From an uncultured Blastocatellia bacterium (lineage in GTDB: Bacteria; Acidobacteriota; Blastocatellia; Pyrinomonadales; Pyrinomonadaceae): a stretch of DNA of 64,000 nucleotides. The stretch's first letter is position 1. The number at the start of each line of letters is the position of its first letter. The stretch is taken from NCBI GenBank assembly GCA_946480785.1, contig CAMLLD010000001.1:145971-209970 (forward strand), given 5' to 3'. Shown here in pieces: positions 1-64,000 of the stretch. The translations under genes and the position numbers were made by a program. The notes beneath the pieces were generated by a model. It was not told the DNA's origin. It ran no database searches and saw nothing but the letters and a program-made list of their open reading frames with translations.

Positions 1-416
1 CCCTTCCGTTTATCAGCGCCTGCTGCTGCATCTGGGCCATCGGCGGCGGTGTCGTCGCGGGTATGCTCTACATCAAGAGTTCCCCGACCCAGGTCCTGCC
101 TGGCGACGGCGCGGTCGTCGGGGCTTTGTCCGGAATTGTCGGCGCCGTGATTTATCTACTTCTCGGTCTGCCCATCGCGTTTCTGCGCGGGACCGCTGAT
201 GTCGAAGCGCAGTTGACGCGATCGGGAGTGCATTTGCCTTTCACGGGCACGGTGCTGTTGCTCGTCGGTGGACTCATGACCGCCGTGGCTTTAGTCGTAC
301 TGGCGACAGGCGGCGGACTTTTGTCGGTGCCGATCTTCGAAAAACGGAAAGCAGGTGGACCACCGGCCCCGCCACCACCGAACATGGGCGGCGGACCAGG
401 CTCGTACGCTGCCTGA
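1..416 (+). CDS. Small membrane protein, 5' end outside window
   Basis: The frame is open from the left window edge (first full codon at base 3), so the real start lies outside; an internal ATG at 63 is probably not it because in-frame upstream codons read as a hydrophobic, Cys-rich segment (FISACCCIWAIGGG) typical of a transmembrane helix. Two or three further hydrophobic segments follow (around GALSGIVGAVIYLLLGLP and TVLLLVGGLMTAVALVVL), then a cytosolic-looking tail rich in Pro and Gly (GGPPAPPPPNMGGG). I do not recognise an enzymatic family. It is followed by other small membrane proteins (CD225-like, TM2, DUF2752) on the same strand, so it belongs to a small-membrane-protein cluster of unknown role. 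Confidence 0.7.
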   Translation, partial: LPFISACCCIWAIGGGVVAGMLYIKSSPTQVLPGDGAVVGALSGIVGAVIYLLLGLPIAFLRGTADVEAQLTRSGVHLPFTGTVLLLVGGLMTAVALVVLATGGGLLSVPIFEKRKAGGPPAPPPPNMGGGPGSYAA

Positions 417-482
417 TGTAACTGAGCTCTACCTAATTCAATTCGGCTGAAATACTACAAAACTGTTTTCAGGAGAAACTGA

Positions 483-794
483 ATGTCTCAAGACTGGACT
501 CCCCCACCCGCAAGCGGTGCAACCACCAGCGTTTCAAACTTCCTGGTGCCCGCGATCATTTCGCTGTTCTGTTGTTTGCCACTCGGCATCGTCGCAGTTA
601 TCTTTGCTGCTCAAGTCAATGGTAAGGTCCAGGCTGGCGACATCGCAGGCGCGCAGGACAGTGCGAAGAAAGCGAAGCTGTTCAGCTTCATTTCTATCGG
701 CCTCGGGCTCGCGGCGATCATCTGCTACGTGCTGTTTTGGGTGATCCTGGGCGTAGGCCTTAGCCTGAGTAGCCCCACGAATTACAACGGTTAA
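483..794 (+). CDS. CD225/dispanin-like small membrane protein
   Basis: 103 residues. A short Pro-rich head (DWTPPPASG) precedes a hydrophobic segment ending in a double Cys (IISLFCCLPLGIVAVIFA), an amphipathic linker (QVNGKVQAGDIAGAQDSAKKAK) and a second transmembrane helix. That order, including the CCLP motif and the A-Q-V-N-x-K segment, is the signature of the CD225/dispanin family (interferon-induced transmembrane protein relatives). In bacteria these are small, poorly characterised membrane proteins, often next to TM2 proteins, as here. An AGGAG ribosome binding site lies about 8 bases before the ATG. The family call is confident; the function is unknown. Confidence 0.8.
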   Translation: MSQDWTPPPASGATTSVSNFLVPAIISLFCCLPLGIVAVIFAAQVNGKVQAGDIAGAQDSAKKAKLFSFISIGLGLAAIICYVLFWVILGVGLSLSSPTNYNG

Positions 795-823
795 AATCGA
801 ACTTAGTCGGAGACGTCAAAGAG

Positions 824-1213
824 ATGAGCAGATACTGCACGAAGTGCGGCGCGGTCAACGATGACACAGCACAGTATTGTACGAACTGCCAGGCGCCGTT
901 AACTGCACCGGTGGGTGGCGGCTATCAACCGATGCAGTCTGTGAATCAAGGCGCGGGCGCGATGACTGACTGGAAGGCGATGGGCGCCGACAAGAAGATC
1001 ACCGCGGGTATCTGCGCGATTCTCGTCGGCTGGCTGGGCGTGCACAAGTTCATCCTCGGCTACACGACCGAGGGCGTGATTCAACTCGTGCTCGGCATCC
1101 TCACCTGCGGTCTCACGAACATCATCAGCATCGTCGAGGGCGTCATCTATCTGACCAAGTCGGACGAAGAGTTTGTGAGGACGTACATTCAGAACAAGAA
1201 GGGCTGGTTCTAG
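824..1213 (+). CDS. Zinc-ribbon TM2 domain protein
   Basis: 129 residues. The N-terminus carries a zinc ribbon with two CxxC pairs (YCTKCG at about residue 4 and YCTNCQ at about 18). A linker leads to a TM2 domain: KKITAGICAILVGWLGVHKF, then a glycine-containing turn and a second helix (VIQLVLGILTCGLTNI) ending near IEGVIYL. The G-x-H-K-F-x-L-G motif after the first helix is the TM2 hallmark. TM2 proteins are small two-helix membrane proteins with no agreed bacterial function. The gene starts 29 bases after the CD225-like gene and is probably co-transcribed with it. Confidence 0.85.
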   Translation: MSRYCTKCGAVNDDTAQYCTNCQAPLTAPVGGGYQPMQSVNQGAGAMTDWKAMGADKKITAGICAILVGWLGVHKFILGYTTEGVIQLVLGILTCGLTNIISIVEGVIYLTKSDEEFVRTYIQNKKGWF

Positions 1214-1230
1214 TTTTATAAATCCCACCG

Positions 1231-1659
1231 ATGCAGTCGGTGCGTGGTGTGGTGATGCCGACTGAATTCATGTACCGGCGTTCAACCGTCGCCGGAATCT
1301 GGTTACTGCTAATCGCGGGCTCGGTTTATTTGTACGTCTTCGAGCCGGGCCGTTCGGGTTTCTTCCCGCCGTGCATGTTTCGCCTCCTGACCGGCTTGCA
1401 GTGTCCGGGTTGCGGCAGCACGCGTGCGGTTCACCAAATCGTTCACGGACACTTCGCGGCTGCGTTCATGCTCAACCCGCTGCTCCTGCTCGCGCTGCCG
1501 TTTTTGGTTTTCGCCTTTCTGCGTTACAGCGCGATCGTGCTGCAGGGCAGCGTGCCGCAAAAGAACTCTCTGCACCCGCGGTACATTTACGCAATCTTCT
1601 TCATCGTGATGGGCTTCTGGATCTTCCGCAACACGCCCTTCTACCCTTTTGTTTCTTGA
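1231..1659 (+). CDS. DUF2752 membrane protein
   Basis: 142 residues with three hydrophobic helices. The central motif PCMFRLLTGLQCPGCGSTRA, followed by a His-rich stretch (VHQIVHGHF) and an N-P-L-L-L segment, is diagnostic of DUF2752, a small membrane family with a conserved C-P-G-C-G-x-T-R core. Function is unknown. The ATG at 1231 gives a head of about a dozen extra residues; ATGs at 1255 and 1270 are alternatives and the start is uncertain. It continues the same-strand run of CD225-like and TM2 genes, 17 bases downstream of the latter. Confidence 0.8.
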   Translation: MQSVRGVVMPTEFMYRRSTVAGIWLLLIAGSVYLYVFEPGRSGFFPPCMFRLLTGLQCPGCGSTRAVHQIVHGHFAAAFMLNPLLLLALPFLVFAFLRYSAIVLQGSVPQKNSLHPRYIYAIFFIVMGFWIFRNTPFYPFVS

Positions 1660-1742
1660 CGCCCGCCCCTTTGTCGCTTATAAAGAGGGCCTAATTCGCC
1701 CCATTCCTCATCGCCGTTAGTTTTCCGAGCTGAGGTAATCGC

Positions 1743-1949
1743 ATGCACGGTCTAACCCCCGGACAGTGGTATCTTCGTTTTACGTGTAAGCACTGTGGGG
1801 CGAAACAGGTCCTTTTCGCTGATTTGTCGCGCGGCGAGGCGCGCATCCGGGCGACGTACGTTGTGGAATGCACGAGCTGTCTGCACAAAGGCGCGTACGA
1901 TGCTGACGACATCGAACGCTATCAGCACCCCCCGGATCAGGCAGACTGA
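1743..1949 (+). CDS. Small zinc-ribbon-like protein
   Basis: 68 residues. Two Cys pairs, CKHC near residue 15 and CTSC near residue 41, are spaced as in a single zinc ribbon. The rest is polar with no transmembrane segment, so it is probably a cytosolic metal-binding protein. The pre-start sequence (GAGGTAATCGC) contains a usable ribosome binding site. The stop lies 13 bases inside the 3' end of the convergent O-antigen-ligase gene. I do not recognise the family; the paired cysteines and sensible start support it being real. Confidence 0.6.
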   Translation: MHGLTPGQWYLRFTCKHCGAKQVLFADLSRGEARIRATYVVECTSCLHKGAYDADDIERYQHPPDQAD

Positions 1950-3475
1950 ACCTCGCCGCGCACGATGCTGTTCACGGCAAGAGTCAGGCCCATGATGAAG
2001 TAAAAGACGGTGACGACTTCGGAGTCGCCCCAGTTGTAATGGACCAGGCCGCTCGCGAAGAAGCCGACGAGGCCGCCGAGCGCGCCGAGCGCGATCCCGC
2101 GCACTTCACTCGAGCCGTCTATCCTGATCAAGCCGACGAGCATCCGGCCATATACGCCGAGCAAAATAAGCCACACGATCAGCGCGGGCACGCCGCGTTC
2201 GAGCGCGATCTGCAGAAGGTTTGAGTGCATGTGACCGATCGGCAGACGTCCGTTATCAAACAAGCCCCACTCGCGCCAATGTCCTTTGATCGAATCCATG
2301 CCGATGCCGACAAGCAGATGCCGCGGGCTGCTGACGAGTAGTTGAAAACCTTCGCGCCAAACCGTCTCGCGCCAACTCGTCGATTGATCTTTTGCATCGA
2401 CAAAGCCGACGTTGCGCTTCATCTGCAACAGGATCACGCCGCCGAGAATAAGTGGAATCGCGCACGCAGCCGCGATCAGCAACGTGCGCCGCGAAACACT
2501 CAGAGAAAGCATTACGGCAGCGGACAGTGCAAAGCCGATCCACGACGCGCGCGTCACCGTGAGGGCGAGCGCAAACACGAGTCCCACCACCGCAGAAAAC
2601 AACAACGCGCCGTACAAACTCCGCTTCCGCTCTGCCGCCAAAAACAATCCAAACGCCAGCGAGGCGATCAGTTGCAACACTTCCGCATACGTGACCCAGT
2701 GGCCGTAAAATCCCGTCGCCCGCCAGTCACGGCCGCGCGACCAACCGCTGATTCCTAACTGGGCCTCGGCCGTGTTGCCTGGCAATAATTTCCCGCGCGG
2801 TACTTCCAACACCGGCATCCACTCCACGCGATAAATGCTGACTTTCGCCGTTCCCGAGGTGGCGCTGTTCGTCGTTCCCGATCCGCCCGCTGCGAGCGCT
2901 GCCGCAAGTTCATCCGGATTTCCGATCGGCTTTCCATCCACTTCCCACACCGTGTCACCATCGACGATCGGCGTCGGCTGTTGCACGGTGCGCGTGTGAA
3001 AGACCGCTTTCGCCAACGGACTCTCCGCACTCACGCCCTGCACCTTCACGCCGCGTCCGAACGCAAACTCTCCCGCGGTCAGCAGCACGTTGATCATGCA
3101 CGAACCGATCAGCGTCAACGCGAGCACGTGGACCAAGCGCAGCCGCCGAACGTTCTGGGCCACGAGATAGACGATCGTGAAGAGACTCGCGCCGCGCATC
3201 TTGCCGATCGACACGATCGGGCTGTAGGAAAACACGCCCGACACGCCACTCAACACAAAGAAGCCGAGCAGCCAGTAGTCCACCGGCGTGCGAAAGAGTT
3301 TGGGCCGCGGATGAAGAGCAAACCGCAGCACCCAGAACAAAAGTCCGAGCAGCCAAAAAGTTTGCGTGGCGGCGATCGAGTGCGGCGCGAAGACGGCGAT
3401 GAGAAAAATGCAGCCGACGATGGCGCGTTCGCACCACCCTGATAGTCCGCGATTCGAGATCTGCGACGTCTGCAT
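1937..3475 (-). CDS. O-antigen ligase family membrane protein with PDZ-like insert
   Basis: 512 residues, polytopic, about ten to twelve hydrophobic helices. The C-terminal half has the O-antigen ligase/polymerase (Wzy/WaaL) pattern: a Trp-containing helix (RASWIGFALSAAVML), a long periplasmic loop with SWRETVWREGFQLL, and GHMHSNLLQIALERGVPALI with the conserved His-x-His/Asn segment. Members join or polymerise sugar repeat units at the periplasmic face. Between helices, around residues 160-235, is a soluble insert that resembles a PDZ core (GDTVWEVDGKPIGNPDELAA), unusual for this family. The gene precedes the polysaccharide genes on the same strand, with an M20 peptidase gene in between, and is divergent from that peptidase by 43 bases. 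Confidence 0.85.
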   Translation of the reverse strand: MQTSQISNRGLSGWCERAIVGCIFLIAVFAPHSIAATQTFWLLGLLFWVLRFALHPRPKLFRTPVDYWLLGFFVLSGVSGVFSYSPIVSIGKMRGASLFTIVYLVAQNVRRLRLVHVLALTLIGSCMINVLLTAGEFAFGRGVKVQGVSAESPLAKAVFHTRTVQQPTPIVDGDTVWEVDGKPIGNPDELAAALAAGGSGTTNSATSGTAKVSIYRVEWMPVLEVPRGKLLPGNTAEAQLGISGWSRGRDWRATGFYGHWVTYAEVLQLIASLAFGLFLAAERKRSLYGALLFSAVVGLVFALALTVTRASWIGFALSAAVMLSLSVSRRTLLIAAACAIPLILGGVILLQMKRNVGFVDAKDQSTSWRETVWREGFQLLVSSPRHLLVGIGMDSIKGHWREWGLFDNGRLPIGHMHSNLLQIALERGVPALIVWLILLGVYGRMLVGLIRIDGSSEVRGIALGALGGLVGFFASGLVHYNWGDSEVVTVFYFIMGLTLAVNSIVRGEVQSA

Positions 3476-3518
3476 TAAAATGTTCGCGGTCTAATATATT
3501 CCATCCAAAGGTAAATGC

Positions 3519-4763
3519 ATGCGTCGAATCATTGTTGCGCTGGTGTTTTGTGCCTCTGTTTGTGCTTTGGCGAGTACGACCTGGTCCCAATCGGGCTCAC
3601 CTGCCGACGAAGTAAAAGCGATTCAGGAAGACGCGCGCGTCGCGGCGGCGTTTGCGCACATCGACCAGGACCGCGACGCGATCCTGCGCGAGTGGATCGC
3701 AATCACGGAAATCAACGCGCCGTCGAAACACGAACAGGAGCGCGCGAAGTATCTCGAAAGTCTGCTGCGAAAATACAAGCTCGACATTCGTTACGACTCC
3801 GCCGGCAATCTCATCGCGACGCGCAAAGGCACCGCCGGCAAGCCGGTCACAGTTTTCGACGCGCACATGGACACGGTCTTTCAACCGGGCTTGAAGATCA
3901 AAGCGACCGTTCGCGACGGACGCGTCTACGCGCCCGGCATCGGTGACGACACGCGCAACATCGAGGCGCTGCTAGCGACGATTCGCGCGCTCGACGCAGC
4001 AAACATCAAGACCAAAGGCGATCTCGTTTTTGTTTTCACGACCGACGAAGAAGCCGGCATGACCGGCGCCAAGCAGTACACTAAAGACAACAAGGGCCTG
4101 GTTGATTATTACGTCGCGCTCGACGGCGGCTACGAAGGCTTCACTTACGCCGGCATCGGCATCAACTGGTATCGCCATCATTTCATTGGCCCCGGCGGTC
4201 ACACACGTTCGCGGACGCCGCCGTATTCGGCGTCGCTGCCACTCGCGCGCGCCATCTCGCGCATTTACGACTTGAAAGTGCCGTCGAATCCGTCGTCGAA
4301 CTTGAACATCGGCATGTTGGGCGGTTCGGAAGTGGTGAACGCAAAAGCTTCCGATGCGTGGTTCACGGTTGACTTGCGCTCGACGAGCAACGAAGTGATC
4401 GCCGATCTCGAGAAACAGATCGCGACGATTCTTGATGAAGAAGCAAAGCGCGTGGGAATGACCGTGAAGACTGACGTGATCTCTGCGTCGCCCGCGGCGG
4501 TGTTGCCGGGCAATCGCGATTCGCAGCTCGTGAAGATCGCCGAAGCAGTTCATCGCGCGATGGGCTTCAATCCGCCGATCGGAAACGCCGGTTCAAACAA
4601 TTCAAGCGCCGCGCTGCTGCAAGGTATCACTTCGATTTCCACCGGCGCTGGACCATGCGACGACTCACACGCGTTGACGGAAAACTGCGAGATCGAACCG
4701 CTCTACAAAGGCATCAAGAAGATTCTGTTGCTGGAAGTGGCGCTGGCGGGTTTAAGTCAATAG
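3519..4763 (+). CDS. Secreted M20-family metallopeptidase (peptidase T-like)
   Basis: 414 residues with an N-terminal export signal (hydrophobic core VALVFCASVCALAS, likely cut near TWSQ). Metal-site motifs of M20/M25/M40 peptidases are in order: DAHMDTVF (first ligand and its partner Asp), GIGDDTRN (bridging Asp), TTDEEAG (catalytic Glu pair), ALDGG (Asp ligand) and a late DDSHALTE (His ligand). The dimerisation-domain loop GPGGHTRSR is also present. Such enzymes cleave short peptides with two bridging metal ions; a periplasmic tripeptidase role is likely. The gene is alone on the plus strand in the polysaccharide locus, and its 3' end overlaps the convergent transferase gene by 7 bases. Confidence 0.88.
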   Translation: MRRIIVALVFCASVCALASTTWSQSGSPADEVKAIQEDARVAAAFAHIDQDRDAILREWIAITEINAPSKHEQERAKYLESLLRKYKLDIRYDSAGNLIATRKGTAGKPVTVFDAHMDTVFQPGLKIKATVRDGRVYAPGIGDDTRNIEALLATIRALDAANIKTKGDLVFVFTTDEEAGMTGAKQYTKDNKGLVDYYVALDGGYEGFTYAGIGINWYRHHFIGPGGHTRSRTPPYSASLPLARAISRIYDLKVPSNPSSNLNIGMLGGSEVVNAKASDAWFTVDLRSTSNEVIADLEKQIATILDEEAKRVGMTVKTDVISASPAAVLPGNRDSQLVKIAEAVHRAMGFNPPIGNAGSNNSSAALLQGITSISTGAGPCDDSHALTENCEIEPLYKGIKKILLLEVALAGLSQ

Positions 4764-6307
4764 CCTTCGCGGCCGATCATCACGAAGCCGGTGCGCAAGA
4801 TAATTTTGAGATCCAGGAGTAACGACCAGTTCTCGATGTAGAACAAGTCCAGCCGCACCATCTCTTCAAACGGCAAACGGTTTCTACCCGAGACCTGCCA
4901 CAGGCCTGTCAGCCCCGGCTTCATGTCGAGCCGCTTGCGGTGCCACAGTTCGTAAGCTTCAACCTCGTAAGGAATCGGCGGGCGTGGGCCAACGATGCTC
5001 ATGTCGCCCATCAGGACGTTGAGCAGTTGCGGCACTTCGTCAAGACTCGTGCGTCGCAGGAATTTCCCGACGCGTGTGATGCGTGGATCCGCGAAGAGTT
5101 TGTAAGTCGGTTTTTGTGAGTTGCCGAGGTTCGCTTCGGCACGTCCCGCGATAAACGCGCGCTGATACTCGCGATGCAGCTCGGGATCGGCATCGGCGAT
5201 CATCGTGCGAAACTTGTAAAGCAGAAACAGACGGCCGTCCATGCCGACGCGTTCCTGCGTGTAAAAAACCGGGCCTTTCGAATCGAGTTTGATCAGCAGC
5301 GCGAGCAGCAGCCAAAACGGCAGCAACAGCAGGAACGCTGCGGCTGAGATCACGATGTCGAAAGTTCGTTTCAGTATTCGCGCGCCGCTCGAGAGTGGTT
5401 CGCGAAACAAACGAATCATCGGCAGCACGCCGATTTGATCGATCTCGGTTTTGCGTGGCAGGCAGTTGAACAAACTCGGCGCGATGCGAAATTCGACACC
5501 GCGGCGGCGGCCGCAGCGCATCATCACTTCAAACAACGCGTCGCCACTCACCTGCGGATCGGCGATGATCACTTCGTTAGCGCCGGAATCGCGAATCGCT
5601 TCGGGCAAGCCCGCGAGCGCCGCGATCACCGGCACGCCTTCGTAAGTTCCGGTTTGAGTTAGTTCCGGCGTTTGCGTTTCGACGACGCCGATGACGCGAT
5701 AGCCGAGCGCGGGACGTTCGCGCATCTCGCGAATGAACAGCGCCGCTTCCGGACCGCGTCCGACCACGAGTGTCGGAATCAAATTGATCTGTCGTTGGCG
5801 CGCAAACGTCTGCGCCGCGCGCATCACAAACCTGATCGTGACGACGCTTGCGAGCACCAGGAAGAAGTCGACGACGAACACGCCGCGGGCGTAAGAGAAC
5901 GCGCGAAACTGAAAGCCGCCGCGATAGAGAAACGCGGCCGCAACGATCAGCAACGAGCCGATCGCCGTCGCTTTGAAGATGCGAATGCCGTCGTCAACAA
6001 ACGAAAACTCGCCGCGTAGTCGATACAGATCGCAGTAGCGAAAACTGAGCAAGCGAATGCCGACGACGAACAATAGCAAACCACCGTACGGCGCAAAGCG
6101 ATCGCTCCACGCGAACGTGCCGTCGCTCGCAAACGCCGAGACACCTTCACGGAGATAGAAAGCGAAGATGAAAGCGCCGGCCGCCGCGAGTGCGTCGGTG
6201 ATCACGAGCAGCGCTTTGACGGTGGGAATGATCCACTTCGGCGCGCGCCCCGGCACACGCACCGCACTCGCGTCAGTTAACTGTTGTCGTTTGCGTTCAG
6301 CTCGCAT
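4757..6307 (-). CDS. Polyprenyl-phosphate glycosylphosphotransferase (EPS initiating enzyme)
   Basis: About 516 residues from the ATG at 6307; a TTG at 6319 overlapping the upstream stop by 4 bases is an alternative start. Four or five N-terminal helices are followed by a Rossmann-like CoA-binding_3 domain ([18 protein letters not shown]) and a C-terminal bacterial sugar transferase domain: a helix after RTFDIVI, then [34 protein letters not shown] and [13 protein letters not shown]. This is the WbaP/CpsE/WcaJ architecture, which moves a hexose-1-phosphate onto undecaprenyl phosphate, the first step of polysaccharide repeat assembly at the inner membrane. It is the last gene of the minus-strand run that begins at 14845. 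Confidence 0.93.
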
Positions 6308-6315
6308 CTTGGGTT

Positions 6316-7332
6316 TCAACCGAGTATCAATCCCACCACTTCGTCGATCACGTTTGACGCCCCTCGTGGCTTGGACGGTTCTTTCTTTTCGACTGACAAC
6401 TTGCGCGTGTCTTCCAAACTTGCGATGCGCTGCAACCGGCCTTCGTTAACAAGCTCTTCATCCACCGCCGCCCACTTGCCCGCGTAAATACTCGCGACCG
6501 GAACACCAAGGGCCGCAGCCTCGCGATTGATCGTTCCGCCCGCGCTGATCACGAGATCGCTTGCGGCGATCAGGTTCGCGCCATCCAACGGCTGCGCCGG
6601 CACTATCAACCGCTCGCTCGCACGCGCCGAGTACAGGCCTCGCTGCGTCTCGTTGCGCGGCAATAACACCACCTGCACGTTTTCCCTTTTCAACAACAGC
6701 GCCAACGCTTCGTCAAATAACTCGTTCTGAAACCGGTGATACAAAGCATCGTGCGCGGGCGGCCGCATCAGGACCAGCACATTATCTGCACGGACGCCGA
6801 GTTCACACAACTCTTTGGCGAACGACGGATCCGGCTGAAAGTCAGCGAGGTAAACATCCTCCTTCGTGCCGTTGTAACGACGAACCTTGCCGGCGCGCGC
6901 ACCGTAACGCCGCAGACGCTCGGCCGGAAAACTCGCCGGCACGATGACGCGCGACGCGAACCGAAACGCGAGGTGGTTCGCGGGCTGGTGTTCGTAGTCC
7001 ATCAGCGTGACGCAACGCGTGCGCAGCGCACGCGCCGCCAGAATTTGTGAATAGGAGTTGTGACTGATGGCGAGATCAAACTTGCGTTTGCGCGCCCACG
7101 AGGCGAGCGCCCACGCGCGCCCGACGAGATTGCCGGCTTTCGCGGACACTTGCCGCCCACCGTGCGCGCCGACAACATCAACTTCAAAATCCGCAGCCTT
7201 CGCGAGCGGAACAGTTTCCGCGAAATCGCGCGCGGTGACTTCGATCTCGTGTCCCGCGGCGACAAACCGCGCCGCGAGTGCTTTGAAGAACGGAACGTGC
7301 GGCGAGTTTGCGAGATCGATCCAGAGATGCAT
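6316..7332 (-). CDS. DUF354 family glycosyltransferase-like protein
   Basis: 338 residues. The start MHLWIDLANSPHVPFFKAL is the characteristic opening of DUF354, a family with a GT-B-like fold related to UDP-GlcNAc 2-epimerase/MurG-type enzymes. Later landmarks are SHNSYSQILAARAL, LMDYEHQP, LVLMRPPAHDALYH and the C-terminal donor-site-like ISAGGTINREAAALGVPV. DUF354 genes are frequent in surface polysaccharide loci, but their reaction is not established. The gene overlaps the start region of the downstream transferase and lies 7 bases after the oxidoreductase gene, consistent with one operon. Confidence 0.85.
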   Translation of the reverse strand: MHLWIDLANSPHVPFFKALAARFVAAGHEIEVTARDFAETVPLAKAADFEVDVVGAHGGRQVSAKAGNLVGRAWALASWARKRKFDLAISHNSYSQILAARALRTRCVTLMDYEHQPANHLAFRFASRVIVPASFPAERLRRYGARAGKVRRYNGTKEDVYLADFQPDPSFAKELCELGVRADNVLVLMRPPAHDALYHRFQNELFDEALALLLKRENVQVVLLPRNETQRGLYSARASERLIVPAQPLDGANLIAASDLVISAGGTINREAAALGVPVASIYAGKWAAVDEELVNEGRLQRIASLEDTRKLSVEKKEPSKPRGASNVIDEVVGLILG

Positions 7333-7339
7333 GTACGGA

Positions 7340-8353
7340 TCAGAGTTGGAGTTCGATTAGCCGGCCGCGGTCGTGCAGCGAGGTTTCCGCGGCTTCGATC
7401 ATGCTCACCATGCGCAGGCCCGCTGGACCATCGGTGTCCGGCTGGCGGCCATGCTCGACACAGTCGATGAAATGCAGCGCTTCGGTTTGCAGCGCCTCCG
7501 TGTTGTCGAGCCGCGGCGCCCACATGTCGCCCGAGCGATAACTCACGAGCATTTTGTAAACGTCTTCCTGACGCGGCGTGACGCTGATGCCTTTGTCGTA
7601 GACCTTCAACTTCTCGCTCGGCTCGAGATCGTCGTAGAGGATCATCTTTTCACTGCCGCCGATCAGCGTGTGACGAACTTTCACCGGCGTGAGCCAATTG
7701 ACGTGGACGTGCGCGATCTGCGCGCCCGCGAAGAAGAGCGTGATGTACGCGACGTTCTCCGGCTGGCCCGGAATGTGGCTGATGCCTGTCGCCGAGATCG
7801 CCACCGGCTTCTCGGGCAAAACGTAATCCATGATCGAGAGATCGTGGATCGCGAGGTCCCAAATGACGTTCACGTCGTGTTGAAACAGACCGAGGTTCAC
7901 GCGCACGGCGTCGTAGTAGTAGATCTCGCCGAGTTCGCCTGACGCGATCAGCTCGCGCGTCTTGCGCACGGCGTCGGTGTAGACAAACGTGTGGTCCACC
8001 AGCAACACGAGCTTGCGCCGCGTCGCTTCATCGATCAACTGCCGCGCTTCATCCGAGCGCGTCGCCAGCGGCTTCTCCACCAGGACGTGCTTGCCCGCTT
8101 TCAACGCCGCCATCGCTAATTCGAAATGTGACGACACTGGCGTTGCAATCACGACCGCATCGATCGACGGATCGTTGATGAGATCGGCCGGTTGGTTACA
8201 CGTCTTCACGCCCGGATAAACCTTCTGCAAAGGCACGAGCCGCTCCTCGCGCAAATCGCACACGCGTGTGACCGCCGAGCCATGCGCGGCCATGAAGTTT
8301 CGCACCAGGTTCGGCCCCCAATAGCCGTAACCGATTACCCCAACGTTGATCAT
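7340..8353 (-). CDS. Gfo/Idh/MocA family oxidoreductase
   Basis: 337 residues. The N-terminal Rossmann motif is VGVIGYGYWGPNLVRN, followed by the AVVIATPVSSH strand and the GKHVLVEKPLA motif that carries the catalytic-area lysine (EKP) of the Gfo/Idh/MocA family. The C-terminal half has the family's alpha/beta domain, including a WDLAIHDLSIMDY segment. These enzymes oxidise or reduce sugars with NAD(P). Its ATG overlaps the stop of the upstream acyltransferase gene (ATGA), indicating translational coupling. With that acyltransferase it recalls the WbpB/WbpD pair that builds diacetamido-uronic acids, although a WbpE-type aminotransferase is not seen here; the substrate is therefore an inference. 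Confidence 0.9.
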   Translation of the reverse strand: MINVGVIGYGYWGPNLVRNFMAAHGSAVTRVCDLREERLVPLQKVYPGVKTCNQPADLINDPSIDAVVIATPVSSHFELAMAALKAGKHVLVEKPLATRSDEARQLIDEATRRKLVLLVDHTFVYTDAVRKTRELIASGELGEIYYYDAVRVNLGLFQHDVNVIWDLAIHDLSIMDYVLPEKPVAISATGISHIPGQPENVAYITLFFAGAQIAHVHVNWLTPVKVRHTLIGGSEKMILYDDLEPSEKLKVYDKGISVTPRQEDVYKMLVSYRSGDMWAPRLDNTEALQTEALHFIDCVEHGRQPDTDGPAGLRMVSMIEAAETSLHDRGRLIELQL

Positions 8354-8832
8354 TTTTCCTGCTTGCGAATGTAGCTGATCACGCGTGCGGGCACGCCCGT
8401 CACGATCGCGAAATCAGGCACGTCTTTCGTCACCACCGCGCCCGCGCCGACGAGCGCGCCTTCACCAATCGTCACGCCTGCGATGATCGTCGCGTTGCTG
8501 CCGATGCTCGCGCGTCGCTTAACTTTTGTCTTTATTACTTGCCAGTCGGCTTCGGTCTGCAAACTGCCGTCCTCGTTGACCGCGCGCGGATAGACGTCGT
8601 TGGTAAACATCACTCCATGGCCGATGAAACACTCGTCGTCGATCTCGACGCCCTCACACACAAAAGTGTGTGAGGAAATCTTGCAACGCGCGCCCACGAC
8701 CGCATTCTTCTGTATTTCGACAAACGCGCCGATCTTCGTGTCGTCGCCGATCGCACAGCCGTACAAATTCACGAGCTCAGGCTGAAAGATGCGAACGCCG
8801 GTTCCTAAAACTACATCTGCTGCGATCGGCAT
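8350..8832 (-). CDS. Left-handed beta-helix (hexapeptide) acyltransferase
   Basis: 160 residues. Hexapeptide repeats run through most of the protein (LVNLYGCAIGDDTKIGAF, NAVVGARCKISSH, GSNATIIAGVTIGEGALVGA), with the closing motif DVPDFAIVTGVPARVI common to sugar O- and N-acetyltransferases. FTNDVYPRA is a further landmark of the WbpD/WlbB-type subgroup that N-acetylates UDP-3-amino-uronic acids. The gene starts directly after the stop of the 8833-10068 gene and overlaps the oxidoreductase by 4 bases, so it sits tightly inside the operon. The acetyl acceptor is inferred from context only. Confidence 0.88.
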   Translation of the reverse strand: MPIAADVVLGTGVRIFQPELVNLYGCAIGDDTKIGAFVEIQKNAVVGARCKISSHTFVCEGVEIDDECFIGHGVMFTNDVYPRAVNEDGSLQTEADWQVIKTKVKRRASIGSNATIIAGVTIGEGALVGAGAVVTKDVPDFAIVTGVPARVISYIRKQEK

Positions 8833-10068
8833 TTAGCTTGGTGTGTCCTCGAGCAGGCGCGCGAGCGCGTAAAGCATCCACGCCTGCGTCCAGCGCATGT
8901 ACGGCTTGCGCACCGTGTAGAAGCGCCGTCGTTGATAGTAGAAATAACCGTGGCTGTCACGAAGATTGCTGATGGTCCACGAAGCGATCTGCCGGGCCAT
9001 GGTGACTGAAGTTTCGTCCAGGTCACGACACTCGAGCAGAGTAACGATGGCGCTGGCCGCGGCGTGCGCGTCCGCCGGATAAGCGTCGTCATGGTAGTAT
9101 TTCGGCCATCCATCAGCAAGAAAGAACGTGTCTTTCCAGTAGCGATAGCCGCGTTTCAGTGCCTGCTGAAACTCTTCACCGAGCGAGCACGCCGCGGTTA
9201 TTCGTTTCAAAGAAAACAGGATGTAAGCAGTGTGGAAGCTGTCGATCCACGATTGATTTGGTTCGGTGCCGTAGGTCCACGAGCCGTCGGGTTGTTGTTG
9301 GTTGATGACGTAACGTGTGGCGCGCTCTGCTTCGTGACACAACGCGGTGTCGTCTGTTAGCTGGCCCACGCAGGCGAGCGCTTCAGCCGCAAGCAGACTC
9401 GCGTTGAAGATGCGCGTGTTGCTGTTGGGTGCGTAGCTGAAGCAGAGTTCTCTTTCCGTATCGACGGTGCGTGGCAGGTCGCGCAGGATAAAATCGCAAA
9501 CGCTGCGTGCGGTGCTCAGGTATTCGTTGTCTTTCAAAGCGTGTGTGGCTTCGATAAACGCGCGCGCCGCGAAGGCGGTGGGAACGATGGTCGGCGTGCC
9601 GCGTGGCGCGAAGAAGTTGCGGCTTTGCCAGTCGAAGTTGTAACCCCAGGCCGCGCCGCTACAACCTTCGACGCGCATGGAGAGCAACATCGCGAGCAGG
9701 TTTCGTGCTTGCTGTTCCGCTTCTTCGGTTCGTAAGCGGCGGTAGCTTGCGAGTTGGGCCAGTGCGAAGAGCGCGATGCCTTTCGAGTTGCGTTCGACGG
9801 GAACGAGCGCAACGGAGCGTAGATCGGCGGGCGATCTTTTCAGCAGTTGCGTCCAAACGAGACGCGCAGCGCGTGAGTTGGCTAACGGCGTTGCCTGGAA
9901 TAAGCGGCTGTTGAGCGCGTCGAAAGGATCGTGTCCGGCAAAATCGTGTTCGCGGCACCAAGCGAGGAGTTGATCGTAAACCGTTTCCAAAATCTGCGTA
10001 ATCTGTGGAGGTTTGATCCGATTACCGACTGCCAACCGACGTCTCGATGCGTCGCGGCGTCTCGACAA
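8833..10068 (-). CDS. Alpha/alpha-toroid-like protein of the polysaccharide locus
   Basis: 411 residues from a TTG at 10068; the start is uncertain because it overlaps the end of asnB by 47 bases, and TTGs at 10035 and further downstream are alternatives. No catalytic motif is recognised. The protein is all-helical with recurring aromatic/Trp-Gly segments (GAAWGYNFDWQSRNFF, QQPDGSWTYGTEPNQSWIDS, HTAYILFSL, RWTQAWMLYALARLL), the style of (alpha/alpha)6 toroids such as glycoside hydrolases, epimerases and polysaccharide lyases. No signal peptide is visible. Position inside the operon suggests a role in polysaccharide modification or degradation. The function is unknown. Confidence 0.75.
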   Translation of the reverse strand: MSRRRDASRRRLAVGNRIKPPQITQILETVYDQLLAWCREHDFAGHDPFDALNSRLFQATPLANSRAARLVWTQLLKRSPADLRSVALVPVERNSKGIALFALAQLASYRRLRTEEAEQQARNLLAMLLSMRVEGCSGAAWGYNFDWQSRNFFAPRGTPTIVPTAFAARAFIEATHALKDNEYLSTARSVCDFILRDLPRTVDTERELCFSYAPNSNTRIFNASLLAAEALACVGQLTDDTALCHEAERATRYVINQQQPDGSWTYGTEPNQSWIDSFHTAYILFSLKRITAACSLGEEFQQALKRGYRYWKDTFFLADGWPKYYHDDAYPADAHAAASAIVTLLECRDLDETSVTMARQIASWTISNLRDSHGYFYYQRRRFYTVRKPYMRWTQAWMLYALARLLEDTPS

Positions 10069-11953
10069 AGCTTTCGTGCCAGAGCTCGAACATCAGCAAC
10101 GTCCAAAGCAGCTTGCGATGATTTGCGACGCCACGCTCGTGTTCGTCCTGCAAGCGCGCGACGTACGCAGGATTGAAAACGCCCGCCCGGCGCACGCGCT
10201 CCGGCGACAGCAGATCGCGCGCGAGCGGACGCAGCTTCACCTTCAACCACTCCGCCACCGGCACGCCGAAACCTTTCTTACCACGACGCGTCACAAACGC
10301 CGGCAGCATGTCGCGCACGGCCTTCTTCAAAATGTACTTCGTCTTCAGGCCGCGCAGTTTGTAGTTACACGGCAGCGACGCGGCGAACTCCGCGACGCGC
10401 GGATCGAGAAACGGCGCACGCACTTCCAAAGACACCGCCATGCTCGCGCGATCGACTTTCGTCAAAATGTCTTCCGCAAGATAAAGCTGCGTGTCGACGC
10501 TCTGCATGCGCGTCACCAGATCCTCGTTATTACACTCGTTGGCGATCGCTCGTGCACCGGCGTAAATCTCACCGTCACTCACCGCCAACGCTTCCGGCGA
10601 GAGCAACTGCTCCTGCTCCTGCGGCGTGAATGAACCAAACCAAACGTGATGCCGCGTGATCGTGTCGTAGTTCACACCGGTCACGAATCGCAGCGCTTTG
10701 TAGTCGAACGAAAGGTTCTTCGTCTTCACCGGCATCAACCGGACCACTGGTTCGATCAAACCTCTGCGCAGCACCGCGGGCACGCGTTTGTAAACTTCGG
10801 CCCAACGATGACCCGCGTACATCTGATAGCCAGCGAACAGTTCGTCGCCGCCATCGCCACCCAACGCGACCGTCACGTGTTTGCGTGTGAATCGGGACAG
10901 CAAATACGTCGGCACGAGTGACGGATCGCTGAACGGTTCGTCCATCCACGCGCCGATCTCGCTGACGAGATTCGCGGCGAGGTTCGCGCTCAGTCGTTCT
11001 TCGTGATGGTCCGTGCCGAGAAACTTCGCCACGCCGCGCGCGTACGCCGATTCGTCGAACGAAGCTTCCGCAAACGAGATCGAAAACGTCTTCACTGCTT
11101 CGGACGAAGCTTGCACCGCGAGCGCGGCGACTGTCGACGAATCGACGCCGCCCGAAAGCAACACGCCCAGCGGCACGTCAGAAACCAAACGCATCCGCAC
11201 CGCATCAGCCAACAACTCACGCAAGTGTTCGGCGGCTTCATTCTCGCTCGGCACGGGTTCGGCAGTTTTGTAACTGAGCCGCCAATAGCGTTCGACATTC
11301 ACGCGGCCGTTTTCTAGTGTGAGCTTGTGCGCGGCGGGAAGCTTGTTGATGCCTTCGTAGATCGAAAGCGGCGCCGGCACGTAATCAAACGAGAGGTATT
11401 GCCGCAGCGCGTTCAGGTTGAGCGACGGCCGCACTGCCGGATGGGCCAACAGCACCTTAGGCTCCGACGCGAAGAGCAACGTCTTATCAAACACGCCCCA
11501 GTAGAGCGGCTTCTCGCCGAAACGATCGCGCGCGATCAATAACCGGCGGCGTTTGCTGTCCCACAACGCAAACGCAAACATGCCGTTGAGCTCGCGCACC
11601 ATCGCGTCGCCATACTCTTCGTAGAGATGCGGCAGCACTTCCGTGTCTGACGCGCTGCGAAACGTGTGACCGCGTTTTTCCAACGCCGTACGCAACTCGC
11701 GATAGTTGTAAATCTCGCCGTTGAGAATGACGGCGACAGACTTGTCTTCGTTGAAAGTGGGCTGTTCGCCGGTAACGAGGTCAATGATAGCGAGCCGTCG
11801 CATGCCGAGCGCAGCGCCCGTCGTCACAAACAGTCCTTCGGAATCCGGACCGCGATGAATCATGTGCTGACACATCGCGTGCAGCAGGTCCTTCGCGCCG
11901 TCGGGCGGCGGCGCGTGTGAATCGATGTTGGCCCAACCGGTAATTCCGCACAT
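10022..11953 (-). CDS. asnB: Asparagine synthase (glutamine-hydrolysing)
   Basis: 643 residues. Translation opens MCGITGW, so Cys2 is the N-terminal nucleophile of the class II glutaminase domain; RGPDSEG, RLAIIDL and NGEIYNYREL follow. The synthetase domain has the PP-loop SGGVDSS, the SFAEASFDES segment, GGDGGDELFAGY and LRDML-like C-terminal landmarks. The reaction is aspartate plus glutamine plus ATP to asparagine. In exopolysaccharide loci AsnB homologues are common and are thought to amidate sugar acids rather than feed protein synthesis; that role here is an inference from location between a GT2 gene and the toroid-like gene. Confidence 0.93.
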   Translation of the reverse strand: MCGITGWANIDSHAPPPDGAKDLLHAMCQHMIHRGPDSEGLFVTTGAALGMRRLAIIDLVTGEQPTFNEDKSVAVILNGEIYNYRELRTALEKRGHTFRSASDTEVLPHLYEEYGDAMVRELNGMFAFALWDSKRRRLLIARDRFGEKPLYWGVFDKTLLFASEPKVLLAHPAVRPSLNLNALRQYLSFDYVPAPLSIYEGINKLPAAHKLTLENGRVNVERYWRLSYKTAEPVPSENEAAEHLRELLADAVRMRLVSDVPLGVLLSGGVDSSTVAALAVQASSEAVKTFSISFAEASFDESAYARGVAKFLGTDHHEERLSANLAANLVSEIGAWMDEPFSDPSLVPTYLLSRFTRKHVTVALGGDGGDELFAGYQMYAGHRWAEVYKRVPAVLRRGLIEPVVRLMPVKTKNLSFDYKALRFVTGVNYDTITRHHVWFGSFTPQEQEQLLSPEALAVSDGEIYAGARAIANECNNEDLVTRMQSVDTQLYLAEDILTKVDRASMAVSLEVRAPFLDPRVAEFAASLPCNYKLRGLKTKYILKKAVRDMLPAFVTRRGKKGFGVPVAEWLKVKLRPLARDLLSPERVRRAGVFNPAYVARLQDEHERGVANHRKLLWTLLMFELWHESFVETPRRIETSVGSR

Positions 11954-11964
11954 AGGATGTAAAG

Positions 11965-12978
11965 CTAATCTCTAAAACCCAACCGCTCGCGCACGGCGTA
12001 AATCGCTTTCGCTTGCGACTCGTGATACGTGCGCACCAGCATCTCCGCCAGCAAGCCCATCAAGAGAAATTGTACGCCGACGGCAAACATCACGATCGTC
12101 AGAATCGGCAAAGGCGTTTGCACGAAGTCGGCTTTGTGAATGATCTTGAGGAAGACTGCGTAGAGTCCGCCGAGCAGCGAGATCGCAAAGGCGAGCATGC
12201 CGAATGAACCGAACACGTAAATCGGCTTCGTTTGATACGACGCCATGAACTTGATCGTCATCAGGTCGAACACGACTTTAAGCGTCCGCGATAGTCCGTA
12301 CTTCGATTTGCCCATCGTGCGCGCGTGATGTTCAACCGGAATCTCGGTGACGCGCGCGCCCGCCCACGATGCGTAGATCGGAATGAAGCGATGCATCTCG
12401 CCATAGAGCCGCACGTCCTGCAACGACTCGCGCCGGTAAGCTTTCAACGAACAGCCGTAGTCGTGCAGCGGCACGCCGCCGATCCAGGAGATCAAACGGT
12501 TGGCGATCATCGACGGTAGCTTGCGTGTGACCATCTTGTCTTTCCGGTTTTTGCGCCAACCGGAAACGACGTCGTAACCTTCGTCGAGCTTGTCGAGCAG
12601 CCGCTGGATGTCTGCCGGATCGTTTTGTAGATCGGCGTCCATCGGGATCAACACTTTGCCGCGCGCAGCATCGATGCCCGCTGCCATCGCCGCTGTTTGA
12701 CCGTAGTTTCTTCGCAAAGCGACTACTCTGACGCGCGGATCCATTTCAGCGATCTCGCGCAGGATCTTCAAACTGTCGTCTGTTGATCCGTCGTCAACGT
12801 AAACAATCTCGGCGGAACGCCCGAGAGCTCTCAACGCCGCGTCGAGCTTCGCATGTAGCGGACGAAGATTTGGTTCCTCGTTGTAGACCGGAAGGAAGAC
12901 CGAAACTTCGGGCTCGTCGGCCGGAGCTGTTTCAGGCGTCGGGCGAGTAACCGTTTCCTGTTCGTCGAGAATCTTCAT
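11965..12978 (-). CDS. Family 2 glycosyltransferase with two C-terminal membrane helices
   Basis: About 337 residues from the ATG at 12978. GT-A fold motifs are present: VSVFLPVYNEEPNLRPL, IVYVDDGSTDDS (nucleotide site), VVALRRNYGQTAAMAAGIDA, PMDADLQNDP (the DxD-like metal site), and an HARTMGKSKYGLSR segment before two transmembrane helices near residues 245-305. This is the DPM1/ArnC/GtrB architecture, which transfers a sugar onto polyprenyl phosphate or a lipid-linked acceptor at the cytosolic membrane face. It lies 11 bases upstream of asnB and 20 bases downstream of the epimerase gene. Confidence 0.92.
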   Translation of the reverse strand: MKILDEQETVTRPTPETAPADEPEVSVFLPVYNEEPNLRPLHAKLDAALRALGRSAEIVYVDDGSTDDSLKILREIAEMDPRVRVVALRRNYGQTAAMAAGIDAARGKVLIPMDADLQNDPADIQRLLDKLDEGYDVVSGWRKNRKDKMVTRKLPSMIANRLISWIGGVPLHDYGCSLKAYRRESLQDVRLYGEMHRFIPIYASWAGARVTEIPVEHHARTMGKSKYGLSRTLKVVFDLMTIKFMASYQTKPIYVFGSFGMLAFAISLLGGLYAVFLKIIHKADFVQTPLPILTIVMFAVGVQFLLMGLLAEMLVRTYHESQAKAIYAVRERLGFRD

Positions 12979-12998
12979 CAAGCCATCGGCATTTTAGA

Positions 12999-13952
12999 CT
13001 AATTCGTGCGGAACCACTCAACGAAGCGGTGCAGGCCGTCTTCGATCTGGGTTTGCGGGTTGTAGCCGAGTAGCGCGCGCGCTTTGCTGATGTCGGCGAA
13101 GGTTTGCGGCACGTCGCCGGGCTGTGGCGGCTGGCGGTCGATGGTCGCTTTGGTTCCGAGTTCTTTTTCGAGTAACGCGATCAGTTCGTTGAGCTCGACC
13201 GTGCGCGACTCGCCGAGATTGAAGACTTCGTAGTCGCTCCGCTCGTAAGCGATCGCAGACATCACGCCGTCGATGATGTCGTCGACGTAAGTGTAATCGC
13301 GGCGCGTAGTGCCGTCGCCGAAAACCGGAATCGGTTTGTGTTGGCTGATCAGTTTCGCAAACTTGTGAATCGCGAGATCCGGGCGTTGGCGTGGTCCATA
13401 CACGGTGAAAAAGCGCAGGCAGATGCAACGCAGGCCGTAGAGATGCGCATACGTGTGGCAAAGAAGCTCGCCCGCGGCTTTCGTCGCCGCGTACGGCGAG
13501 ATGGGTTGGCGAATCGGATCGTCCTCACTGAATGGGACCTTCGCGTTGATGCCGTAGACGGATGAAGACGAGCCGAAAACGAATTGCCTGATGCCGTGGT
13601 GACGCGCGAGCTCGAGCAGGTTCAGCGTGCCGTTGATGTTGGTTTCGCTGTAAAGCTGCGGCTCTGCTAGCGATGGTCGCACGCCCGCGCGCGCGGCGAG
13701 GTGCACGATGCAATCGAAGCGGCTTTCGTTGAAAACTGTTTGGAGCGCGCTGTTGTCGCGAATGTCTGCTTCGACGAGGTTGTAACGCGGATCTCTACGC
13801 TGATCGCGAATGTTCTCGCGTTTGATTTCGGGTTGGTAGAAATCGTTGAAGTCGTCAACGACTGTGATCCGATCGACGTTCGTGCTGAGCAGTCGATCGA
13901 CGAGATGTGAACCGATGAAACCTGCGCCGCCGGTTACGAGAATATTCTTCAC
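12999..13952 (-). CDS. NAD-dependent sugar epimerase/dehydratase
   Basis: 317 residues from a GTG at 13952, chosen because translation then opens [19 protein letters not shown] directly on the Rossmann motif and starts 2 bases after the upstream stop. The extended SDR signatures are clear: [34 protein letters not shown], the catalytic [11 protein letters not shown] (Tyr-x-x-x-Lys), and [13 protein letters not shown]. The sequence is closest in style to UDP-glucuronate 4-epimerases (NAD-dependent epimerase/dehydratase). It would supply an epimerised nucleotide sugar for the polysaccharide. Exact substrate is not decidable by eye. Confidence 0.9.
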
Positions 13953-13954
13953 GC

Positions 13955-14845
13955 TTACTTTGTAGCATAGATCCACAAATGCCAGCCCCACCGCGAGGCG
14001 AGTTTCGCTTCGAGCGGGCGCGGCAGTAGTGGGCCGAGGATCGGCAGCCAGCGCTTGTTGAAGAAGTAAGGTTGGATTTTGACGTCGGCGAAGTCTTTGA
14101 AGAGTTCGGCCGCTTCTTCTGTTGAATAGACGCGCGCGAGTGGATTGCCGGCGCCGTCGGTGTTGCGGTTGAGAAATTCAGCCGCCTTAAGGTAACGAGA
14201 ATTCGAACGCAGTTGTCGCGCGTGCTCGCGCAATGAGTCTTCGTTTTCGCCGGTGAAGATCCGAACCAGTTTCATACCTGCTTTCCAGCGCAGCAGTTGA
14301 ACGCCGGCGCGGCGCAGAATGGAGATGTTGACGCGATAATTGTAGGAGTTGCGATGATAAAGCATCACGAGGGCGCGACCGCCGGGACGAAGCACGCGAT
14401 GCACTTCGCGCACTGCGGCTGCGGTGTCGGGCGTGTGATGCAGTACGCCGTGTGAGTAAACGATGTCGAACGAGTTGTCGGGGAAATCGAGTTGCTCGGC
14501 GTCGGCGACTTTGAAATTGCCCGGCAGGTTGAAGAGTTCGAAACGGCGACGCGCCAGATCGACCGCTGCTTCTGTTAAATCGATGCCGGTGTAGTGAGCG
14601 CCGGCTTTGGCGAATTGCGAGCCGTCAGTACCGAGTCCGCAACCGATTTCTAAAACATGCTGGCCTTTGGTGTTTGCGAAGCCCGCGGCGTCAGGAATGT
14701 GCCATTCCTTGTGATAACGATGAGCTTCGACGAGTTCGTAGAAGCGGCGCGTACCTGGTTGGGCATCGGCAAACTTAGCCCCGCAGGGGTTCTCTTGCCA
14801 AAACGCGCGTACACGCTCTTTGAGTTGGGAGTTTGCTTGCGGCAT
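13955..14845 (-). CDS. Class I SAM-dependent methyltransferase
   Basis: 296 residues from the ATG at 14845. A longer frame reaches 15166, but its first 107 codons have no protein-like character, so I reject that extension. SAM motif I is [19 protein letters not shown]; motif II/post-I acidic residue is in [12 protein letters not shown]; then [20 protein letters not shown] and [16 protein letters not shown] follow, typical of Methyltransf_11 enzymes. The C-terminus carries [12 protein letters not shown]. It is the first gene of the minus-strand polysaccharide run, 2 bases before the epimerase start; a sugar or small-molecule acceptor is likely but unknown. Confidence 0.88.
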
Positions 14846-14900
14846 CTCAAAGGGGTGAAAGGATAGCAGGTTGGGAAAGGGGCGACAAAGGGAGTTATTG

Positions 14901-14968
14901 CTTCGTTGTCTTGTGCCCCAGGACGGTCTTGCTGGGCGAAGCCGCCATGAGGCACAAGAGCAACGAAG
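14901..14968. repeat. Long inverted repeat, candidate structured RNA or small mobile-element relic
   Basis: Left arm 14901-14917 (CTTCGTTGTCTTGTGCC) pairs with right arm 14951-14968 with a single unpaired base, giving a stem of about 17 pairs. Inside the loop a second perfect stem CCCAG/CTGGG (14917-14921 with 14932-14936) is nested. No T-run follows on either strand, so it is not an ordinary terminator. It could be an RNA element in the methyltransferase leader, a processed small RNA, or a palindromic repeat. Arms and pairing are read directly; the role is unknown. Confidence 0.5.
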
Positions 14969-15190
14969 GCCGCTGGGGTGAGGTTCCCAAGATCCGGCTA
15001 AAGGACACCCACCTGTCCAACCAGTTGACATTGCCCCCTCTCTCAACTGGGCCAGATCAAACGCACAAACGAGACGTACTCGGATCTTGCCATTCGCGCG
15101 ACTTGCTTTTATTATCACGCAGCCGTGAACGGCAGTGGCGTTTGCGACGATGCGAACTATACTCACGCTACAAACGGAAAGTCCTTAGAG

Positions 15191-15219
15191 AAAAATCAAA
15201 AAATTATCAAATGATTTTT
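15191..15219. promoter_or_regulatory. A/T-rich dyad at the winged-helix gene start
   Basis: AAAAATCA (15191-15198) is inverted as TGATTTTT (15212-15219), centred about 30 bases before the ATG at 15235. It lies where an operator or leader hairpin would act on the winged-helix gene, whose own ATG has no clear ribosome binding site. Autoregulation by the encoded OmpR-type winged helix is possible but not shown. Confidence 0.35.
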
Positions 15220-15234
15220 TAAAGCTAATCGTCT

Positions 15235-17733
15235 ATGCCTCACACACCTCACAGTTGCTACGCATTTGGTCCATATCGCCTCAACCCCGCGCAGCGTCTT
15301 CTGACGCGCGACGGCGAGCTCATCGCACTCACTCCAAAAGCTATCGATATTCTCACGCTGCTCGTGATGAATGCCGGGCGTCTGGTGGAGAAAGACGATT
15401 TGTTGAAAGAGGTATGGGCCGACACCTTTGTGGAAGAGTCAAACCTCGCGCAGAACATTTTCACTTTGCGGCGAGCGCTCGGTGATGAGCGTGCTGGTCC
15501 AAAATACATCGAGACCGTCCCGCGACATGGTTATCGCTTTATTGCGAGTGTCAAAGCTTGTAACGGGGAAGAGCTTGGGGCGAGTGAAGCGGAGCCGGAG
15601 TCTTTGCCGAACGATGACATTGCGCCGCCGCGGATCGTTGTCGCCGTGCTGCCGTTTATCAATGCGAGCGGCGATGATTCGCTGGAGTACCTCGCTGAAG
15701 GCGTTACTGACAACACCATCAACCACCTTTCGCGTGTTTCGGCGCTGCGAGTGATGTCGCGGAGTGCGGTGTTTCGCCACAAGAGAAGTGAGTTGGATCC
15801 GCAATTGTTGGGGAAAGAGTTAGGGGCGAACGCGGTGTTGGTTGGGACCATCAGTGCGCGGCCGAAAGGTATTGCGATTGGAGTTGAGCTGGTGGATGTG
15901 GCGACTGGTTGGCAGTTGTGGGGCGAGAGTTTTGATTCTGAGAGCAAGGATTTGCTGGAGATTCAGGATGCGATCACGCGGCAGTTGCTGGCGAATCTGA
16001 AACTGAAGTTGACAGGTGAGGAAGAGAAGCGCGTCACCGCGCGCTACACCGAGAACGCCCAGGCGTATCAGGCATATCTTGAGGGACGATATCACTGGAG
16101 TCGTTACACGCGTACAGGGATGGAGAAAGCGATTGGCCACTTCCGCGAGGCCATCCAACTCGACCCCAACTACGCCCTCGCCTACTCCGCGATCGTTGAT
16201 TGCCACCTCCGCCTCGCCACAAACTACCTCCCCCCGGAGGGTGATGTCTCTTGGCTACGTCAAGCACATCTCAACCCAGCGATACACTCAGTCGATGAAT
16301 CAGCACACCGGATTAAACTTCGGTTTGAGTGGGACTGGAAGGGCGTTGAACGAGAACGACGTCGCGCGAATGAACTTAAGACCGACTATCCATCAGCTCA
16401 TCAATGGTACGTGGTATACCGGTTAACCGAGCAACTTCATAGGGACACTCTTCCACCAAACTCATCTCATAATGACCATAGCAATAACCTGGAAATTGGA
16501 CCTAATCTCTCATCACAAATGCGTTGTGCCCACTTAACACCAACAGAAGAAGTGCAGATTTTGTGTTCCGTTGCAAGAGATCAAATTGCGATCGGCAATT
16601 ATCAAGCGGCCGCATTGATCCTCAGGCGCTGGTCTGTCCCGGGCAGATGGCCATGCCTTCATTCACTGAACGCCTGTATAGCTGCAGACTTATTGTTTAC
16701 GGCCGGAAACCTTTTTGGTTGGATTGCCGGCTCAAAGCAACTTCTCCATGGCCACAAACATGCCGAAGCCTTTCTCAATGGGGCCACGGCTCTGTTCGAG
16801 CAGTTAGGGATTAATCGTCGTTCCGTTGAGGCACAAATAGAGTTGGCTCGCTGTTATTATCGGCAGGGACTTCTTGAGATCGCACGAGAAACTATATCTA
16901 AGGCTTTATCTGTCTTGCCAGACGACGAGATAGAGCTTAAAACGTTCGCGTTGGTGATCTGGGGAGTAATTGAACGTGATTCAGGCCGCTTGAACGATTC
17001 CCTAGTAAAATTGCGGGAGGCAGCTCAGATTGAAGCTGCCGGTCACCTCATAACCAACCGGTGCTATCTTGACTTGGCAACAACACTTAAAGAGTTGGCC
17101 TTCTGTGACACGAAGGAAGATTACTTGCATGAGGCAAGATTGCATTTTTGGAGGGCTCTTTATGAATCTGAAGCGCTTGGACATCACCGTAATGTGGGCT
17201 CCGTTGAGAACAACATAGGGTTTCTTCTTCTCAATCTTGGTTTCTATCAAGAAGCTGAAGAGCACCTTCTGCGAGCGCGAAGGATATTCCAAACGTTGTG
17301 CGATATCGTACGGGGTGCCCAAGTAAACGACACACTCGCTCGACTGTATATGGCGACGGAACAACTCACGCTTGCGCAACAAGCAATCAACCAAGCTGTT
17401 GAAAGTTTAGAACTGACTGATAGCGAAGCCATTCTTGCAGAGGCATTAACCACCAAAGGCATCGTTGAGTGCCGGCGAGGCCATTACAGAGAAGCTAAGA
17501 GGAGCTTCGAAGCAGCTCACAAAGTGGCTCAACGGTGTGGAGATACGCAAGGGGCTACTCGCGCCTTGCTGGCACTCTTGGAAGAAGCACGAAACGAGAT
17601 GGACGAGGGGGAGATGATAGCAATAGCAGCTCAAGTAAAAAGATCCCTCTCATCAGTTCCCCAGTCTCCACTTGGTATTAAAGTGGAGAAGTTGATGAAA
17701 CAAGTTACTGGTTTACGGGAACAGTCGCAGTGA
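15235..17733 (+). CDS. Winged-helix/TolB-like/TPR transcriptional regulator
   Basis: 832 residues, no transmembrane segment. Residues about 8-105 form an OmpR/CadC-type winged helix (LTPKAIDILTLLV, ESNLAQNIFTLRRALGD, IETVPRHGYRFIA). Residues about 138-265 are a TolB/FlgO-like domain (VVAVLPFINASGD, YLAEGVTDNTINHLS), followed by a TPR segment near 270-330 (AIGHFREAIQLDPNYALAYS) and a linker. Residues about 440-800 are a second TPR array that is clearly homologous to the N-terminal array of the kinase at 18650-21034 (for example RCYYRQGLLEIAR, VENNIGFLLLNLGFYQEAEE, LAEALTTKGIVECRRG). The first third is GC-rich; from about base 16300 codon use is visibly AT-richer. Cytosolic regulator whose TPR could sense a peptide or protein; DNA targets are unknown. 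Confidence 0.85.
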   Translation: MPHTPHSCYAFGPYRLNPAQRLLTRDGELIALTPKAIDILTLLVMNAGRLVEKDDLLKEVWADTFVEESNLAQNIFTLRRALGDERAGPKYIETVPRHGYRFIASVKACNGEELGASEAEPESLPNDDIAPPRIVVAVLPFINASGDDSLEYLAEGVTDNTINHLSRVSALRVMSRSAVFRHKRSELDPQLLGKELGANAVLVGTISARPKGIAIGVELVDVATGWQLWGESFDSESKDLLEIQDAITRQLLANLKLKLTGEEEKRVTARYTENAQAYQAYLEGRYHWSRYTRTGMEKAIGHFREAIQLDPNYALAYSAIVDCHLRLATNYLPPEGDVSWLRQAHLNPAIHSVDESAHRIKLRFEWDWKGVERERRRANELKTDYPSAHQWYVVYRLTEQLHRDTLPPNSSHNDHSNNLEIGPNLSSQMRCAHLTPTEEVQILCSVARDQIAIGNYQAAALILRRWSVPGRWPCLHSLNACIAADLLFTAGNLFGWIAGSKQLLHGHKHAEAFLNGATALFEQLGINRRSVEAQIELARCYYRQGLLEIARETISKALSVLPDDEIELKTFALVIWGVIERDSGRLNDSLVKLREAAQIEAAGHLITNRCYLDLATTLKELAFCDTKEDYLHEARLHFWRALYESEALGHHRNVGSVENNIGFLLLNLGFYQEAEEHLLRARRIFQTLCDIVRGAQVNDTLARLYMATEQLTLAQQAINQAVESLELTDSEAILAEALTTKGIVECRRGHYREAKRSFEAAHKVAQRCGDTQGATRALLALLEEARNEMDEGEMIAIAAQVKRSLSSVPQSPLGIKVEKLMKQVTGLREQSQ

Positions 17734-17760
17734 GGCTGCCCCGTGCGCTAATCCAGCCGA

Positions 17761-17810
17761 TGAGTTCTAATCTGTTGGGACAATGAATCCGCTAAGCACG
17801 TTAGAACTCA
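17761..17810. repeat. 10-base perfect inverted repeat, 30-base loop
   Basis: TGAGTTCTAA at 17761-17770 is exactly inverted as TTAGAACTCA at 17801-17810. It lies 27 bases after the winged-helix TPR gene and has no T-run after either arm, so a factor-independent terminator is doubtful. It may be a protein-binding dyad or an RNA hairpin at the 3' ends of the convergent transcripts. Confidence 0.4.
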
Positions 17811-17856
17811 CCACATCGTAAATATATTGACTTGGTACCAACTCAGTAAAGTTCAT
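17767..17856 (-). CDS. Possible 29-residue small ORF
   Basis: Reading the minus strand from ATG at 17856 gives 29 residues, MNFTELVPSQYIYDVVSSN then LSGFIVPTD and TAG, preceded at good distance by GAGGAG, the strongest ribosome binding site in this gap. The frame is also open for about twenty codons upstream without another ATG. A 10-base perfect inverted repeat TGAGTTCTAA/TTAGAACTCA (17761-17770, 17801-17810) overlaps its 3' end. Hydrophobic and Tyr-rich but too short for any domain. It might be a peptide gene of the signalling island, or chance. Low confidence. Confidence 0.3.
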   Translation of the reverse strand: MNFTELVPSQYIYDVVSSNVLSGFIVPTD

Positions 17857-17972
17857 ATCAATCTCCTCGGCATAGGCTTTGCCACGTACTCTCTTACGCC
17901 CTCCTGTAGGGGCTGTTTAAGTCAGAATGACGAGTATCACGGCATTGTGATGATATTTTTCCCAATTTGACG

Positions 17973-18248
17973 TTACCACGCAGTGAGCACTGAGATGAAG
18001 AGTGCAATCACCTCTGTTTTGTCGAGGAAAGAATTCTGAACGACTTGTACCGGCGTTCGCGTGGTTGAAATCGTACCCGTTTTAGTGGTCGAGATCGTTC
18101 CGGCAGTAGTGGTCGAAATCGTTCCGGTTCGGGTCGTCGAAATCGTTCCGGTTCGGGTCGTCGAAATCGTTCCACTCTTTGAAAAGGTGGTGAACGGCAG
18201 GGCTAACGTTAACAATATTGTCCCAAGTACCAGTTTTGAAATTTTCAT
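17973..18248 (-). CDS. Small exported protein with five GTISTT octapeptide repeats
   Basis: 91 residues from the ATG at 18248, fixed by a strong AGGAGA ribosome binding site 8 bases upstream; an in-frame extension to 18386 lacks one. Residues 1-24 are a signal peptide (MKISK, then a hydrophobic core VLGTILLTLALPF). Residues 26-65 are five tandem octapeptides: GTISTTRT, GTISTTRT, GTISTTTA, GTISTTKT, GTISTTRT. A tail of 26 residues follows (PVQVVQNSFLDKTEV and IALFISVLTAW). The repeats contain Arg/Lys at a fixed place, so a trypsin-like protease could release near-identical peptides. It sits between TPR regulators and is transcribed divergently from the kinase operon. No family recognised; a peptide-signal precursor is my inference, and a structural or adhesive surface peptide is the alternative. 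Confidence 0.7.
   Translation of the reverse strand: MKISKLVLGTILLTLALPFTTFSKSGTISTTRTGTISTTRTGTISTTTAGTISTTKTGTISTTRTPVQVVQNSFLDKTEVIALFISVLTAW
18054..18173. repeat. Five tandem 24-base repeats coding for GTISTT octapeptides
   Basis: Five consecutive 24-base units on the minus strand encode the octapeptide array of the small exported protein. The two N-terminal-proximal units, at the high-coordinate end, are nearly identical at nucleotide level (TCGAAATCGTTCCGGTTCGG on the plus strand); the others differ at several bases, including third positions. Mixed synonymous change and residue conservation suggests the peptide sequence, not just the DNA, is retained. Confidence 0.8.
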
Positions 18249-18488
18249 GAGCTTTCTCCTATTTAGTAATTGCGTCCGGACAGCGATCAGATCCAGTGAC
18301 TGCGAAGCCGCTGTGGCGGACGCCAGAATAACTTCACGTGTGCACAGTGTTCTCAAAGCATGTGCCATCGCGCAGCGCGGAAACATAACTCGCTAAACTC
18401 CTGTGATTGCTAGCGTTAGCTTCTTGACTCGCGTTGGAACTACAAGCGTAGCATTGAGCTTATTTCTGGGTAGCGAGTAAACAGACAT
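18249..18488. other. Divergent regulatory gap between repeat peptide and kinase operon
   Basis: 240 bases between the divergent repeat-peptide gene and the 53-residue ORF. Apart from the sigma-54-like element on the minus strand, TTGACT at 18424-18429 with TAGCAT 19 bases on is a weak plus-strand sigma-70 candidate for the kinase operon. The palindromic-looking GCTAGCGTTAGC at about 18409-18420 may be an operator. No gene seen. Confidence 0.4.
18352..18367 (-). promoter_or_regulatory. Sigma-54-like -24/-12 element upstream of the repeat-peptide gene
   Basis: Read on the minus strand, TGGCAC-N5-TTGAG places GG and the -12 dinucleotide at the canonical 10-base spacing. The -24 half is perfect; the -12 half is GA instead of the nearly invariant GC, so activity is doubtful. 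If used, transcription would start near 18341, about 93 bases before the ATG of the repeat-peptide gene. A TPR-sigma54 activator gene (21031-24129) lies in the same island, which makes the match worth testing. Confidence 0.3.
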
Positions 18489-18650
18489 ATGGCATCGTGG
18501 TGGAAATACTTAGATTTATTGGAGATCGTGGCTAAGTCCCTCAACGAAAGCAAGGACAGTATCTTGTATAGGCCTGTGGCAATGAATAGCCAGTATACAG
18601 AGCGGCGTAGCGTCAATGAAACTCCGCTTGTGAATAAGAACAAGGCGTGA
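18489..18650 (+). CDS. 53-residue protein translationally coupled to the TPR kinase
   Basis: ATG at 18489 opens a 53-codon frame: an amphipathic, Trp-rich start (MASWWKYLDLLEIVAKSLNE) followed by a polar tail (ERRSVNETPLVNKNKA). Its TGA at 18648-18650 shares its last base with the ATG of the TPR kinase, the classic sign of translational coupling. There is no signal peptide or membrane helix. The ribosome binding site is weak. No family recognised. Coupling suggests a partner of the kinase (an adaptor, inhibitor or leader peptide). An antisense frame over the same bases is less convincing. Confidence 0.5.
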   Translation: MASWWKYLDLLEIVAKSLNESKDSILYRPVAMNSQYTERRSVNETPLVNKNKA

Positions 18651-21034
18651 TGATGCCGATTCACAATGACGAAATATCAAGAGAAGGCCTTACGGAAAGT
18701 GGGCGCGTAATAGCTAGTTGTGTGATCGCGCGTGAGAAACTGGAAATCGGTGACTATGATGGGGGTTGCGTGGTGCTTAGTCCTTGGTGGTCGGTTGGAA
18801 AGTGGCCGAAGCTAACGGGATTAAATCAGCTAGCCGCAGGCGAATTGCTTTTAATGGCCGGATCATTAACGGATGCGGTCGCCAGAGCAAAACGAATAAG
18901 TGGCGGTCAACGCCTTGCGGAAGCATTGATATGCGGGTCTATAGCGCTATTCGACCAGCTTGGCGAAATGCGAAGAGCACTCGAGGCGCGACTTGAACTC
19001 GGCTGCTGCTATTACCATCAAGGACTTTTCGAGCCAGCGCACTCAAATCTCGCTGCATGTCTAGCCGGTCTCACAGACGAAGACGTTGAATTAAGAGCTG
19101 TGGCGCTGATAAGACTTGCGATTGTCAAACGCCATTCTGGTCGCGTGCATGAAGCGCTCAGTTTGTTGAAAAGAGCTGCAGCCATTGAAAATCAAACTAG
19201 TTGCTCGACCAGAGGACGCTTTGCTACTGAGATGGCGAATACTCTGAAGGATATAGGAAAGGCGAACCGCCACAAAGCTTGCTTTACATCTGCCCTGCGA
19301 CATTACGAAGAGGCTGCTCTGCGATTTGAGCAAATAGGGAACATCCGATACGCGGCAGCTGTCGAGAACAACAGAGGCTACTTGTTGTTAAGCCTCAGCA
19401 GATTTCAGGAGGCCGAAAGACATTTAGAACGTGCTCGAACCTTATTCAGCCGGTTACATGACAGCGTCGGATGCGCTCAAGTAGATGAAACACTCGCTCA
19501 ACTGTATCTAACGTCCGGTAAGTATTCTATGGCGCACAATGCCATAGATCTTGCGGTAAGTGAGCTTGAGGCTAGCGGGGAGGACGCATTACTCGCGGAG
19601 GCGCTGACAACGCAGGGGCTGGTTATGTGCCGACTGGGGCGGAGGCAGGAGGCCAAGCCTGTCCTTGAACGCGCCCGCCGCGTCGCGGAGCGATGCGGCG
19701 ACCGCGAGGGCGCCGGACGCGCCCTCCTCATACTCATCGAGGAAATGTGCGACCAACTCCCCGATGACGAACGCCGCGAAATCGGCGCCCAGGCCAACCA
19801 ACTCCTCGCCTCGTCGCAACAACACGCTACCCGCGAACGCCTCCGCAAGTGCCTCGACATGATCGCGGAGGCCCACAACCGTCATGAAGCACAGCGCGAA
19901 CAGGAAATTCACGCCCAAAAGATGGCCGCTTTGGGCGAACTCTCGTTCGGCGTCGCCCATAACGTCAATAACACCCTCACCGGCATACTCGGCCGGGCTC
20001 AACTCATCCTCCGCAACAGTCACGACAAAGCGAAAATCGAGTCAGGCCTCGAATTAATCATCAAGAGCGCCGAAGACGGCGCCCACATCATCCGCCGTAT
20101 CCAGGATTTCGCCCGGCAGCGTCCCAGCCGCGAGTTTGAGACGATCTCGATTACCGACCTGCTGAAGGATGCCTGTGAAATGACGCGCCCGCGGTGGGAG
20201 TCGCGCTCGGAGTTCGCCCAGATTCGTTTCACGCTCCACGCCGACTGCGAAGCCCACATCAAGGGCGACCCCGTCGAACTCCGCGAAGTGCTGGTCAACA
20301 TGATTTACAACGCCACCGACGCCATGCCTTCCGGCGGCGAAATCCGCCTCTCCACGCAGGAAAGCCGTGAGCGCGTCGTCATTTGTCTCGGCGATACGGG
20401 CACCGGCATGACACCCGACGTCAAACAACGCCTCTTCGACCCCTTCTTCACCACCAAGGGCAAGGCTGGCACAGGCATGGGCCTGGCCGTCAGCTTCGGT
20501 ATCATCCGCCGTCACGAAGGCTCCATTGAGGTCGATAGCGAACCGGGCCGCGGCACGACGTTCAAGATCTCACTGCCCAAAGTCATGCCGGCCTCAACGG
20601 AAGCCGGCGGCGACTCGTCCGAAACCACGGCTACCGCCGCCCCGGGCGACGACAAGGTTCGCGTCCTAGTCGTTGATGATGAGACCCACGTGCGCGAGGT
20701 GCTAATCGAAGCCCTCGAAGCTGAAGGGTGCGAAGTGGTGTCGGCCGAAAGTGGCGAGATTGCGCTGGCGGTTTACGACCAATATGAAGGCAAGTTTGAC
20801 GCGGTCTTTACCGACATCGGCATGCCGGCGATGAGCGGTTGGGAACTCTGCACCGAGATACGCGAACGCTCGAAGACGATGCCGCTCGCGATTATCAGTG
20901 GGTGGGCCGACGCGATCAGCGTCCAATCACGAGACGCAGTGAAGGCTGACTGGATTGTCGCCAAGCCTTTCGACATTAATAAAATCTGTGATATTGCGCA
21001 GGAAATCGCGAAACGAAAACTGACGACCGCTTAG
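18650..21034 (+). CDS. TPR-sensor hybrid histidine kinase with receiver domain
   Basis: About 794 residues; starts at 18647 (GTG), 18650 or 18653 (ATG) are all possible. Residues about 10-390 are a TPR array ([53 protein letters not shown]). A coiled linker leads to HisKA with phospho-acceptor His in [12 protein letters not shown] (about residue 437), then HATPase_c: N box [40 protein letters not shown]-terminal receiver has VVDDE and the phospho-acceptor Asp in [11 protein letters not shown] (about residue 722) with Lys in AKPF. No membrane helix, so it is a cytosolic kinase sensing through TPR. The TPR half is AT-richer than the kinase half. The 3' end overlaps the convergent sigma54 gene by 4 bases. 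Confidence 0.9.
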
Positions 21035-24000
21035 CCCGCCTTCGAAGCACTCACGCTTAGCTCGTGACGCTCCAGTTTGAGATAGAGGCCGCGACGGGTG
21101 AGACCGAGTTCGCGGGCCGCACGGGAGATGTTGCCGCCGTGCCGGCGCAGGGCGTCAGAAATCATGCGCCGCTCGACTTCCGCCAAAGCGTCAGCCAGCG
21201 TTCCACCCGGCCCCTGCGAACTTAACGACGGCAACGTGGCGATTGAAGCGGCTGTCGTGGGAGTCGTTGGTGAAGACGTGCGCTTCAACTCCGGCGACAA
21301 ATGCTCGGGCTTGATGATGGCCCCGTCCTCAGCGCGCGCCACGGTTCGTTGAATCTCATTACAAAGCTGACGCACGTTGCCGGGCCAATCGCTCACCATC
21401 AAAAGGTCGACGGCCTGCGGCGTGATCTGAATGTCTTTGCGGCCAAACTTCGCCGAGTAGTGATTGACGTAGTAGTTGACGATCGTCGGAATTTCGGAAC
21501 GGCGCTCGCGCAAAGGCGGCACGCGCAGTCGGATCACGTTGAGGCGATAATAAAGGTCCTCGCGAAAACGTCCCTGGGCCACCATGTCTTCGAGATCGGT
21601 GTTCGTCGCCGCGATGATGCGCACGTCAACTTTGCTCGGCCGTTGTTCGCCAAGCGGTTGAATTTCGCCTTCCTGCAAGAAGCGCAGCAGCTTCGGCTGC
21701 ACGTCCAGCGGCAGGTCGCCGACTTCGTCGAGGAATAACGTTCCGCCCGCGGCGGTGCGAATCACGCCCTGCGAATCCGAGATCGCGCCGGTGAAAGCGC
21801 CGCGGCGATAACCAAACAGATAACCTTCCGACAACTCCTTCGGCACCGCCGTGCAGTTGAACGGAACGAAAACTTTCGCGCGCCGCGACGAAATCGCGTG
21901 AATGGCCCGCGCGACCAACTCCTTGCCTGTGCCAGACTCGCCAGTGACGAGCACCGTCACGTCCGACGAGCGGATCTTGTGAACTTCCTCGACGAGCTGC
22001 GTCATCGCCGGACTCGAATGGATGAACCCCGGCATCAGGCTCGTGCCCGCCAACTCGTCCGAATGTTCGTGGCTGCCGCTCTTTTGCGCACCCGCGCGCA
22101 AGGCACAAACGTCCATACCCAATTCAACCACGCGCAGCAACGGCTCGAGCGCGACGCCCTTCGGCAAAGTAGAACGGTTGCGCGGCGCGAGATACATCAG
22201 CGCCGGCGGCGCGTTTGACGATTTCAGTGGGATCAACTCGGCGTCGTTCTTCTTGGCGTAACGCTCACGCGCGTGGTCGTCGTCGAGGTTATGAAGATCG
22301 ACCGCAATCTTCACGCTTTCGGCCGGTGTGCAGCCCATCGCGATAACGATTCGCGGCTCGTTGCGTTCGCCTTTTTCCGTAATCATGACACGTTGCGCGC
22401 CGGTTTCCTGACGCATGACGGCGGCAAGTTCGCGTAACAAAAGTTCGCGTGACGCGACGGCTTCAGCTAAACGCAACGTTAAGAGTTGGGTTAACGCCGA
22501 CTGCTCCTGCTGACGCTCCGGAGTGGAACGAGCAAGGTCGCGCAGTTCTTCTTCAGCCCGAGACAAATCAAGACGCGCCCCGAGATCTCTGAAAGTATTC
22601 AAGGCCCGACTCAGGTGTTCGCCTGCGCGATCCGGCATGATCGTCGCGTAAGCCCGACCGAGTTCGAGATGCGCACGAGCGGCGCGATAACGATCCCCGA
22701 GCAAGTCGAAAATCGAAACACTGCTGCCAAAATGCTGCGCAGCGGAGGCGGCATCGTGGCGCGCCATGTCCAGCATGCCGCCGAGACGATGCGCTTCACC
22801 CGTAAAACCGAGATCGGTGGCGGAATCGGTCGTTTGTTCACTGACGAACTGAAGCTCGCGACTACACTCGTCGAGATCGCGCGTCTGTAAGTAGGATTCG
22901 GCGGCAATCAACCGCGATTCGCAAATCGCCTGACGATCGCCGATTCCTTCCGCAAGGGCGAGCGCTTCTTGCGCTTTCGCCAACGCTTTCGCAGGATCCG
23001 CAATCGCCAGATAACAGCGCGCTAGTGTTCGCAACGCTTGTCCGGCGTACCACTTGTTTCCGTTCTCTGTCGCCAGCGCGACTGCGCGGCTGAGATAGTC
23101 TTTCGCCTGGTCCAGATCGCCACGAAGCATGTGAAGCTCGCCCAGCGAATCGAGAATCATCGGCACCTTGGCGCCGCGCTCGTCAACTTCGGTCGCCAAA
23201 GCGAACGCGCGCTCCAACGCTTCCTGCGCGCGATCCCATTGGCCGATCAGGACCAGATTGATGCCGAGATTGTTGTAACCGTCTGCAGCATTCGTCTTGT
23301 GATCGGTGCGCTCGTAATAAGTGATCGCCTTTTTGAGGTGTTCGATCCCTTCCTGCGGCCGCTTCAGGAACCAACAAGCGCCGGCCATATTGGCGTACGT
23401 TCTACCGAGCACGTACGCAGCGGGACGATCGCCGATCAACTTCAAAGCCTGATCGAGATTGTCGAGGCCCGACTCGTAATTTCCTTCGTGAATATCAGCG
23501 ACACCAACGCCGAAATACGACTCTGCTAACCCGCGCCAATCACCACTCTGGCGAAAACTTTCCAACGCTCGCTGCGCGTAGTCACGCGCAATCGGATATT
23601 CACTGATGGTGCGATACACGCGCGATAACGCTGCGTAAATATGCCCCGTATTGACGCTGCCACTTTCCGCGTAATCGCGCAGCGTCGACTTCAACATCGC
23701 GATCGCTTTCGGATGATCGCCGTTGTAGTTGTAAGCAAGACCGATTTGAACGCGGAGATAGCTGGCCGTTTCATCATCGAGCTTGGCGCGCGACTCAGGT
23801 GTTTCATACATCGAAACCGCGGCCAGTGAATCACGATAGTGGCCTTGTTGTTCGAGCGTAACGGAGAGTGCGCAGCGCGCGAGGGCCAAGACTGACGCAT
23901 GACTACGAGCATTCGCGATGAGCAGTGAGAGCCGAGCTTTTGCTTCGGTTGAAAGACCCTGGTCCAACAGCGAACGGATCTCATCGAGCTCGTGCATCAA

Positions 24001-24129
24001 TGATTCCGTCGTGGGCCGTACTCGCGAGCGAATCTTCACACGCGCATCAGCGAGATCGACCACACCTCGATCGGTAGGGGAGTTTTCGACGTCACGCCCA
24101 AGTGGCCCGTGACCGACACGTTTATCCAT
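21031..24129 (-). CDS. TPR-sensor sigma-54-dependent transcriptional activator
   Basis: 1032 residues. N-terminal TPR array of about 500 residues (AIAMLKSTLRDYAE, NLGINLVLIGQWDRAQEALE, AKDYLSRAVALATENGNKWY), a GAF-like middle region near 560-690, then the AAA+ domain: Walker A GESGTGKE (about 730-737), an intact sigma54-contacting GAFTGA loop (777-782), Walker B GTLFLDEVGDL, and the arginine-finger region REDLYYRLNVIRLRVPPLRER. The C-terminus is a Fis-type helix-turn-helix (GGNISRAARELGLTRRGLY). It would activate RpoN promoters in response to a signal bound by the TPR. The ATG at 24129 has a weak AGGT site; ATG at 23997 is an alternative. Its array is not the same subfamily as those of the two neighbouring TPR proteins. 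Confidence 0.92.
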   Translation of the reverse strand: MDKRVGHGPLGRDVENSPTDRGVVDLADARVKIRSRVRPTTESLMHELDEIRSLLDQGLSTEAKARLSLLIANARSHASVLALARCALSVTLEQQGHYRDSLAAVSMYETPESRAKLDDETASYLRVQIGLAYNYNGDHPKAIAMLKSTLRDYAESGSVNTGHIYAALSRVYRTISEYPIARDYAQRALESFRQSGDWRGLAESYFGVGVADIHEGNYESGLDNLDQALKLIGDRPAAYVLGRTYANMAGACWFLKRPQEGIEHLKKAITYYERTDHKTNAADGYNNLGINLVLIGQWDRAQEALERAFALATEVDERGAKVPMILDSLGELHMLRGDLDQAKDYLSRAVALATENGNKWYAGQALRTLARCYLAIADPAKALAKAQEALALAEGIGDRQAICESRLIAAESYLQTRDLDECSRELQFVSEQTTDSATDLGFTGEAHRLGGMLDMARHDAASAAQHFGSSVSIFDLLGDRYRAARAHLELGRAYATIMPDRAGEHLSRALNTFRDLGARLDLSRAEEELRDLARSTPERQQEQSALTQLLTLRLAEAVASRELLLRELAAVMRQETGAQRVMITEKGERNEPRIVIAMGCTPAESVKIAVDLHNLDDDHARERYAKKNDAELIPLKSSNAPPALMYLAPRNRSTLPKGVALEPLLRVVELGMDVCALRAGAQKSGSHEHSDELAGTSLMPGFIHSSPAMTQLVEEVHKIRSSDVTVLVTGESGTGKELVARAIHAISSRRAKVFVPFNCTAVPKELSEGYLFGYRRGAFTGAISDSQGVIRTAAGGTLFLDEVGDLPLDVQPKLLRFLQEGEIQPLGEQRPSKVDVRIIAATNTDLEDMVAQGRFREDLYYRLNVIRLRVPPLRERRSEIPTIVNYYVNHYSAKFGRKDIQITPQAVDLLMVSDWPGNVRQLCNEIQRTVARAEDGAIIKPEHLSPELKRTSSPTTPTTAASIATLPSLSSQGPGGTLADALAEVERRMISDALRRHGGNISRAARELGLTRRGLYLKLERHELSVSASKAG

Positions 24130-24446
24130 TTAGTACCTATAAAAGTTCAATCGAGTGGACTTTTCATTACGCTTTGGTGTTGGGAGGGAACCGCCTCACG
24201 TACTTCAGCCTATGCTTTCGCCGCGCGACTGAGTTATTCGTGCTGAATTTAACACATGAGACGGATTGCGTACAGTTTCTTTACGCACAAGCGGGGAAGA
24301 AAAGGCGGGCGAGCACGGCCAAACCAGGAGACGACAAGTATCAGCAGTCCAAAGAGTTCTGTTGGTTTTACGCGCCTTGACACCCCAAAAGTCGGTCGCT
24401 ATCATTTCCGTTTCCGTTCGCACCGCGAACCGACGCCTAGGGTTAT
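24130..24446. other. Divergent promoter region between sigma54 regulator and ffh
   Basis: 317 bases without a credible gene. On the left, AAAAGTTCA (24141-24149) is imperfectly inverted as TGGACTTTT (24156-24164), 12 bases upstream of the regulator ATG, a candidate operator for that gene. On the right lies the strong sigma-70 promoter of ffh. Nothing else is recognised. Confidence 0.5.
24377..24405 (+). promoter_or_regulatory. Sigma-70 promoter of the ffh operon
   Basis: TTGACA at 24377-24382 and TATCAT at 24400-24405 are separated by exactly 17 bases, a near-consensus housekeeping promoter. The expected start is near 24412, giving a leader of about 35 bases to the ffh ATG at 24447. It fits constitutive transcription of the ffh-rpsP-rimM-trmD-rplS operon. 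Confidence 0.75.
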
Positions 24447-25943
24447 ATGTTTGAGTCGCTCTCGGATAAATTAAAGCGCACGCTGAAGAATCTGCGGGGC
24501 GAAGGCGTTCTTACAAAGGAGCACGTTGACGCGGCGCTGCGCGAGATTCGCCTGGCCTTATTAGAGGCCGACGTCAACTATAAAGTCGCGAAAGACTTTA
24601 TCGCTTCAGTTCAGCAGAAGGCGGAAGGGCAGCAAGTTTGGCAGGAGCTCAAGCCGTCGGAGCAGGTCGTAAAGATCGTCTTCGATGAACTCGTTGAGCT
24701 ACTCGGCGGCCAATCTTCGCGCCTTGTTTTTACAAAACAGATTCCGAATACGGTGATGGTGGTCGGGCTGCAGGGCTCGGGTAAAACCACGTCCACCGGA
24801 AAAATCGCGCGCTGGTTGGCGAGTAACCAGGAGCGAAAGCCGCTGCTGCTTTCGGTTGACGTTTATCGCCCGGCTGCACGCGAACAGTTGAAGGTCATCG
24901 CCAAGGCGACCGGCCAACAGATCTTTGAAGATCCGCAAACCAACGATCCGCTGACGCTCGTGCGCGGCGCGTTGAAGCACGCACAGCAAACCGGCTTCGA
25001 CACCCTGCTGATCGATACTGCCGGCCGGCTGCACATCGACGATGAGTTGATGGAAGAGCTGGTCAAGATTAAGAACGAGACTCATCCGGTCGAGACGTTG
25101 TTCGTGGCGGACGCGATGACGGGCCAGGACGCGGTTCGTTCGGCTGAAGAGTTTCACCGGCGCGTCGGCATCACGGGCGTGATTCTGACGAAGATGGACG
25201 GCGATGCACGCGGTGGCGCTGCACTTTCGATCAAGCAGGTTACCGGGCAGCCGGTGAAGTTTGTCGGCGTCGGCGAGCGTTACGACGCGCTTGAGCCGTT
25301 TTTCCCGGACAGAGTCGCGCAACGCATTCTCGGCATGGGCGATGTTTTGTCGCTGATCGAGGAAGTGCAGGCGAAAGTCGATCAGAGCGAAGCTGAGGCG
25401 CAGCTCAAGAAGCTCCAGCAGAACGAGTTCACGCTCGACGATTTCCGCTCGCAGTTGCGCCAGGTCAAGAAGCTCGGCTCTTTCTCAAAGATTATGAAGC
25501 TCCTGCCCGACCAGCTTCTCGGCGGCATGGGCATGCCACAGTTGACGGACGAGCAGTCGCAGCAGATGGAGCAGGAGCTGAAACGCACTGAAGCCATCAT
25601 CGACTCGATGACGTGGGAGGAGCGCAACGATCACCGCATCCTGAATGCGAATCGACGGCGTCGCATCGCTCGCGGATCGGGAACAAACGTCGCGCAAGTC
25701 AATCAGCTCATCAAGCAGTACGTCGAGATGCGGCAGATGATGCGACAACTTTCCGGTTCCGGCCTTTTCGGCGGCAGCGGGTTGAAAGGCAAGATGATGC
25801 GGAAGATCACGGGGATGCCGGATCTTGGTGGCTTTGGCGGCGGTGAGGACGGTGAAATGCCCCCCATGCCTTCAATACCTTCGGGGCCGGTTGGGCCATC
25901 GAGAAAGAAACTGAAGAAGAAACGAAAGAAGCGACGACGATAG
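24447..25943 (+). CDS. ffh: Signal recognition particle protein Ffh
   Basis: 498 residues, somewhat longer than usual because of a Gly/Met/Pro-rich end and a very basic tail (KKLKKKRKKRRR). N domain, then the G domain with P-loop GLQGSGKTTSTGKIA (about 106-120), DVYRPAAREQL, LIDTAGRLHID and LTKMDGDARGGAAL. The Met-rich M domain carries the signal-peptide groove and the RNA-binding helix-turn-helix (RRRRIARGSGTNVAQVNQLI). Ffh with 4.5S/6S RNA delivers nascent membrane proteins to FtsY. It is the first gene of the classic ffh-rpsP-khpA-rimM-trmD-rplS operon. Confidence 0.97.
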   Translation: MFESLSDKLKRTLKNLRGEGVLTKEHVDAALREIRLALLEADVNYKVAKDFIASVQQKAEGQQVWQELKPSEQVVKIVFDELVELLGGQSSRLVFTKQIPNTVMVVGLQGSGKTTSTGKIARWLASNQERKPLLLSVDVYRPAAREQLKVIAKATGQQIFEDPQTNDPLTLVRGALKHAQQTGFDTLLIDTAGRLHIDDELMEELVKIKNETHPVETLFVADAMTGQDAVRSAEEFHRRVGITGVILTKMDGDARGGAALSIKQVTGQPVKFVGVGERYDALEPFFPDRVAQRILGMGDVLSLIEEVQAKVDQSEAEAQLKKLQQNEFTLDDFRSQLRQVKKLGSFSKIMKLLPDQLLGGMGMPQLTDEQSQQMEQELKRTEAIIDSMTWEERNDHRILNANRRRRIARGSGTNVAQVNQLIKQYVEMRQMMRQLSGSGLFGGSGLKGKMMRKITGMPDLGGFGGGEDGEMPPMPSIPSGPVGPSRKKLKKKRKKRRR

Positions 25944-25953
25944 GAGAATCAAC

Positions 25954-26217
25954 TTGTTAGCGATTAAGTTAATGCGCACTGGCGCTAAAAAGAGCCCCTC
26001 GTACCGAGTGGTGGTCAAAGAGAAGCAGTCGAAACGCGACGGCGCTTACCTCGAAAACCTCGGCACCTACAATCCGACGCGCAATCCGGCGGAGATCAAG
26101 TTGAATCTCGAACGAGTCAACTACTGGATCGAAAAGGGCGCGCAACCGACTGACACGGTCAGCCGCCTGATCAAAGCCAGCACAAAGGCCGAGAAAGCCG
26201 CCGCCGTCGAAGCGTAA
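25954..26217 (+). CDS. rpsP: 30S ribosomal protein S16
   Basis: 87 residues starting at TTG (25954) preceded by AGGAG; translation LAIKLMRTGAKKSPSYRVVV is the S16 opening, with RDGAYLENLGTYNP and YWIEKGAQPTDTV completing the family pattern. A structural protein of the small subunit body, needed for 30S assembly. It follows ffh by 10 bases. Confidence 0.97.
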   Translation: MLAIKLMRTGAKKSPSYRVVVKEKQSKRDGAYLENLGTYNPTRNPAEIKLNLERVNYWIEKGAQPTDTVSRLIKASTKAEKAAAVEA

Positions 26218-26262
26218 ACCCAAGCAGTCTCTTACTGAACGGAAGTCTCTTCTACTAAAACC

Positions 26263-26496
26263 ATGCGCGATGCCATCGAGATGATTGTGAAGTCGCTGGT
26301 CGACGACAAAGAGACTGTGGATGTTCGCGAAGTCGAGCAGCGCAACGGCGCCACGCTGATTGAAGTGCGGGTCGCGCCGGAAGACATCGGCAAGATTATC
26401 GGTAAGCAAGGGCGCACGATACGCGCTCTCAGATCTTTGGCAAGAATCGCCGGCACGAAACAGAATCGACGCTACCTCCTGGAAATCGTGGAGTGA
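26263..26496 (+). CDS. khpA: KH-domain RNA-binding protein KhpA
   Basis: 77 residues forming a single KH domain with the GKIIGKQGRTIRALR loop (GxxG motif IGKQG). KhpA binds RNA, often with KhpB/Jag, and its gene is commonly placed between rpsP and rimM, as here. Its stop overlaps the GTG of rimM by 4 bases (GTGA), showing translational coupling. Confidence 0.93.
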   Translation: MRDAIEMIVKSLVDDKETVDVREVEQRNGATLIEVRVAPEDIGKIIGKQGRTIRALRSLARIAGTKQNRRYLLEIVE

Positions 26497-27032
26497 GTCA
26501 GATGGCGGAGAGCGGCGCGGATGATTTGGTCGTGATCGCTCGAGCAGTGCGGACTCACGGACTCAAAGGCGAGATCGTCGCCGAGCTTTTGACTGATTTC
26601 CCCGAGCGCTTCGAAGATCTCGACGAGTTGATTCTGGTTTCTCCCGCGGGCGAACGAAAGTTGGGCCAACTGGAGGCCCACTGGTTCCAAAAGGATCGCG
26701 TCGTGTTAAAGCTCGCAGGTTATGACGACGTCGATCGCGCGAAGGAATTGGTCGGTTACGACTTCGCCGTTCCCGAAGCGGATCGAGTGCCGCTCGAAGA
26801 AGACGAGTTTTACGACTGGGAACTCGAAGGCTGCACCGTCAGGGCTGGCGATGGAAACATCGGCGAGGTTCGTTCGGTAATGCGCACCGGCGGCGCCGCA
26901 CCGGTATTGGTTGTTGCGGATGATTCGGGTACCGAACGACTGGTTCCGCTGGCCGCGGAGATCGTCGTCAGTATCGACAAAGCGACAAGGGTGATTTTGA
27001 TAGACCCGCCCGAAGGGTTACTGGATCTTTGA
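26493..27032 (+). CDS. rimM: Ribosome maturation factor RimM
   Basis: 179 residues from the GTG at 26493; an ATG at 26502 is possible. The N-terminal barrel has VIARAVRTHGLKGEIVAELL, the RimM hallmark, and the C-terminal PRC-barrel has EEDEFYDWELEGCTV and the LVPLAAEIVVSID strand, ending DPPEGLLDL. RimM binds S19 in the 30S head during assembly. It sits between khpA and trmD. Confidence 0.96.
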   Translation: MSQMAESGADDLVVIARAVRTHGLKGEIVAELLTDFPERFEDLDELILVSPAGERKLGQLEAHWFQKDRVVLKLAGYDDVDRAKELVGYDFAVPEADRVPLEEDEFYDWELEGCTVRAGDGNIGEVRSVMRTGGAAPVLVVADDSGTERLVPLAAEIVVSIDKATRVILIDPPEGLLDL

Positions 27033-27035
27033 GCG

Positions 27036-27758
27036 ATGTTACGGTTCGATATCATCACGATTTTCCCCGAGTTTTTCCGCGAAGCAATTGATTGCGGAAT
27101 CGTGAGACGAGCGCGTAACGTCGGGCTGGTTGAGATAACCGCCCACGACCTGCGGCAGTGGACCACGGACAAGCATCACGTCGTTGACGACCGGCCGTTC
27201 GGCGGCGGTGATGGGATGGTGCTGAAGCCGGAGCCAATCTTCGCCGGTGTTGAAGCACTGACCGGTGCGACAAGACGCGAAGACTTGCCGGCGAAAACTC
27301 GCGTGGTTCTGTTGTCAGCGCAAGGTGAGGTTTTCTCGCAGTCGTTGGCCCAGGATCTTTCAAAAGCCGCATCGCACCTCGTGCTTTTGTGCGGCCGTTA
27401 CGAAGGCGTCGACGAACGCGTTTCGGAAGCGCTCGTCACCGATGAGATTTCGATCGGTGATTACGTTTTGTCTGGCGGCGAACCGGCGGCGATGGTCGTG
27501 ATCGACGCGATGGTTCGCTTGTTACCGGGCGCGTTGGGGAGCGAGACGTCGGCAGTTTACGAATCGTTTTCCGAAGGACTGCTGGATTACCCGCAGTACA
27601 CGCGGCCACCCGAGTTTCGCGGCATGAAGGTGCCGGAAGTTTTGTTGAGCGGAAATCACGCAGAGATCGCCCGTTGGCGTAAAGAGGCTGCGATTGAGAA
27701 GACGCGGCGCAAACGCCCGGATTTGTTGAAGGAGCATCACAATGAACCGTTTGGATAA
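27036..27758 (+). CDS. trmD: tRNA (guanine37-N1)-methyltransferase
   Basis: 240 residues. TrmD signatures: [12 protein letters not shown] at the start, [28 protein letters not shown], and the knot region [16 protein letters not shown] that binds SAM, then [19 protein letters not shown] and the C-terminal [10 protein letters not shown]. It methylates G37 of tRNAs with a G36, preventing +1 frameshifting. Its last 17 bases overlap the rplS start, so rplS is likely coupled. Confidence 0.97.
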
Positions 27759-28137
27759 AGTCGAACAGAACCAATTAAGAAAAAACATTCCGGCGTTTCA
27801 GCCGGGCGATACGGTCCGCGTCCACGTCCGGATCAAAGAATCCGAAACCAAAGAGAGATTGCAGGCTTTCGAGGGCGTCGTGATTGCGCGCAAGCATGGC
27901 GGCGCGCGTGAGACCATCACGGTGCGCAAGACGAGTTTCGGCGTCGGCGTCGAAAGAATTTTTCCGTTGCACGCAACCATCATCGACCACATCGATCTGG
28001 TCAAACGAGGACGCGTCCGCCGCGCCAAGCTCTACTATCTGCGCGGACTGCGGGGCAAAGCCGCACGTATTCGCGAGCGCGATACGCGCGGTCAGCAGAA
28101 CGACGACACGCAGGCCGCGGCTGCAAAGGGCAAGTAA
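27742..28137 (+). CDS. rplS: 50S ribosomal protein L19
   Basis: 131 residues. L19 motifs: [49 protein letters not shown] and [21 protein letters not shown] short low-complexity tail ([14 protein letters not shown]) extends beyond the core. L19 lies at the subunit interface. It is the last ribosomal gene of the operon. Confidence 0.97.
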
Positions 28138-28190
28138 ATCTCCTCCGCGCTCGTTGACTCTAAACAAAATAGTGAGACGGGAGAAACCGA

Positions 28191-29333
28191 TTGCGGATCG
28201 CAATCGATGCTCATTCTGTGGGGGCGAAGCTCGGAGGTAACGAAAGCTACGCCCTCAACCTGATCGAAGCGCTCGCGCAGGTCGATCGCGTTAACGATTA
28301 CACTCTCTACGTCACCACTGCCGAAGCCTACGATCGCTTTCAGCAACGCTGGCCCAACTTTAAGGTTCATCGCACACTTCCGCACACGCCCTTAATCAGA
28401 ATTCCACTGACTCTCAGCGCCGAACTTCGCAAACATCCCGTCGACGTGCTGCACGTGCAATTCACTGCGCCGCCGTTCTGTCCGTGTCCCGTCGTCGTGA
28501 GCATTCACGATTTGTCTTTCGAGCACTTGCCGCAAACTTTCAATCGTCGCAGTCGAACGCAGTTGCGCCTGACGGTGCGGCATTCCGCCCGCCGCGCAAC
28601 GAAGATCCTGACACTTTCCGAGCACACGCGCCGCGACGTGATCGATACCTACGGCATTGACGCCGAAAAAGTCACTGCGATTCCACTCGCCGCGCCCGCG
28701 CATTTTGGTCCGGTGGCGAGTGATAAGGAACTTCAACGAGTGCGACACACTTACGGGATAGAGGACGACTACGTTTTGACGGTCGGTTCTATTCAGCCCC
28801 GCAAAAATCTGGTGCGCTTGATTAAAGCTTACGCAGCGTTCCGAGGCGCTCATTCAAGTAACAGATGCCCCAAACTCGTCATAGTAGGTAAATGTGCCTG
28901 GTTGTATGACGAGACCTTGCGGGCACTTGAAGAAACGGGCGTTAGAGATTCAGTCGTCCTGACAGGTTACGTGCCCGAGTCGGATCTGCCGGCGCTCTAT
29001 TCCGGCGCGCTCTGTTTTGTTTACCCGTCTTATTTCGAAGGCTTTGGTTTGCCACCGCTCGAAGCCATGAAGTGTGGCGCGCCCGTGATTGTGGGAAACG
29101 CTACCAGCTTGCCGGAAGTGGTCGGAGATGCTGCTCTGAAAGTCGATCCGTTCGACGTTTCCGGGATCGCAACCGCCATGGACCAGTTAATAAACAATTC
29201 GGAACTGCGACGCGAATTGAGCCTCAAGGGCCAGGCGCGAGCGAAAATGTTTGACTGGAACGACACTGCTCGGCGAACATTGGCGGTCTACGAGCAGGTC
29301 CATCGAACGTCATACCAAACAGCGGCCGGTTAA
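28191..29333 (+). CDS. Family 4 glycosyltransferase
   Basis: 380 residues starting at TTG (28191) behind a GGGAGA site. GT-B fold landmarks: RIAIDAHSVGAKLGGNESYA, VVSIHDLSFEHLP, ILTLSEHTRRDVIDTYG, VLTVGSIQPRKNLVRLIKAY, and the donor-site EX7E segment YFEGFGLPPLEAMKCGAPVI. Typical of mannosyl- or related transferases making surface glycans. It follows rplS by 53 bases and precedes a second glycosyltransferase by 6 bases, forming a pair. Confidence 0.92.
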   Translation: MRIAIDAHSVGAKLGGNESYALNLIEALAQVDRVNDYTLYVTTAEAYDRFQQRWPNFKVHRTLPHTPLIRIPLTLSAELRKHPVDVLHVQFTAPPFCPCPVVVSIHDLSFEHLPQTFNRRSRTQLRLTVRHSARRATKILTLSEHTRRDVIDTYGIDAEKVTAIPLAAPAHFGPVASDKELQRVRHTYGIEDDYVLTVGSIQPRKNLVRLIKAYAAFRGAHSSNRCPKLVIVGKCAWLYDETLRALEETGVRDSVVLTGYVPESDLPALYSGALCFVYPSYFEGFGLPPLEAMKCGAPVIVGNATSLPEVVGDAALKVDPFDVSGIATAMDQLINNSELRRELSLKGQARAKMFDWNDTARRTLAVYEQVHRTSYQTAAG

Positions 29334-29339
29334 CGACAA

Positions 29340-30500
29340 ATGCGCATCGCAATCCTGGGAACCCGAGGTATTCCGGCAAGCTACGGCGGCTTTGAGACTT
29401 TCGCCGAGCACCTTTCCACACGTCTCGTCGCGCGCGGCCATGAAGTGACCGTTTATTGCCGTTCGCACTACGTTTCACCGCGACAATTGGAATACCACGG
29501 CGTGCGGCTCGAAGTGCTGCCGACGATCAGGCATAAATACTTCGACACAGTGGCCCACACGTTTTTGTCCGCGCTCCACGCGGTCTCGCGCCGTTTCGAC
29601 GCGGCGCTGATCTGCAACGCCGCGAATGCGCCTTTCAGCCCGATCCTCAGGTTTACGGGAACTCCAGTCGCCATCAACGTCGACGGGCTCGAACACAAAC
29701 GCAAGAAGTGGGGCTGGCTGGGACGTCGTTATTACCGGTTCGCAGAATATATCTCGACGGTTTTGCCCAACGAGATGGTGACCGACGCGCAGGTCATTCA
29801 GGACTACTACCAGGCACGTCACAATGCGCCCTCGACGATGATCGCCTATGGCAGCGAAGTGGAACGCCGTCCCGATCGCGAACTAGTGCGCAAGTGGCGT
29901 GTGGAACCGAACCGGTATGTGTTGTACGTCTCACGGCTCGAGCCGGAAAACAACGCACACCTCGTCATTGAGGCCTTTAAGAAGGTCCGCACTGCCTACC
30001 GGCTGCTGATCGTCGGCGATGCGCCGTACGCGGAGAGTTACATCAGCAGTTTGAAAGCCCAAGCCCGCGGTGACAAACGCATCATCTTCACCGGATTCGT
30101 GTTCGGGCAGGATTATCGCGCATTGCAGCAAAATGCCTATTGTTATGTTCACGCCACGGAGGTTGGCGGAACACACCCCGCGCTGCTCGAAGCAATGGGT
30201 TACGGGAACTGCGTGCTGACGCTCGCAACGCCGGAAAACATCGAGGTCGTCGGTGACGCCGGCGTGCCTTACGCCGACGAATTCGACCTCGCCGAGAAAT
30301 TACAGCGCGTCTTGCGAGACGGTTCGCTGGTCCAGGCCTACCGGAACCGGGCCCAGCTTCGTGTTCGGACGCACTACGACTGGGAAACGGTGGTGGACCA
30401 ATACGAGCAGCTTTTCGCGCGGATGTGCGGCCAGACAGTGGCCGAGCCGGAAAAACCCGCGCTCGTGGCGGTCTCCTCCGAAGTCTCAACCAAAGCTTAA
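29340..30500 (+). CDS. DUF1972 family glycosyltransferase
   Basis: 386 residues. The start MRIAILGTRGIPASYGGFET is the DUF1972 (rhamnosyltransferase-type) acceptor-domain signature; NVDGLEHKRKKWGWLGRRYY and ADAQVIQDYY-like segments follow, then a GT4 donor domain (YVLYVSRLEPENNAHLVIEA, VGGTHPALLEAMGYGNCVL). Members add rhamnose or similar sugars to surface polysaccharides. It is the second of a glycosyltransferase pair downstream of rplS, with a hairpin 27 bases after its stop. Confidence 0.9.
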   Translation: MRIAILGTRGIPASYGGFETFAEHLSTRLVARGHEVTVYCRSHYVSPRQLEYHGVRLEVLPTIRHKYFDTVAHTFLSALHAVSRRFDAALICNAANAPFSPILRFTGTPVAINVDGLEHKRKKWGWLGRRYYRFAEYISTVLPNEMVTDAQVIQDYYQARHNAPSTMIAYGSEVERRPDRELVRKWRVEPNRYVLYVSRLEPENNAHLVIEAFKKVRTAYRLLIVGDAPYAESYISSLKAQARGDKRIIFTGFVFGQDYRALQQNAYCYVHATEVGGTHPALLEAMGYGNCVLTLATPENIEVVGDAGVPYADEFDLAEKLQRVLRDGSLVQAYRNRAQLRVRTHYDWETVVDQYEQLFARMCGQTVAEPEKPALVAVSSEVSTKA

Positions 30501-30831
30501 AGAAAACCAGGCGTTAAAAAGAGGGGTGCCCCGCCGATTCGTTAAGAACTGGCGGGGCAAAGCGTTAAAGGGCAGGGTTCGGGCAAAAACAAGGGTGGCA
30601 ATTCCAAAGCATGAGAACCACTCAACAGTGCGAACGGTTCTTTCGGGCGGTGCGTATTGCGGGCAAAAATAACGGTAATAAAATAGCTATTGAACGCACT
30701 CAACCTAATTGGCACCCACAATTTCAAACATCCAAACAGCGTTGCTAGTTATGATGTGTGAGGAATTATACGGATTGTTTGTAACCTGTCAAGAACATTA
30801 TTAACTTTTTCGCAAAAAATTTGTGACAGCT
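30501..30831. other. Convergent intergenic region
   Basis: 331 bases between the convergent glycosyltransferase and hypothetical genes. The left part holds the GC-rich hairpin described separately; the right part (about 30660-30830) is clearly AT-rich and includes TTTTTCGCAAAAA, a short hairpin that could terminate either strand. No gene is supported. Confidence 0.5.
30527..30559. terminator. Perfect GC-rich hairpin after the glycosyltransferase pair
   Basis: TGCCCCGCC (30527-30535) pairs perfectly with GGCGGGGCA (30551-30559) across a 15-base loop, 27 bases after the DUF1972 gene. There is no T-run, so it may pause or protect RNA rather than terminate alone. The octamer GCGTTAAA flanks it directly on both sides (30511-30518, 30562-30569). 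Confidence 0.5.
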
Positions 30832-32028
30832 TCACTTGCTGCCGCGTGCCTGAGCCAGCCGAGCCGCTTGGCGGCGCACTGTTTCGGAGACGTTTCGATT
30901 CTGAGTAATGCCGAGGAGGTCCTTCGTCCGGATTCGCGGGAGGATGTTCATGACCGTCGGAATGGGTGTCCGAGGGTTGCGGGCCAGGTTGTGAATGATC
31001 GGGTAATTGCGCGCCCAGCCGCGGTTCATCGAAATCAGCCGCAGCACCTCGTCGGACACGGTGCGCATTGCGGCGATATTCTCGACTTCCTGTTCGGTGA
31101 TGCGTGGATTGTTCACGACTGCCGAGCAGACCACCTTGTTTGAGTCACGGACCAGGATGCCGCGCGCCTCACGGTCGCCTTTCATGGCGAGCTTCATCCG
31201 GTCTTTCGTGTTCATGAACATGATGCGGCGGATTAGCGAAACGCGTTCGGCGCTGACTTCGCCCGATTCGAGCCGTTCCTGCTCCAGAATCCGTTGCGCG
31301 TTTGCCGCGCTTTGTTCGGCAGTTTCGGAAACCAGGTCGGCGTAGCGTTCCGCCGGCAGCCAGCTATCGTCGATGTCGTCGTCGAGGACTTCGATGTGTT
31401 GGGCGATCAGCCACGCATCGTCGAGCGTCAATTCGCCTGCGGGCGTGCTGAGCTCGGCGGTTTCGAAAAACTCGGCGGCGGCAGTTTCGCCGCGGGCGCG
31501 AAGCTCGTCGGCAATTTGACGCGCACCGCGTTCTTTTTCGAAAAACTCTTTGCGTGTTTCGCGAGCGCGCCGCTCGGCGTCACCGGTCCGAGCGGGATTC
31601 GCGAGGATGGCTTCGATGATTTCGGGCGCGCGCACCAGGCGCTGCTGGTTGATGGTGATTAATTCGAGCAGTGGACCATGGGCCGTTTCGGCTGCGAGTT
31701 TGGCGAGTGCAGCGTCTGGCGTGTTCGCGTTGAGAATGGTCGCTTCGTAAAGCTGGAGCATCGCGTCGGGCTGCGTTGCTAGATAAGCGAGCACGCTCGG
31801 CGGCGTGTCTTCAGCTGAGGCAGCGATCAAGAGATCTTCCGGTGTTTCGGATTTGAGGGTTTCTTTCGCGGCCGCCGCGATTTCAGCGTCGCTGCTTTCG
31901 GCGAGAGCTACGAGGATCTCGAGCAGCTCATTCTGCTGGAGCGGCAACATGCCGCGCGCCGCTGCCAGACGGGCCGGCTGCGGCGCTTTACCACTGATGA
32001 TTGCTTGAACGACGGGGTTTGAACTCAA
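30832..32028 (-). CDS. Hypothetical helical-repeat protein upstream of nothing known, downstream of secA
   Basis: 398 residues, no signal peptide or membrane helix. The N-terminal half is made of Ala/Leu-rich helical pairs resembling HEAT-like repeats (LPLQQNELLEILVALAESSD, TPPSVLAYLATQPDAM); the C-terminal half has more conserved-looking helices with Asn-Pro and Arg-rich turns (VVNNPRITEQEVENIAAMR, HNLARNPRTPIPTVMNILPR, TKDLLGITQNRNVSETVRRQ), like leucine-rich-variant/DUF2336-type repeats. No catalytic motif is recognised. It starts 2 bases after the secA stop and is probably co-transcribed. Function unknown. Confidence 0.75.
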   Translation of the reverse strand: MSSNPVVQAIISGKAPQPARLAAARGMLPLQQNELLEILVALAESSDAEIAAAAKETLKSETPEDLLIAASAEDTPPSVLAYLATQPDAMLQLYEATILNANTPDAALAKLAAETAHGPLLELITINQQRLVRAPEIIEAILANPARTGDAERRARETRKEFFEKERGARQIADELRARGETAAAEFFETAELSTPAGELTLDDAWLIAQHIEVLDDDIDDSWLPAERYADLVSETAEQSAANAQRILEQERLESGEVSAERVSLIRRIMFMNTKDRMKLAMKGDREARGILVRDSNKVVCSAVVNNPRITEQEVENIAAMRTVSDEVLRLISMNRGWARNYPIIHNLARNPRTPIPTVMNILPRIRTKDLLGITQNRNVSETVRRQAARLAQARGSK

Positions 32029-32029
32029 A

Positions 32030-34807
32030 TCAGGCGTTGATGCCGTGACACTTCTTGTACTTCTTTCCTGACCCGCACGGGCAAAGCTGATTGCGCCCGA
32101 CTTTCGGCTGATCGCGCACGACCGTCTTCACTTTTCCAGCTTCTTCTCCGGCTGGCGCAGCGCCCTGGTTTGGACCAGTAAAGGTCAGCGGCGTGGGCCT
32201 GAGCGGCGCGCGACGGCGAACTGTTTCCGGCGGATCGCCGGAGACGATTTGCAGGTTGAAGAGCGAACGAATCGTGGTCGTATCGATGCGATCGAGCATC
32301 TCCTGGAATAGATCGAAACTCTGTTTCTTGTACTCAACCAGCGGATCTTTCTGCCCGTAACCAACCAGCCCGATGCCTTGCTTCAGGTGGTCCAACGAAA
32401 GCAGGTGGTCCTTCCACTGCGCGTCGATGATGTTGAGCATGATGATGCGCTCGTAGGTGCGCATCGCTTCCGGCCCGATCTGCTCTTCCTTCTGCTGGTA
32501 CTTGAACTTAAGTCGTTCCCAAATCGCGTCAACGGCCTCTTGCGACGTGTAGCGCTGTAGCTCGAGTCCTTCGCTATCGATGTCGAAGTCGTAGATCGTC
32601 TTGATCTGAATCTTGTAGTTTTCAATGTCCCAGTCGTCGGGCGAGACATCCGGATTCAGATATTGCCGCGTGATGTCCGACAGCAGATCGTAAGCAACAC
32701 CGGCAGCCGGCGGATCACCCATCAGGTACTCGCGCTGATCGGGCTCTTCCATTAACTGACGACGCAAACCGTAAATCGTCTCGCGCTGCCGGTTCATGAC
32801 GTCGTCGTATTCGAGCAGGTGTTTGCGAGCTTCGAAGTTACGGCCTTCAACCGACTTCTGCGCCGCTTCGATGCGCTTCGAAACCATCCCCGACTCAATC
32901 GCCACGCCTTTCTCCATGCCGAGACGCTGCATCAACGCTTTGACTTTGTCGCCCGCGAAGATGCGCATCAGATCGTCTTCCAACGACAGGAAGAACCGCG
33001 ACGAACCCGGGTCGCCCTGACGTCCGGCACGGCCTCGAAGCTGATTATCGATGCGCCGCGACTCGTGGCGTTCGGTACCGATAATGTGCAGACCACCAAG
33101 CTCGACGACTTGCTGATGCTCGTCCTCGACGATGCGCTTCGCACGCTCGTAAGCCACGCGCCACTGATCGTCAGTCGCGTCATCCGGATCGATCTCGTCG
33201 CGCTTCAAAAACTCGCGCGCCATGAAGTCAGGATTGCCGCCGAGCAGAATGTCGGTACCACGACCGGCCATGTTCGTGGCGATCGTGACCGAACCTTTGC
33301 GACCCGCCTGGGCCACGATCTCCGCTTCGCGCTCGTGATACTTCGCGTTCAGCACGTTGTGCGTTACGGATTCCTTCAGCAACCGCCGCGAGATCAGTTC
33401 CGAGTTTTCCACTGAAACCGTACCTACTAGCGTCGGCTGACCACGGTCGTGACAGTCTTTGATCTCCTCAATCACCGCGTCCCATTTTTCCGGCAACGTG
33501 CGATAGATCACGTCTGAGTTGTCCTTGCGGACCATCGGCATGTGCGTCGGGATCACGATAACGTCGAGCTTGTAGGTCGAATGAAATTCCGCGGATTCCG
33601 TTTCAGCGGTACCGGTCATGCCGGAAAGTTTTTCGTAGAGGCGGAAGTAATTTTGCAGCGTGATCGTAGCGAGCGTTTGGTTCTCTTTCTCGATCTCGAC
33701 GCCTTCCTTCGCCTCGACCGCCTGGTGCAGTCCGTCGGACCAGCGGCGGCCTTTCATCAAACGGCCGGTGAAGTCGTCGACGATGATTACTTCGCCGTCT
33801 TGGACCACGTACTGGTGATCGAGCTTGTAAAGCGTGTGGGCTTTCAATGCCTGCTCGACGCAGTGCAGCAGTTCCATGTTTCCGGGATCGTAGAGATTGC
33901 CGACACCGAGCAGCCGTTCCGCTTTGTCAACGCCTTCTTCCGTCAGCACCGCTGTATGAGCTTTCTCATCAACCACGTAATCGCCGGTCTTCTTCCCGTC
34001 GATGTCTTCGCCCTTCTTCAGGTGCGGAATGATGGCGTCTGCGTTCTTGTACTTGTCAGTCGCTTCGTCTGACGGACCGGAGATGATCAACGGCGTACGC
34101 GCTTCGTCGATCAGGATCGAGTCCACCTCGTCGACGATCGCGAAGTAGTGACCACGCTGCACGCAGGTAGCGAGATCAAACTTCATATTGTCGCGCAGGT
34201 AATCGAAACCAAACTCGTTGTTGGTTCCGTACGTGATGTCCGAAGCGTAAGCAGTCTGACGCTCGAAGTCGTCCATGTCGTTTTGAATACAACCGACTTC
34301 GAGACCGAGAAAGCGATGAATCTGGCCCATCCACTCCGCGTCGCGCGAAGCGAGGTAGTCGTTCACGGTCACAACGTGAACACCGCCGCGGCCGGTGAGT
34401 GCATTCAGATACGCAGGCAACGTCGCGACGAGCGTTTTACCTTCACCGGTTCGCATCTCAGCAATCTTGCCCTGATGCAGCACGATGCCGCCGATTAACT
34501 GCACGTCGAAGTGACGCATGCCGGTCGTGCGCACACTCGCTTCACGGACCACCGCGAAAGCCTCGGGCAGGATCTCATCGAGTGCTGCGCGTTCGCGCCG
34601 CTTGCGTTCCTCTTTGTCCTTCGTATCGCCGACCGCTTGCTGCACGCGCTCTTTGAAAGCAGCGGTGCGCCCGCGTAGTTCGTCATCTGAAAGCTTCTGA
34701 ACCGACGGCTCGAGTGAGTTGATCTTATCCACCAGCGGCATGATCGACTTGAGAAACCGCTGGTTGCTGCTGCCAAAAACTTTAGTTAGAAATTTATCGA
34801 AACTCAT
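32030..34807 (-). CDS. secA: Preprotein translocase ATPase SecA
   Basis: 925 residues. Walker A is in [20 protein letters not shown], Walker B and DEAD-like [17 protein letters not shown], the preprotein cross-linking and helicase motifs ([43 protein letters not shown]), the helical scaffold/wing ([19 protein letters not shown]) and the C-terminal zinc SEC-C motif [13 protein letters not shown]. SecA drives export through SecYEG. It lies between a TonB-like gene (21 bases upstream) and the helical-repeat gene. Confidence 0.97.
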
Positions 34808-34828
34808 ACAGTGTTGGATTTTATGCTA

Positions 34829-35944
34829 TTAAACGCCTGGCTCCAATTGCTTCTTTATCATGTCCACGACGCTCTGCCGCGGCATGGAAAAATTCACGAC
34901 CACTTTCTTGCCGTCGGGCGTCGCGCTCGTGTTCTTCATTATCACTTCTTCATCCTTGCCCGCTCGCGAACTCGCGCCGAGAGTCAGCATTAAGTTCAGC
35001 GCTTTCGTTAAGCTGCGGGCTTTGTCTGTCGACGAGGTTTCCGATTCTACCGAAGCGAGCACTTCGTTCTCACCCTGCTTCACGGTGATCACGACCTTCG
35101 CGCCCGGATTGTCTTTACTGATCGGTTGCAGGTAGATCAGAAATCCGCTGTCGTTGAGCGCGGAGATCATACGGCCAAACAGATCGACGAGGTTTTCGTC
35201 GCCGGCTTTTTTCGTGAAATGCGCGTTCTTGAGCTTGCCCTGCTCGTCCATCTCCGCCTCGATCACGATTTCGAACGGCTTGTTGAAGTCGAGCTTGCCT
35301 TCGTTCTTCAGCGTGTTCGCGTAGGTGGCGAAGTCTTTCAAGGCTTTCTTGTTGATCTGGTTCTCTTCGGGCAGCGCGACGTCGTTCGCCGCGGCAGTCT
35401 CTTCGAGTTTCTTCTGCGCCTCATCGGGCGACAGCGGCGTGCTCGGGTTTGGACTCGCAGCCGGCGACGCTTGCGCGATTGCTGAAGCGGCAGGCGAGGC
35501 TGATGGCGAAGCAGCCGGGCTCGCACTTGGCGATGCACTCGCTGTCGGACTCGGCGATGGCGAATGTTCCGGATCCGGCGTCTTCGGATTCCACTGCGAA
35601 ATGATCTTCGGCGCAAACGGATCGTTCGCTGCCGGGACTTGTCCGGGCAGCGTGCCGTTTAGTTGCGCTTCGAGCGCAAAGTAGCCTTCCGGATAGTGAA
35701 ACTTCTCGTTCGTTAGTTGCACGAGCTGCACGTCGTCACCGATGTGTGTTGCCGCGTAATCTTTATCAACAAACCTCGTACTCGCGATCAGGGCCGCGAT
35801 GTTGAGCGTCTCGCGAACGGCGGGAACGTAAATCATCGCCCACACCAGCGCGAGATGCAGCACGAGGGACGCGCCGATGAGCTTCGCGAGTATTGCCCAT
35901 CTGGAGTCGCGATTAACCTCGAAATTTGCGAACAGTTCAGACAT
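34829..35944 (-). CDS. TonB-like membrane-anchored periplasmic protein
   Basis: 371 residues. One N-terminal transmembrane helix (about residues 20-42, LIGASLVLHLALVWAMIYVP) follows a short cytosolic head, as in TonB/TolA. A long Pro/Ser/Ala-rich stretch (repeats of SPSPSPTASASPS, residues about 125-170) would span the periplasm. The C-terminal domain (FEIVIEAEMDEQGKLKNAHF, FGRMISALNDSGFLIYL) resembles the energy-transducer/TonB_C-type fold in its D-E-x-G-K-L-x-N-A strand. I call it TonB-like on architecture; no partner TonB-dependent receptor or ExbB/D is adjacent. It starts the minus-strand run with secA. Confidence 0.65.
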   Translation of the reverse strand: MSELFANFEVNRDSRWAILAKLIGASLVLHLALVWAMIYVPAVRETLNIAALIASTRFVDKDYAATHIGDDVQLVQLTNEKFHYPEGYFALEAQLNGTLPGQVPAANDPFAPKIISQWNPKTPDPEHSPSPSPTASASPSASPAASPSASPAASAIAQASPAASPNPSTPLSPDEAQKKLEETAAANDVALPEENQINKKALKDFATYANTLKNEGKLDFNKPFEIVIEAEMDEQGKLKNAHFTKKAGDENLVDLFGRMISALNDSGFLIYLQPISKDNPGAKVVITVKQGENEVLASVESETSSTDKARSLTKALNLMLTLGASSRAGKDEEVIMKNTSATPDGKKVVVNFSMPRQSVVDMIKKQLEPGV

Positions 35945-35950
35945 CCTTGT

Positions 35951-36038
35951 TTGTAACGTCCCGCGGGGGTTTTTGTTCGAAGCCAGTTAGACGCCAGCCG
36001 CCGTCGACACGTTGCGAGACAGATTGTAACCCGCGGGG
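35951..36038. repeat. Paired direct repeat in the divergent TonB-like/helicase gap
   Basis: TTGTAACGTCCCGCGGGG (35951-35968) recurs as TTGTAACCCGCGGGG (36024-36038), two bases shorter, both containing the palindrome CCGCGG. They flank the middle of the 145-base divergent gap, a usual place for paired regulator sites. TAGAAT at about 36074 could be the -10 of the helicase gene. Confidence 0.35.
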
Positions 36039-36089
36039 TCTGCTTAGGCACTTCGCAGGCCACGCGCGCGGCGGCTAGAATGTACCCAA

Positions 36090-36899
36090 ATGCGCAAAAA
36101 TCGTTGGGGGAAAGGCCCCAGAAACCGCTCGCACCGGCCGGAGCGAAGACCGAGGGAAACAAACGCGCTGCCGCCGCCTTTGTCGCACTCTCGCGAGGTC
36201 AAGCGACTGCTCCACGGCATCGGCACGCCGCCAGCCGCGCCGTTCAAACCCGATCAGTTTCAACTCGAAGCGCTCGCGATGCTCGAGTATGAGGACGTGC
36301 TCGTCACGGCGCCGACCGGCAGCGGCAAGACGTGGATTGCGCGCGAGGAGATCCGGCGGTTGCTGGATGCGGGCAAACGCGCGTGGTACACGACGCCTTT
36401 GAAGGCGCTCACGAATTCGAAATACCAGGAGTTCAGCGACGAGTTCGGCGCGGAGCGAGTCGGCATTCTGACCGGGGATCGGAAAGAGAACTCGGATGCG
36501 CCGTTGATCGTCGGCACGACCGAGATCTATCGCAACCAACTTTTCGACTCGTTACGCACCGGCAGCGAAGTCGATTCCGATCTCGTCGTGCTTGATGAAG
36601 CACACTATCTCGCGGACGAAGAGCGCGGGCACGTTTGGGAAGAAGCGATCATCCTGACGCCGCCGCGCATTCGGTTGCTGCTGTTGTCGGCGACGATCGG
36701 AAACGCGGGCGACTTCGCGACGTGGTTGGAAGAAGTGCGCGGCGTGCGTTGCGGCGTGATAACTGGTCCCGGCAAGCGCCCGGTGCCGCTGCGTTCGGCG
36801 GTGTTGTTGCCCGATCGGAAACTGCTCGCGTTGATCGATGAAAGCGGAAGAGTGAATCCGGAGATCTCACGGCTCATACATGAAGCTGCGAATGCCTGA
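36090..36899 (+). CDS. DEAD/DEAH helicase, N-terminal part (frameshifted gene, part 1)
   Basis: 269 residues carrying only the first RecA domain of a Ski2/Mtr4-like SF2 helicase: Q-motif region FKPDQFQLEAL, motif I APTGSGKTW, motif Ia TTPLKALTNSK, TGDR, motif II LDEAH and motif III LLSATIGN. It then stops at TGA 36897-36899. The second RecA domain continues in the +1 frame from 36880. Reading AATGCCTGAAATGCC with one C removed joins the halves as NAEMPP, so this is one gene with a +1 shift, by mutation, sequencing error, or programmed slippage at GCC-UGA. A basic head (MRKNRWGKGPRNRSHRPERR) precedes the helicase core. Confidence 0.85.
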   Translation: MRKNRWGKGPRNRSHRPERRPRETNALPPPLSHSREVKRLLHGIGTPPAAPFKPDQFQLEALAMLEYEDVLVTAPTGSGKTWIAREEIRRLLDAGKRAWYTTPLKALTNSKYQEFSDEFGAERVGILTGDRKENSDAPLIVGTTEIYRNQLFDSLRTGSEVDSDLVVLDEAHYLADEERGHVWEEAIILTPPRIRLLLLSATIGNAGDFATWLEEVRGVRCGVITGPGKRPVPLRSAVLLPDRKLLALIDESGRVNPEISRLIHEAANA

Positions 36900-38745
36900 A
36901 ATGCCACCGGCGACGTTGCTGTCGTCGTTGGAAGGTTACAACCTGTTGCCGGCAATCGTGTTCATGCCGACGCGCCGTCGCTGCGACAAAGCGGCGTCGG
37001 AAGCGGCGCTCGCGCGGCCAACAGGAAACGATCGCCGGCGCGAGGCGCGACGCGAGTTCATGCGCTCGTTTGTCGAGCAGCATCCGGAAGTGCGCGGGCA
37101 TCGTCACTGGGACACGATCATTCGCGGCGGCGTGGCGTCGCATCACGCGGGCCACATTCCGGCGTGGAAGCTCGTGATCGAAAGACTGATGAGCGCCGGA
37201 TTGCTCGACGCGATCTTCGCGACCGCGACGGTCGCTGCGGGTGTTGATTTTCCGGCGCGCAGCGTCGTGTTGACCGGCGCGGACGCCCGCACTGCGAGCG
37301 GTTGGCGTCCACTGTCGGCTTCCGAATTACAACAGATGACCGGACGCGCCGGACGCCGCGGTCGCGACAACGTCGGGTTCGTCATCGCCGCTCCAGGCCT
37401 GCACCAGGATCCGTTGCGCATCGCGCAACTACTGCGGGCCGCGCCCGATCCGCTGGTGAGTAATTTCCGCGCGACGTACACGACGCTGCTAAACCTGCTC
37501 GACGCATTCGGCACGTTCGCGCAGGTTCGTGAGATTGCGGAACGCAGCTTCGCGCATCGTGATTCAGTCCGCAAGCTGATCCAACTCGAAAAGACACGCG
37601 AAGCAAGTACGCAAAAAATCGAAGCAGCATTCAAAGAGGCCGGTTGCGATCTGCCGGTCTCGACCGTGCTCGGTCTCGAACGTCTCATCGGCGCGCGCGC
37701 ACGTTTACAGGAAGCGAAACCGCAAACACGCGCGGAAGTTTTTTCGCGTTGGCTCCAGGACGTCGTGAAGCCGGGACGCGTCGTCGGCGTCGGCCGCAGC
37801 GGACGCCGGCTCGTAATGGTCACGGAATACCGCGACGGCAACATTCGCGGCGTGCGCGAAGACGGCAGCAGCGCGAGCTTTCCGCAGGAACGAATCGGGC
37901 GCGTGTATTCGCCCATCTATCGTCTGCGCGAACACGACATCGAAAGCGCTTTCGAAGAAATTCACGAACGCGGCCGTGAGCTTGTGTTACACGAGCCGCG
38001 TCTGCGCGACGTTTACGAAGAGGAAACTGACGCGCTGAAAATTCTCGACGATAGCATCGAGAATCTTCTGCCGCCGCACATCGCGGGCCCGGATCGCGAA
38101 CGCTGCACGCAATTGCTTTGGGAACTCCACGAAACTGCCGAAGATTACGAACGCGCCGCGCGCCAGATCAATGCGCTGCGTGAAGAAGTCTGGCTGCCGT
38201 TCGAACAACGCGCGAAAGTGCTTTCGGTTTTTGGTTATCTCGATTTCGCAGCAGAAAAAGTAACCGAACGCGGCCGCTGGCTAGCCGACCTGCACGTCGA
38301 TCGGCCGCTGCTCGTCGGTGAAGCGCTCGAAAGCGGACTCTTCAATGCGCTCGATCTCAAACAACTCGCGGGCATCATGGCGGCGCTCACCGCGGACGAA
38401 GAGCGCGACTACGGCGACCTCGAGTTGGGCGATGACATCATCACTTCGCTTTCACGCTTCGAAGACGTCGGCTTCAAAGTCTCCGGTGAAGAATGGAAAT
38501 ACGGCATCGAGCCCGCGCCCGAGCTCAACTTCTCGGCGGCGGGCGCGGCGGTGCTTTGGGCCGATGGCGTTGCGTGGTCCGAAGTCGTGCGGCAGACACG
38601 CGCCGAAGAAGGCGATCTGTTTCGCATGTTCTCGCGCACGGGCGAGGCGCTGCTGCAAATCGCCGGCTTGCGCCGCACGCATCCGCAGGCCGCGCAGATG
38701 GCGGCGACTGCGGCCGAGGTAGTTCTGCGCGAGCCAATTCGCTAG
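36880..38745 (+). CDS. DEAD/DEAH helicase, C-terminal part (frameshifted gene, part 2)
   Basis: 621 residues in the +1 frame relative to part 1, overlapping it by 20 bases. It contains the helicase C domain (VFMPTRRRCDKAASEAAL, GGVASHHAGHIPAWKLVIE, FATATVAAGVDFPARSVVL, motif VI QQMTGRAGRRGRD) and a long accessory region with helical and beta segments (RVVGVGRSGRRLVMVTEY) as in Ski2-like RNA helicases. The ATG at 36880 could allow independent initiation, but no ribosome binding site supports it. Together with part 1 the protein would be about 885 residues. Role in RNA metabolism is inferred from the family. Confidence 0.85.
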   Translation: MKLRMPEMPPATLLSSLEGYNLLPAIVFMPTRRRCDKAASEAALARPTGNDRRREARREFMRSFVEQHPEVRGHRHWDTIIRGGVASHHAGHIPAWKLVIERLMSAGLLDAIFATATVAAGVDFPARSVVLTGADARTASGWRPLSASELQQMTGRAGRRGRDNVGFVIAAPGLHQDPLRIAQLLRAAPDPLVSNFRATYTTLLNLLDAFGTFAQVREIAERSFAHRDSVRKLIQLEKTREASTQKIEAAFKEAGCDLPVSTVLGLERLIGARARLQEAKPQTRAEVFSRWLQDVVKPGRVVGVGRSGRRLVMVTEYRDGNIRGVREDGSSASFPQERIGRVYSPIYRLREHDIESAFEEIHERGRELVLHEPRLRDVYEEETDALKILDDSIENLLPPHIAGPDRERCTQLLWELHETAEDYERAARQINALREEVWLPFEQRAKVLSVFGYLDFAAEKVTERGRWLADLHVDRPLLVGEALESGLFNALDLKQLAGIMAALTADEERDYGDLELGDDIITSLSRFEDVGFKVSGEEWKYGIEPAPELNFSAAGAAVLWADGVAWSEVVRQTRAEEGDLFRMFSRTGEALLQIAGLRRTHPQAAQMAATAAEVVLREPIR

Positions 38746-38787
38746 AATCTTTTGTTCAATATCTAAAGAAAGGACTTTTATCTATAC

Positions 38788-39807
38788 ATGTCTGCTTCGA
38801 CAGCCCAGCAACCATCTCCCCAACTCTTCTTTCAAACCATCAACGCACATCAGAAAACGGAAGCTCTCAAAGCCGCGATCGAGCTCGAAGTGTTCACCGC
38901 GATCGGCGAAGGCAACACCACCGCCGCGCAGATCGCGCAACGCACCGGCGCCTCTGAAAAAGGTATCCGCGTTCTTTGCGACTTTCTGACGATCCACGGA
39001 ATGCTTACCAAAGAAGGCAACGAGTATGCGTTGACACTCGACTCCGCGACATTTCTCGACAAACGCTCGCCGGCATATCTCGGCGGCGCAGTTGAGTTTC
39101 TCTGTTCGCCGACGCTCGTCGAAGCCACGCAGCGAATGACGGAAGCCGTGCGGAAAGGCGGCACCGCGATGGAACAGGAGGGCACGGTAAGCGAAGGGAA
39201 TCCAGTGTGGGTGAAGTTCGCGCGCGGTATGGGCGGGTTGATGTTTATGCCGTCGCAACTGATTCCGAAGCTGGTCGATCCGAATGCTGACAGGAAGCTG
39301 AAGATTCTCGACATCGCCGCCGGTCACGGTCTATTTGGAATCGGTTTCGCCAAGAACAACCCGCAGGCTGAAGTCACTGCGGTCGACTGGAAGCCGGTGC
39401 TCGAAGTCGCTAAAGAAAACGCCGAAAAAGTGGGCGTCATCGATCGCTACAACACGATCCCGGGCAGTGCTTTCGACGTTGAGTTCGGCAGCGGTTACGA
39501 CCTCGTGCTGCTGACGAATTTTCTACACCACTTCGATCCGCCGACAAACGAGAAGCTCTTGCGCAAGGTCCATGACGCGCTCGCCGATGGCGGCCGCGCG
39601 GTGACACTCGAGTTTGTGCCGAACGACGATCGAATCTCGCCGCCTGAGTCCGCAAGTTTCAGTATGCAGATGCTAATCGGCACGCCGTCGGGCGACGCTT
39701 ACACATTCACCGAGCTTGAACGCATGTTCACTAACGCCGGTTTTTCGCACAGCACGATTCATCCGCTGCCGCCGACGTTCCAGCAAGTAGTCATCTCTGA
39801 GAAATAA
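38788..39807 (+). CDS. SAM-dependent O-methyltransferase with dimerisation domain
   Basis: 339 residues. An N-terminal winged-helix dimerisation domain ([50 protein letters not shown]) precedes a Rossmann methyltransferase domain: motif [69 protein letters not shown]. This is the acetylserotonin/hydroxyneurosporene O-methyltransferase (Methyltransf_2-like) layout. An AAAGGA site lies upstream, though at a long spacing. It stands alone between the helicase and an amidohydrolase; the substrate is unknown. Confidence 0.88.
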
Positions 39808-39881
39808 TTTGTGGGGCGACAATCGCAGCCGCTCGCCGGTCTATCACGACGGGCGGCCGCGCGCTCCGCGGAAAGGCTTCG

Positions 39882-41117
39882 ATGCGCTGCTCCCTCTTGT
39901 TACTTCTCTGTCTTAGTCTTCTCTTCGCATTTCAAGGACAACGAAACATGACGACCGCACCCGAAACGGTCTACCTGCTGAAACCCGCGCACGTTTTTGA
40001 CGGCGAATCGGCGACGCTTCACGACGACTGGGCCATCGTCGTGCGTGGTCAAAAGATTGAGGCGGTCGGATCGCCGGCGATGATCCGCGTGCCAGCCGAC
40101 GCGAAGTTGATCGAGTTGCCTGGACTCACGCTCATGCCCGGGCTGATCGAAGCGCACTCGCATGTCATGTTGCATCCGTACAGCGAAACTGTGTGGAACG
40201 ATCAGGTCGCGCACGAGTCGTTAGCCTTGCGTACGGCGCGAGCCACGAACCACTTGCGCAACACGCTGATGGCCGGCTTCACCACGATTCGCGATCTCGG
40301 CACTGAAGGCGCGGGCTACGCGGACGTCGGTCTGAAACAAGCAGTCGAACAAGGCATCATTCCCGGGCCGCGAATGATCGTCGTCACACGCGCGATCGTC
40401 GCGACCGGCAGTTATGGACCAAAAGGTTATGCGTCGGAGTGGCGCGTGCCGCAAGGCGCGGAAGAGGCTGACCTCGACAGTATCACGCGCGTGGTGCGCG
40501 ATCAGATCGGACACGGCGCTGGTTGGATCAAGGTCTACGCCGACTATCGTTGGGGCACGCAAGGCGCTGCGCCGACGTTTTCACTCGACGAACTAAAACT
40601 CGCCGTCGAGACCGCGAGAAGCGCAAACGTTCCGGTCGCCGCGCACGCCACAACCACCGAAGGCATGCGACGCGCGGTGCTCGCCGGCGTAGAAACGATC
40701 GAGCACGGCGACGGCGGCACGGCCGAACTGTTTCGCTTGATGAAGGAACGCGGCGTTGCGCTTTGTCCGACGCTCGCGGTCGCGGGCGCGAACGCGGAAA
40801 AGAAGCGCGCGGTTTTCAAGCTGGCGTTGCAGGAAGGCGTGACGATCGCGAGCGGTAGCGACGTCGGCGTATATGCCCACGGCGACAACGCGCGCGAGAT
40901 CGAAACGATGGTCCAGTGGGGCATGCCGCTAATCGACGCGCTGCGGTCGGCGACGAGCATCGACGCGCGCGTGCTGCACATGAGTGACAAGATCGGCAGC
41001 GTCAAAGCCGGGCTGTTTGCTGATTTGATCGCGGTCGAAGGCGATCCGACGAAGGACGTGAGCGCGTTGCGACGCGTGAAATTCGTGATGAAGAACGGCC
41101 AGATCTACAAGCAATAG
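39882..41117 (+). CDS. Secreted amidohydrolase (imidazolonepropionase/prolidase-like)
   Basis: 411 residues with a signal peptide (MRCSLLLLLCLSLLFAFQG). Amidohydrolase features in order: metal-site LMPGLIEAHSHVML, an ITRVVRD region with DQIGHGAGWIKVYADYRW (carboxylated-Lys area), VPVAAHATTTEGMRRAVLAG with the third His, ETIEHGDGG with the fourth, and ASGSDVGVYAHGDN with the catalytic Asp. The C-terminal ADLIAVEGDPTKDV closes the beta-sandwich. Members hydrolyse cyclic amides or Xaa-Pro dipeptides with two metal ions. Periplasmic location is inferred from the signal peptide. A GGAAAGG site precedes the ATG. Confidence 0.9.
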   Translation: MRCSLLLLLCLSLLFAFQGQRNMTTAPETVYLLKPAHVFDGESATLHDDWAIVVRGQKIEAVGSPAMIRVPADAKLIELPGLTLMPGLIEAHSHVMLHPYSETVWNDQVAHESLALRTARATNHLRNTLMAGFTTIRDLGTEGAGYADVGLKQAVEQGIIPGPRMIVVTRAIVATGSYGPKGYASEWRVPQGAEEADLDSITRVVRDQIGHGAGWIKVYADYRWGTQGAAPTFSLDELKLAVETARSANVPVAAHATTTEGMRRAVLAGVETIEHGDGGTAELFRLMKERGVALCPTLAVAGANAEKKRAVFKLALQEGVTIASGSDVGVYAHGDNAREIETMVQWGMPLIDALRSATSIDARVLHMSDKIGSVKAGLFADLIAVEGDPTKDVSALRRVKFVMKNGQIYKQ

Positions 41118-41129
41118 GACCGATGGGAC

Positions 41130-41501
41130 CTATTCCGTATTGACCAGGCGCGCTACTGTCTTCAACAACTCTTCGGTCCGGAACGGCTTCCCGACAAACG
41201 CGCTGAATCCAGATTGCAGCGCGCGCACGCGGTCGCGATCTGTGTGGGCCGTCACCGCGACGCACGGAATGTGCGCCGTATTCGCGTTGGCTTTGAGCCG
41301 CTGGAAAACCTCCCAGCCGTCGAGTTCCGGCATCGAGAGATCGACCATGATTAGATCCGGCAGTGGGTCAATGCAGGCGAGCGTCAGGCACTCCTGCCCG
41401 TTCCTGGCCTCGCGGACCTCGTAATTCGCACCCGCGAGCAGCAGGCGCAAAAGTTCGCGGTTGTCGTCGTAATCCTCGGCAATGAGAATCCTGGGAGCCA
41501 T
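41130..41501 (-). CDS. Single-domain response regulator
   Basis: 123 residues from the ATG at 41501, chosen because translation then begins MAPRILIAEDYDDN on the receiver fold; a longer frame to 41570 adds an unlikely head. Acidic pocket AEDYDDN, phospho-acceptor Asp in LIMVDLSMPELDGW, Thr in VAVTAHTD and Lys in FVGKPFRTEEL are all present. No output domain, as in CheY/DivK-type regulators. The divergent neighbour is the GAF-like protein at 41737; the kinase partner is not evident. Confidence 0.9.
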   Translation of the reverse strand: MAPRILIAEDYDDNRELLRLLLAGANYEVREARNGQECLTLACIDPLPDLIMVDLSMPELDGWEVFQRLKANANTAHIPCVAVTAHTDRDRVRALQSGFSAFVGKPFRTEELLKTVARLVNTE

Positions 41502-41588
41502 CGGACGTGGGTTCCTCCACTGCTCTACTGCGGGTGCAAACAAGATACCAGACCGATCAAGCGCAAACAAAAAGGCCCGTCAAAGTAA

Positions 41589-41607
41589 GTATTGACTCCG
41601 TCAATAC
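41589..41607. promoter_or_regulatory. Perfect 8-base dyad in the divergent response-regulator/GAF gap
   Basis: GTATTGAC (41589-41596) is perfectly inverted as GTCAATAC (41600-41607) with a 3-base centre. It lies between the divergent response regulator and the GAF-like gene and resembles an operator for a dimeric regulator. Its short loop would also permit a hairpin. Confidence 0.45.
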
Positions 41608-41661
41608 CGCACGTCCATAATCATTTCGAGCCCGTGCCCCCTGCCAGGCTCTCTTTGCGCA

Positions 41662-41701
41662 AAGACCTTGGGTTAGTTTCCCTACCTGAAGACCTTAGGT
41701 T
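41662..41701. promoter_or_regulatory. Direct repeats upstream of the GAF-like gene
   Basis: AAGACCTTGGGTT (41662-41674) recurs with one mismatch as AAGACCTTAGGTT (41689-41701), start-to-start spacing 27 bases. They end 35 bases before the GTG at 41737, where an activator would bind. Seen directly; binding protein unknown. Confidence 0.4.
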
Positions 41702-41736
41702 CGTCACTTCAACACCACGACACGGAGGACCCAACT

Positions 41737-43263
41737 GTGGTCAACGGACATTTGGAAGACAGTTTGCGGCGGGAGATTGAAAGTTATCTCGACAGTCGAC
41801 TCAACGCCGTCAAGCAGGAGATCGCCACGCTGCAAAGCCTGCTCAATGAATCGCTCACCAACTTTCTTGAGCGCCAGTCAGACGTGCAGGTGGAAAGCAG
41901 TTTGGTCGCTTCGATAACCGAGCACCTCCATGCCGCGCACGAACGCGGCATCGAACACGCCGCCTCCGAAACGTCGCGCGCCAAAGCGTCGAGCGATATG
42001 GCCATCGTGAAGGCGGGCATCAGCGAGATCAACGAGCAGAAGTCGCAGGCCGAAATACTCAAGGCACTCGTGAACCGCGCTTCTTCGTTTGCTCCGCGCG
42101 TGGCGTTCTTCGTGATCAAGGGCGAGCAGGCCACTGGCTGGCGGGGACGTGGTTTTGAAGGGACGATCGGCGATAACGCGATTCAGCAGATTTCTTTGCC
42201 ACTCAGCGCCGATACCGTGATCGGAAGCGCAGTGAAGTCGTTGACGACCTGGAGCGGCGACTCGGGTTCGCACGCGGAAGATCATCTTTTATTTGATCGT
42301 CTCGGTGAAGAACCACCGCAACGCATCGTCGCGATTCCGTTGACAGTGCGCGGACGCGCCGTGGCGGTGTTGTATGCCGATTCCGCCGGACTCGATTCCG
42401 AGTCGATCAATCTCGAAGCACTCGAAACGCTCGTTACAGTTGCGGGCATGGCGGTTGAGCTTTTGTCAGTCTCACGCGCTGCTGCTCCGAAACGTGCGCC
42501 AGCGGAAGAAGCAGCTCCAGCAGCAGAAGCTGCGCCGGCTGAACCGGAGCCGCAACCGGCTTACACTCCGACCAGCGAGTACACGCCGGCGAGTGAATAC
42601 GAAGAAGCGCCGCACGCGACTCCTGAAGCAAGCTACTCCGAACCAAGTTACGCTCCGGAACCAACCTATTCCGCTGAGCCAACGTACTCCGCTGAACCCG
42701 AATACTCAGCCGAACCGTCTTACTCCGCTGAGCCGTCGTTCTCAGGCGCGGAAACTGTTCCCACTTACGACACCGAACACGCTGAAGCTGGCTCGCTTAT
42801 GGACGCGCCGGTTGCCGAAGAAGCAACCACGCCCGCAGTCGAAGCAACAGAACCGTCGCATAGCTTCGGTGAAGAGACTCCGGCCTGGACCGCGACTCCA
42901 GTTGAAGCAACTCCGGCCGCGCCGCCGCGACGACGTTACGGTCAAGACGCGGAACTGCCGGTGGAAGTTACGGGCGACGAAGAGCGCCGCTTGCACCAGG
43001 ACGCGCGCCGCTTCGCCCGGCTGCTGATCTCGGAGATCAAGTTGTACAACGAGCAGAAAGTCGCTGAGGGAAGAATCGAGCACGATCTTTACGACCGGTT
43101 GCGCGAATACATCGATCGTTCGCGCGAGATGTATGATAAGCGCGTGCGCCCCGAGGTCGCGAATCGTTACGACTACTTCCACGGCGAGCTCGTGAACACC
43201 CTCGCTGAAGGCGACGTTGCCAAACTCGGCGCGAATTATCCCGGCGCGACTGTGAACGCTTAG
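41737..43263 (+). CDS. GAF-like protein with SAEP-x-Y repeats and conserved helical C-terminus
   Basis: 508 residues from a GTG at 41737 behind GGAGG. Three parts: a coiled-coil head (residues about 1-115, LDSRLNAVKQEIATLQSLL), a GAF-like domain (about 120-245; RIVAIPLTVRGRAVAVLYAD is typical), and a disordered acidic/Pro/Tyr-rich linker with tandem S-A-E-P-(T/E/S)-(Y/F) repeats near residues 300-336. The last 100 residues form a charged helical domain (RRLHQDARRFARLLISEIKL, YDRLREYIDRSREMYDKRV). No catalytic residues seen. It is probably a cytosolic scaffold or sensor, perhaps for the divergent response regulator; that link is inference. The lytic transglycosylase gene starts 16 bases after it. 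Confidence 0.75.
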   Translation: MVNGHLEDSLRREIESYLDSRLNAVKQEIATLQSLLNESLTNFLERQSDVQVESSLVASITEHLHAAHERGIEHAASETSRAKASSDMAIVKAGISEINEQKSQAEILKALVNRASSFAPRVAFFVIKGEQATGWRGRGFEGTIGDNAIQQISLPLSADTVIGSAVKSLTTWSGDSGSHAEDHLLFDRLGEEPPQRIVAIPLTVRGRAVAVLYADSAGLDSESINLEALETLVTVAGMAVELLSVSRAAAPKRAPAEEAAPAAEAAPAEPEPQPAYTPTSEYTPASEYEEAPHATPEASYSEPSYAPEPTYSAEPTYSAEPEYSAEPSYSAEPSFSGAETVPTYDTEHAEAGSLMDAPVAEEATTPAVEATEPSHSFGEETPAWTATPVEATPAAPPRRRYGQDAELPVEVTGDEERRLHQDARRFARLLISEIKLYNEQKVAEGRIEHDLYDRLREYIDRSREMYDKRVRPEVANRYDYFHGELVNTLAEGDVAKLGANYPGATVNA

Positions 43264-43279
43264 AACGGTTTTTAGTGTT

Positions 43280-45574
43280 TTGGCCAAGCATCGCTTACTT
43301 CTGATTTCCATCGCGATCGCATTAGTCGGCCTTGCGTCGGTACCCTTTCTCATGAGCGCAAGCTGCCGTTCGCGGCAGCAGCTCCCAGCCGAGCAACGAG
43401 CGCTTGAAACGCTGCGCAGCATGACGCGCAACGACGTGTTGCCGTCGGAAGACGCAGTAGCCGCGCTCGAAAATCAGTTTCCCAACACGAAGACTGCGGC
43501 ACTCGCGCGTCTGCTGCGTGCACGCATCAGACTTAACTCGCGAGACTTCGCCGGCGCCGCGACACTCCTTGATACCAAGCTTATCGCGGAGCAAACGTCG
43601 ATCGCGGATCACGCGCTCTTCCTGCGTGCTAGCGCTCTCGAACAAGCGAATCGCGTTGCCGAAGCCCGCGCCATTTATCAGCAATTAATCCAGACGTATC
43701 CCAGTTCGCTGCGGGCGCGCGAAGCGTCGTTGCGCGTTGCGGATCTACTAACGAAGAGCGGCGAGACGGCTGCTGTTCCGCTCTCGTTGAAGGATCTGAA
43801 TCAGCAGGACGATCCGGCCGCGCTGCTCGCTACTGCAAAAGCTTACGAGCAGACCGGTGACACGACACGCGCGCTCGCGTCGTATCGTCGGCTTTATTTC
43901 TACGCGCCCGAATCTTCTGAAAGCGCGGACGCCGCCACCGCGATCGCAAAACTCGGTTCGACCACATCGCCGGCAAACGTCGAAGAAGCGATGACGCGCG
44001 CCAATCGTTTGTACTCCGCGAAGCGATTCAATGACGCGCTCACAGCCTACACCGACGCGTTCGGTAAGTTTCCCGCGACCGCAACACCCGAGAACCAACT
44101 GCGCCGCGGCATCGCTGCCTACAACGTGCGCAAGACTACAGATGCCGTTGCATCGCTGAACAACATTCCTGCTTCCGCCGGCGAAACACGCGCCGAGGCG
44201 CTCTACTACCTGGCCCAAACTTATGCGCGGGCGAGGCAGTGGGAACAGGCGCGCGCGACCGTTGAAGAGTTACGCAAGACATTTCCGACGAGCAATTTCA
44301 CGCCGCGCGCTTTTGTCGCGGTGGGCCAGATCGCGAAAGACGCGAAGAACGACGCGGACGCGAATTATTTTCTGCGCGCGGCGGTGAACGGTTTTCAAAA
44401 CTCGATCGAGGTGGCCCAGGCGCAGTTCGATCTCGCGTGGGACGAACACGACAAGCGCAACTTTGCCGATTCGTCGCGCATGCTCACCGAGCACCTCGCG
44501 TTCTACGCCGACAAGAACACCGACAATCGTGGCCGCGCCGGTTATTGGGCAGCGCGCGATTCCGAGCGCGCCGGAAAACTCGCGGAAGCGCGCGCGCTCT
44601 ACGAGGCCGTCCTCGGCCGCTACGATGCGAACTGGTACGGCTATCTCGCGAAGCAGCGTCTTGACGTGCTGAGCAAGACGACGCCGGCGAAGACGTTCCC
44701 GCCGGATTCGATCGTCGCGCGTGCGATCGCAAACCTTCAAACCGTGACGGTGGCCCAGGAAACTACTAACGCCGACGCCGACACGCGCATCATCAAAGCG
44801 GACGAGCTTTCAAATGTCGGTCTCGATGAGCTCGCGTTCAAAGAGCTCGCCAAAGCAGGCGAGAACGCCGCCGACAGCCCGAAGGTCAATCTCGCGATCG
44901 CGAAGATCTATCGCTCAAACGACGACAACGTTCGCGCGCTCAACACGCTTCGCCGTAGCTTCCCCGACTACTCGCAGATGAAACCCGAAGAGATGACGCG
45001 CGAGCAGTGGGACGTGTTCTACCCGCTCGCTTACTGGGACATCATCGTGCAGGAGTCGCGCGCGCGAAATCTCGATCCGTACCAGGTCGCTGGGTTGATT
45101 CGACAGGAAACGATCTTCATCACGCGCGCTCACTCGTCCGCGGCGGCGTACGGCTTGATGCAGGTGATCGTGCCGACCGGAAAACTGACGGCGAAAAAAT
45201 ATGGCGTGAACCGTGAGATCACTGCCGAGACCTTGTACGAGCCGCGTTTGAATATCCAACTCGGCACGGCGTATTTCCGCGACCAGATCGACAAGTATGG
45301 CCGCATCGAGTATGTGGCGGCGGCTTACAACGCTGGACCCGGGCGAGTGGCGCAATGGCAGGCAACGCTGCCGCCGGACATCGATGAGTGGGCCGAGGCG
45401 GTGCCGTTCAAAGAGACGCGCGGCTACATTCAGGGCCTGGTGCGAAACCGTTTGCAGTACCTGCGGCTCTACGATGAGAAAGGAAACTTCCGTCCGGAAG
45501 TCGGCGCCCGCGCCACCACCGATTCCAACCCCAACGTCCGCAAGCGCCGAGTAAGTGAAGGCGGCGAGGAATGA
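43280..45574 (+). CDS. Soluble lytic murein transglycosylase (Slt70-like)
   Basis: 764 residues from TTG at 43280. N-terminal export signal (LLLISIAIALVGLASVPFLM) with a possible lipobox SASC. A long helical TPR-like superhelix (ARGHYQ-style repeats such as DALTAYTDAFGKFPATATPE, EALYYLAQTYARARQWEQAR) precedes the C-terminal SLT domain: GLIRQETIF with catalytic Glu near residue 610, SSAAAYGLMQVI, LNIQLGTAYFRDQ and YVAAAYNAGPGRVAQW. It cleaves the MurNAc-GlcNAc bond of peptidoglycan forming 1,6-anhydro ends. Its stop overlaps the next gene by 4 bases (ATGA). Confidence 0.93.
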   Translation: MAKHRLLLISIAIALVGLASVPFLMSASCRSRQQLPAEQRALETLRSMTRNDVLPSEDAVAALENQFPNTKTAALARLLRARIRLNSRDFAGAATLLDTKLIAEQTSIADHALFLRASALEQANRVAEARAIYQQLIQTYPSSLRAREASLRVADLLTKSGETAAVPLSLKDLNQQDDPAALLATAKAYEQTGDTTRALASYRRLYFYAPESSESADAATAIAKLGSTTSPANVEEAMTRANRLYSAKRFNDALTAYTDAFGKFPATATPENQLRRGIAAYNVRKTTDAVASLNNIPASAGETRAEALYYLAQTYARARQWEQARATVEELRKTFPTSNFTPRAFVAVGQIAKDAKNDADANYFLRAAVNGFQNSIEVAQAQFDLAWDEHDKRNFADSSRMLTEHLAFYADKNTDNRGRAGYWAARDSERAGKLAEARALYEAVLGRYDANWYGYLAKQRLDVLSKTTPAKTFPPDSIVARAIANLQTVTVAQETTNADADTRIIKADELSNVGLDELAFKELAKAGENAADSPKVNLAIAKIYRSNDDNVRALNTLRRSFPDYSQMKPEEMTREQWDVFYPLAYWDIIVQESRARNLDPYQVAGLIRQETIFITRAHSSAAAYGLMQVIVPTGKLTAKKYGVNREITAETLYEPRLNIQLGTAYFRDQIDKYGRIEYVAAAYNAGPGRVAQWQATLPPDIDEWAEAVPFKETRGYIQGLVRNRLQYLRLYDEKGNFRPEVGARATTDSNPNVRKRRVSEGGEE

Positions 45575-46458
45575 TCCCTGCTTCTATCCGCGTTTATTTG
45601 TGTGTTCTAGCGGTTGTTTTTGTAGTACACGCGCAACCAGTAGCTCTGACAATTACCACTGAACCAAACGCCGCAGTTTGGATCGACGAAGTACGCCGCG
45701 GCACGACCGACGCTTCCGGCAAACTCGCACTCACAAAGCTCTCGCCCGGCCGTCACACAGTTCGCGTCCGCGCCAACGGCTTCAAAGAAACCACCGCCGC
45801 CTTGCTACCAGGCCGGCGCACACTCACCGTCAAACTAATCCCGACAACCGACGAAGCCGAACTAAAGTTCCAACAAGCCGAAACCGCACGCGAACAAGCA
45901 CGCGACGACGACGCGCGCAACAAAGCCGCCGACCTTTACCGCGCCGCGCTCAAACTGCGACCGGCATTTCCCGCTGCCCACGTCGGACTCGCACGCGTCT
46001 TGTTCGATCTGAACCAGTTCAAAGAAGCCCACGCCGAGATCGAAGCCGCGCGCCGCACCAGACCTGCCTACGCGGAAGCCTCAGCGGTCGAAGGCCGCAT
46101 CTATCGCGAAGAAGCATTCGCTGACGACGCGATTCGCTCGTTTCGCCGCGCGATCCGCGAAGGCAACGGCTTTCAACCCGAAGCGCACGTCGGTCTCGCA
46201 CGCCTCTACGAAGACCAGGGCGACTTCGCCGCCGCGATCATCGAGTTTCGCAAAGGCCTGGACCAACTCTCCGACAGCGAACCCGTGATTTACCAGATGC
46301 TCGGCGCGGCGTATGAAAAGGTCAACAAGCCGAAGGAAGCCGTGGCCGCTTACGAGAAGTATCTCGAGCTCGCGCCCAACGGCAGTTACGCCGCCGCGAT
46401 TCGCTCGATCATTCAGCAACTCAAGCGCGAAGCCGAAGGCGAACAGATCATCCCTTGA
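45571..46458 (+). CDS. Secreted PEGA-domain TPR protein
   Basis: 295 residues. Signal peptide (YLCVLAVVFVVHAQ), then a PEGA domain (TTEPNAAVWIDEVRRGTTDA, LSPGRHTVRVRANGFKETTA) and about five TPRs (AAHVGLARVLFDLNQFKEAH, AYAEASAVEGRIYREEAFAD, IYQMLGAAYEKVNKPKEAVA). PEGA domains are short surface-exposed beta domains; with TPRs they usually act as periplasmic scaffolds. ATGA overlap with the transglycosylase gene implies coupling and perhaps a shared role in wall remodelling. Confidence 0.9.
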   Translation: MIPASIRVYLCVLAVVFVVHAQPVALTITTEPNAAVWIDEVRRGTTDASGKLALTKLSPGRHTVRVRANGFKETTAALLPGRRTLTVKLIPTTDEAELKFQQAETAREQARDDDARNKAADLYRAALKLRPAFPAAHVGLARVLFDLNQFKEAHAEIEAARRTRPAYAEASAVEGRIYREEAFADDAIRSFRRAIREGNGFQPEAHVGLARLYEDQGDFAAAIIEFRKGLDQLSDSEPVIYQMLGAAYEKVNKPKEAVAAYEKYLELAPNGSYAAAIRSIIQQLKREAEGEQIIP

Positions 46459-46510
46459 GGTTTTAGCCTGCCTGAATGTACTCTGGTGGCCTTACTGGGA
46501 GTAAAAAATC

Positions 46511-47710
46511 ATGGCCACCCCCTCAGTCTCAAGACATCGACACGTCTCACACAAAGCAAGTTCGTTCACCGAGTCCGTTATTCGCGAAATGACGCGCGAA
46601 GCGATGAAATACGGCGCGGTGAACCTGTCGCAGGGCTTTCCCGATTTCTCCGCGCCCGAAGACATCAAGCGCAAAGCGATGGAAGCGATCGCCGCGGACG
46701 TCAATCAGTACGCGATCACGTGGGGCGCGAAAGATTTTCGCGACGCGATCGCGCAGAAGACGCGCTGGTATCTCGGGCTCGACATCGATCCCGAAACGGA
46801 AATCACGGTCACGTGCGGCTCGACCGAAGGCATGATCGCGGCGATGATGTCGACCGTCGATCCCGGCGAGGAAGTGATCGTCTTCGAACCGTTTTACGAA
46901 AACTACGCGCCGGACGCGATTCTCTCCGACGCGCGCCCGCGATACGTGCCGCTGCGCGCGCCCGATTGGAGTTTCGATCGCGAGGAGCTGCGCCGCACGT
47001 TCAATCACAACACGAAAGCCATCATCGTCTGCAACCCCAACAACCCGACCGGCAAAGTTTTCACGCAGGACGAGATGGAGTTCATCGCCGAGCTTTGCCA
47101 GGAGTTTGACGCGCTCTGTTTCACCGACGAGATCTACGAGCACATTCTTTACCCGCGCGAGGGCGTCGACATCCGGCACATCTCGATGGCCCAGATCGAC
47201 GGCATGCGCGAGCGAACGGTGATCGTCAACTCGATGTCGAAGACTTATTCAGTCACGGGTTGGCGAGTGGGTTATTGCATCGCGCCGCCGGAGATCACGA
47301 GCGGCATTCGCAAGGTTCATGACTTTCTGACCGTCGGCGCCGCGGCGCCGTTGCAGTCGGCGGGAGCTTATGCGCTGTCGCTGCCGCAGGAGTATTACGA
47401 CAAGCTGCAAATCGAATATCGCGCGCGGCGCGATCTGTTGTTGCCGGTGCTGGAAGATGCGGGTTTCAAGACGTTCCTGCCCGACGGCGCTTACTACATC
47501 ATGACGGACATCTCGGCGTTCGGCTTCAACGACGACGTCGAGTTTACAAAGCACCTGATTCGCGAAGTCGGTGTTGCGTGCGTGCCTGGATCGAGTTTCT
47601 ACAGCGTGCCGGCGTTGGGCCATCAGCAGGTGCGGTTCTGTTACTGCAAAAAAGACGAGACGCTCCACGCAGCCGCGGAGCGATTATCTAAACTGAAGTC
47701 ACGCCTCTAA
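46511..47710 (+). CDS. PLP-dependent class I/II aminotransferase
   Basis: 399 residues. Landmarks: NLSQGFPDF, YAITWGAKDFRDAIAQK, ITVTCGSTEGMIAAMMS, ICNPNNPTGKVF, CFTDEIYEHI (Asp binding the PLP nitrogen), and the Schiff-base Lys in NSMSKTYSVTGWRVGY; the substrate-binding Arg is in QQVRFCYCKKDE. Fits the aspartate/methionine/kynurenine aminotransferase group. Substrate cannot be fixed by eye. Its stop overlaps the start of the next gene by one base (TAATG). Confidence 0.93.
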   Translation: MATPSVSRHRHVSHKASSFTESVIREMTREAMKYGAVNLSQGFPDFSAPEDIKRKAMEAIAADVNQYAITWGAKDFRDAIAQKTRWYLGLDIDPETEITVTCGSTEGMIAAMMSTVDPGEEVIVFEPFYENYAPDAILSDARPRYVPLRAPDWSFDREELRRTFNHNTKAIIVCNPNNPTGKVFTQDEMEFIAELCQEFDALCFTDEIYEHILYPREGVDIRHISMAQIDGMRERTVIVNSMSKTYSVTGWRVGYCIAPPEITSGIRKVHDFLTVGAAAPLQSAGAYALSLPQEYYDKLQIEYRARRDLLLPVLEDAGFKTFLPDGAYYIMTDISAFGFNDDVEFTKHLIREVGVACVPGSSFYSVPALGHQQVRFCYCKKDETLHAAAERLSKLKSRL

Positions 47711-48621
47711 TGAAACGCGCCCTAACCGGTTTTCTCTTTCTTTTGTGTTTGTCTGTAGTGGTCGGGGCGCAACAACTCCCGGATCCTGAATTCAACACGA
47801 CCGTCGCCAACCCGGCTTACACGAAAACCGAACCGCGCGTTCTCTTCGACGAAGCGCATCACAACTTCCACACCATCGACGGCCGTTACAAACCGTTCGC
47901 GGATCTGCTGCGCAACGACGGCTACCGCGTCGTCCGCAATCGCCAGCCGTTCAGCAAAGAAACTCTGAACAGCTTCAAAGTGCTCGTGATCGCAAACGCG
48001 CTCGGTGCGGAAGACATGGACGACAACGGCGCCGACGCAGCCGCGTTTACTGAAGAAGAATGCCAGGCCGTGCAGGACTGGGTGAAGGGCGGCGGCTCGC
48101 TGTTGCTCATCGCCGATCACGCGCCATTCGGCGGCGCGGCCTCGTCACTGGCCAAGCGTTTTGACGTCGATATGAGCAAAGGCTTCACGTACGACCCGGC
48201 AAACTCCGTCGAAGGCAATGCCTCGGTTCTAATTTTCTCGCGCGACAACAAACTGCTCGCGACGCATCCGATCACCGAAGGACGCGATGAAAAGGAGCGC
48301 GTCAATCGCGTGCAGAGTTTCACCGGGCAATCGTTGAAAGGGCCGGCGGACAGCGTCGCGATTCTCAAGCTCGCCGACACGGCGAAGGACAGTCCCGATC
48401 AAAACACTGATGCGTCCGTTTCCGCCGCGGGACGCGCGGAAGCGTTGGCGTTCAAGTTTGGTAAAGGCCGCGTCGTGGTCCAGGGCGAAGCGGCGATGCT
48501 CTCCGCACAAATCTCCGGTCCGGAGAAATCCAAAATGGGCATGAACGTGCCGGGAAACGACAACAAGCAATACGCGCTAAACGTGATGCACTGGTTGTCG
48601 GGGTTATTGAAAGAGAAGTAA
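47710..48621 (+). CDS. Secreted DUF4350-like protein
   Basis: 303 residues with a signal peptide (LTGFLFLLCLSVVVGAQQ). The body resembles the GATase1-like/DUF4350 fold: VLFDEAHHNFHTIDGRYKPF, LLRNDGYRVVRNRQPFS, KVLVIANALG, VQDWVKGGGSLLLIADHAPFGG, and a late GKGRVVVQGEAAMLSAQ. These domains lack the amidotransferase triad and are thought to bind rather than catalyse. The coupled start suggests co-expression with the aminotransferase. Function unknown. Confidence 0.8.
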   Translation: MKRALTGFLFLLCLSVVVGAQQLPDPEFNTTVANPAYTKTEPRVLFDEAHHNFHTIDGRYKPFADLLRNDGYRVVRNRQPFSKETLNSFKVLVIANALGAEDMDDNGADAAAFTEEECQAVQDWVKGGGSLLLIADHAPFGGAASSLAKRFDVDMSKGFTYDPANSVEGNASVLIFSRDNKLLATHPITEGRDEKERVNRVQSFTGQSLKGPADSVAILKLADTAKDSPDQNTDASVSAAGRAEALAFKFGKGRVVVQGEAAMLSAQISGPEKSKMGMNVPGNDNKQYALNVMHWLSGLLKEK

Positions 48622-48675
48622 TGCCGGGTTGGGATCGAAAGCGGGCAAGCGATCTGGATTATCGGCGGGCTGGTG

Positions 48676-48816
48676 ATGGGAACCTACATCGCCTACTCTG
48701 ACTCGCTGGATGAGAACGGCGCTTTCGGCGTAAGGTTTTTTGTTTTTCTCGAAACGTTAGTGCTGCTGATAATGGCAACACTCTTCTACTTATACTCACG
48801 CAAGAAAAATAATTAG
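48676..48816 (+). CDS. 46-residue membrane ORF
   Basis: ATG at 48676 (GTG at 48673) opens a frame with one clear transmembrane helix (FFVFLETLVLLIMATLFYLY) and a basic tail SRKKNN. Upstream in-frame codons (AIWIIGGL) are also hydrophobic, so the true start may be earlier or lost. The stop overlaps the convergent VWA stop by 4 bases, which is typical of real gene ends here. No clear ribosome binding site; low-moderate confidence. Confidence 0.4.
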   Translation: MGTYIAYSDSLDENGAFGVRFFVFLETLVLLIMATLFYLYSRKKNN

Positions 48817-49724
48817 TTCGGCTGCTGCATCGACTTCGCGCGCACCGTGATCCCATCATTCCCCAACACGAGCAACGCGCGCGCCTGGCCAAACGGCGCA
48901 CTCGACGGCACGTAAGAAAGCACGTAACGGTTCTTCCGCAACTCGTCACAGATCGCCTTTGCAGCTACTGAAGGCTCGTCGATCGCAAAGGTTTTTCCGC
49001 CTGTTCCTTCCACGAGTTTGTCGATCACGACTTTGGGTTTCGGGACGTCGCGCCGGATCGCACCGCGTGTCCGATCGACCGCCTGCACTGCGTAAACGGT
49101 GATGTTCTCCGCCTGCAACTCCGCAAGCGTCTGCTCGAACGTCGCCTTGCTGCCACGGTCCAACCCGTCGCTGATCACGACGATGACTCGCTTTTGACTC
49201 GGCAACGGCCTGAGCGCCTCGTCAACCACCGCTCGAATCGCGTCGAACAAAAACGGCTGGCCTTTTTTCCGAAACAGCTTCAACGACTTCTCGATCGATT
49301 TCGCGTCGTCAGTCCAATCCGAAACGATCTCCGCCTGCTCGTCGTAGCCGACGATCAGCAGTTTGTCGCCTTCATAGATCTCGTAAGCAAACTCGCGCGC
49401 GGCCTGTTCGAGTTTTTCCACGTCCGCGCGAATCGTCAACGAGTTGTCGACTAATAGCACGATCTTCGCGGGCGACGGATCGGGCGTGAAATTGCGAATC
49501 GACTGTTCGACGCCGTTGTCGTAAACCGAAACTTCTTTGCTGGTGACTGGTGTTTCGCGATTGTCGTCGCGGCGCGCAATCACTCCGACCTGCACGCCAC
49601 CGGCGGCGTTTGCGTTCGGCCGGACGCCGGATTGGGCCATACCGGATTGAATGATCACAGTGATAGCCACAAGGCCAATGACTAGCAGAGCCGGTAAGGT
49701 GATGTGAGTTCGTGGCGAGCGCAT
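48813..49724 (-). CDS. Exported VWFA-related protein
   Basis: 303 residues. A signal anchor (LPALLVIGLVAITVIIQSG) precedes a VWA domain of the acidobacterial VWFA-related type: KIVLLVDNSLTIRADVEKLE, a GYDEQAEIVSDWTDD strand and RVIVVISDGLDRGSKATFE. The metal-site motif DxSxS is altered to DNSLT, so metal binding may be weak or use Thr. The C-terminal YVLSYVPSSAPFGQARALLV beta region is typical of the family. Probably periplasmic and adhesion- or complex-forming; partner unknown. Confidence 0.88.
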   Translation of the reverse strand: MRSPRTHITLPALLVIGLVAITVIIQSGMAQSGVRPNANAAGGVQVGVIARRDDNRETPVTSKEVSVYDNGVEQSIRNFTPDPSPAKIVLLVDNSLTIRADVEKLEQAAREFAYEIYEGDKLLIVGYDEQAEIVSDWTDDAKSIEKSLKLFRKKGQPFLFDAIRAVVDEALRPLPSQKRVIVVISDGLDRGSKATFEQTLAELQAENITVYAVQAVDRTRGAIRRDVPKPKVVIDKLVEGTGGKTFAIDEPSVAAKAICDELRKNRYVLSYVPSSAPFGQARALLVLGNDGITVRAKSMQQPN

Positions 49725-49745
49725 CGTTCGAACTTGCTGAACCGT

Positions 49746-50069
49746 TTAGTCGCCGCTGGACGCCTTCGGAGCGGAAGGCTTCTCGGTCTTCTTCGCGGAG
49801 GAGCTTTCTTTGGTTGTTTTGGTATCGCTCTTTTCGGACTTTTCGGTCTTAGCCTCGGATTCGGACTTCTCGCCTTTCGTTGCCTTTCCCTTTCCGGCGT
49901 AGTCGGTGACGTACCAACCCGAGCCCTTGAACTGAATCGCGGGCGCCGAGAGGAGTTTATCCAGGCGGCCACCGCACTTCGGACACTTCGTGAGCGGCTT
50001 GTCGCTCACCTTCTGAAAGGCTTCCGTATGCGCCTTGCACTTACGACATTCGTATTCATAAATCGGCAT
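49746..50069 (-). CDS. FmdB-type zinc-ribbon protein
   Basis: 107 residues. MPIYEYECRKCKAHTEAFQK with a second CPKCGG pair is the FmdB/CxxC-CxxC putative regulatory zinc ribbon; SGWYVTDY is also typical. The tail (about 50 residues) is a low-complexity Lys/Ser/Glu stretch likely to be disordered. Function is unknown; early work linked relatives to formamidase control. It lies 21 bases upstream of the VWA gene on the same strand. Confidence 0.9.
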   Translation of the reverse strand: MPIYEYECRKCKAHTEAFQKVSDKPLTKCPKCGGRLDKLLSAPAIQFKGSGWYVTDYAGKGKATKGEKSESEAKTEKSEKSDTKTTKESSSAKKTEKPSAPKASSGD

Positions 50070-50100
50070 ACTCGGATTATACGGACAAACGACGGCTGCT

Positions 50101-50130
50101 TTGCAACTTCCCGCAGCCTTCGTCTATGCT
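50101..50130 (+). promoter_or_regulatory. Candidate sigma-70 promoter of the GAF-sigma54 activator gene
   Basis: TTGCAA (50101-50106) and TATGCT (50125-50130) are 18 bases apart, placing the start near 50137, only a few bases before the ATG at 50143. The TTG that would extend the frame upstream is therefore probably the -35 box, not a start codon. A nearly leaderless mRNA would follow. Confidence 0.45.
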
Positions 50131-50142
50131 CTCTCGCGAAGC

Positions 50143-52269
50143 ATGTCTAACACCGCTCAATCGCTTTCGCTCGAACGCAAGATCAAAATGCACGAGGCGC
50201 GCGAGGGCATCATCAACCGCCTCGCGATGACCCTCCCAAACGCCATCAATCTCGACCGCTTTCTGACGGTCATCGTGTCGGAGCTCGGCCGCATGATGAA
50301 CGTCGACCGGTGCGACGTGATTCAGTTAAAGTCTGAGAGCGAGCTGCGCATCAGTCACGAATGGCGCGCGTCGAGCGACGTGCCATCGAGTTTGGGAACT
50401 GTAATTCCGCTCGATCTGAAACAACTCTCCGATCATATCGACCTGCGCAAAACGATTCGTCTCGACGACATTTCAGCCGCCGGTCTCGATCACAAAGTCC
50501 GCTTTCTCGCCGAAAGCCTCGGCACGCGATCGTTGCTTGTCGTGCCGGTGATGCTCGGTGACGACGTGCTTGGTCTAGTCGGCTTGCATACGACGCGCAC
50601 GCCGCGCGAGTGGCTCGACGATGAGGTTTCGTTTCTGCAATCGATCGCCGGCCAGCTTGCGATTGGTTACCAGTACACGCGGCTTTACACCGACAAAGAA
50701 CGCGAAGCCGAGACGAAGCGCGCGTTGCTGTCGATCGCGAATGCGTTGAATGCGCGTTCGGATTTTCGCGAAGTGTCGGGGCTCGTTTTGGAACGCGCGA
50801 TTGCGCTTCTCGGTGCGGACTATTCGGCGTTGGGCGTACTCGATCCGGCGGCTAGCCGGATCAGTTTGGCGGCGTTCAAGGCCGCGCCACACGCGACGAC
50901 CGATTCGATTCAGGGTTTGTTTGACGCGCACGGGCAGTCGTTGGATGTGACGGCGTTTCCGGCGATGGTCGAAGTGCTCGCGCAAGGAAAAACGCTGCGG
51001 CTGCTGGAAACCGATCTGCCGTTTCCGATTCGACTGCTGTTCAATTCAGTGCTCGGCGGGCGCGCGGCGCTAGTTGCGCCGGTGCGGGTCGGCGGACAGA
51101 CGTTTGGCTTGCTCGGTCTGGTTTGGAGTGAAAGCCGCGCTGGTTTTGACGATCATGAAGTAGCGCTCGTGGAAGGTATCGCCGACCAAATCGGCACCGC
51201 GCTGGAGCGCGATCAGTTGTCGGCCGAGATCATGCACCTGCGCAGCGCGTTGCACGAGCGTTACGGCGAAGACCGCATAATCGGCCAGACGCCGGCGATT
51301 CGACGCGCGATCGAACTCGCTTTGAGCGTTGCTGATACGCAGACGACGGTTTTGATCGAAGGCGAGTCGGGCACCGGCAAGGAACTGCTCGCGAACCTGA
51401 TTCACTTCAATTCCGGCCGCGAGGACCAGCCGTACGTGAAGTTAAACTGCGGCGCGATTCCGGAGACGTTGCTGGAGACGGAACTGTTTGGCCACGAGAA
51501 GGGCGCGTTTACGGATGCGCGCGCGCTGCGTCGCGGCAGGTTTGAAGAAGCGAACCGCGGGACGTTGTTTTTGGATGAAGTTGGGGAGATGAGTTTGTCG
51601 GCGCAGGTGCGTTTGCTGCGGGTGTTGCAGGATGGAGAGTTCACGCGCGTCGGCGGCAGTGAAGTGATCAAGACTGACGTGCGCGTGGTCGCGGCGTCGA
51701 ATGTTGATTTAAAACGCGCGGTCGAACTCGGAACGTTCCGGCAGGATCTGTTTTATCGTTTGTCGGTGTTTCCGATCATGCTGCCGCCGTTGCGCGAACG
51801 CCCGGACGACATTCATCCGCTCGTGATCCACTTCATCGAGCACTACAAACAGAAGACCGGCCGCTTCATCTCGGGTATTTCGAAAGACGCGTTGCAGGCC
51901 TTGATCACTTACGAGTGGCCGGGCAATGTGCGTGAGCTTGAAAACGCGATCGAGCGCGCGGTGATCATCGCTTCGGGCCGCCAGATCGAATTGGAAGACT
52001 TGCCCGAAGCGATCAGCAAAGTCTCGCTGCGCCAGCGCGACCGCGTCAAAGTCGAACGCGCAAAAGCCGCGAGCGAAGGCCGCACGACGACGTTGGAAGT
52101 GACGGTGCCGTCGTCCATGGAAGAGATCGAACGCCTCGCCATCGAAGCCACCCTCGACTACACCGAGGGCGACAAATCGCACGCCGCCCGCGCTCTCGGC
52201 ATCGGCCGCAAGACGCTCTATCGCAAGCTGGAGCAGTATAACGGCGGCTCAGGTGGACCAAGGGAATAG
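50143..52269 (+). CDS. GAF-domain sigma-54-type transcriptional activator with GAFTDA loop
   Basis: About 708 residues from the ATG at 50143. Two GAF-like domains (about residues 20-175 and 195-380; SLLVVPVMLGDDVLGLVGLH and ALVAPVRVGGQTFGLLGLVW) precede an AAA+ domain with Walker A GESGTGKE (from 407), Walker B GTLFLDEVGEM, and FRQDLFYRLSVFPIMLPPLR. The sigma54-contact loop reads GAFTDA (454-459) instead of GAFTGA. A Fis-type HTH ends the protein (GDKSHAARALGIGRKTLYRK). GAF domains sense small ligands or redox state. The loop change may reduce or alter sigma54 engagement. Transcribed divergently from the FmdB gene. Confidence 0.9.
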   Translation: MSNTAQSLSLERKIKMHEAREGIINRLAMTLPNAINLDRFLTVIVSELGRMMNVDRCDVIQLKSESELRISHEWRASSDVPSSLGTVIPLDLKQLSDHIDLRKTIRLDDISAAGLDHKVRFLAESLGTRSLLVVPVMLGDDVLGLVGLHTTRTPREWLDDEVSFLQSIAGQLAIGYQYTRLYTDKEREAETKRALLSIANALNARSDFREVSGLVLERAIALLGADYSALGVLDPAASRISLAAFKAAPHATTDSIQGLFDAHGQSLDVTAFPAMVEVLAQGKTLRLLETDLPFPIRLLFNSVLGGRAALVAPVRVGGQTFGLLGLVWSESRAGFDDHEVALVEGIADQIGTALERDQLSAEIMHLRSALHERYGEDRIIGQTPAIRRAIELALSVADTQTTVLIEGESGTGKELLANLIHFNSGREDQPYVKLNCGAIPETLLETELFGHEKGAFTDARALRRGRFEEANRGTLFLDEVGEMSLSAQVRLLRVLQDGEFTRVGGSEVIKTDVRVVAASNVDLKRAVELGTFRQDLFYRLSVFPIMLPPLRERPDDIHPLVIHFIEHYKQKTGRFISGISKDALQALITYEWPGNVRELENAIERAVIIASGRQIELEDLPEAISKVSLRQRDRVKVERAKAASEGRTTTLEVTVPSSMEEIERLAIEATLDYTEGDKSHAARALGIGRKTLYRKLEQYNGGSGGPRE

Positions 52270-52333
52270 GCGGGAGCGGGATAATCTGTGCTATAGTCCA
52301 ACGCCTTAATTCTTTAGGAAAGGACCCATTGAA

Positions 52334-52768
52334 ATGGGATATGACGAATATCGGAGAGAGAGCGGTGACAGCGTCTCTTCCCGTTTAACTTATCTGCTTA
52401 TCGGCGGCGGTATCGGCGCCATTCTGGCGCTTTTGTTTGCGCCCAAGTCGGGCCAGGAATTGCGCGGCGACATCGCCGATGCAACGCGCAAAGGCATCGA
52501 CCGTTCACGCGAAGCGGCGCAGCAACTCGGCGATCGCGCCGGCGAATACTACGAAGCGACCCGCGCCCGCGCTGGTGAGCTTTACTCGCAGGCAGCCGAG
52601 CGCGTCGGTGAAGTGGCCCAAAACGCGCGCGATGCAGCGGCGCGGCAAACCGGAACCGTCTCCGCCGCGATCGAGGCCGGTAAGAAGGCTTACCAGGAAG
52701 AGAAGCGCAAGACCGAAATGTCGGGCCGCATCGAAGCCTCGCCGAACTACGGAGAAAAGGCGAACTAG
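52334..52768 (+). CDS. YtxH-domain stress/envelope protein
   Basis: 144 residues. One N-terminal hydrophobic helix with glycine zipper (YLLIGGGIGAILALLFAPKS) followed by the YtxH hallmark G-x-E-L-R and a long Ala/Arg/Glu helix (EAAQQLGDRAGEYYEATRAR) resembling late-embryogenesis-like amphipathic repeats. Family members are membrane-anchored and often stress-induced; function is undefined. AGGAAAGGA lies before the ATG. The DUF948-like gene follows 10 bases on. Confidence 0.88.
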   Translation: MGYDEYRRESGDSVSSRLTYLLIGGGIGAILALLFAPKSGQELRGDIADATRKGIDRSREAAQQLGDRAGEYYEATRARAGELYSQAAERVGEVAQNARDAAARQTGTVSAAIEAGKKAYQEEKRKTEMSGRIEASPNYGEKAN

Positions 52769-52778
52769 TTAATCAAGG

Positions 52779-53354
52779 GTGATGACGTTCCTCGCGTTAC
52801 AGATGAGCACCAGAGACCCGATGTTCTGGGTCATGGTTGTAGTCGCTCTGTCGTTTATCGTGATCGCGATCGCCATGGTGGCGATCGCGGTTTTCGTTAA
52901 CCGCGCGGTCAAGACTGTTGGCCGCGTGGAACAGAAACTCGAGCCGCTGATGGAACGCGTTAATGCCATGAGCGAACAAGGCCAGCAAATCGCCGTGCAG
53001 GGTAAGCTGATTGCCGAGCAGTTCACTGCTGTCTCGGGTCATCTTTCCACGGCGACGATGCACTTCTCGGAATCGCTCGCGATCATCAAGGGCGAGGTTG
53101 CCGAGTTGAAGGCCCTCGTGAGCGACACGGCGGTCGAGGCACGCGACAAGGTCGAGCTCGTGAGCCGCACGATCGATCGCACGCACAAGCAGGTGGCGCT
53201 GACGACTGACTTCGTGCAGTCGAAAGTGATAGAGCCGGCGCGCGAGCTGGCCGCGATTATGGCGGGCTTCCGCCGCGGCCTCGAGGTTCTCGTAGCGCCC
53301 ATGCCGAAGCCCGTTAATCAGACGTACGGAGAGGATGAGATGTTTATCGGTTGA
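52779..53354 (+). CDS. DUF948-like membrane-anchored coiled-coil protein
   Basis: 191 residues; starts at 52779 (GTG), 52782 or 52803 (ATG) are possible. One transmembrane helix (FWVMVVVALSFIVIAIAMVA) is followed by a long heptad-like helix (VEQKLEPLMERVNAMSEQGQ, GEVAELKALVSDTAVEARDK). This layout matches DUF948/YoxC-type proteins that often accompany YtxH, as here. A final FRRGLEVL segment and short tail close the protein. Role in the envelope is unknown. A strong terminator follows 27 bases after the stop. Confidence 0.8.
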   Translation: MMTFLALQMSTRDPMFWVMVVVALSFIVIAIAMVAIAVFVNRAVKTVGRVEQKLEPLMERVNAMSEQGQQIAVQGKLIAEQFTAVSGHLSTATMHFSESLAIIKGEVAELKALVSDTAVEARDKVELVSRTIDRTHKQVALTTDFVQSKVIEPARELAAIMAGFRRGLEVLVAPMPKPVNQTYGEDEMFIG

Positions 53355-53380
53355 GCAAACGCGCCAACCCGGTTTTAGCG

Positions 53381-53418
53381 ACCCGAGTCATCGCATCCGT
53401 CGATGGCTCGGGTTTTTC
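53381..53418 (+). terminator. Factor-independent terminator after the YtxH/DUF948 pair
   Basis: ACCCGAG (53381-53387) pairs with CTCGGGT (53407-53413), extended inside by CATCG/CGATG, and is followed directly by TTTTT. This is a textbook intrinsic terminator for the 52334-53354 transcription unit and insulates ileS. Confidence 0.85.
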
Positions 53419-53447
53419 ATAGATGTTAGTATCTACGACTTACGCTT

Positions 53448-56373
<2,926 letters not shown>

Positions 56374-56393
<20 letters not shown>

Positions 56394-56928
56394 TCCAGCA
56401 CACGAAGTGCGCATGCGCTTCGCCTGCCGCGCCGGCTACCTGCTGGCCGCGCTCGGTGTTTATTTCGCCGACCAGGGCTCGAAAGCATGGGCCGCGCGAA
56501 CGCTGCGCTACGCCGACGAGCGCGTGATGGTCCCCGGGCTCGTCAAGTTTTACTACACAGAAAACCCCGGCATCGCCTTCGGCCAGCTTCAGGAAGGTGG
56601 CTCGTTTGGCCGCTGGTTCTTCGTCGTACTCGCGGTTGCTGCCGCCATCGCCGTCTTTTACTATTTCCTTCGTACTCCCCGAAACGACGATCGCGTGCTC
56701 GGAGCTTGCGCGCTGCTGCTCGCCGGTATCGCCGGCAATCTCACCGATCGCATTCGCCTCGGTTACGTGATTGATTTCATCGTCTTGCACGCCGGCAATT
56801 ATCATTGGCCCACGTTCAATGTCGCGGACGCGAGCATTACAATTGGAGCACTGTTACTGGCTTTCGACCTGATTTTCAGTCACAGATCAAAAACAAAAGA
56901 TGTACCCGGAACTGTTTCGCATCGGTAG
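56374..56928 (+). CDS. lspA: Lipoprotein signal peptidase (SPase II)
   Basis: 184 residues, four membrane helices. Catalytic segments [19 protein letters not shown] (Asp) and [11 protein letters not shown] (second Asp) plus [12 protein letters not shown] are LspA signatures. The enzyme cuts prolipoprotein signal peptides before the lipid-modified Cys. It overlaps ileS upstream and lgt downstream by 29 bases, joining the two consecutive lipoprotein-processing steps in one transcript. The first 12 residues may be an extension. Confidence 0.95.
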
Positions 56929-57751
56929 TTTCCCCATCAACACCTACGGCGTTTTTCTCGCCCTCGCATTTCTGTGCGCGATTTTAATCACAGTGAAACT
57001 CGGCGCGCGCGACGGTTTGCCGCGCGAACGAATTTACGACCTGTGCTTGTGGATGCTGCTCGCATCGCTCATCGGTTCGAAGGTGCTGATGTTTTTTACC
57101 GAACCGGAGTATCGCGACCATCCGCTGCAACTGCTCTCGCTCGACTTCCTGCGTTCGGGCGGCGTCTTTTACGGTGGACTGATCGGCGCGCTCCTTGCGG
57201 GTTACTTTTTGATGCGCCACTACAAGTTGCCGTGGTGGAAAACTGCGGACGCGTGCGCGCCGGGAATCGCGATCGGAAACTTCTTCGGGCGCCAGGGATG
57301 TTTCGCGGCGGGTTGCTGTTGGGGTAAACCGACGTCCTTGCCGTGGGGCGTGAAGTTCAGCGAGTTGGGCCATGAGATCACGGGCGTGCCGACTGATACT
57401 TACCTGCATCCGACGCAGCTCTACGAATCATTCGCGATGCTGCTCGTGTTCTTCTTTCTGCTGTGGCTGCACAAACGCAAACGCTTCAGCGGCCAGGTGA
57501 TTCTGGCGTACGCGCTGCTCTACTCAGCGATTCGCTTCTCGATCGAGTTTGTGCGCGACGATCCGCGCGGCGACATCCTCGGCTTGACGAGTTTGACCGG
57601 CCTTTCGACGTCGCAGTTGATCAGTATCGTGGTTGGAATCAGCTCGCTTATCATTTTGATAGTTCGACGAAAAACGCGTGAAAATCCTACTTCTCCTACT
57701 CACAGCGCTCATACTGTCGGGAACTTTAGCGCCCGTTCAGAAGCCCGCTAA
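56900..57751 (+). CDS. lgt: Prolipoprotein diacylglyceryl transferase
   Basis: 283 residues, about seven membrane helices. Lgt signatures: SGGVFYGGLIGALLAGYF, the conserved GNFFGRQGCFAAGCCWGKPT, HPTQLYES and RFSIEFVRDDPRG. It transfers diacylglycerol from phosphatidylglycerol to the lipobox Cys, the step before LspA. The last 74 bases overlap the next gene, so the tail after the final helix may be variable. Confidence 0.95.
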   Translation: MYPELFRIGSFPINTYGVFLALAFLCAILITVKLGARDGLPRERIYDLCLWMLLASLIGSKVLMFFTEPEYRDHPLQLLSLDFLRSGGVFYGGLIGALLAGYFLMRHYKLPWWKTADACAPGIAIGNFFGRQGCFAAGCCWGKPTSLPWGVKFSELGHEITGVPTDTYLHPTQLYESFAMLLVFFFLLWLHKRKRFSGQVILAYALLYSAIRFSIEFVRDDPRGDILGLTSLTGLSTSQLISIVVGISSLIILIVRRKTRENPTSPTHSAHTVGNFSARSEAR

Positions 57752-58724
57752 CTCGCTCGCACTGCCGAACGAAAAGCATCTTCGCAACCTGAAGCAACTG
57801 ACTTTCGGCGGCGAAAATGCCGAGGCGTATTTCTCGTCCGACGGCAAACAACTCATCTTCCAGTCGACGCGCGATGGTCACGATTGCGATCAGATCTACA
57901 CAATGAACATCGACGGTTCGAACGTGAAGCTGATCTCCAACGGCGACGGCCGCACGACGTGTTCGTACTTCTTTCCGAAAGGCAAGCGCGTGCTCTATTC
58001 GTCGACGTTTCTCGGCGATAAGCAGTGTCCGCCGCGTCCTGACTTCTCGAAGGGCTACGTTTGGGCCGTCTATCCGACGTTCGACATTTTCACTGCGAAA
58101 CCCGACGGCAGCGATCTGAAACAACTCACGAACACGCCCGGTTACGACGCCGAAACGACGATCACACGCGACGGCAAGAAGCTCGTGTTTACCTCGATGC
58201 GCGACGGCGACCTCGATATCTACACGATGGACGCTGACGGGAAGAACGTGCGCCGTTTGACGAACGAGCTTGGTTACGATGGTGGACCATTCTGGTCGTA
58301 TGACGGGAAGCAGATCGTTTATCGCGCGTATCATCCCGAGACCGAACAGCAGAAAGCTGATTACCTGAGTCTGTTGAAACAGAACTTGATTCGGCCGACG
58401 ACGCTGGAGATTTGGGTGATGAATGCGGATGGTTCGAACAAGCGCCAGGTGACGCGCAACGGTAAGGCGAACTTTGGTCCGTACTTCTTTCCTGACGGCA
58501 AGCGGATCATCTTCGCTTCGAACATGGATGACCCGCGCGGACGAAACTTCGATCTGTACAAGATCAACGTTGATGGCTCCGGACTCGAGCGGATCACTTA
58601 CAACGACACGTTTGACGGCTTCCCGATGTTTTCACATGACGGAAAGAAACTCGTGTTCGCGTCTAATCGCAACGCAACGAAGCAAGGTGACACGAACGTG
58701 TTCATTGCTGACTGGGTTGAGTAG
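57678..58724 (+). CDS. Secreted PD40 beta-propeller (TolB-like) protein
   Basis: 348 residues from GTG 57678. Signal peptide (ILLLLLTALILSGTLAPVQ). Repeated PD40/WD40-like blades with the S-x-D-G-K-x-(I/L)-x-F pattern: AYFSSDGKQLIFQST, ETTITRDGKKLVFTSM, GPFWSYDGKQIVYRA, GPYFFPDGKRIIFASN, FPMFSHDGKKLVFASN, each followed by D-I-Y/N-x-M-(N/D)-x-D-G. Looks like the TolB propeller without its N-terminal domain; likely periplasmic binding protein. It overlaps lgt by 74 bases and is followed by the peptidase gene after 2 bases. Confidence 0.9.
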   Translation: MKILLLLLTALILSGTLAPVQKPANSLALPNEKHLRNLKQLTFGGENAEAYFSSDGKQLIFQSTRDGHDCDQIYTMNIDGSNVKLISNGDGRTTCSYFFPKGKRVLYSSTFLGDKQCPPRPDFSKGYVWAVYPTFDIFTAKPDGSDLKQLTNTPGYDAETTITRDGKKLVFTSMRDGDLDIYTMDADGKNVRRLTNELGYDGGPFWSYDGKQIVYRAYHPETEQQKADYLSLLKQNLIRPTTLEIWVMNADGSNKRQVTRNGKANFGPYFFPDGKRIIFASNMDDPRGRNFDLYKINVDGSGLERITYNDTFDGFPMFSHDGKKLVFASNRNATKQGDTNVFIADWVE

Positions 58725-58726
58725 TT

Positions 58727-60538
58727 ATGAAACGATCTTTTTTAAAAATTCCCCTTGTTCTGATCTTCGCCGTAGGCGTGGTGGCCCAACAGCCCGCGCG
58801 CATTCAACAAGACGTGAAGTACCTCGCGTCTGACGCGCTCGAAGGTCGTCTCACCGGTTCGAAAGGCGCTACCGTCGCGGCGGGTTATATAGCGGACGAA
58901 TTCAGGAAAGTGGGATTGAAGCCGCTGGCGAGAAGGGCGGCAGCAAACAGAACGGAGTGGCGTTCCTCGCCATTGATTTATCTCCAGGAGTTTCCTTACG
59001 TCTCCGGTGTGAGTCTGGGTAAACGCAACGCGCTCACGTTTGGAGAAGACGTGGCCCAACTTAAACTGGAGGCCGGCCCAGACTGGGTGCCGCTCGGGTT
59101 TTCGTCTTCGGCAACAGTCACAGGCAATGCAGTGTTCGTCGGCTACGGCATTATGGCGACAGAGCTGAACTACAACGACTACAGCGCCGTGGACGCAAAC
59201 GGCAGGATCGTTGTCGCACTGCAAGGCACGCCCGACGGCGACAATCCACACGGCCAGTTCGCACGTTTCGAAGGCGTGCGCTGGAAAGCCGTCGCGGCCC
59301 GCAACGCCGGCGCGAAAGCCCTCATCCTCATCGCTCGCGACAACAACTTCAAAGACGACCGCCTGACCAAACTCGCTTACGACAACTCAGCCGGCGACGC
59401 CGGTCTGCCAGTGATCGTCCTGTCACGCGCAGCCGCCGAACGACTACTCGCGCTGTCGAAGTTGTCGCTCGCAGACGTCGAGCAGTCTTCAATAACAAAG
59501 CTTCCGAACAACAGCCGCGGATTAGCAGGTGAAATCAGTCTCACAACTGACATCGTGCGCAACGAAACACCAGCCTACAACGTCGTCGGCATGCTCGAAG
59601 GCTCCGATCCCGTGCTCAAGAACGAAGTGATAATCATCGGCGCGCACTACGATCATCTGGGCCGCGGCGGCGAAGGCAGCGGCAGTCTCGCGCCACGCTC
59701 GGGCGATATTCATTACGGCGCAGACGACAACGCCTCCGGCACCGCCGGCGTGCTCGAACTCGCCCGTCTCTTCTCAGCCCAAAAACCACGGCCCAAACGA
59801 ACCATCGTCTTCATGGCGTTCAGCGGTGAAGAGGAAGGACTGCTCGGCTCAAACTACTACGTCAATCACCCGTTGCTGCCACTCGCGAACACCGTCGCCA
59901 TGATCAACATGGACATGATCGGACGCATGAAAGACAGCCGCTTAATCATCGGCGGCGTCGGCACCGCGAAGGAGTGGCGCGACATGATGACTACAGACGC
60001 AGACAAGTCGTTTCAACTCACGCTCACAGAAGACGGCTTTGGCCCAAGCGATCACTCGTCGTTTTACGCGAAACAGATCCCGGTGCTCTTCTTCTGGACC
60101 GGCACACATAACGACTATCACAAACCGTCAGACACCTTCGACAAGATCAACTACGACGACGAAGCGCGCATACTCGAGATGGTCGCGCGCATCGTCAATC
60201 AGCTCGACGCCGCCGACAAACGTGTGACTTACACGACCGCCAAATCGGATCCCGCGCCACGCACCGGCGGCTTTCGCGTCTATCTCGGAACGATTCCCAA
60301 CTACGCCGACAGCAACGATGGTCTATTGCTCGACGGTGTGCGCGATGATTCACCCGCGGCCAAAGCCGGACTGAAAGCGGGCGACAAGATCGTCAAGATC
60401 GGCGACCACGATATCCGTAATGTCTACGACTACACCGCGGCGTTGGGCGAGATGAAAGCGGGCGAAGAGTATGTCTTTGAAGTAAAGCGCGGAGACGAGA
60501 AATTGACGTTGAGGGTGAAACCGGAGGCCAGAAAGTAA
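58727..60538 (+). CDS. Secreted M28 aminopeptidase with PA and PDZ domains
   Basis: 603 residues. Signal peptide (LKIPLVLIFAVGVVAQQ). A PA-type insert (about 110-270; VRWKAVAARNAGAKALILIA) precedes M28 metal-site motifs: IGAHYDHLG, GADDNASGTAG, FSGEEEGLLGS, INMDMIGR, SDHSSFYAK. The C-terminus (about 500-600) is a PDZ-like domain (LDGVRDDSPAAKAGLKAGDK, VFEVKRGDEKLTL). It would remove N-terminal residues from peptides in the periplasm or outside. It ends one base before a perfect terminator. Confidence 0.93.
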   Translation: MKRSFLKIPLVLIFAVGVVAQQPARIQQDVKYLASDALEGRLTGSKGATVAAGYIADEFRKVGLKPLARRAAANRTEWRSSPLIYLQEFPYVSGVSLGKRNALTFGEDVAQLKLEAGPDWVPLGFSSSATVTGNAVFVGYGIMATELNYNDYSAVDANGRIVVALQGTPDGDNPHGQFARFEGVRWKAVAARNAGAKALILIARDNNFKDDRLTKLAYDNSAGDAGLPVIVLSRAAAERLLALSKLSLADVEQSSITKLPNNSRGLAGEISLTTDIVRNETPAYNVVGMLEGSDPVLKNEVIIIGAHYDHLGRGGEGSGSLAPRSGDIHYGADDNASGTAGVLELARLFSAQKPRPKRTIVFMAFSGEEEGLLGSNYYVNHPLLPLANTVAMINMDMIGRMKDSRLIIGGVGTAKEWRDMMTTDADKSFQLTLTEDGFGPSDHSSFYAKQIPVLFFWTGTHNDYHKPSDTFDKINYDDEARILEMVARIVNQLDAADKRVTYTTAKSDPAPRTGGFRVYLGTIPNYADSNDGLLLDGVRDDSPAAKAGLKAGDKIVKIGDHDIRNVYDYTAALGEMKAGEEYVFEVKRGDEKLTLRVKPEARK

Positions 60539-60569
60539 GGCCACGGATTCGTGTAAATCCGTGGCCTTT
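60539..60569. terminator. Bidirectional-capable intrinsic terminator
   Basis: GGCCACGGATT (60539-60549) pairs perfectly with AATCCGTGGCC (60556-60566) across a 6-base loop, followed by TTT on the plus strand. It separates the convergent M28 peptidase and RRM genes and probably ends the peptidase transcript. Confidence 0.85.
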
Positions 60570-60575
60570 GAACTG

Positions 60576-60947
60576 TTACCAGCGTGGTTCGCGCTCGTAA
60601 CGATCGTTATCGCGATCACGGCCACCGCCGTAACCACCACGACCGCCGCCGCCGCGGCCACCACCGTAACCACCGCGGCCGCCACCGCCGCCGCGATCAG
60701 TCCTCGGCTTGGCTTCGTTGACGGTCAAATTGCGGCCGCCGAAATCCTTGCCGTTGAATGCCTCGATAGCTGCTGCTGCCTCTTCAGGGGTTGCCATCTC
60801 CACAAAAGCAAAGCCGCGTGATCGTCCGGTTTCTCGATCTTCAATCACCGAAGCTGATTCCACTGTACCAACTGCCGCGAAAGCTTCGCGGAGTTCCTCG
60901 CTCGTAGTACGGAACGAGAGGTTTCCTACGTATAGTTTGGTAGCCAT
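60576..60947 (-). CDS. RRM RNA-binding protein with glycine-rich tail
   Basis: 123 residues. RNP2 [11 protein letters not shown] and RNP1 [16 protein letters not shown] frame a single RRM; the tail is Gly/Arg/Tyr-rich ([15 protein letters not shown], then [13 protein letters not shown]), an RGG-like RNA-binding extension. Bacterial members resemble cold-induced glycine-rich RNA chaperones. An AAGGA site precedes the ATG. The 326-base gap upstream could include a long structured leader. Function here is inferred from the family. Confidence 0.92.
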
Positions 60948-61273
60948 TCTTACTATCCTTAATTTCGAAGGGAAGCGCGGGCTGCTGGAATCGCTGATCC
61001 AGTTCGGGGGGGACGATCCGATACTTTCGGCGAGCTGCGACGAACCCGATGCTCTAACAAAAACTCGAGAGCGGCTTCTAACTAGTTGACAACTGCCTCA
61101 CTCTCTATCAGCCGAACCTCGTCGCTTTACGATCACGGACAGGCGCAGTCACCGTTGATGCGCGAGAGCAGGTATCTGGTAGCCAAAAGTATGCAGGAGT
61201 GTTCCGAAACGCGTCAAGGACAATTTCGCTATATCCGTGTAAACTGTCGCGAAATACCCGAAAGGTTAGGTAA
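60948..61273. other. Divergent region between RRM and isocitrate dehydrogenase genes
   Basis: 326 bases with no supported gene. It must hold the promoters of both divergent genes. On the minus strand TTGTCA (RC near 61087-61092) is a -35 candidate giving a long RRM leader; on the plus strand TAAACT near 61241 lies about 30 bases before the icd ATG as a -10 candidate. Neither is strong. Confidence 0.4.
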
Positions 61274-62728
61274 ATGGCAGAACTTATCCCTATCACCGTG
61301 GCGCACGGCGACGGCATCGGCCCCGAAATCATGACGGCGACCCTTCGAATTCTCGAAGCCGCCGAAGCGCCGCTGGCAATCGAAACCATCGATATTGGCG
61401 AAAAAGTTTACCTCGCGGGAAACTCTTCCGGCATCGAGCCGAGCTCGTGGGAGTCGCTGCGGCGGACCAAAGTTTTCCTGAAAGCGCCGATCACAACCCC
61501 GCAAGGCGGCGGCTATAAGAGCCTCAACGTTACTGTGCGCAAAGTGCTTGGTCTGTACGCTAACGTGCGGCCGTGTGTCGCGTATCACCCTTTCATCGAG
61601 ACCAAACACCCGTCGATGGACGTCGTGATCGTGCGCGAGAACGAGGAAGATCTTTACGCCGGCATCGAGCATCGACAGACGAACCAGGTCGTGCAGTGTC
61701 TCAAACTGATCTCGCGTCCCGGGTCGGAAAAGATCGTTCGCTACGCGTTTGAATATGCACGGCGAAACAATCGTAAGAAAGTCACGTGCTTTACGAAAGA
61801 CAACATTATGAAACTGACTGACGGTCTGTTTCATAAGATTTTCGACGAGATCGCGGCGGAGTATCCGGACCTCGAGAACGAACACTGGATCGTCGACATC
61901 GGCGCGGCGAAACTGGCGGATACGCCGGAAGCATTCGACGTGGTCGTGATGCCGAACTTGTATGGCGACGTGCTGTCAGACGTCGCCGCGCAGATCGCGG
62001 GTTCGGTTGGTTTGGCTGGTTCGGCGAATATCGGCGAGCACGTTTCGATGTTTGAAGCGATTCACGGCTCCGCGCCGCGACGCGCCGGACAGAACCTGGC
62101 GAATCCGTCGGGACTGTTGCTCGGCGCCGTGATGATGCTGGTCCACGTCGGCCTGACTGATCACGCCGAACGGGTTCACAACGCGTGGCTGCGTACGATC
62201 GAGGACGGTATTCACACGTACGACATCTACGATGAGCAAGTCAGCAAAGAGAAGGTCGGCACGAAGGAATTTGCTGACGCGGTGATTCAGCGGTTGGGCC
62301 AAACGCCGCAGATTCTGAAAGCGCGCAAATATCGCAAGGCCGAGGAAACAGCGCCGACTGCCGCTGCCGCCGCGACCAAACCGGCCCCGAAGAAAGAGCT
62401 CGTCGGCGTGGATGTTTTTCTCGACTGGACCAAAGGCTCGGCTAACGATCTCGGCGATGGTTTGAGCCGTTTGAGTGGCGACGGTTTGAAGTTAACGATG
62501 ATCAGCAACCGCGGCGTGAAGGTTTGGCCCGGCGGTCATACGGAGACGTTTTGCTCGGATCATTGGCGCTGCCGGTTCCTGCCGGAGTCGGACGGCGGAA
62601 ATGTTTCGCACGCTCAGGTGATCTCTTTATTAGGGCGTGTGGCGGGCGACGGGTATGATTTCATCAAGACGGAAGGTTTGTACACTTTTGACGGGCAGCG
62701 CGGGTTTTCGCTGGACCAAGGGGAATAG
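61274..62728 (+). CDS. icd: Isocitrate dehydrogenase (NADP-type)
   Basis: 484 residues, the long Thermus-like form with a C-terminal extension. GDGIGPEIM at the start, substrate Arg/Ser region KSLNVTVRKVLGLYANVRP, the VIVRENEEDLYAGIEH loop, catalytic Lys in TCFTKDNIMKLTD-like segment, and metal-binding VVMPNLYGDVLSDVAAQIAG, then FEAIHGSAPRRAGQN. An Ala/Pro-rich linker (residues about 350-375) joins the C-terminal domain (VDVFLDWTKGSANDLGDG). It oxidises isocitrate to 2-oxoglutarate in the citric acid cycle. purE follows 12 bases on. Confidence 0.93.
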   Translation: MAELIPITVAHGDGIGPEIMTATLRILEAAEAPLAIETIDIGEKVYLAGNSSGIEPSSWESLRRTKVFLKAPITTPQGGGYKSLNVTVRKVLGLYANVRPCVAYHPFIETKHPSMDVVIVRENEEDLYAGIEHRQTNQVVQCLKLISRPGSEKIVRYAFEYARRNNRKKVTCFTKDNIMKLTDGLFHKIFDEIAAEYPDLENEHWIVDIGAAKLADTPEAFDVVVMPNLYGDVLSDVAAQIAGSVGLAGSANIGEHVSMFEAIHGSAPRRAGQNLANPSGLLLGAVMMLVHVGLTDHAERVHNAWLRTIEDGIHTYDIYDEQVSKEKVGTKEFADAVIQRLGQTPQILKARKYRKAEETAPTAAAAATKPAPKKELVGVDVFLDWTKGSANDLGDGLSRLSGDGLKLTMISNRGVKVWPGGHTETFCSDHWRCRFLPESDGGNVSHAQVISLLGRVAGDGYDFIKTEGLYTFDGQRGFSLDQGE

Positions 62729-62740
62729 TTAAATCAAACG

Positions 62741-63232
62741 ATGAGCACAGAAAAACCACTCGTAGCAATAATCATGGGCAGTCAGTCAGACTGGGACACG
62801 ATGAAGCACGCGGACGAGACGCTGTCGCAGTTTGGCGTGGCGCACGAATCGCGCGTGATCTCGGCGCACCGGTCGCCGTCGCTGGCCGCGGAGCTTGGCT
62901 CGACGGCCGAACAAAACGGGCTTGAAGTCATCATCGCCGCGGCCGGCGGCGCAGCACATCTCGCGGGCGTGCTCGCGGCGCATACGACCCTGCCCGTACT
63001 CGGCGTGCCGATGAAGAGTGACGCTTTGAACGGTCTCGACTCGCTTTTATCCACCGTGCAAATGCCCGGCGGGATTCCGGTCGCCACTTTGGCCATCGGC
63101 AAACCCGGCGCGATCAACGCGGCGTTGTTTGCCGTCGCGATCCTGGCCAACAGCCGTCCCGAGCTGCGCCAAAAGCTCCACGAATTTCGCGAATCACAAG
63201 AGGCAAAGATCCGTGCGACAAAGCTGACCTGA
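62741..63232 (+). CDS. purE: N5-carboxyaminoimidazole ribonucleotide mutase
   Basis: 163 residues. Class I PurE signatures: IIMGSQSDWDTMKHADETL, ESRVISAHRSPSLAAEL (with the catalytic His), IIAAAGGAAHLAGVLAAHT, LPVLGVPM and the GIPVATLAIGKPGAINAALF segment. It converts N5-CAIR to CAIR in purine synthesis, normally after PurK, which is not in the window. Confidence 0.96.
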   Translation: MSTEKPLVAIIMGSQSDWDTMKHADETLSQFGVAHESRVISAHRSPSLAAELGSTAEQNGLEVIIAAAGGAAHLAGVLAAHTTLPVLGVPMKSDALNGLDSLLSTVQMPGGIPVATLAIGKPGAINAALFAVAILANSRPELRQKLHEFRESQEAKIRATKLT

Positions 63233-63257
63233 GCCTTAGTTAGGTAAAGCCCCCGGC

Positions 63258-64000
63258 ATGATCGGCCAGACAGTTTCCCATTATCGAATCCTCGAAAAAC
63301 TGGGCGAAGGCGGCATGGGCGTGGTCTATCTGGCCGAAGACCAGCATCTCGCGCGCCGTGTCGCCATCAAGTTTCTGACCTCGACCGATCATCACTACCG
63401 CGCGCGCTTCATCCGCGAAGCCCGCGCTGTTTCCGCGCTCACGCACCAAAACATCGCGATTGTTCACGACTACGGCGAAACAACGTCGGGCCAGCCTTTC
63501 ATCGTGATGGAGTTTGTGAAAGGCAAGTCGCTGAGCGAGTTGCTCGAAGAAGGATTGACGCTGCGCCGCTCGCTGGAGATCGTTTCGTCAATCGCCGAAG
63601 CACTCGCCGAGGCTCATCACCACGGCATTGTCCACCGTGACATCAAGCCCTCAAACATTCTCGTGAACGAACGCGGCCAAGTGAAGGTGCTCGACTTCGG
63701 GCTCGTGAAGCACTTGTTTGATCCACCGTCGAGCGAGGTCGATCTCGACGCGCAAACGATCTATTCCACGCAAACGCGCAGCGACGTCATCGTCGGCACG
63801 CCGCTTTATTTGTCCCCGGAACAAGCAACCGGAAGACCGATCGACGGTCGCAGCGATCTCTTCGCGCTCGGCGCGTTGATGTATGAATGCCTGACCGGCC
63901 GCTCAGCGTTTGGTGGCGGCAGCGTGCTGGAAATCGGCGCGGGCTCCGGCTACCAGACGGCCGTGCTGTGCCGGCTGGGCGGCGAGGTGTATTCGATCGA
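63258..64000 (+). CDS. Ser/Thr protein kinase, 3' end outside window; tail switches to a PCMT-like SAM motif
   Basis: 247 residues before the window edge, from ATG 63258. Hanks-type motifs are intact: GEGGMGVVYLAED (P-loop), VAIKF (Lys), HRDIKPSN (catalytic loop), DFGLV, YLSPEQATG and DGRSDLFALGALMYE. At base about 63920 the frame continues GGGSVLEIGAGSGYQTAVL then CRLGGEVYSI, which is the SAM-binding motif of protein-L-isoaspartate O-methyltransferases, not kinase sequence; bases there also become markedly GC-richer. VLEIGA is plausible for both families, so the join may be an assembly chimera, a recombination, or a true fusion. Confidence 0.8.
   Translation, partial: MIGQTVSHYRILEKLGEGGMGVVYLAEDQHLARRVAIKFLTSTDHHYRARFIREARAVSALTHQNIAIVHDYGETTSGQPFIVMEFVKGKSLSELLEEGLTLRRSLEIVSSIAEALAEAHHHGIVHRDIKPSNILVNERGQVKVLDFGLVKHLFDPPSSEVDLDAQTIYSTQTRSDVIVGTPLYLSPEQATGRPIDGRSDLFALGALMYECLTGRSAFGGGSVLEIGAGSGYQTAVLCRLGGEVYSI

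Follow-up and report, generated by a model that had tools for sequence, protein, structure and literature searches.

Putative peptide-signal precursors paired with TPR-sensor regulators in a family of Acidobacteriota

A small repeat protein encoded in the 64,000-nucleotide stretch of DNA analysed here (the window) is read, with moderate confidence, as the precursor of a peptide signal, with a TPR-histidine kinase and a winged-helix/TPR protein as its cytoplasmic receptors and with the whole forming one pair of a large family. A repeated precursor of exported type, paired with TPR regulators in the manner of RRNPP systems, had been proposed in the preliminary description of this DNA; this core idea was retained and extends to a large family of pairs with other units.

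The putative repeat precursor and neighbouring regulators in the window

The features of the locus, with the evidence for each in brackets, are as follows.

15235-17733, + strand: candidate receptor 2, a winged-helix DNA-binding domain with a paralogous C-terminal TPR sensor (ORF, Pfam)
16525-17709, + strand: TPR sensor of receptor 2 (39% identity to the receptor 1 sensor)
17973-18248, - strand: repeat precursor, 91 aa, with signal peptide, five GTISTT octapeptides and C-terminal helix (ORF, homologues, model)
17976-18029, - strand: conserved C-terminal helix ending in Trp, residues 74-91 (alignment, model, homologues)
18054-18173, - strand: five tandem octapeptide units, residues 26-65 (sequence, Tandem Repeats Finder)
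18177-18248, - strand: signal peptide by sequence, residues 1-24 (conserved leader in alignment A1, modelled helix 3-16, hydropathy)
18353-18367, - strand: sigma-54-like -24/-12 site TGGCAC-N5-TTGA before the precursor gene (pattern search)
18647-21034, + strand: candidate receptor 1, a TPR-histidine kinase-receiver with N-terminal TPR sensor (ORF, Pfam, orthologues)
18683-19870, + strand: TPR sensor domain of receptor 1 (sequence comparison, fold model)
21031-24129, - strand: TPR-sigma54 activator with AAA and Fis-type HTH domains (Pfam; adjoins the pair in 8/10 TPR-kinase genomes)

All four genes (winged-helix/TPR, repeat protein, TPR-kinase and TPR-sigma54) were recovered by open reading frames and Pfam domains at the places given earlier, the repeat protein gene lying between those of the winged-helix/TPR regulator and the TPR histidine kinase. 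The longest precursor ORF is of 137 aa; the likely start is the ATG at 18248, with AGGAGA upstream, which yields 91 aa. The earlier account of a 91-residue protein of exported type with five GTISTT octapeptides was thereby confirmed, the leader by sequence and the array by Tandem Repeats Finder (24-bp period at 18061-18173, 4.7 copies, 84% matches). A short linker separates the units from the C-terminal helix, and the octapeptide region is unstructured in the AF2 model (pLDDT about 48-54). Further short tandem repeats were detected in the window at 60619-60694 and 42661-42737 (Tandem Repeats Finder).

When the units of the window array were compared with one another, silent sites differed at 0.485 (pS) and replacement sites at 0.095 (pN); for five arrays pooled the values were 0.489 and 0.149 per site. 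Since silent differences far exceed replacement differences, selection probably preserves the unit's amino-acid sequence, and conservation of the repeats, on which the preliminary description had made its proposal depend, was found at the amino-acid level within the array. A protein search with the window repeat protein returned 149 homologues of similar length. Among the best 120 of these, 119 had at least three units and 103 the C-terminal Trp; unit number by motif pattern was five in 78, four in 30, six in 8 and another value in 4, reaching seven. Position 5 of the unit was Thr throughout in 109 of the same 120, Ala throughout in 5, Gly throughout in 1 and mixed in 5, so changed units have mostly changed together. 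Judged by its homologues, unit conservation and silent versus replacement differences, the GTISTT array is beyond chance.

Named relatives belong to Pyrinomonadaceae or Acidobacteria. A scan of genome contigs gave 76 pattern stretches, with at least two relatives confirmed; the entire island is retained at locus L002, and at L001 up to the contig end. No relative was confirmed in the viral contigs searched, and plasmids gave 4 records, all of them weak TPR matches. A repeat-profile match, weak or strong, was present in 9/119 family genomes: two carry GTISTT, three (G046, G095, G024) carry divergent relatives, G115 was set aside as a member because the region is without a sensor gene, and G032, G051 and G075 were not counted as members.

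The two candidate receptors are 832 and 795 aa long and have in common a TPR sensor of about 400 residues, 39% identical between kinase and winged-helix regulator, which makes one ligand class for both plausible. The sensor profile (A3) had no match to the TPR-sigma54 activator, so that of the three TPR regulators described earlier the kinase and the winged-helix protein stand as members of a common sensor TPR family and the activator does not. No stretch with hydropathy of at least 1.6 over 19 residues was found in any of the three, which therefore look cytoplasmic; the kinase receptor is, on this sequence measure, probably so.

Precursor/sensor pairs in related genomes

Orthologues of the TPR-kinase were present in 10/119 genomes of the family. 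At eight of them (G024 by inference across two contigs) a small repeat protein of exported type is encoded divergently, the other two loci (G093, G100) being cut by contig ends. The units at these eight loci are GTISTT (two genomes), GNITVSS, GNITSRT, AGTITGS, PGDISGK (precursor cut by a contig end), GNIHGVS and GDISGDR. The sigma-54 activator adjoins the kinase in 8/10 of these genomes (exceptions G093 and G024). In metagenomes, using the longest contigs of 4000 or more, ten exact contig sizes were common to kinase and repeat-protein matches, versus 0-1 at shifted sizes. Relatives of the repeat protein thus adjoin TPR regulators both at the TPR-kinase loci and in the wider set of pairs described below, and the proposal withstood the neighbourhood check outlined in the preliminary description.

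Sensor profile A3 matched 49/162 genomes of the class and, in a phylum sample that took no more than 4 candidates from each genome for scoring (members may be missed), at least 9/396, all nine from the same family set. From 77 loci, 74 sensor genes with at least 450 bp upstream were taken. A small divergent ORF that has a leader and whose C-terminus is hydrophobic was found at 64/74 of these and at 2/212 control genes passed through the same filter, which was fixed after the loci had been seen. The paired precursors are 57-96 aa long, lie 24-430 bp from the receptor open frame and carry a leader by the hydropathy rule in 64/74 loci. Two of the ten misses were positive otherwise (L050, cut by a contig end, and L102), three are winged-helix/TPR genes adjoining the kinase's precursor (window, L002, L051), and five remain without a divergent precursor (L054, L055, L068, L098, L100).

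The converse search was made with a precursor profile (A5) in eight whole genomes picked as rich in sensor genes. At E 1e-5, 50/53 matches were divergent and beside a TPR-sensor gene, or 38/41 with exclusion of the 12 profile rows that came from these genomes (one further match is identical to a row); at E 1e-3 the count was 50/63. An A5 match was present at 46/56 sensor genes and absent at 10/56, one of which, the kinase of G002, does have its GTISTT precursor. Precursor-like A5 matches away from sensor genes were seen at G108:C133:35185, G002:C18:316 (near a contig end) and G095:C7:77562.

Receptor frames beside precursors span 452-896 aa; 3/64 paired frames do not exceed 500 aa, and contig ends truncate two of these three. 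Pfam TPR_12 was found in 64/64 receptors scanned, truncated and near-duplicate receptors having been excluded from the alignment (A4). Ten downstream neighbours were compared and belonged to nine different families, with no common protease and no common exporter among them; an operon with targets was weakened as an explanation, since neighbour genes vary. At L085:1386-3305 and L114:5570-7453 the gene after the precursor codes for an M61 glycyl-aminopeptidase, which is not a general feature; because many units begin with Gly, this enzyme might take part in processing.

The precursors follow a common plan of leader, core and C-terminal helix, in which leader and tail are shared and the core varies. 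A frequent core unit, judged by eye, is G-x-[ILM]-x-[TS]-x. It is present once or several times, in many cases together with proline-rich linkers, and numerous paralogues carry no more than one or two units and such a linker. Internal repetition exceeded that of shuffles in 53/85 precursors and was not significant in 32/85 (three near-duplicates, L076, L087 and L091, dropped). In 49 of the 53, the matched six-residue units contained neither Arg nor Lys, and cleavage after these residues, suggested earlier, was not supported as a general rule. For six paralogues of G041, mean identity was 71% for leaders and 81% for tails, and the cores read IIHTE/IIHTE, IIWTE/IIWTE, IIWTG/IIWTG, IMWTG/IMWTG, VLHTD/VLWTE and GMWTD/VIWTG, the two copies being identical in 4/6. 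The best copy match within a precursor exceeded the best match to a same-genome paralogue in 79/98 comparisons (3 ties, 16 losses) and, across genomes, won 2503, tied 30 and lost 125. Identical residues shared a codon in 186/344 cases versus 115.5 expected, so part of the copy likeness may be recent duplication.

Promoter-like sites, sensor fold and known systems

The pattern TGGCAC-N5-TTGA was matched only once in the window, both strands counted, at 18367 (-). In 8/9 TPR-kinase loci it stands 116-141 bp upstream of the precursor start, in two of them with a single base changed, and these eight are among 15 occurrences in 0.79 Mb (both strands). The ninth locus, L058 (G024), is without the site, and the G024 kinase is also without an adjoining activator. 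Control of all three regulators by peptide, as put forward in the preliminary description, was not upheld: the common sensor is in two only, and the TPR-sigma54 activator would more probably act on the precursor's sigma-54-like promoter. The site was weakened as a general feature, since it is not generally present at other pairs. At these other pairs a TTGCAA-N4/5-TTGCAA dyad is frequent and in most cases lies 87-153 bp ahead of the precursor; with at most one mismatch it was present at 15/44 and 7/13 loci (receptor classes by crude motifs) versus less than 2% of shuffles, which kept base content only. Both site patterns were fixed after the loci had been seen, and near-duplicate loci (L075/L076, L077/L087, L085/L091) were counted separately. 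RpoN was found in 6/7 genomes, and its lack in G041 may be incompleteness; Opp-type binding proteins were found in 7/7.

The TPR domain was modelled as a superhelix, nearest to LGN-peptide and then to Rap/NprR structures, and the sensor TPRs are predicted to be of the peptide-binding type. Profile A3 found RapJ (3.3e-5) and RapI (3.6e-4), with designed TPRs and kinesin light chains scoring better. LGN/Pins (among solved folds) and kinesin light chain (among natural sequences) are closest, their entries being peptide complexes; these TPRs are mostly eukaryotic scaffolds or adaptors with no known exported precursor.

A small precursor with Sec-type leader, adjacent genes and a receptor with TPRs of the peptide-binding type (here TPR_12) are shared with the RRNPP/RRNPPA systems of Bacillota (Rap-Phr, NprR-NprX, PlcR-PapR, AimR-AimP). 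The present pairs differ in occurring in Acidobacteriota and in having frames of 452-896 aa, divergent genes, a conserved C-terminal helix and up to seven units (best 120 of 149 GTISTT homologues). Their outputs include kinase, sigma-54 AAA, Fis-type HTH and winged helix, the window kinase carrying its TPR sensor N-terminally; we know of no kinase or sigma-54 outputs among RRNPP receptors. Peptide quorum sensing via cytoplasmic TPR receptors is described for Bacillota (PMC11343458, PMC10075063, PMC9765709), and RRNPP_detector, which was applied to Firmicutes and viruses, sets the receptor length at 250-500 aa by definition (PMC10075063). By receptor length and host phylum the pairs fail this definition and are thus not RRNPP members, although we think it rather probable that they function like RRNPP quorum sensing. 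Multiple pheromone copies in one exported precursor are likewise described for the tandem Phr of phages phi3T and phi105 (PMC11343458); unit sequence, host phylum and receptor outputs differ, and here there are many parallel pairs per genome. An NCBIfam PhrK-family match (1/46, E 0.0011) and weak Pfam matches were taken as chance. No description of such pairs was found in a literature search outside which most subscription papers lay, and no paper with GTISTT or with RRNPP and acidobacteri.

Proposed mechanism and competing explanations

The pairing, signal-peptide-like leader, units, shared leader and tail, predicted TPR fold and promoter-like sites can be read from sequence; from them we infer actual export, cleavage, uptake, binding, regulation and cell-cell communication as follows. 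Sigma-54 polymerase with the neighbouring TPR activator would transcribe the precursor, Sec would export it, and signal peptidase and further proteases would free several near-identical units of 7-10 residues. The units would build up outside or in the periplasm and then be taken up, with an Opp/Dpp-type system as candidate importer, and would bind the TPR superhelix and alter kinase or DNA-binding output. Paralogous pairs, with the same leader, tail and TPR fold and different units, would form parallel channels.

Several results count against signalling: the 32/85 precursors without significant internal repetition, the 16 losses and 3 ties among the 98 within-genome comparisons, the 10/56 sensor genes with no A5 match, the absence of a common protease or exporter among the ten neighbours, and the motif correlation and receptor differences given in the last paragraph. 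Acidobacteria are moreover diderm, so a peptide would have to cross two membranes both ways. No such import is needed if the TPR protein binds the precursor before its export, still in the cytoplasm, so that the cell would monitor its own state of secretion and cell-cell communication would play no part. The window's receptors look cytoplasmic, the precursor is made in the same compartment, and extended segments are known ligands of TPR domains (LGN, kinesin light chain), yet this explanation by itself accounts neither for several matching copies per precursor nor for diversified cores among same-genome paralogues, and we regard it as improbable. Somewhat less so, though still unlikely, is that each small exported protein serves as an output, be it a secreted effector, a bacteriocin-like peptide or a surface protein, and is switched on by a divergent TPR regulator that senses another cue. 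Divergent regulator-target pairs are common, regulatory-looking sites (sigma-54-like site, TTGCAA dyad) precede the precursors, and the C-terminal helix could act on membranes; the near one-to-one pairing of precursor and sensor in whole genomes argues against it, as do the shared leader and tail around a core that varies, with its copies tending to change in step, and the ten neighbours from nine families, which include no constant third gene such as one for immunity. Very little weight is given to the repeats as building blocks of an adhesive or structural polymer, for example a fibre of the envelope. Thr/Ser-rich tandem units do occur in surface proteins, but the repeats were modelled without a fold (an AF2 model might miss a polymer), in many paralogues the units number one or two, with a proline-rich linker, and pairing with regulators is tight.

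The broadest form of the signalling reading, to which we give about even chances, is that one Acidobacteriota family evolved, separately from Gram-positive RRNPP, a genetically encoded peptide language of some 5-10 pairs per rich genome, many of these pairs having a repeated peptide code to themselves, with cytoplasmic TPR kinases, sigma-54 activators and regulators of Fis or winged-helix type as its readers. This would be communication by peptide import in diderm cells; the window island would form a single channel, in which two receptors serve the same peptide. If the pairs do work like RRNPP systems, a common, little-studied soil phylum would have its own, much diversified peptide code. Because a genome has several such pairs, each compact and separable, specificity and its evolution are directly testable.

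Correlation with the receptor (rho) was 0.359 for the motif, below leader (0.449) and tail (0.461), which weakened special receptor-motif coevolution beyond co-inheritance; the motif partial correlation of 0.254 may be explained by co-inheritance. Specificity residues on the inner TPR helices were likewise weakened, as receptor differences among five G041 paralogues showed no enrichment in the supposed inner helices (13/125 vs 11/115). At L123, L125 and L130 one receptor faces two or three tandem precursors whose cores are related without being the same, possibly new channels arising.
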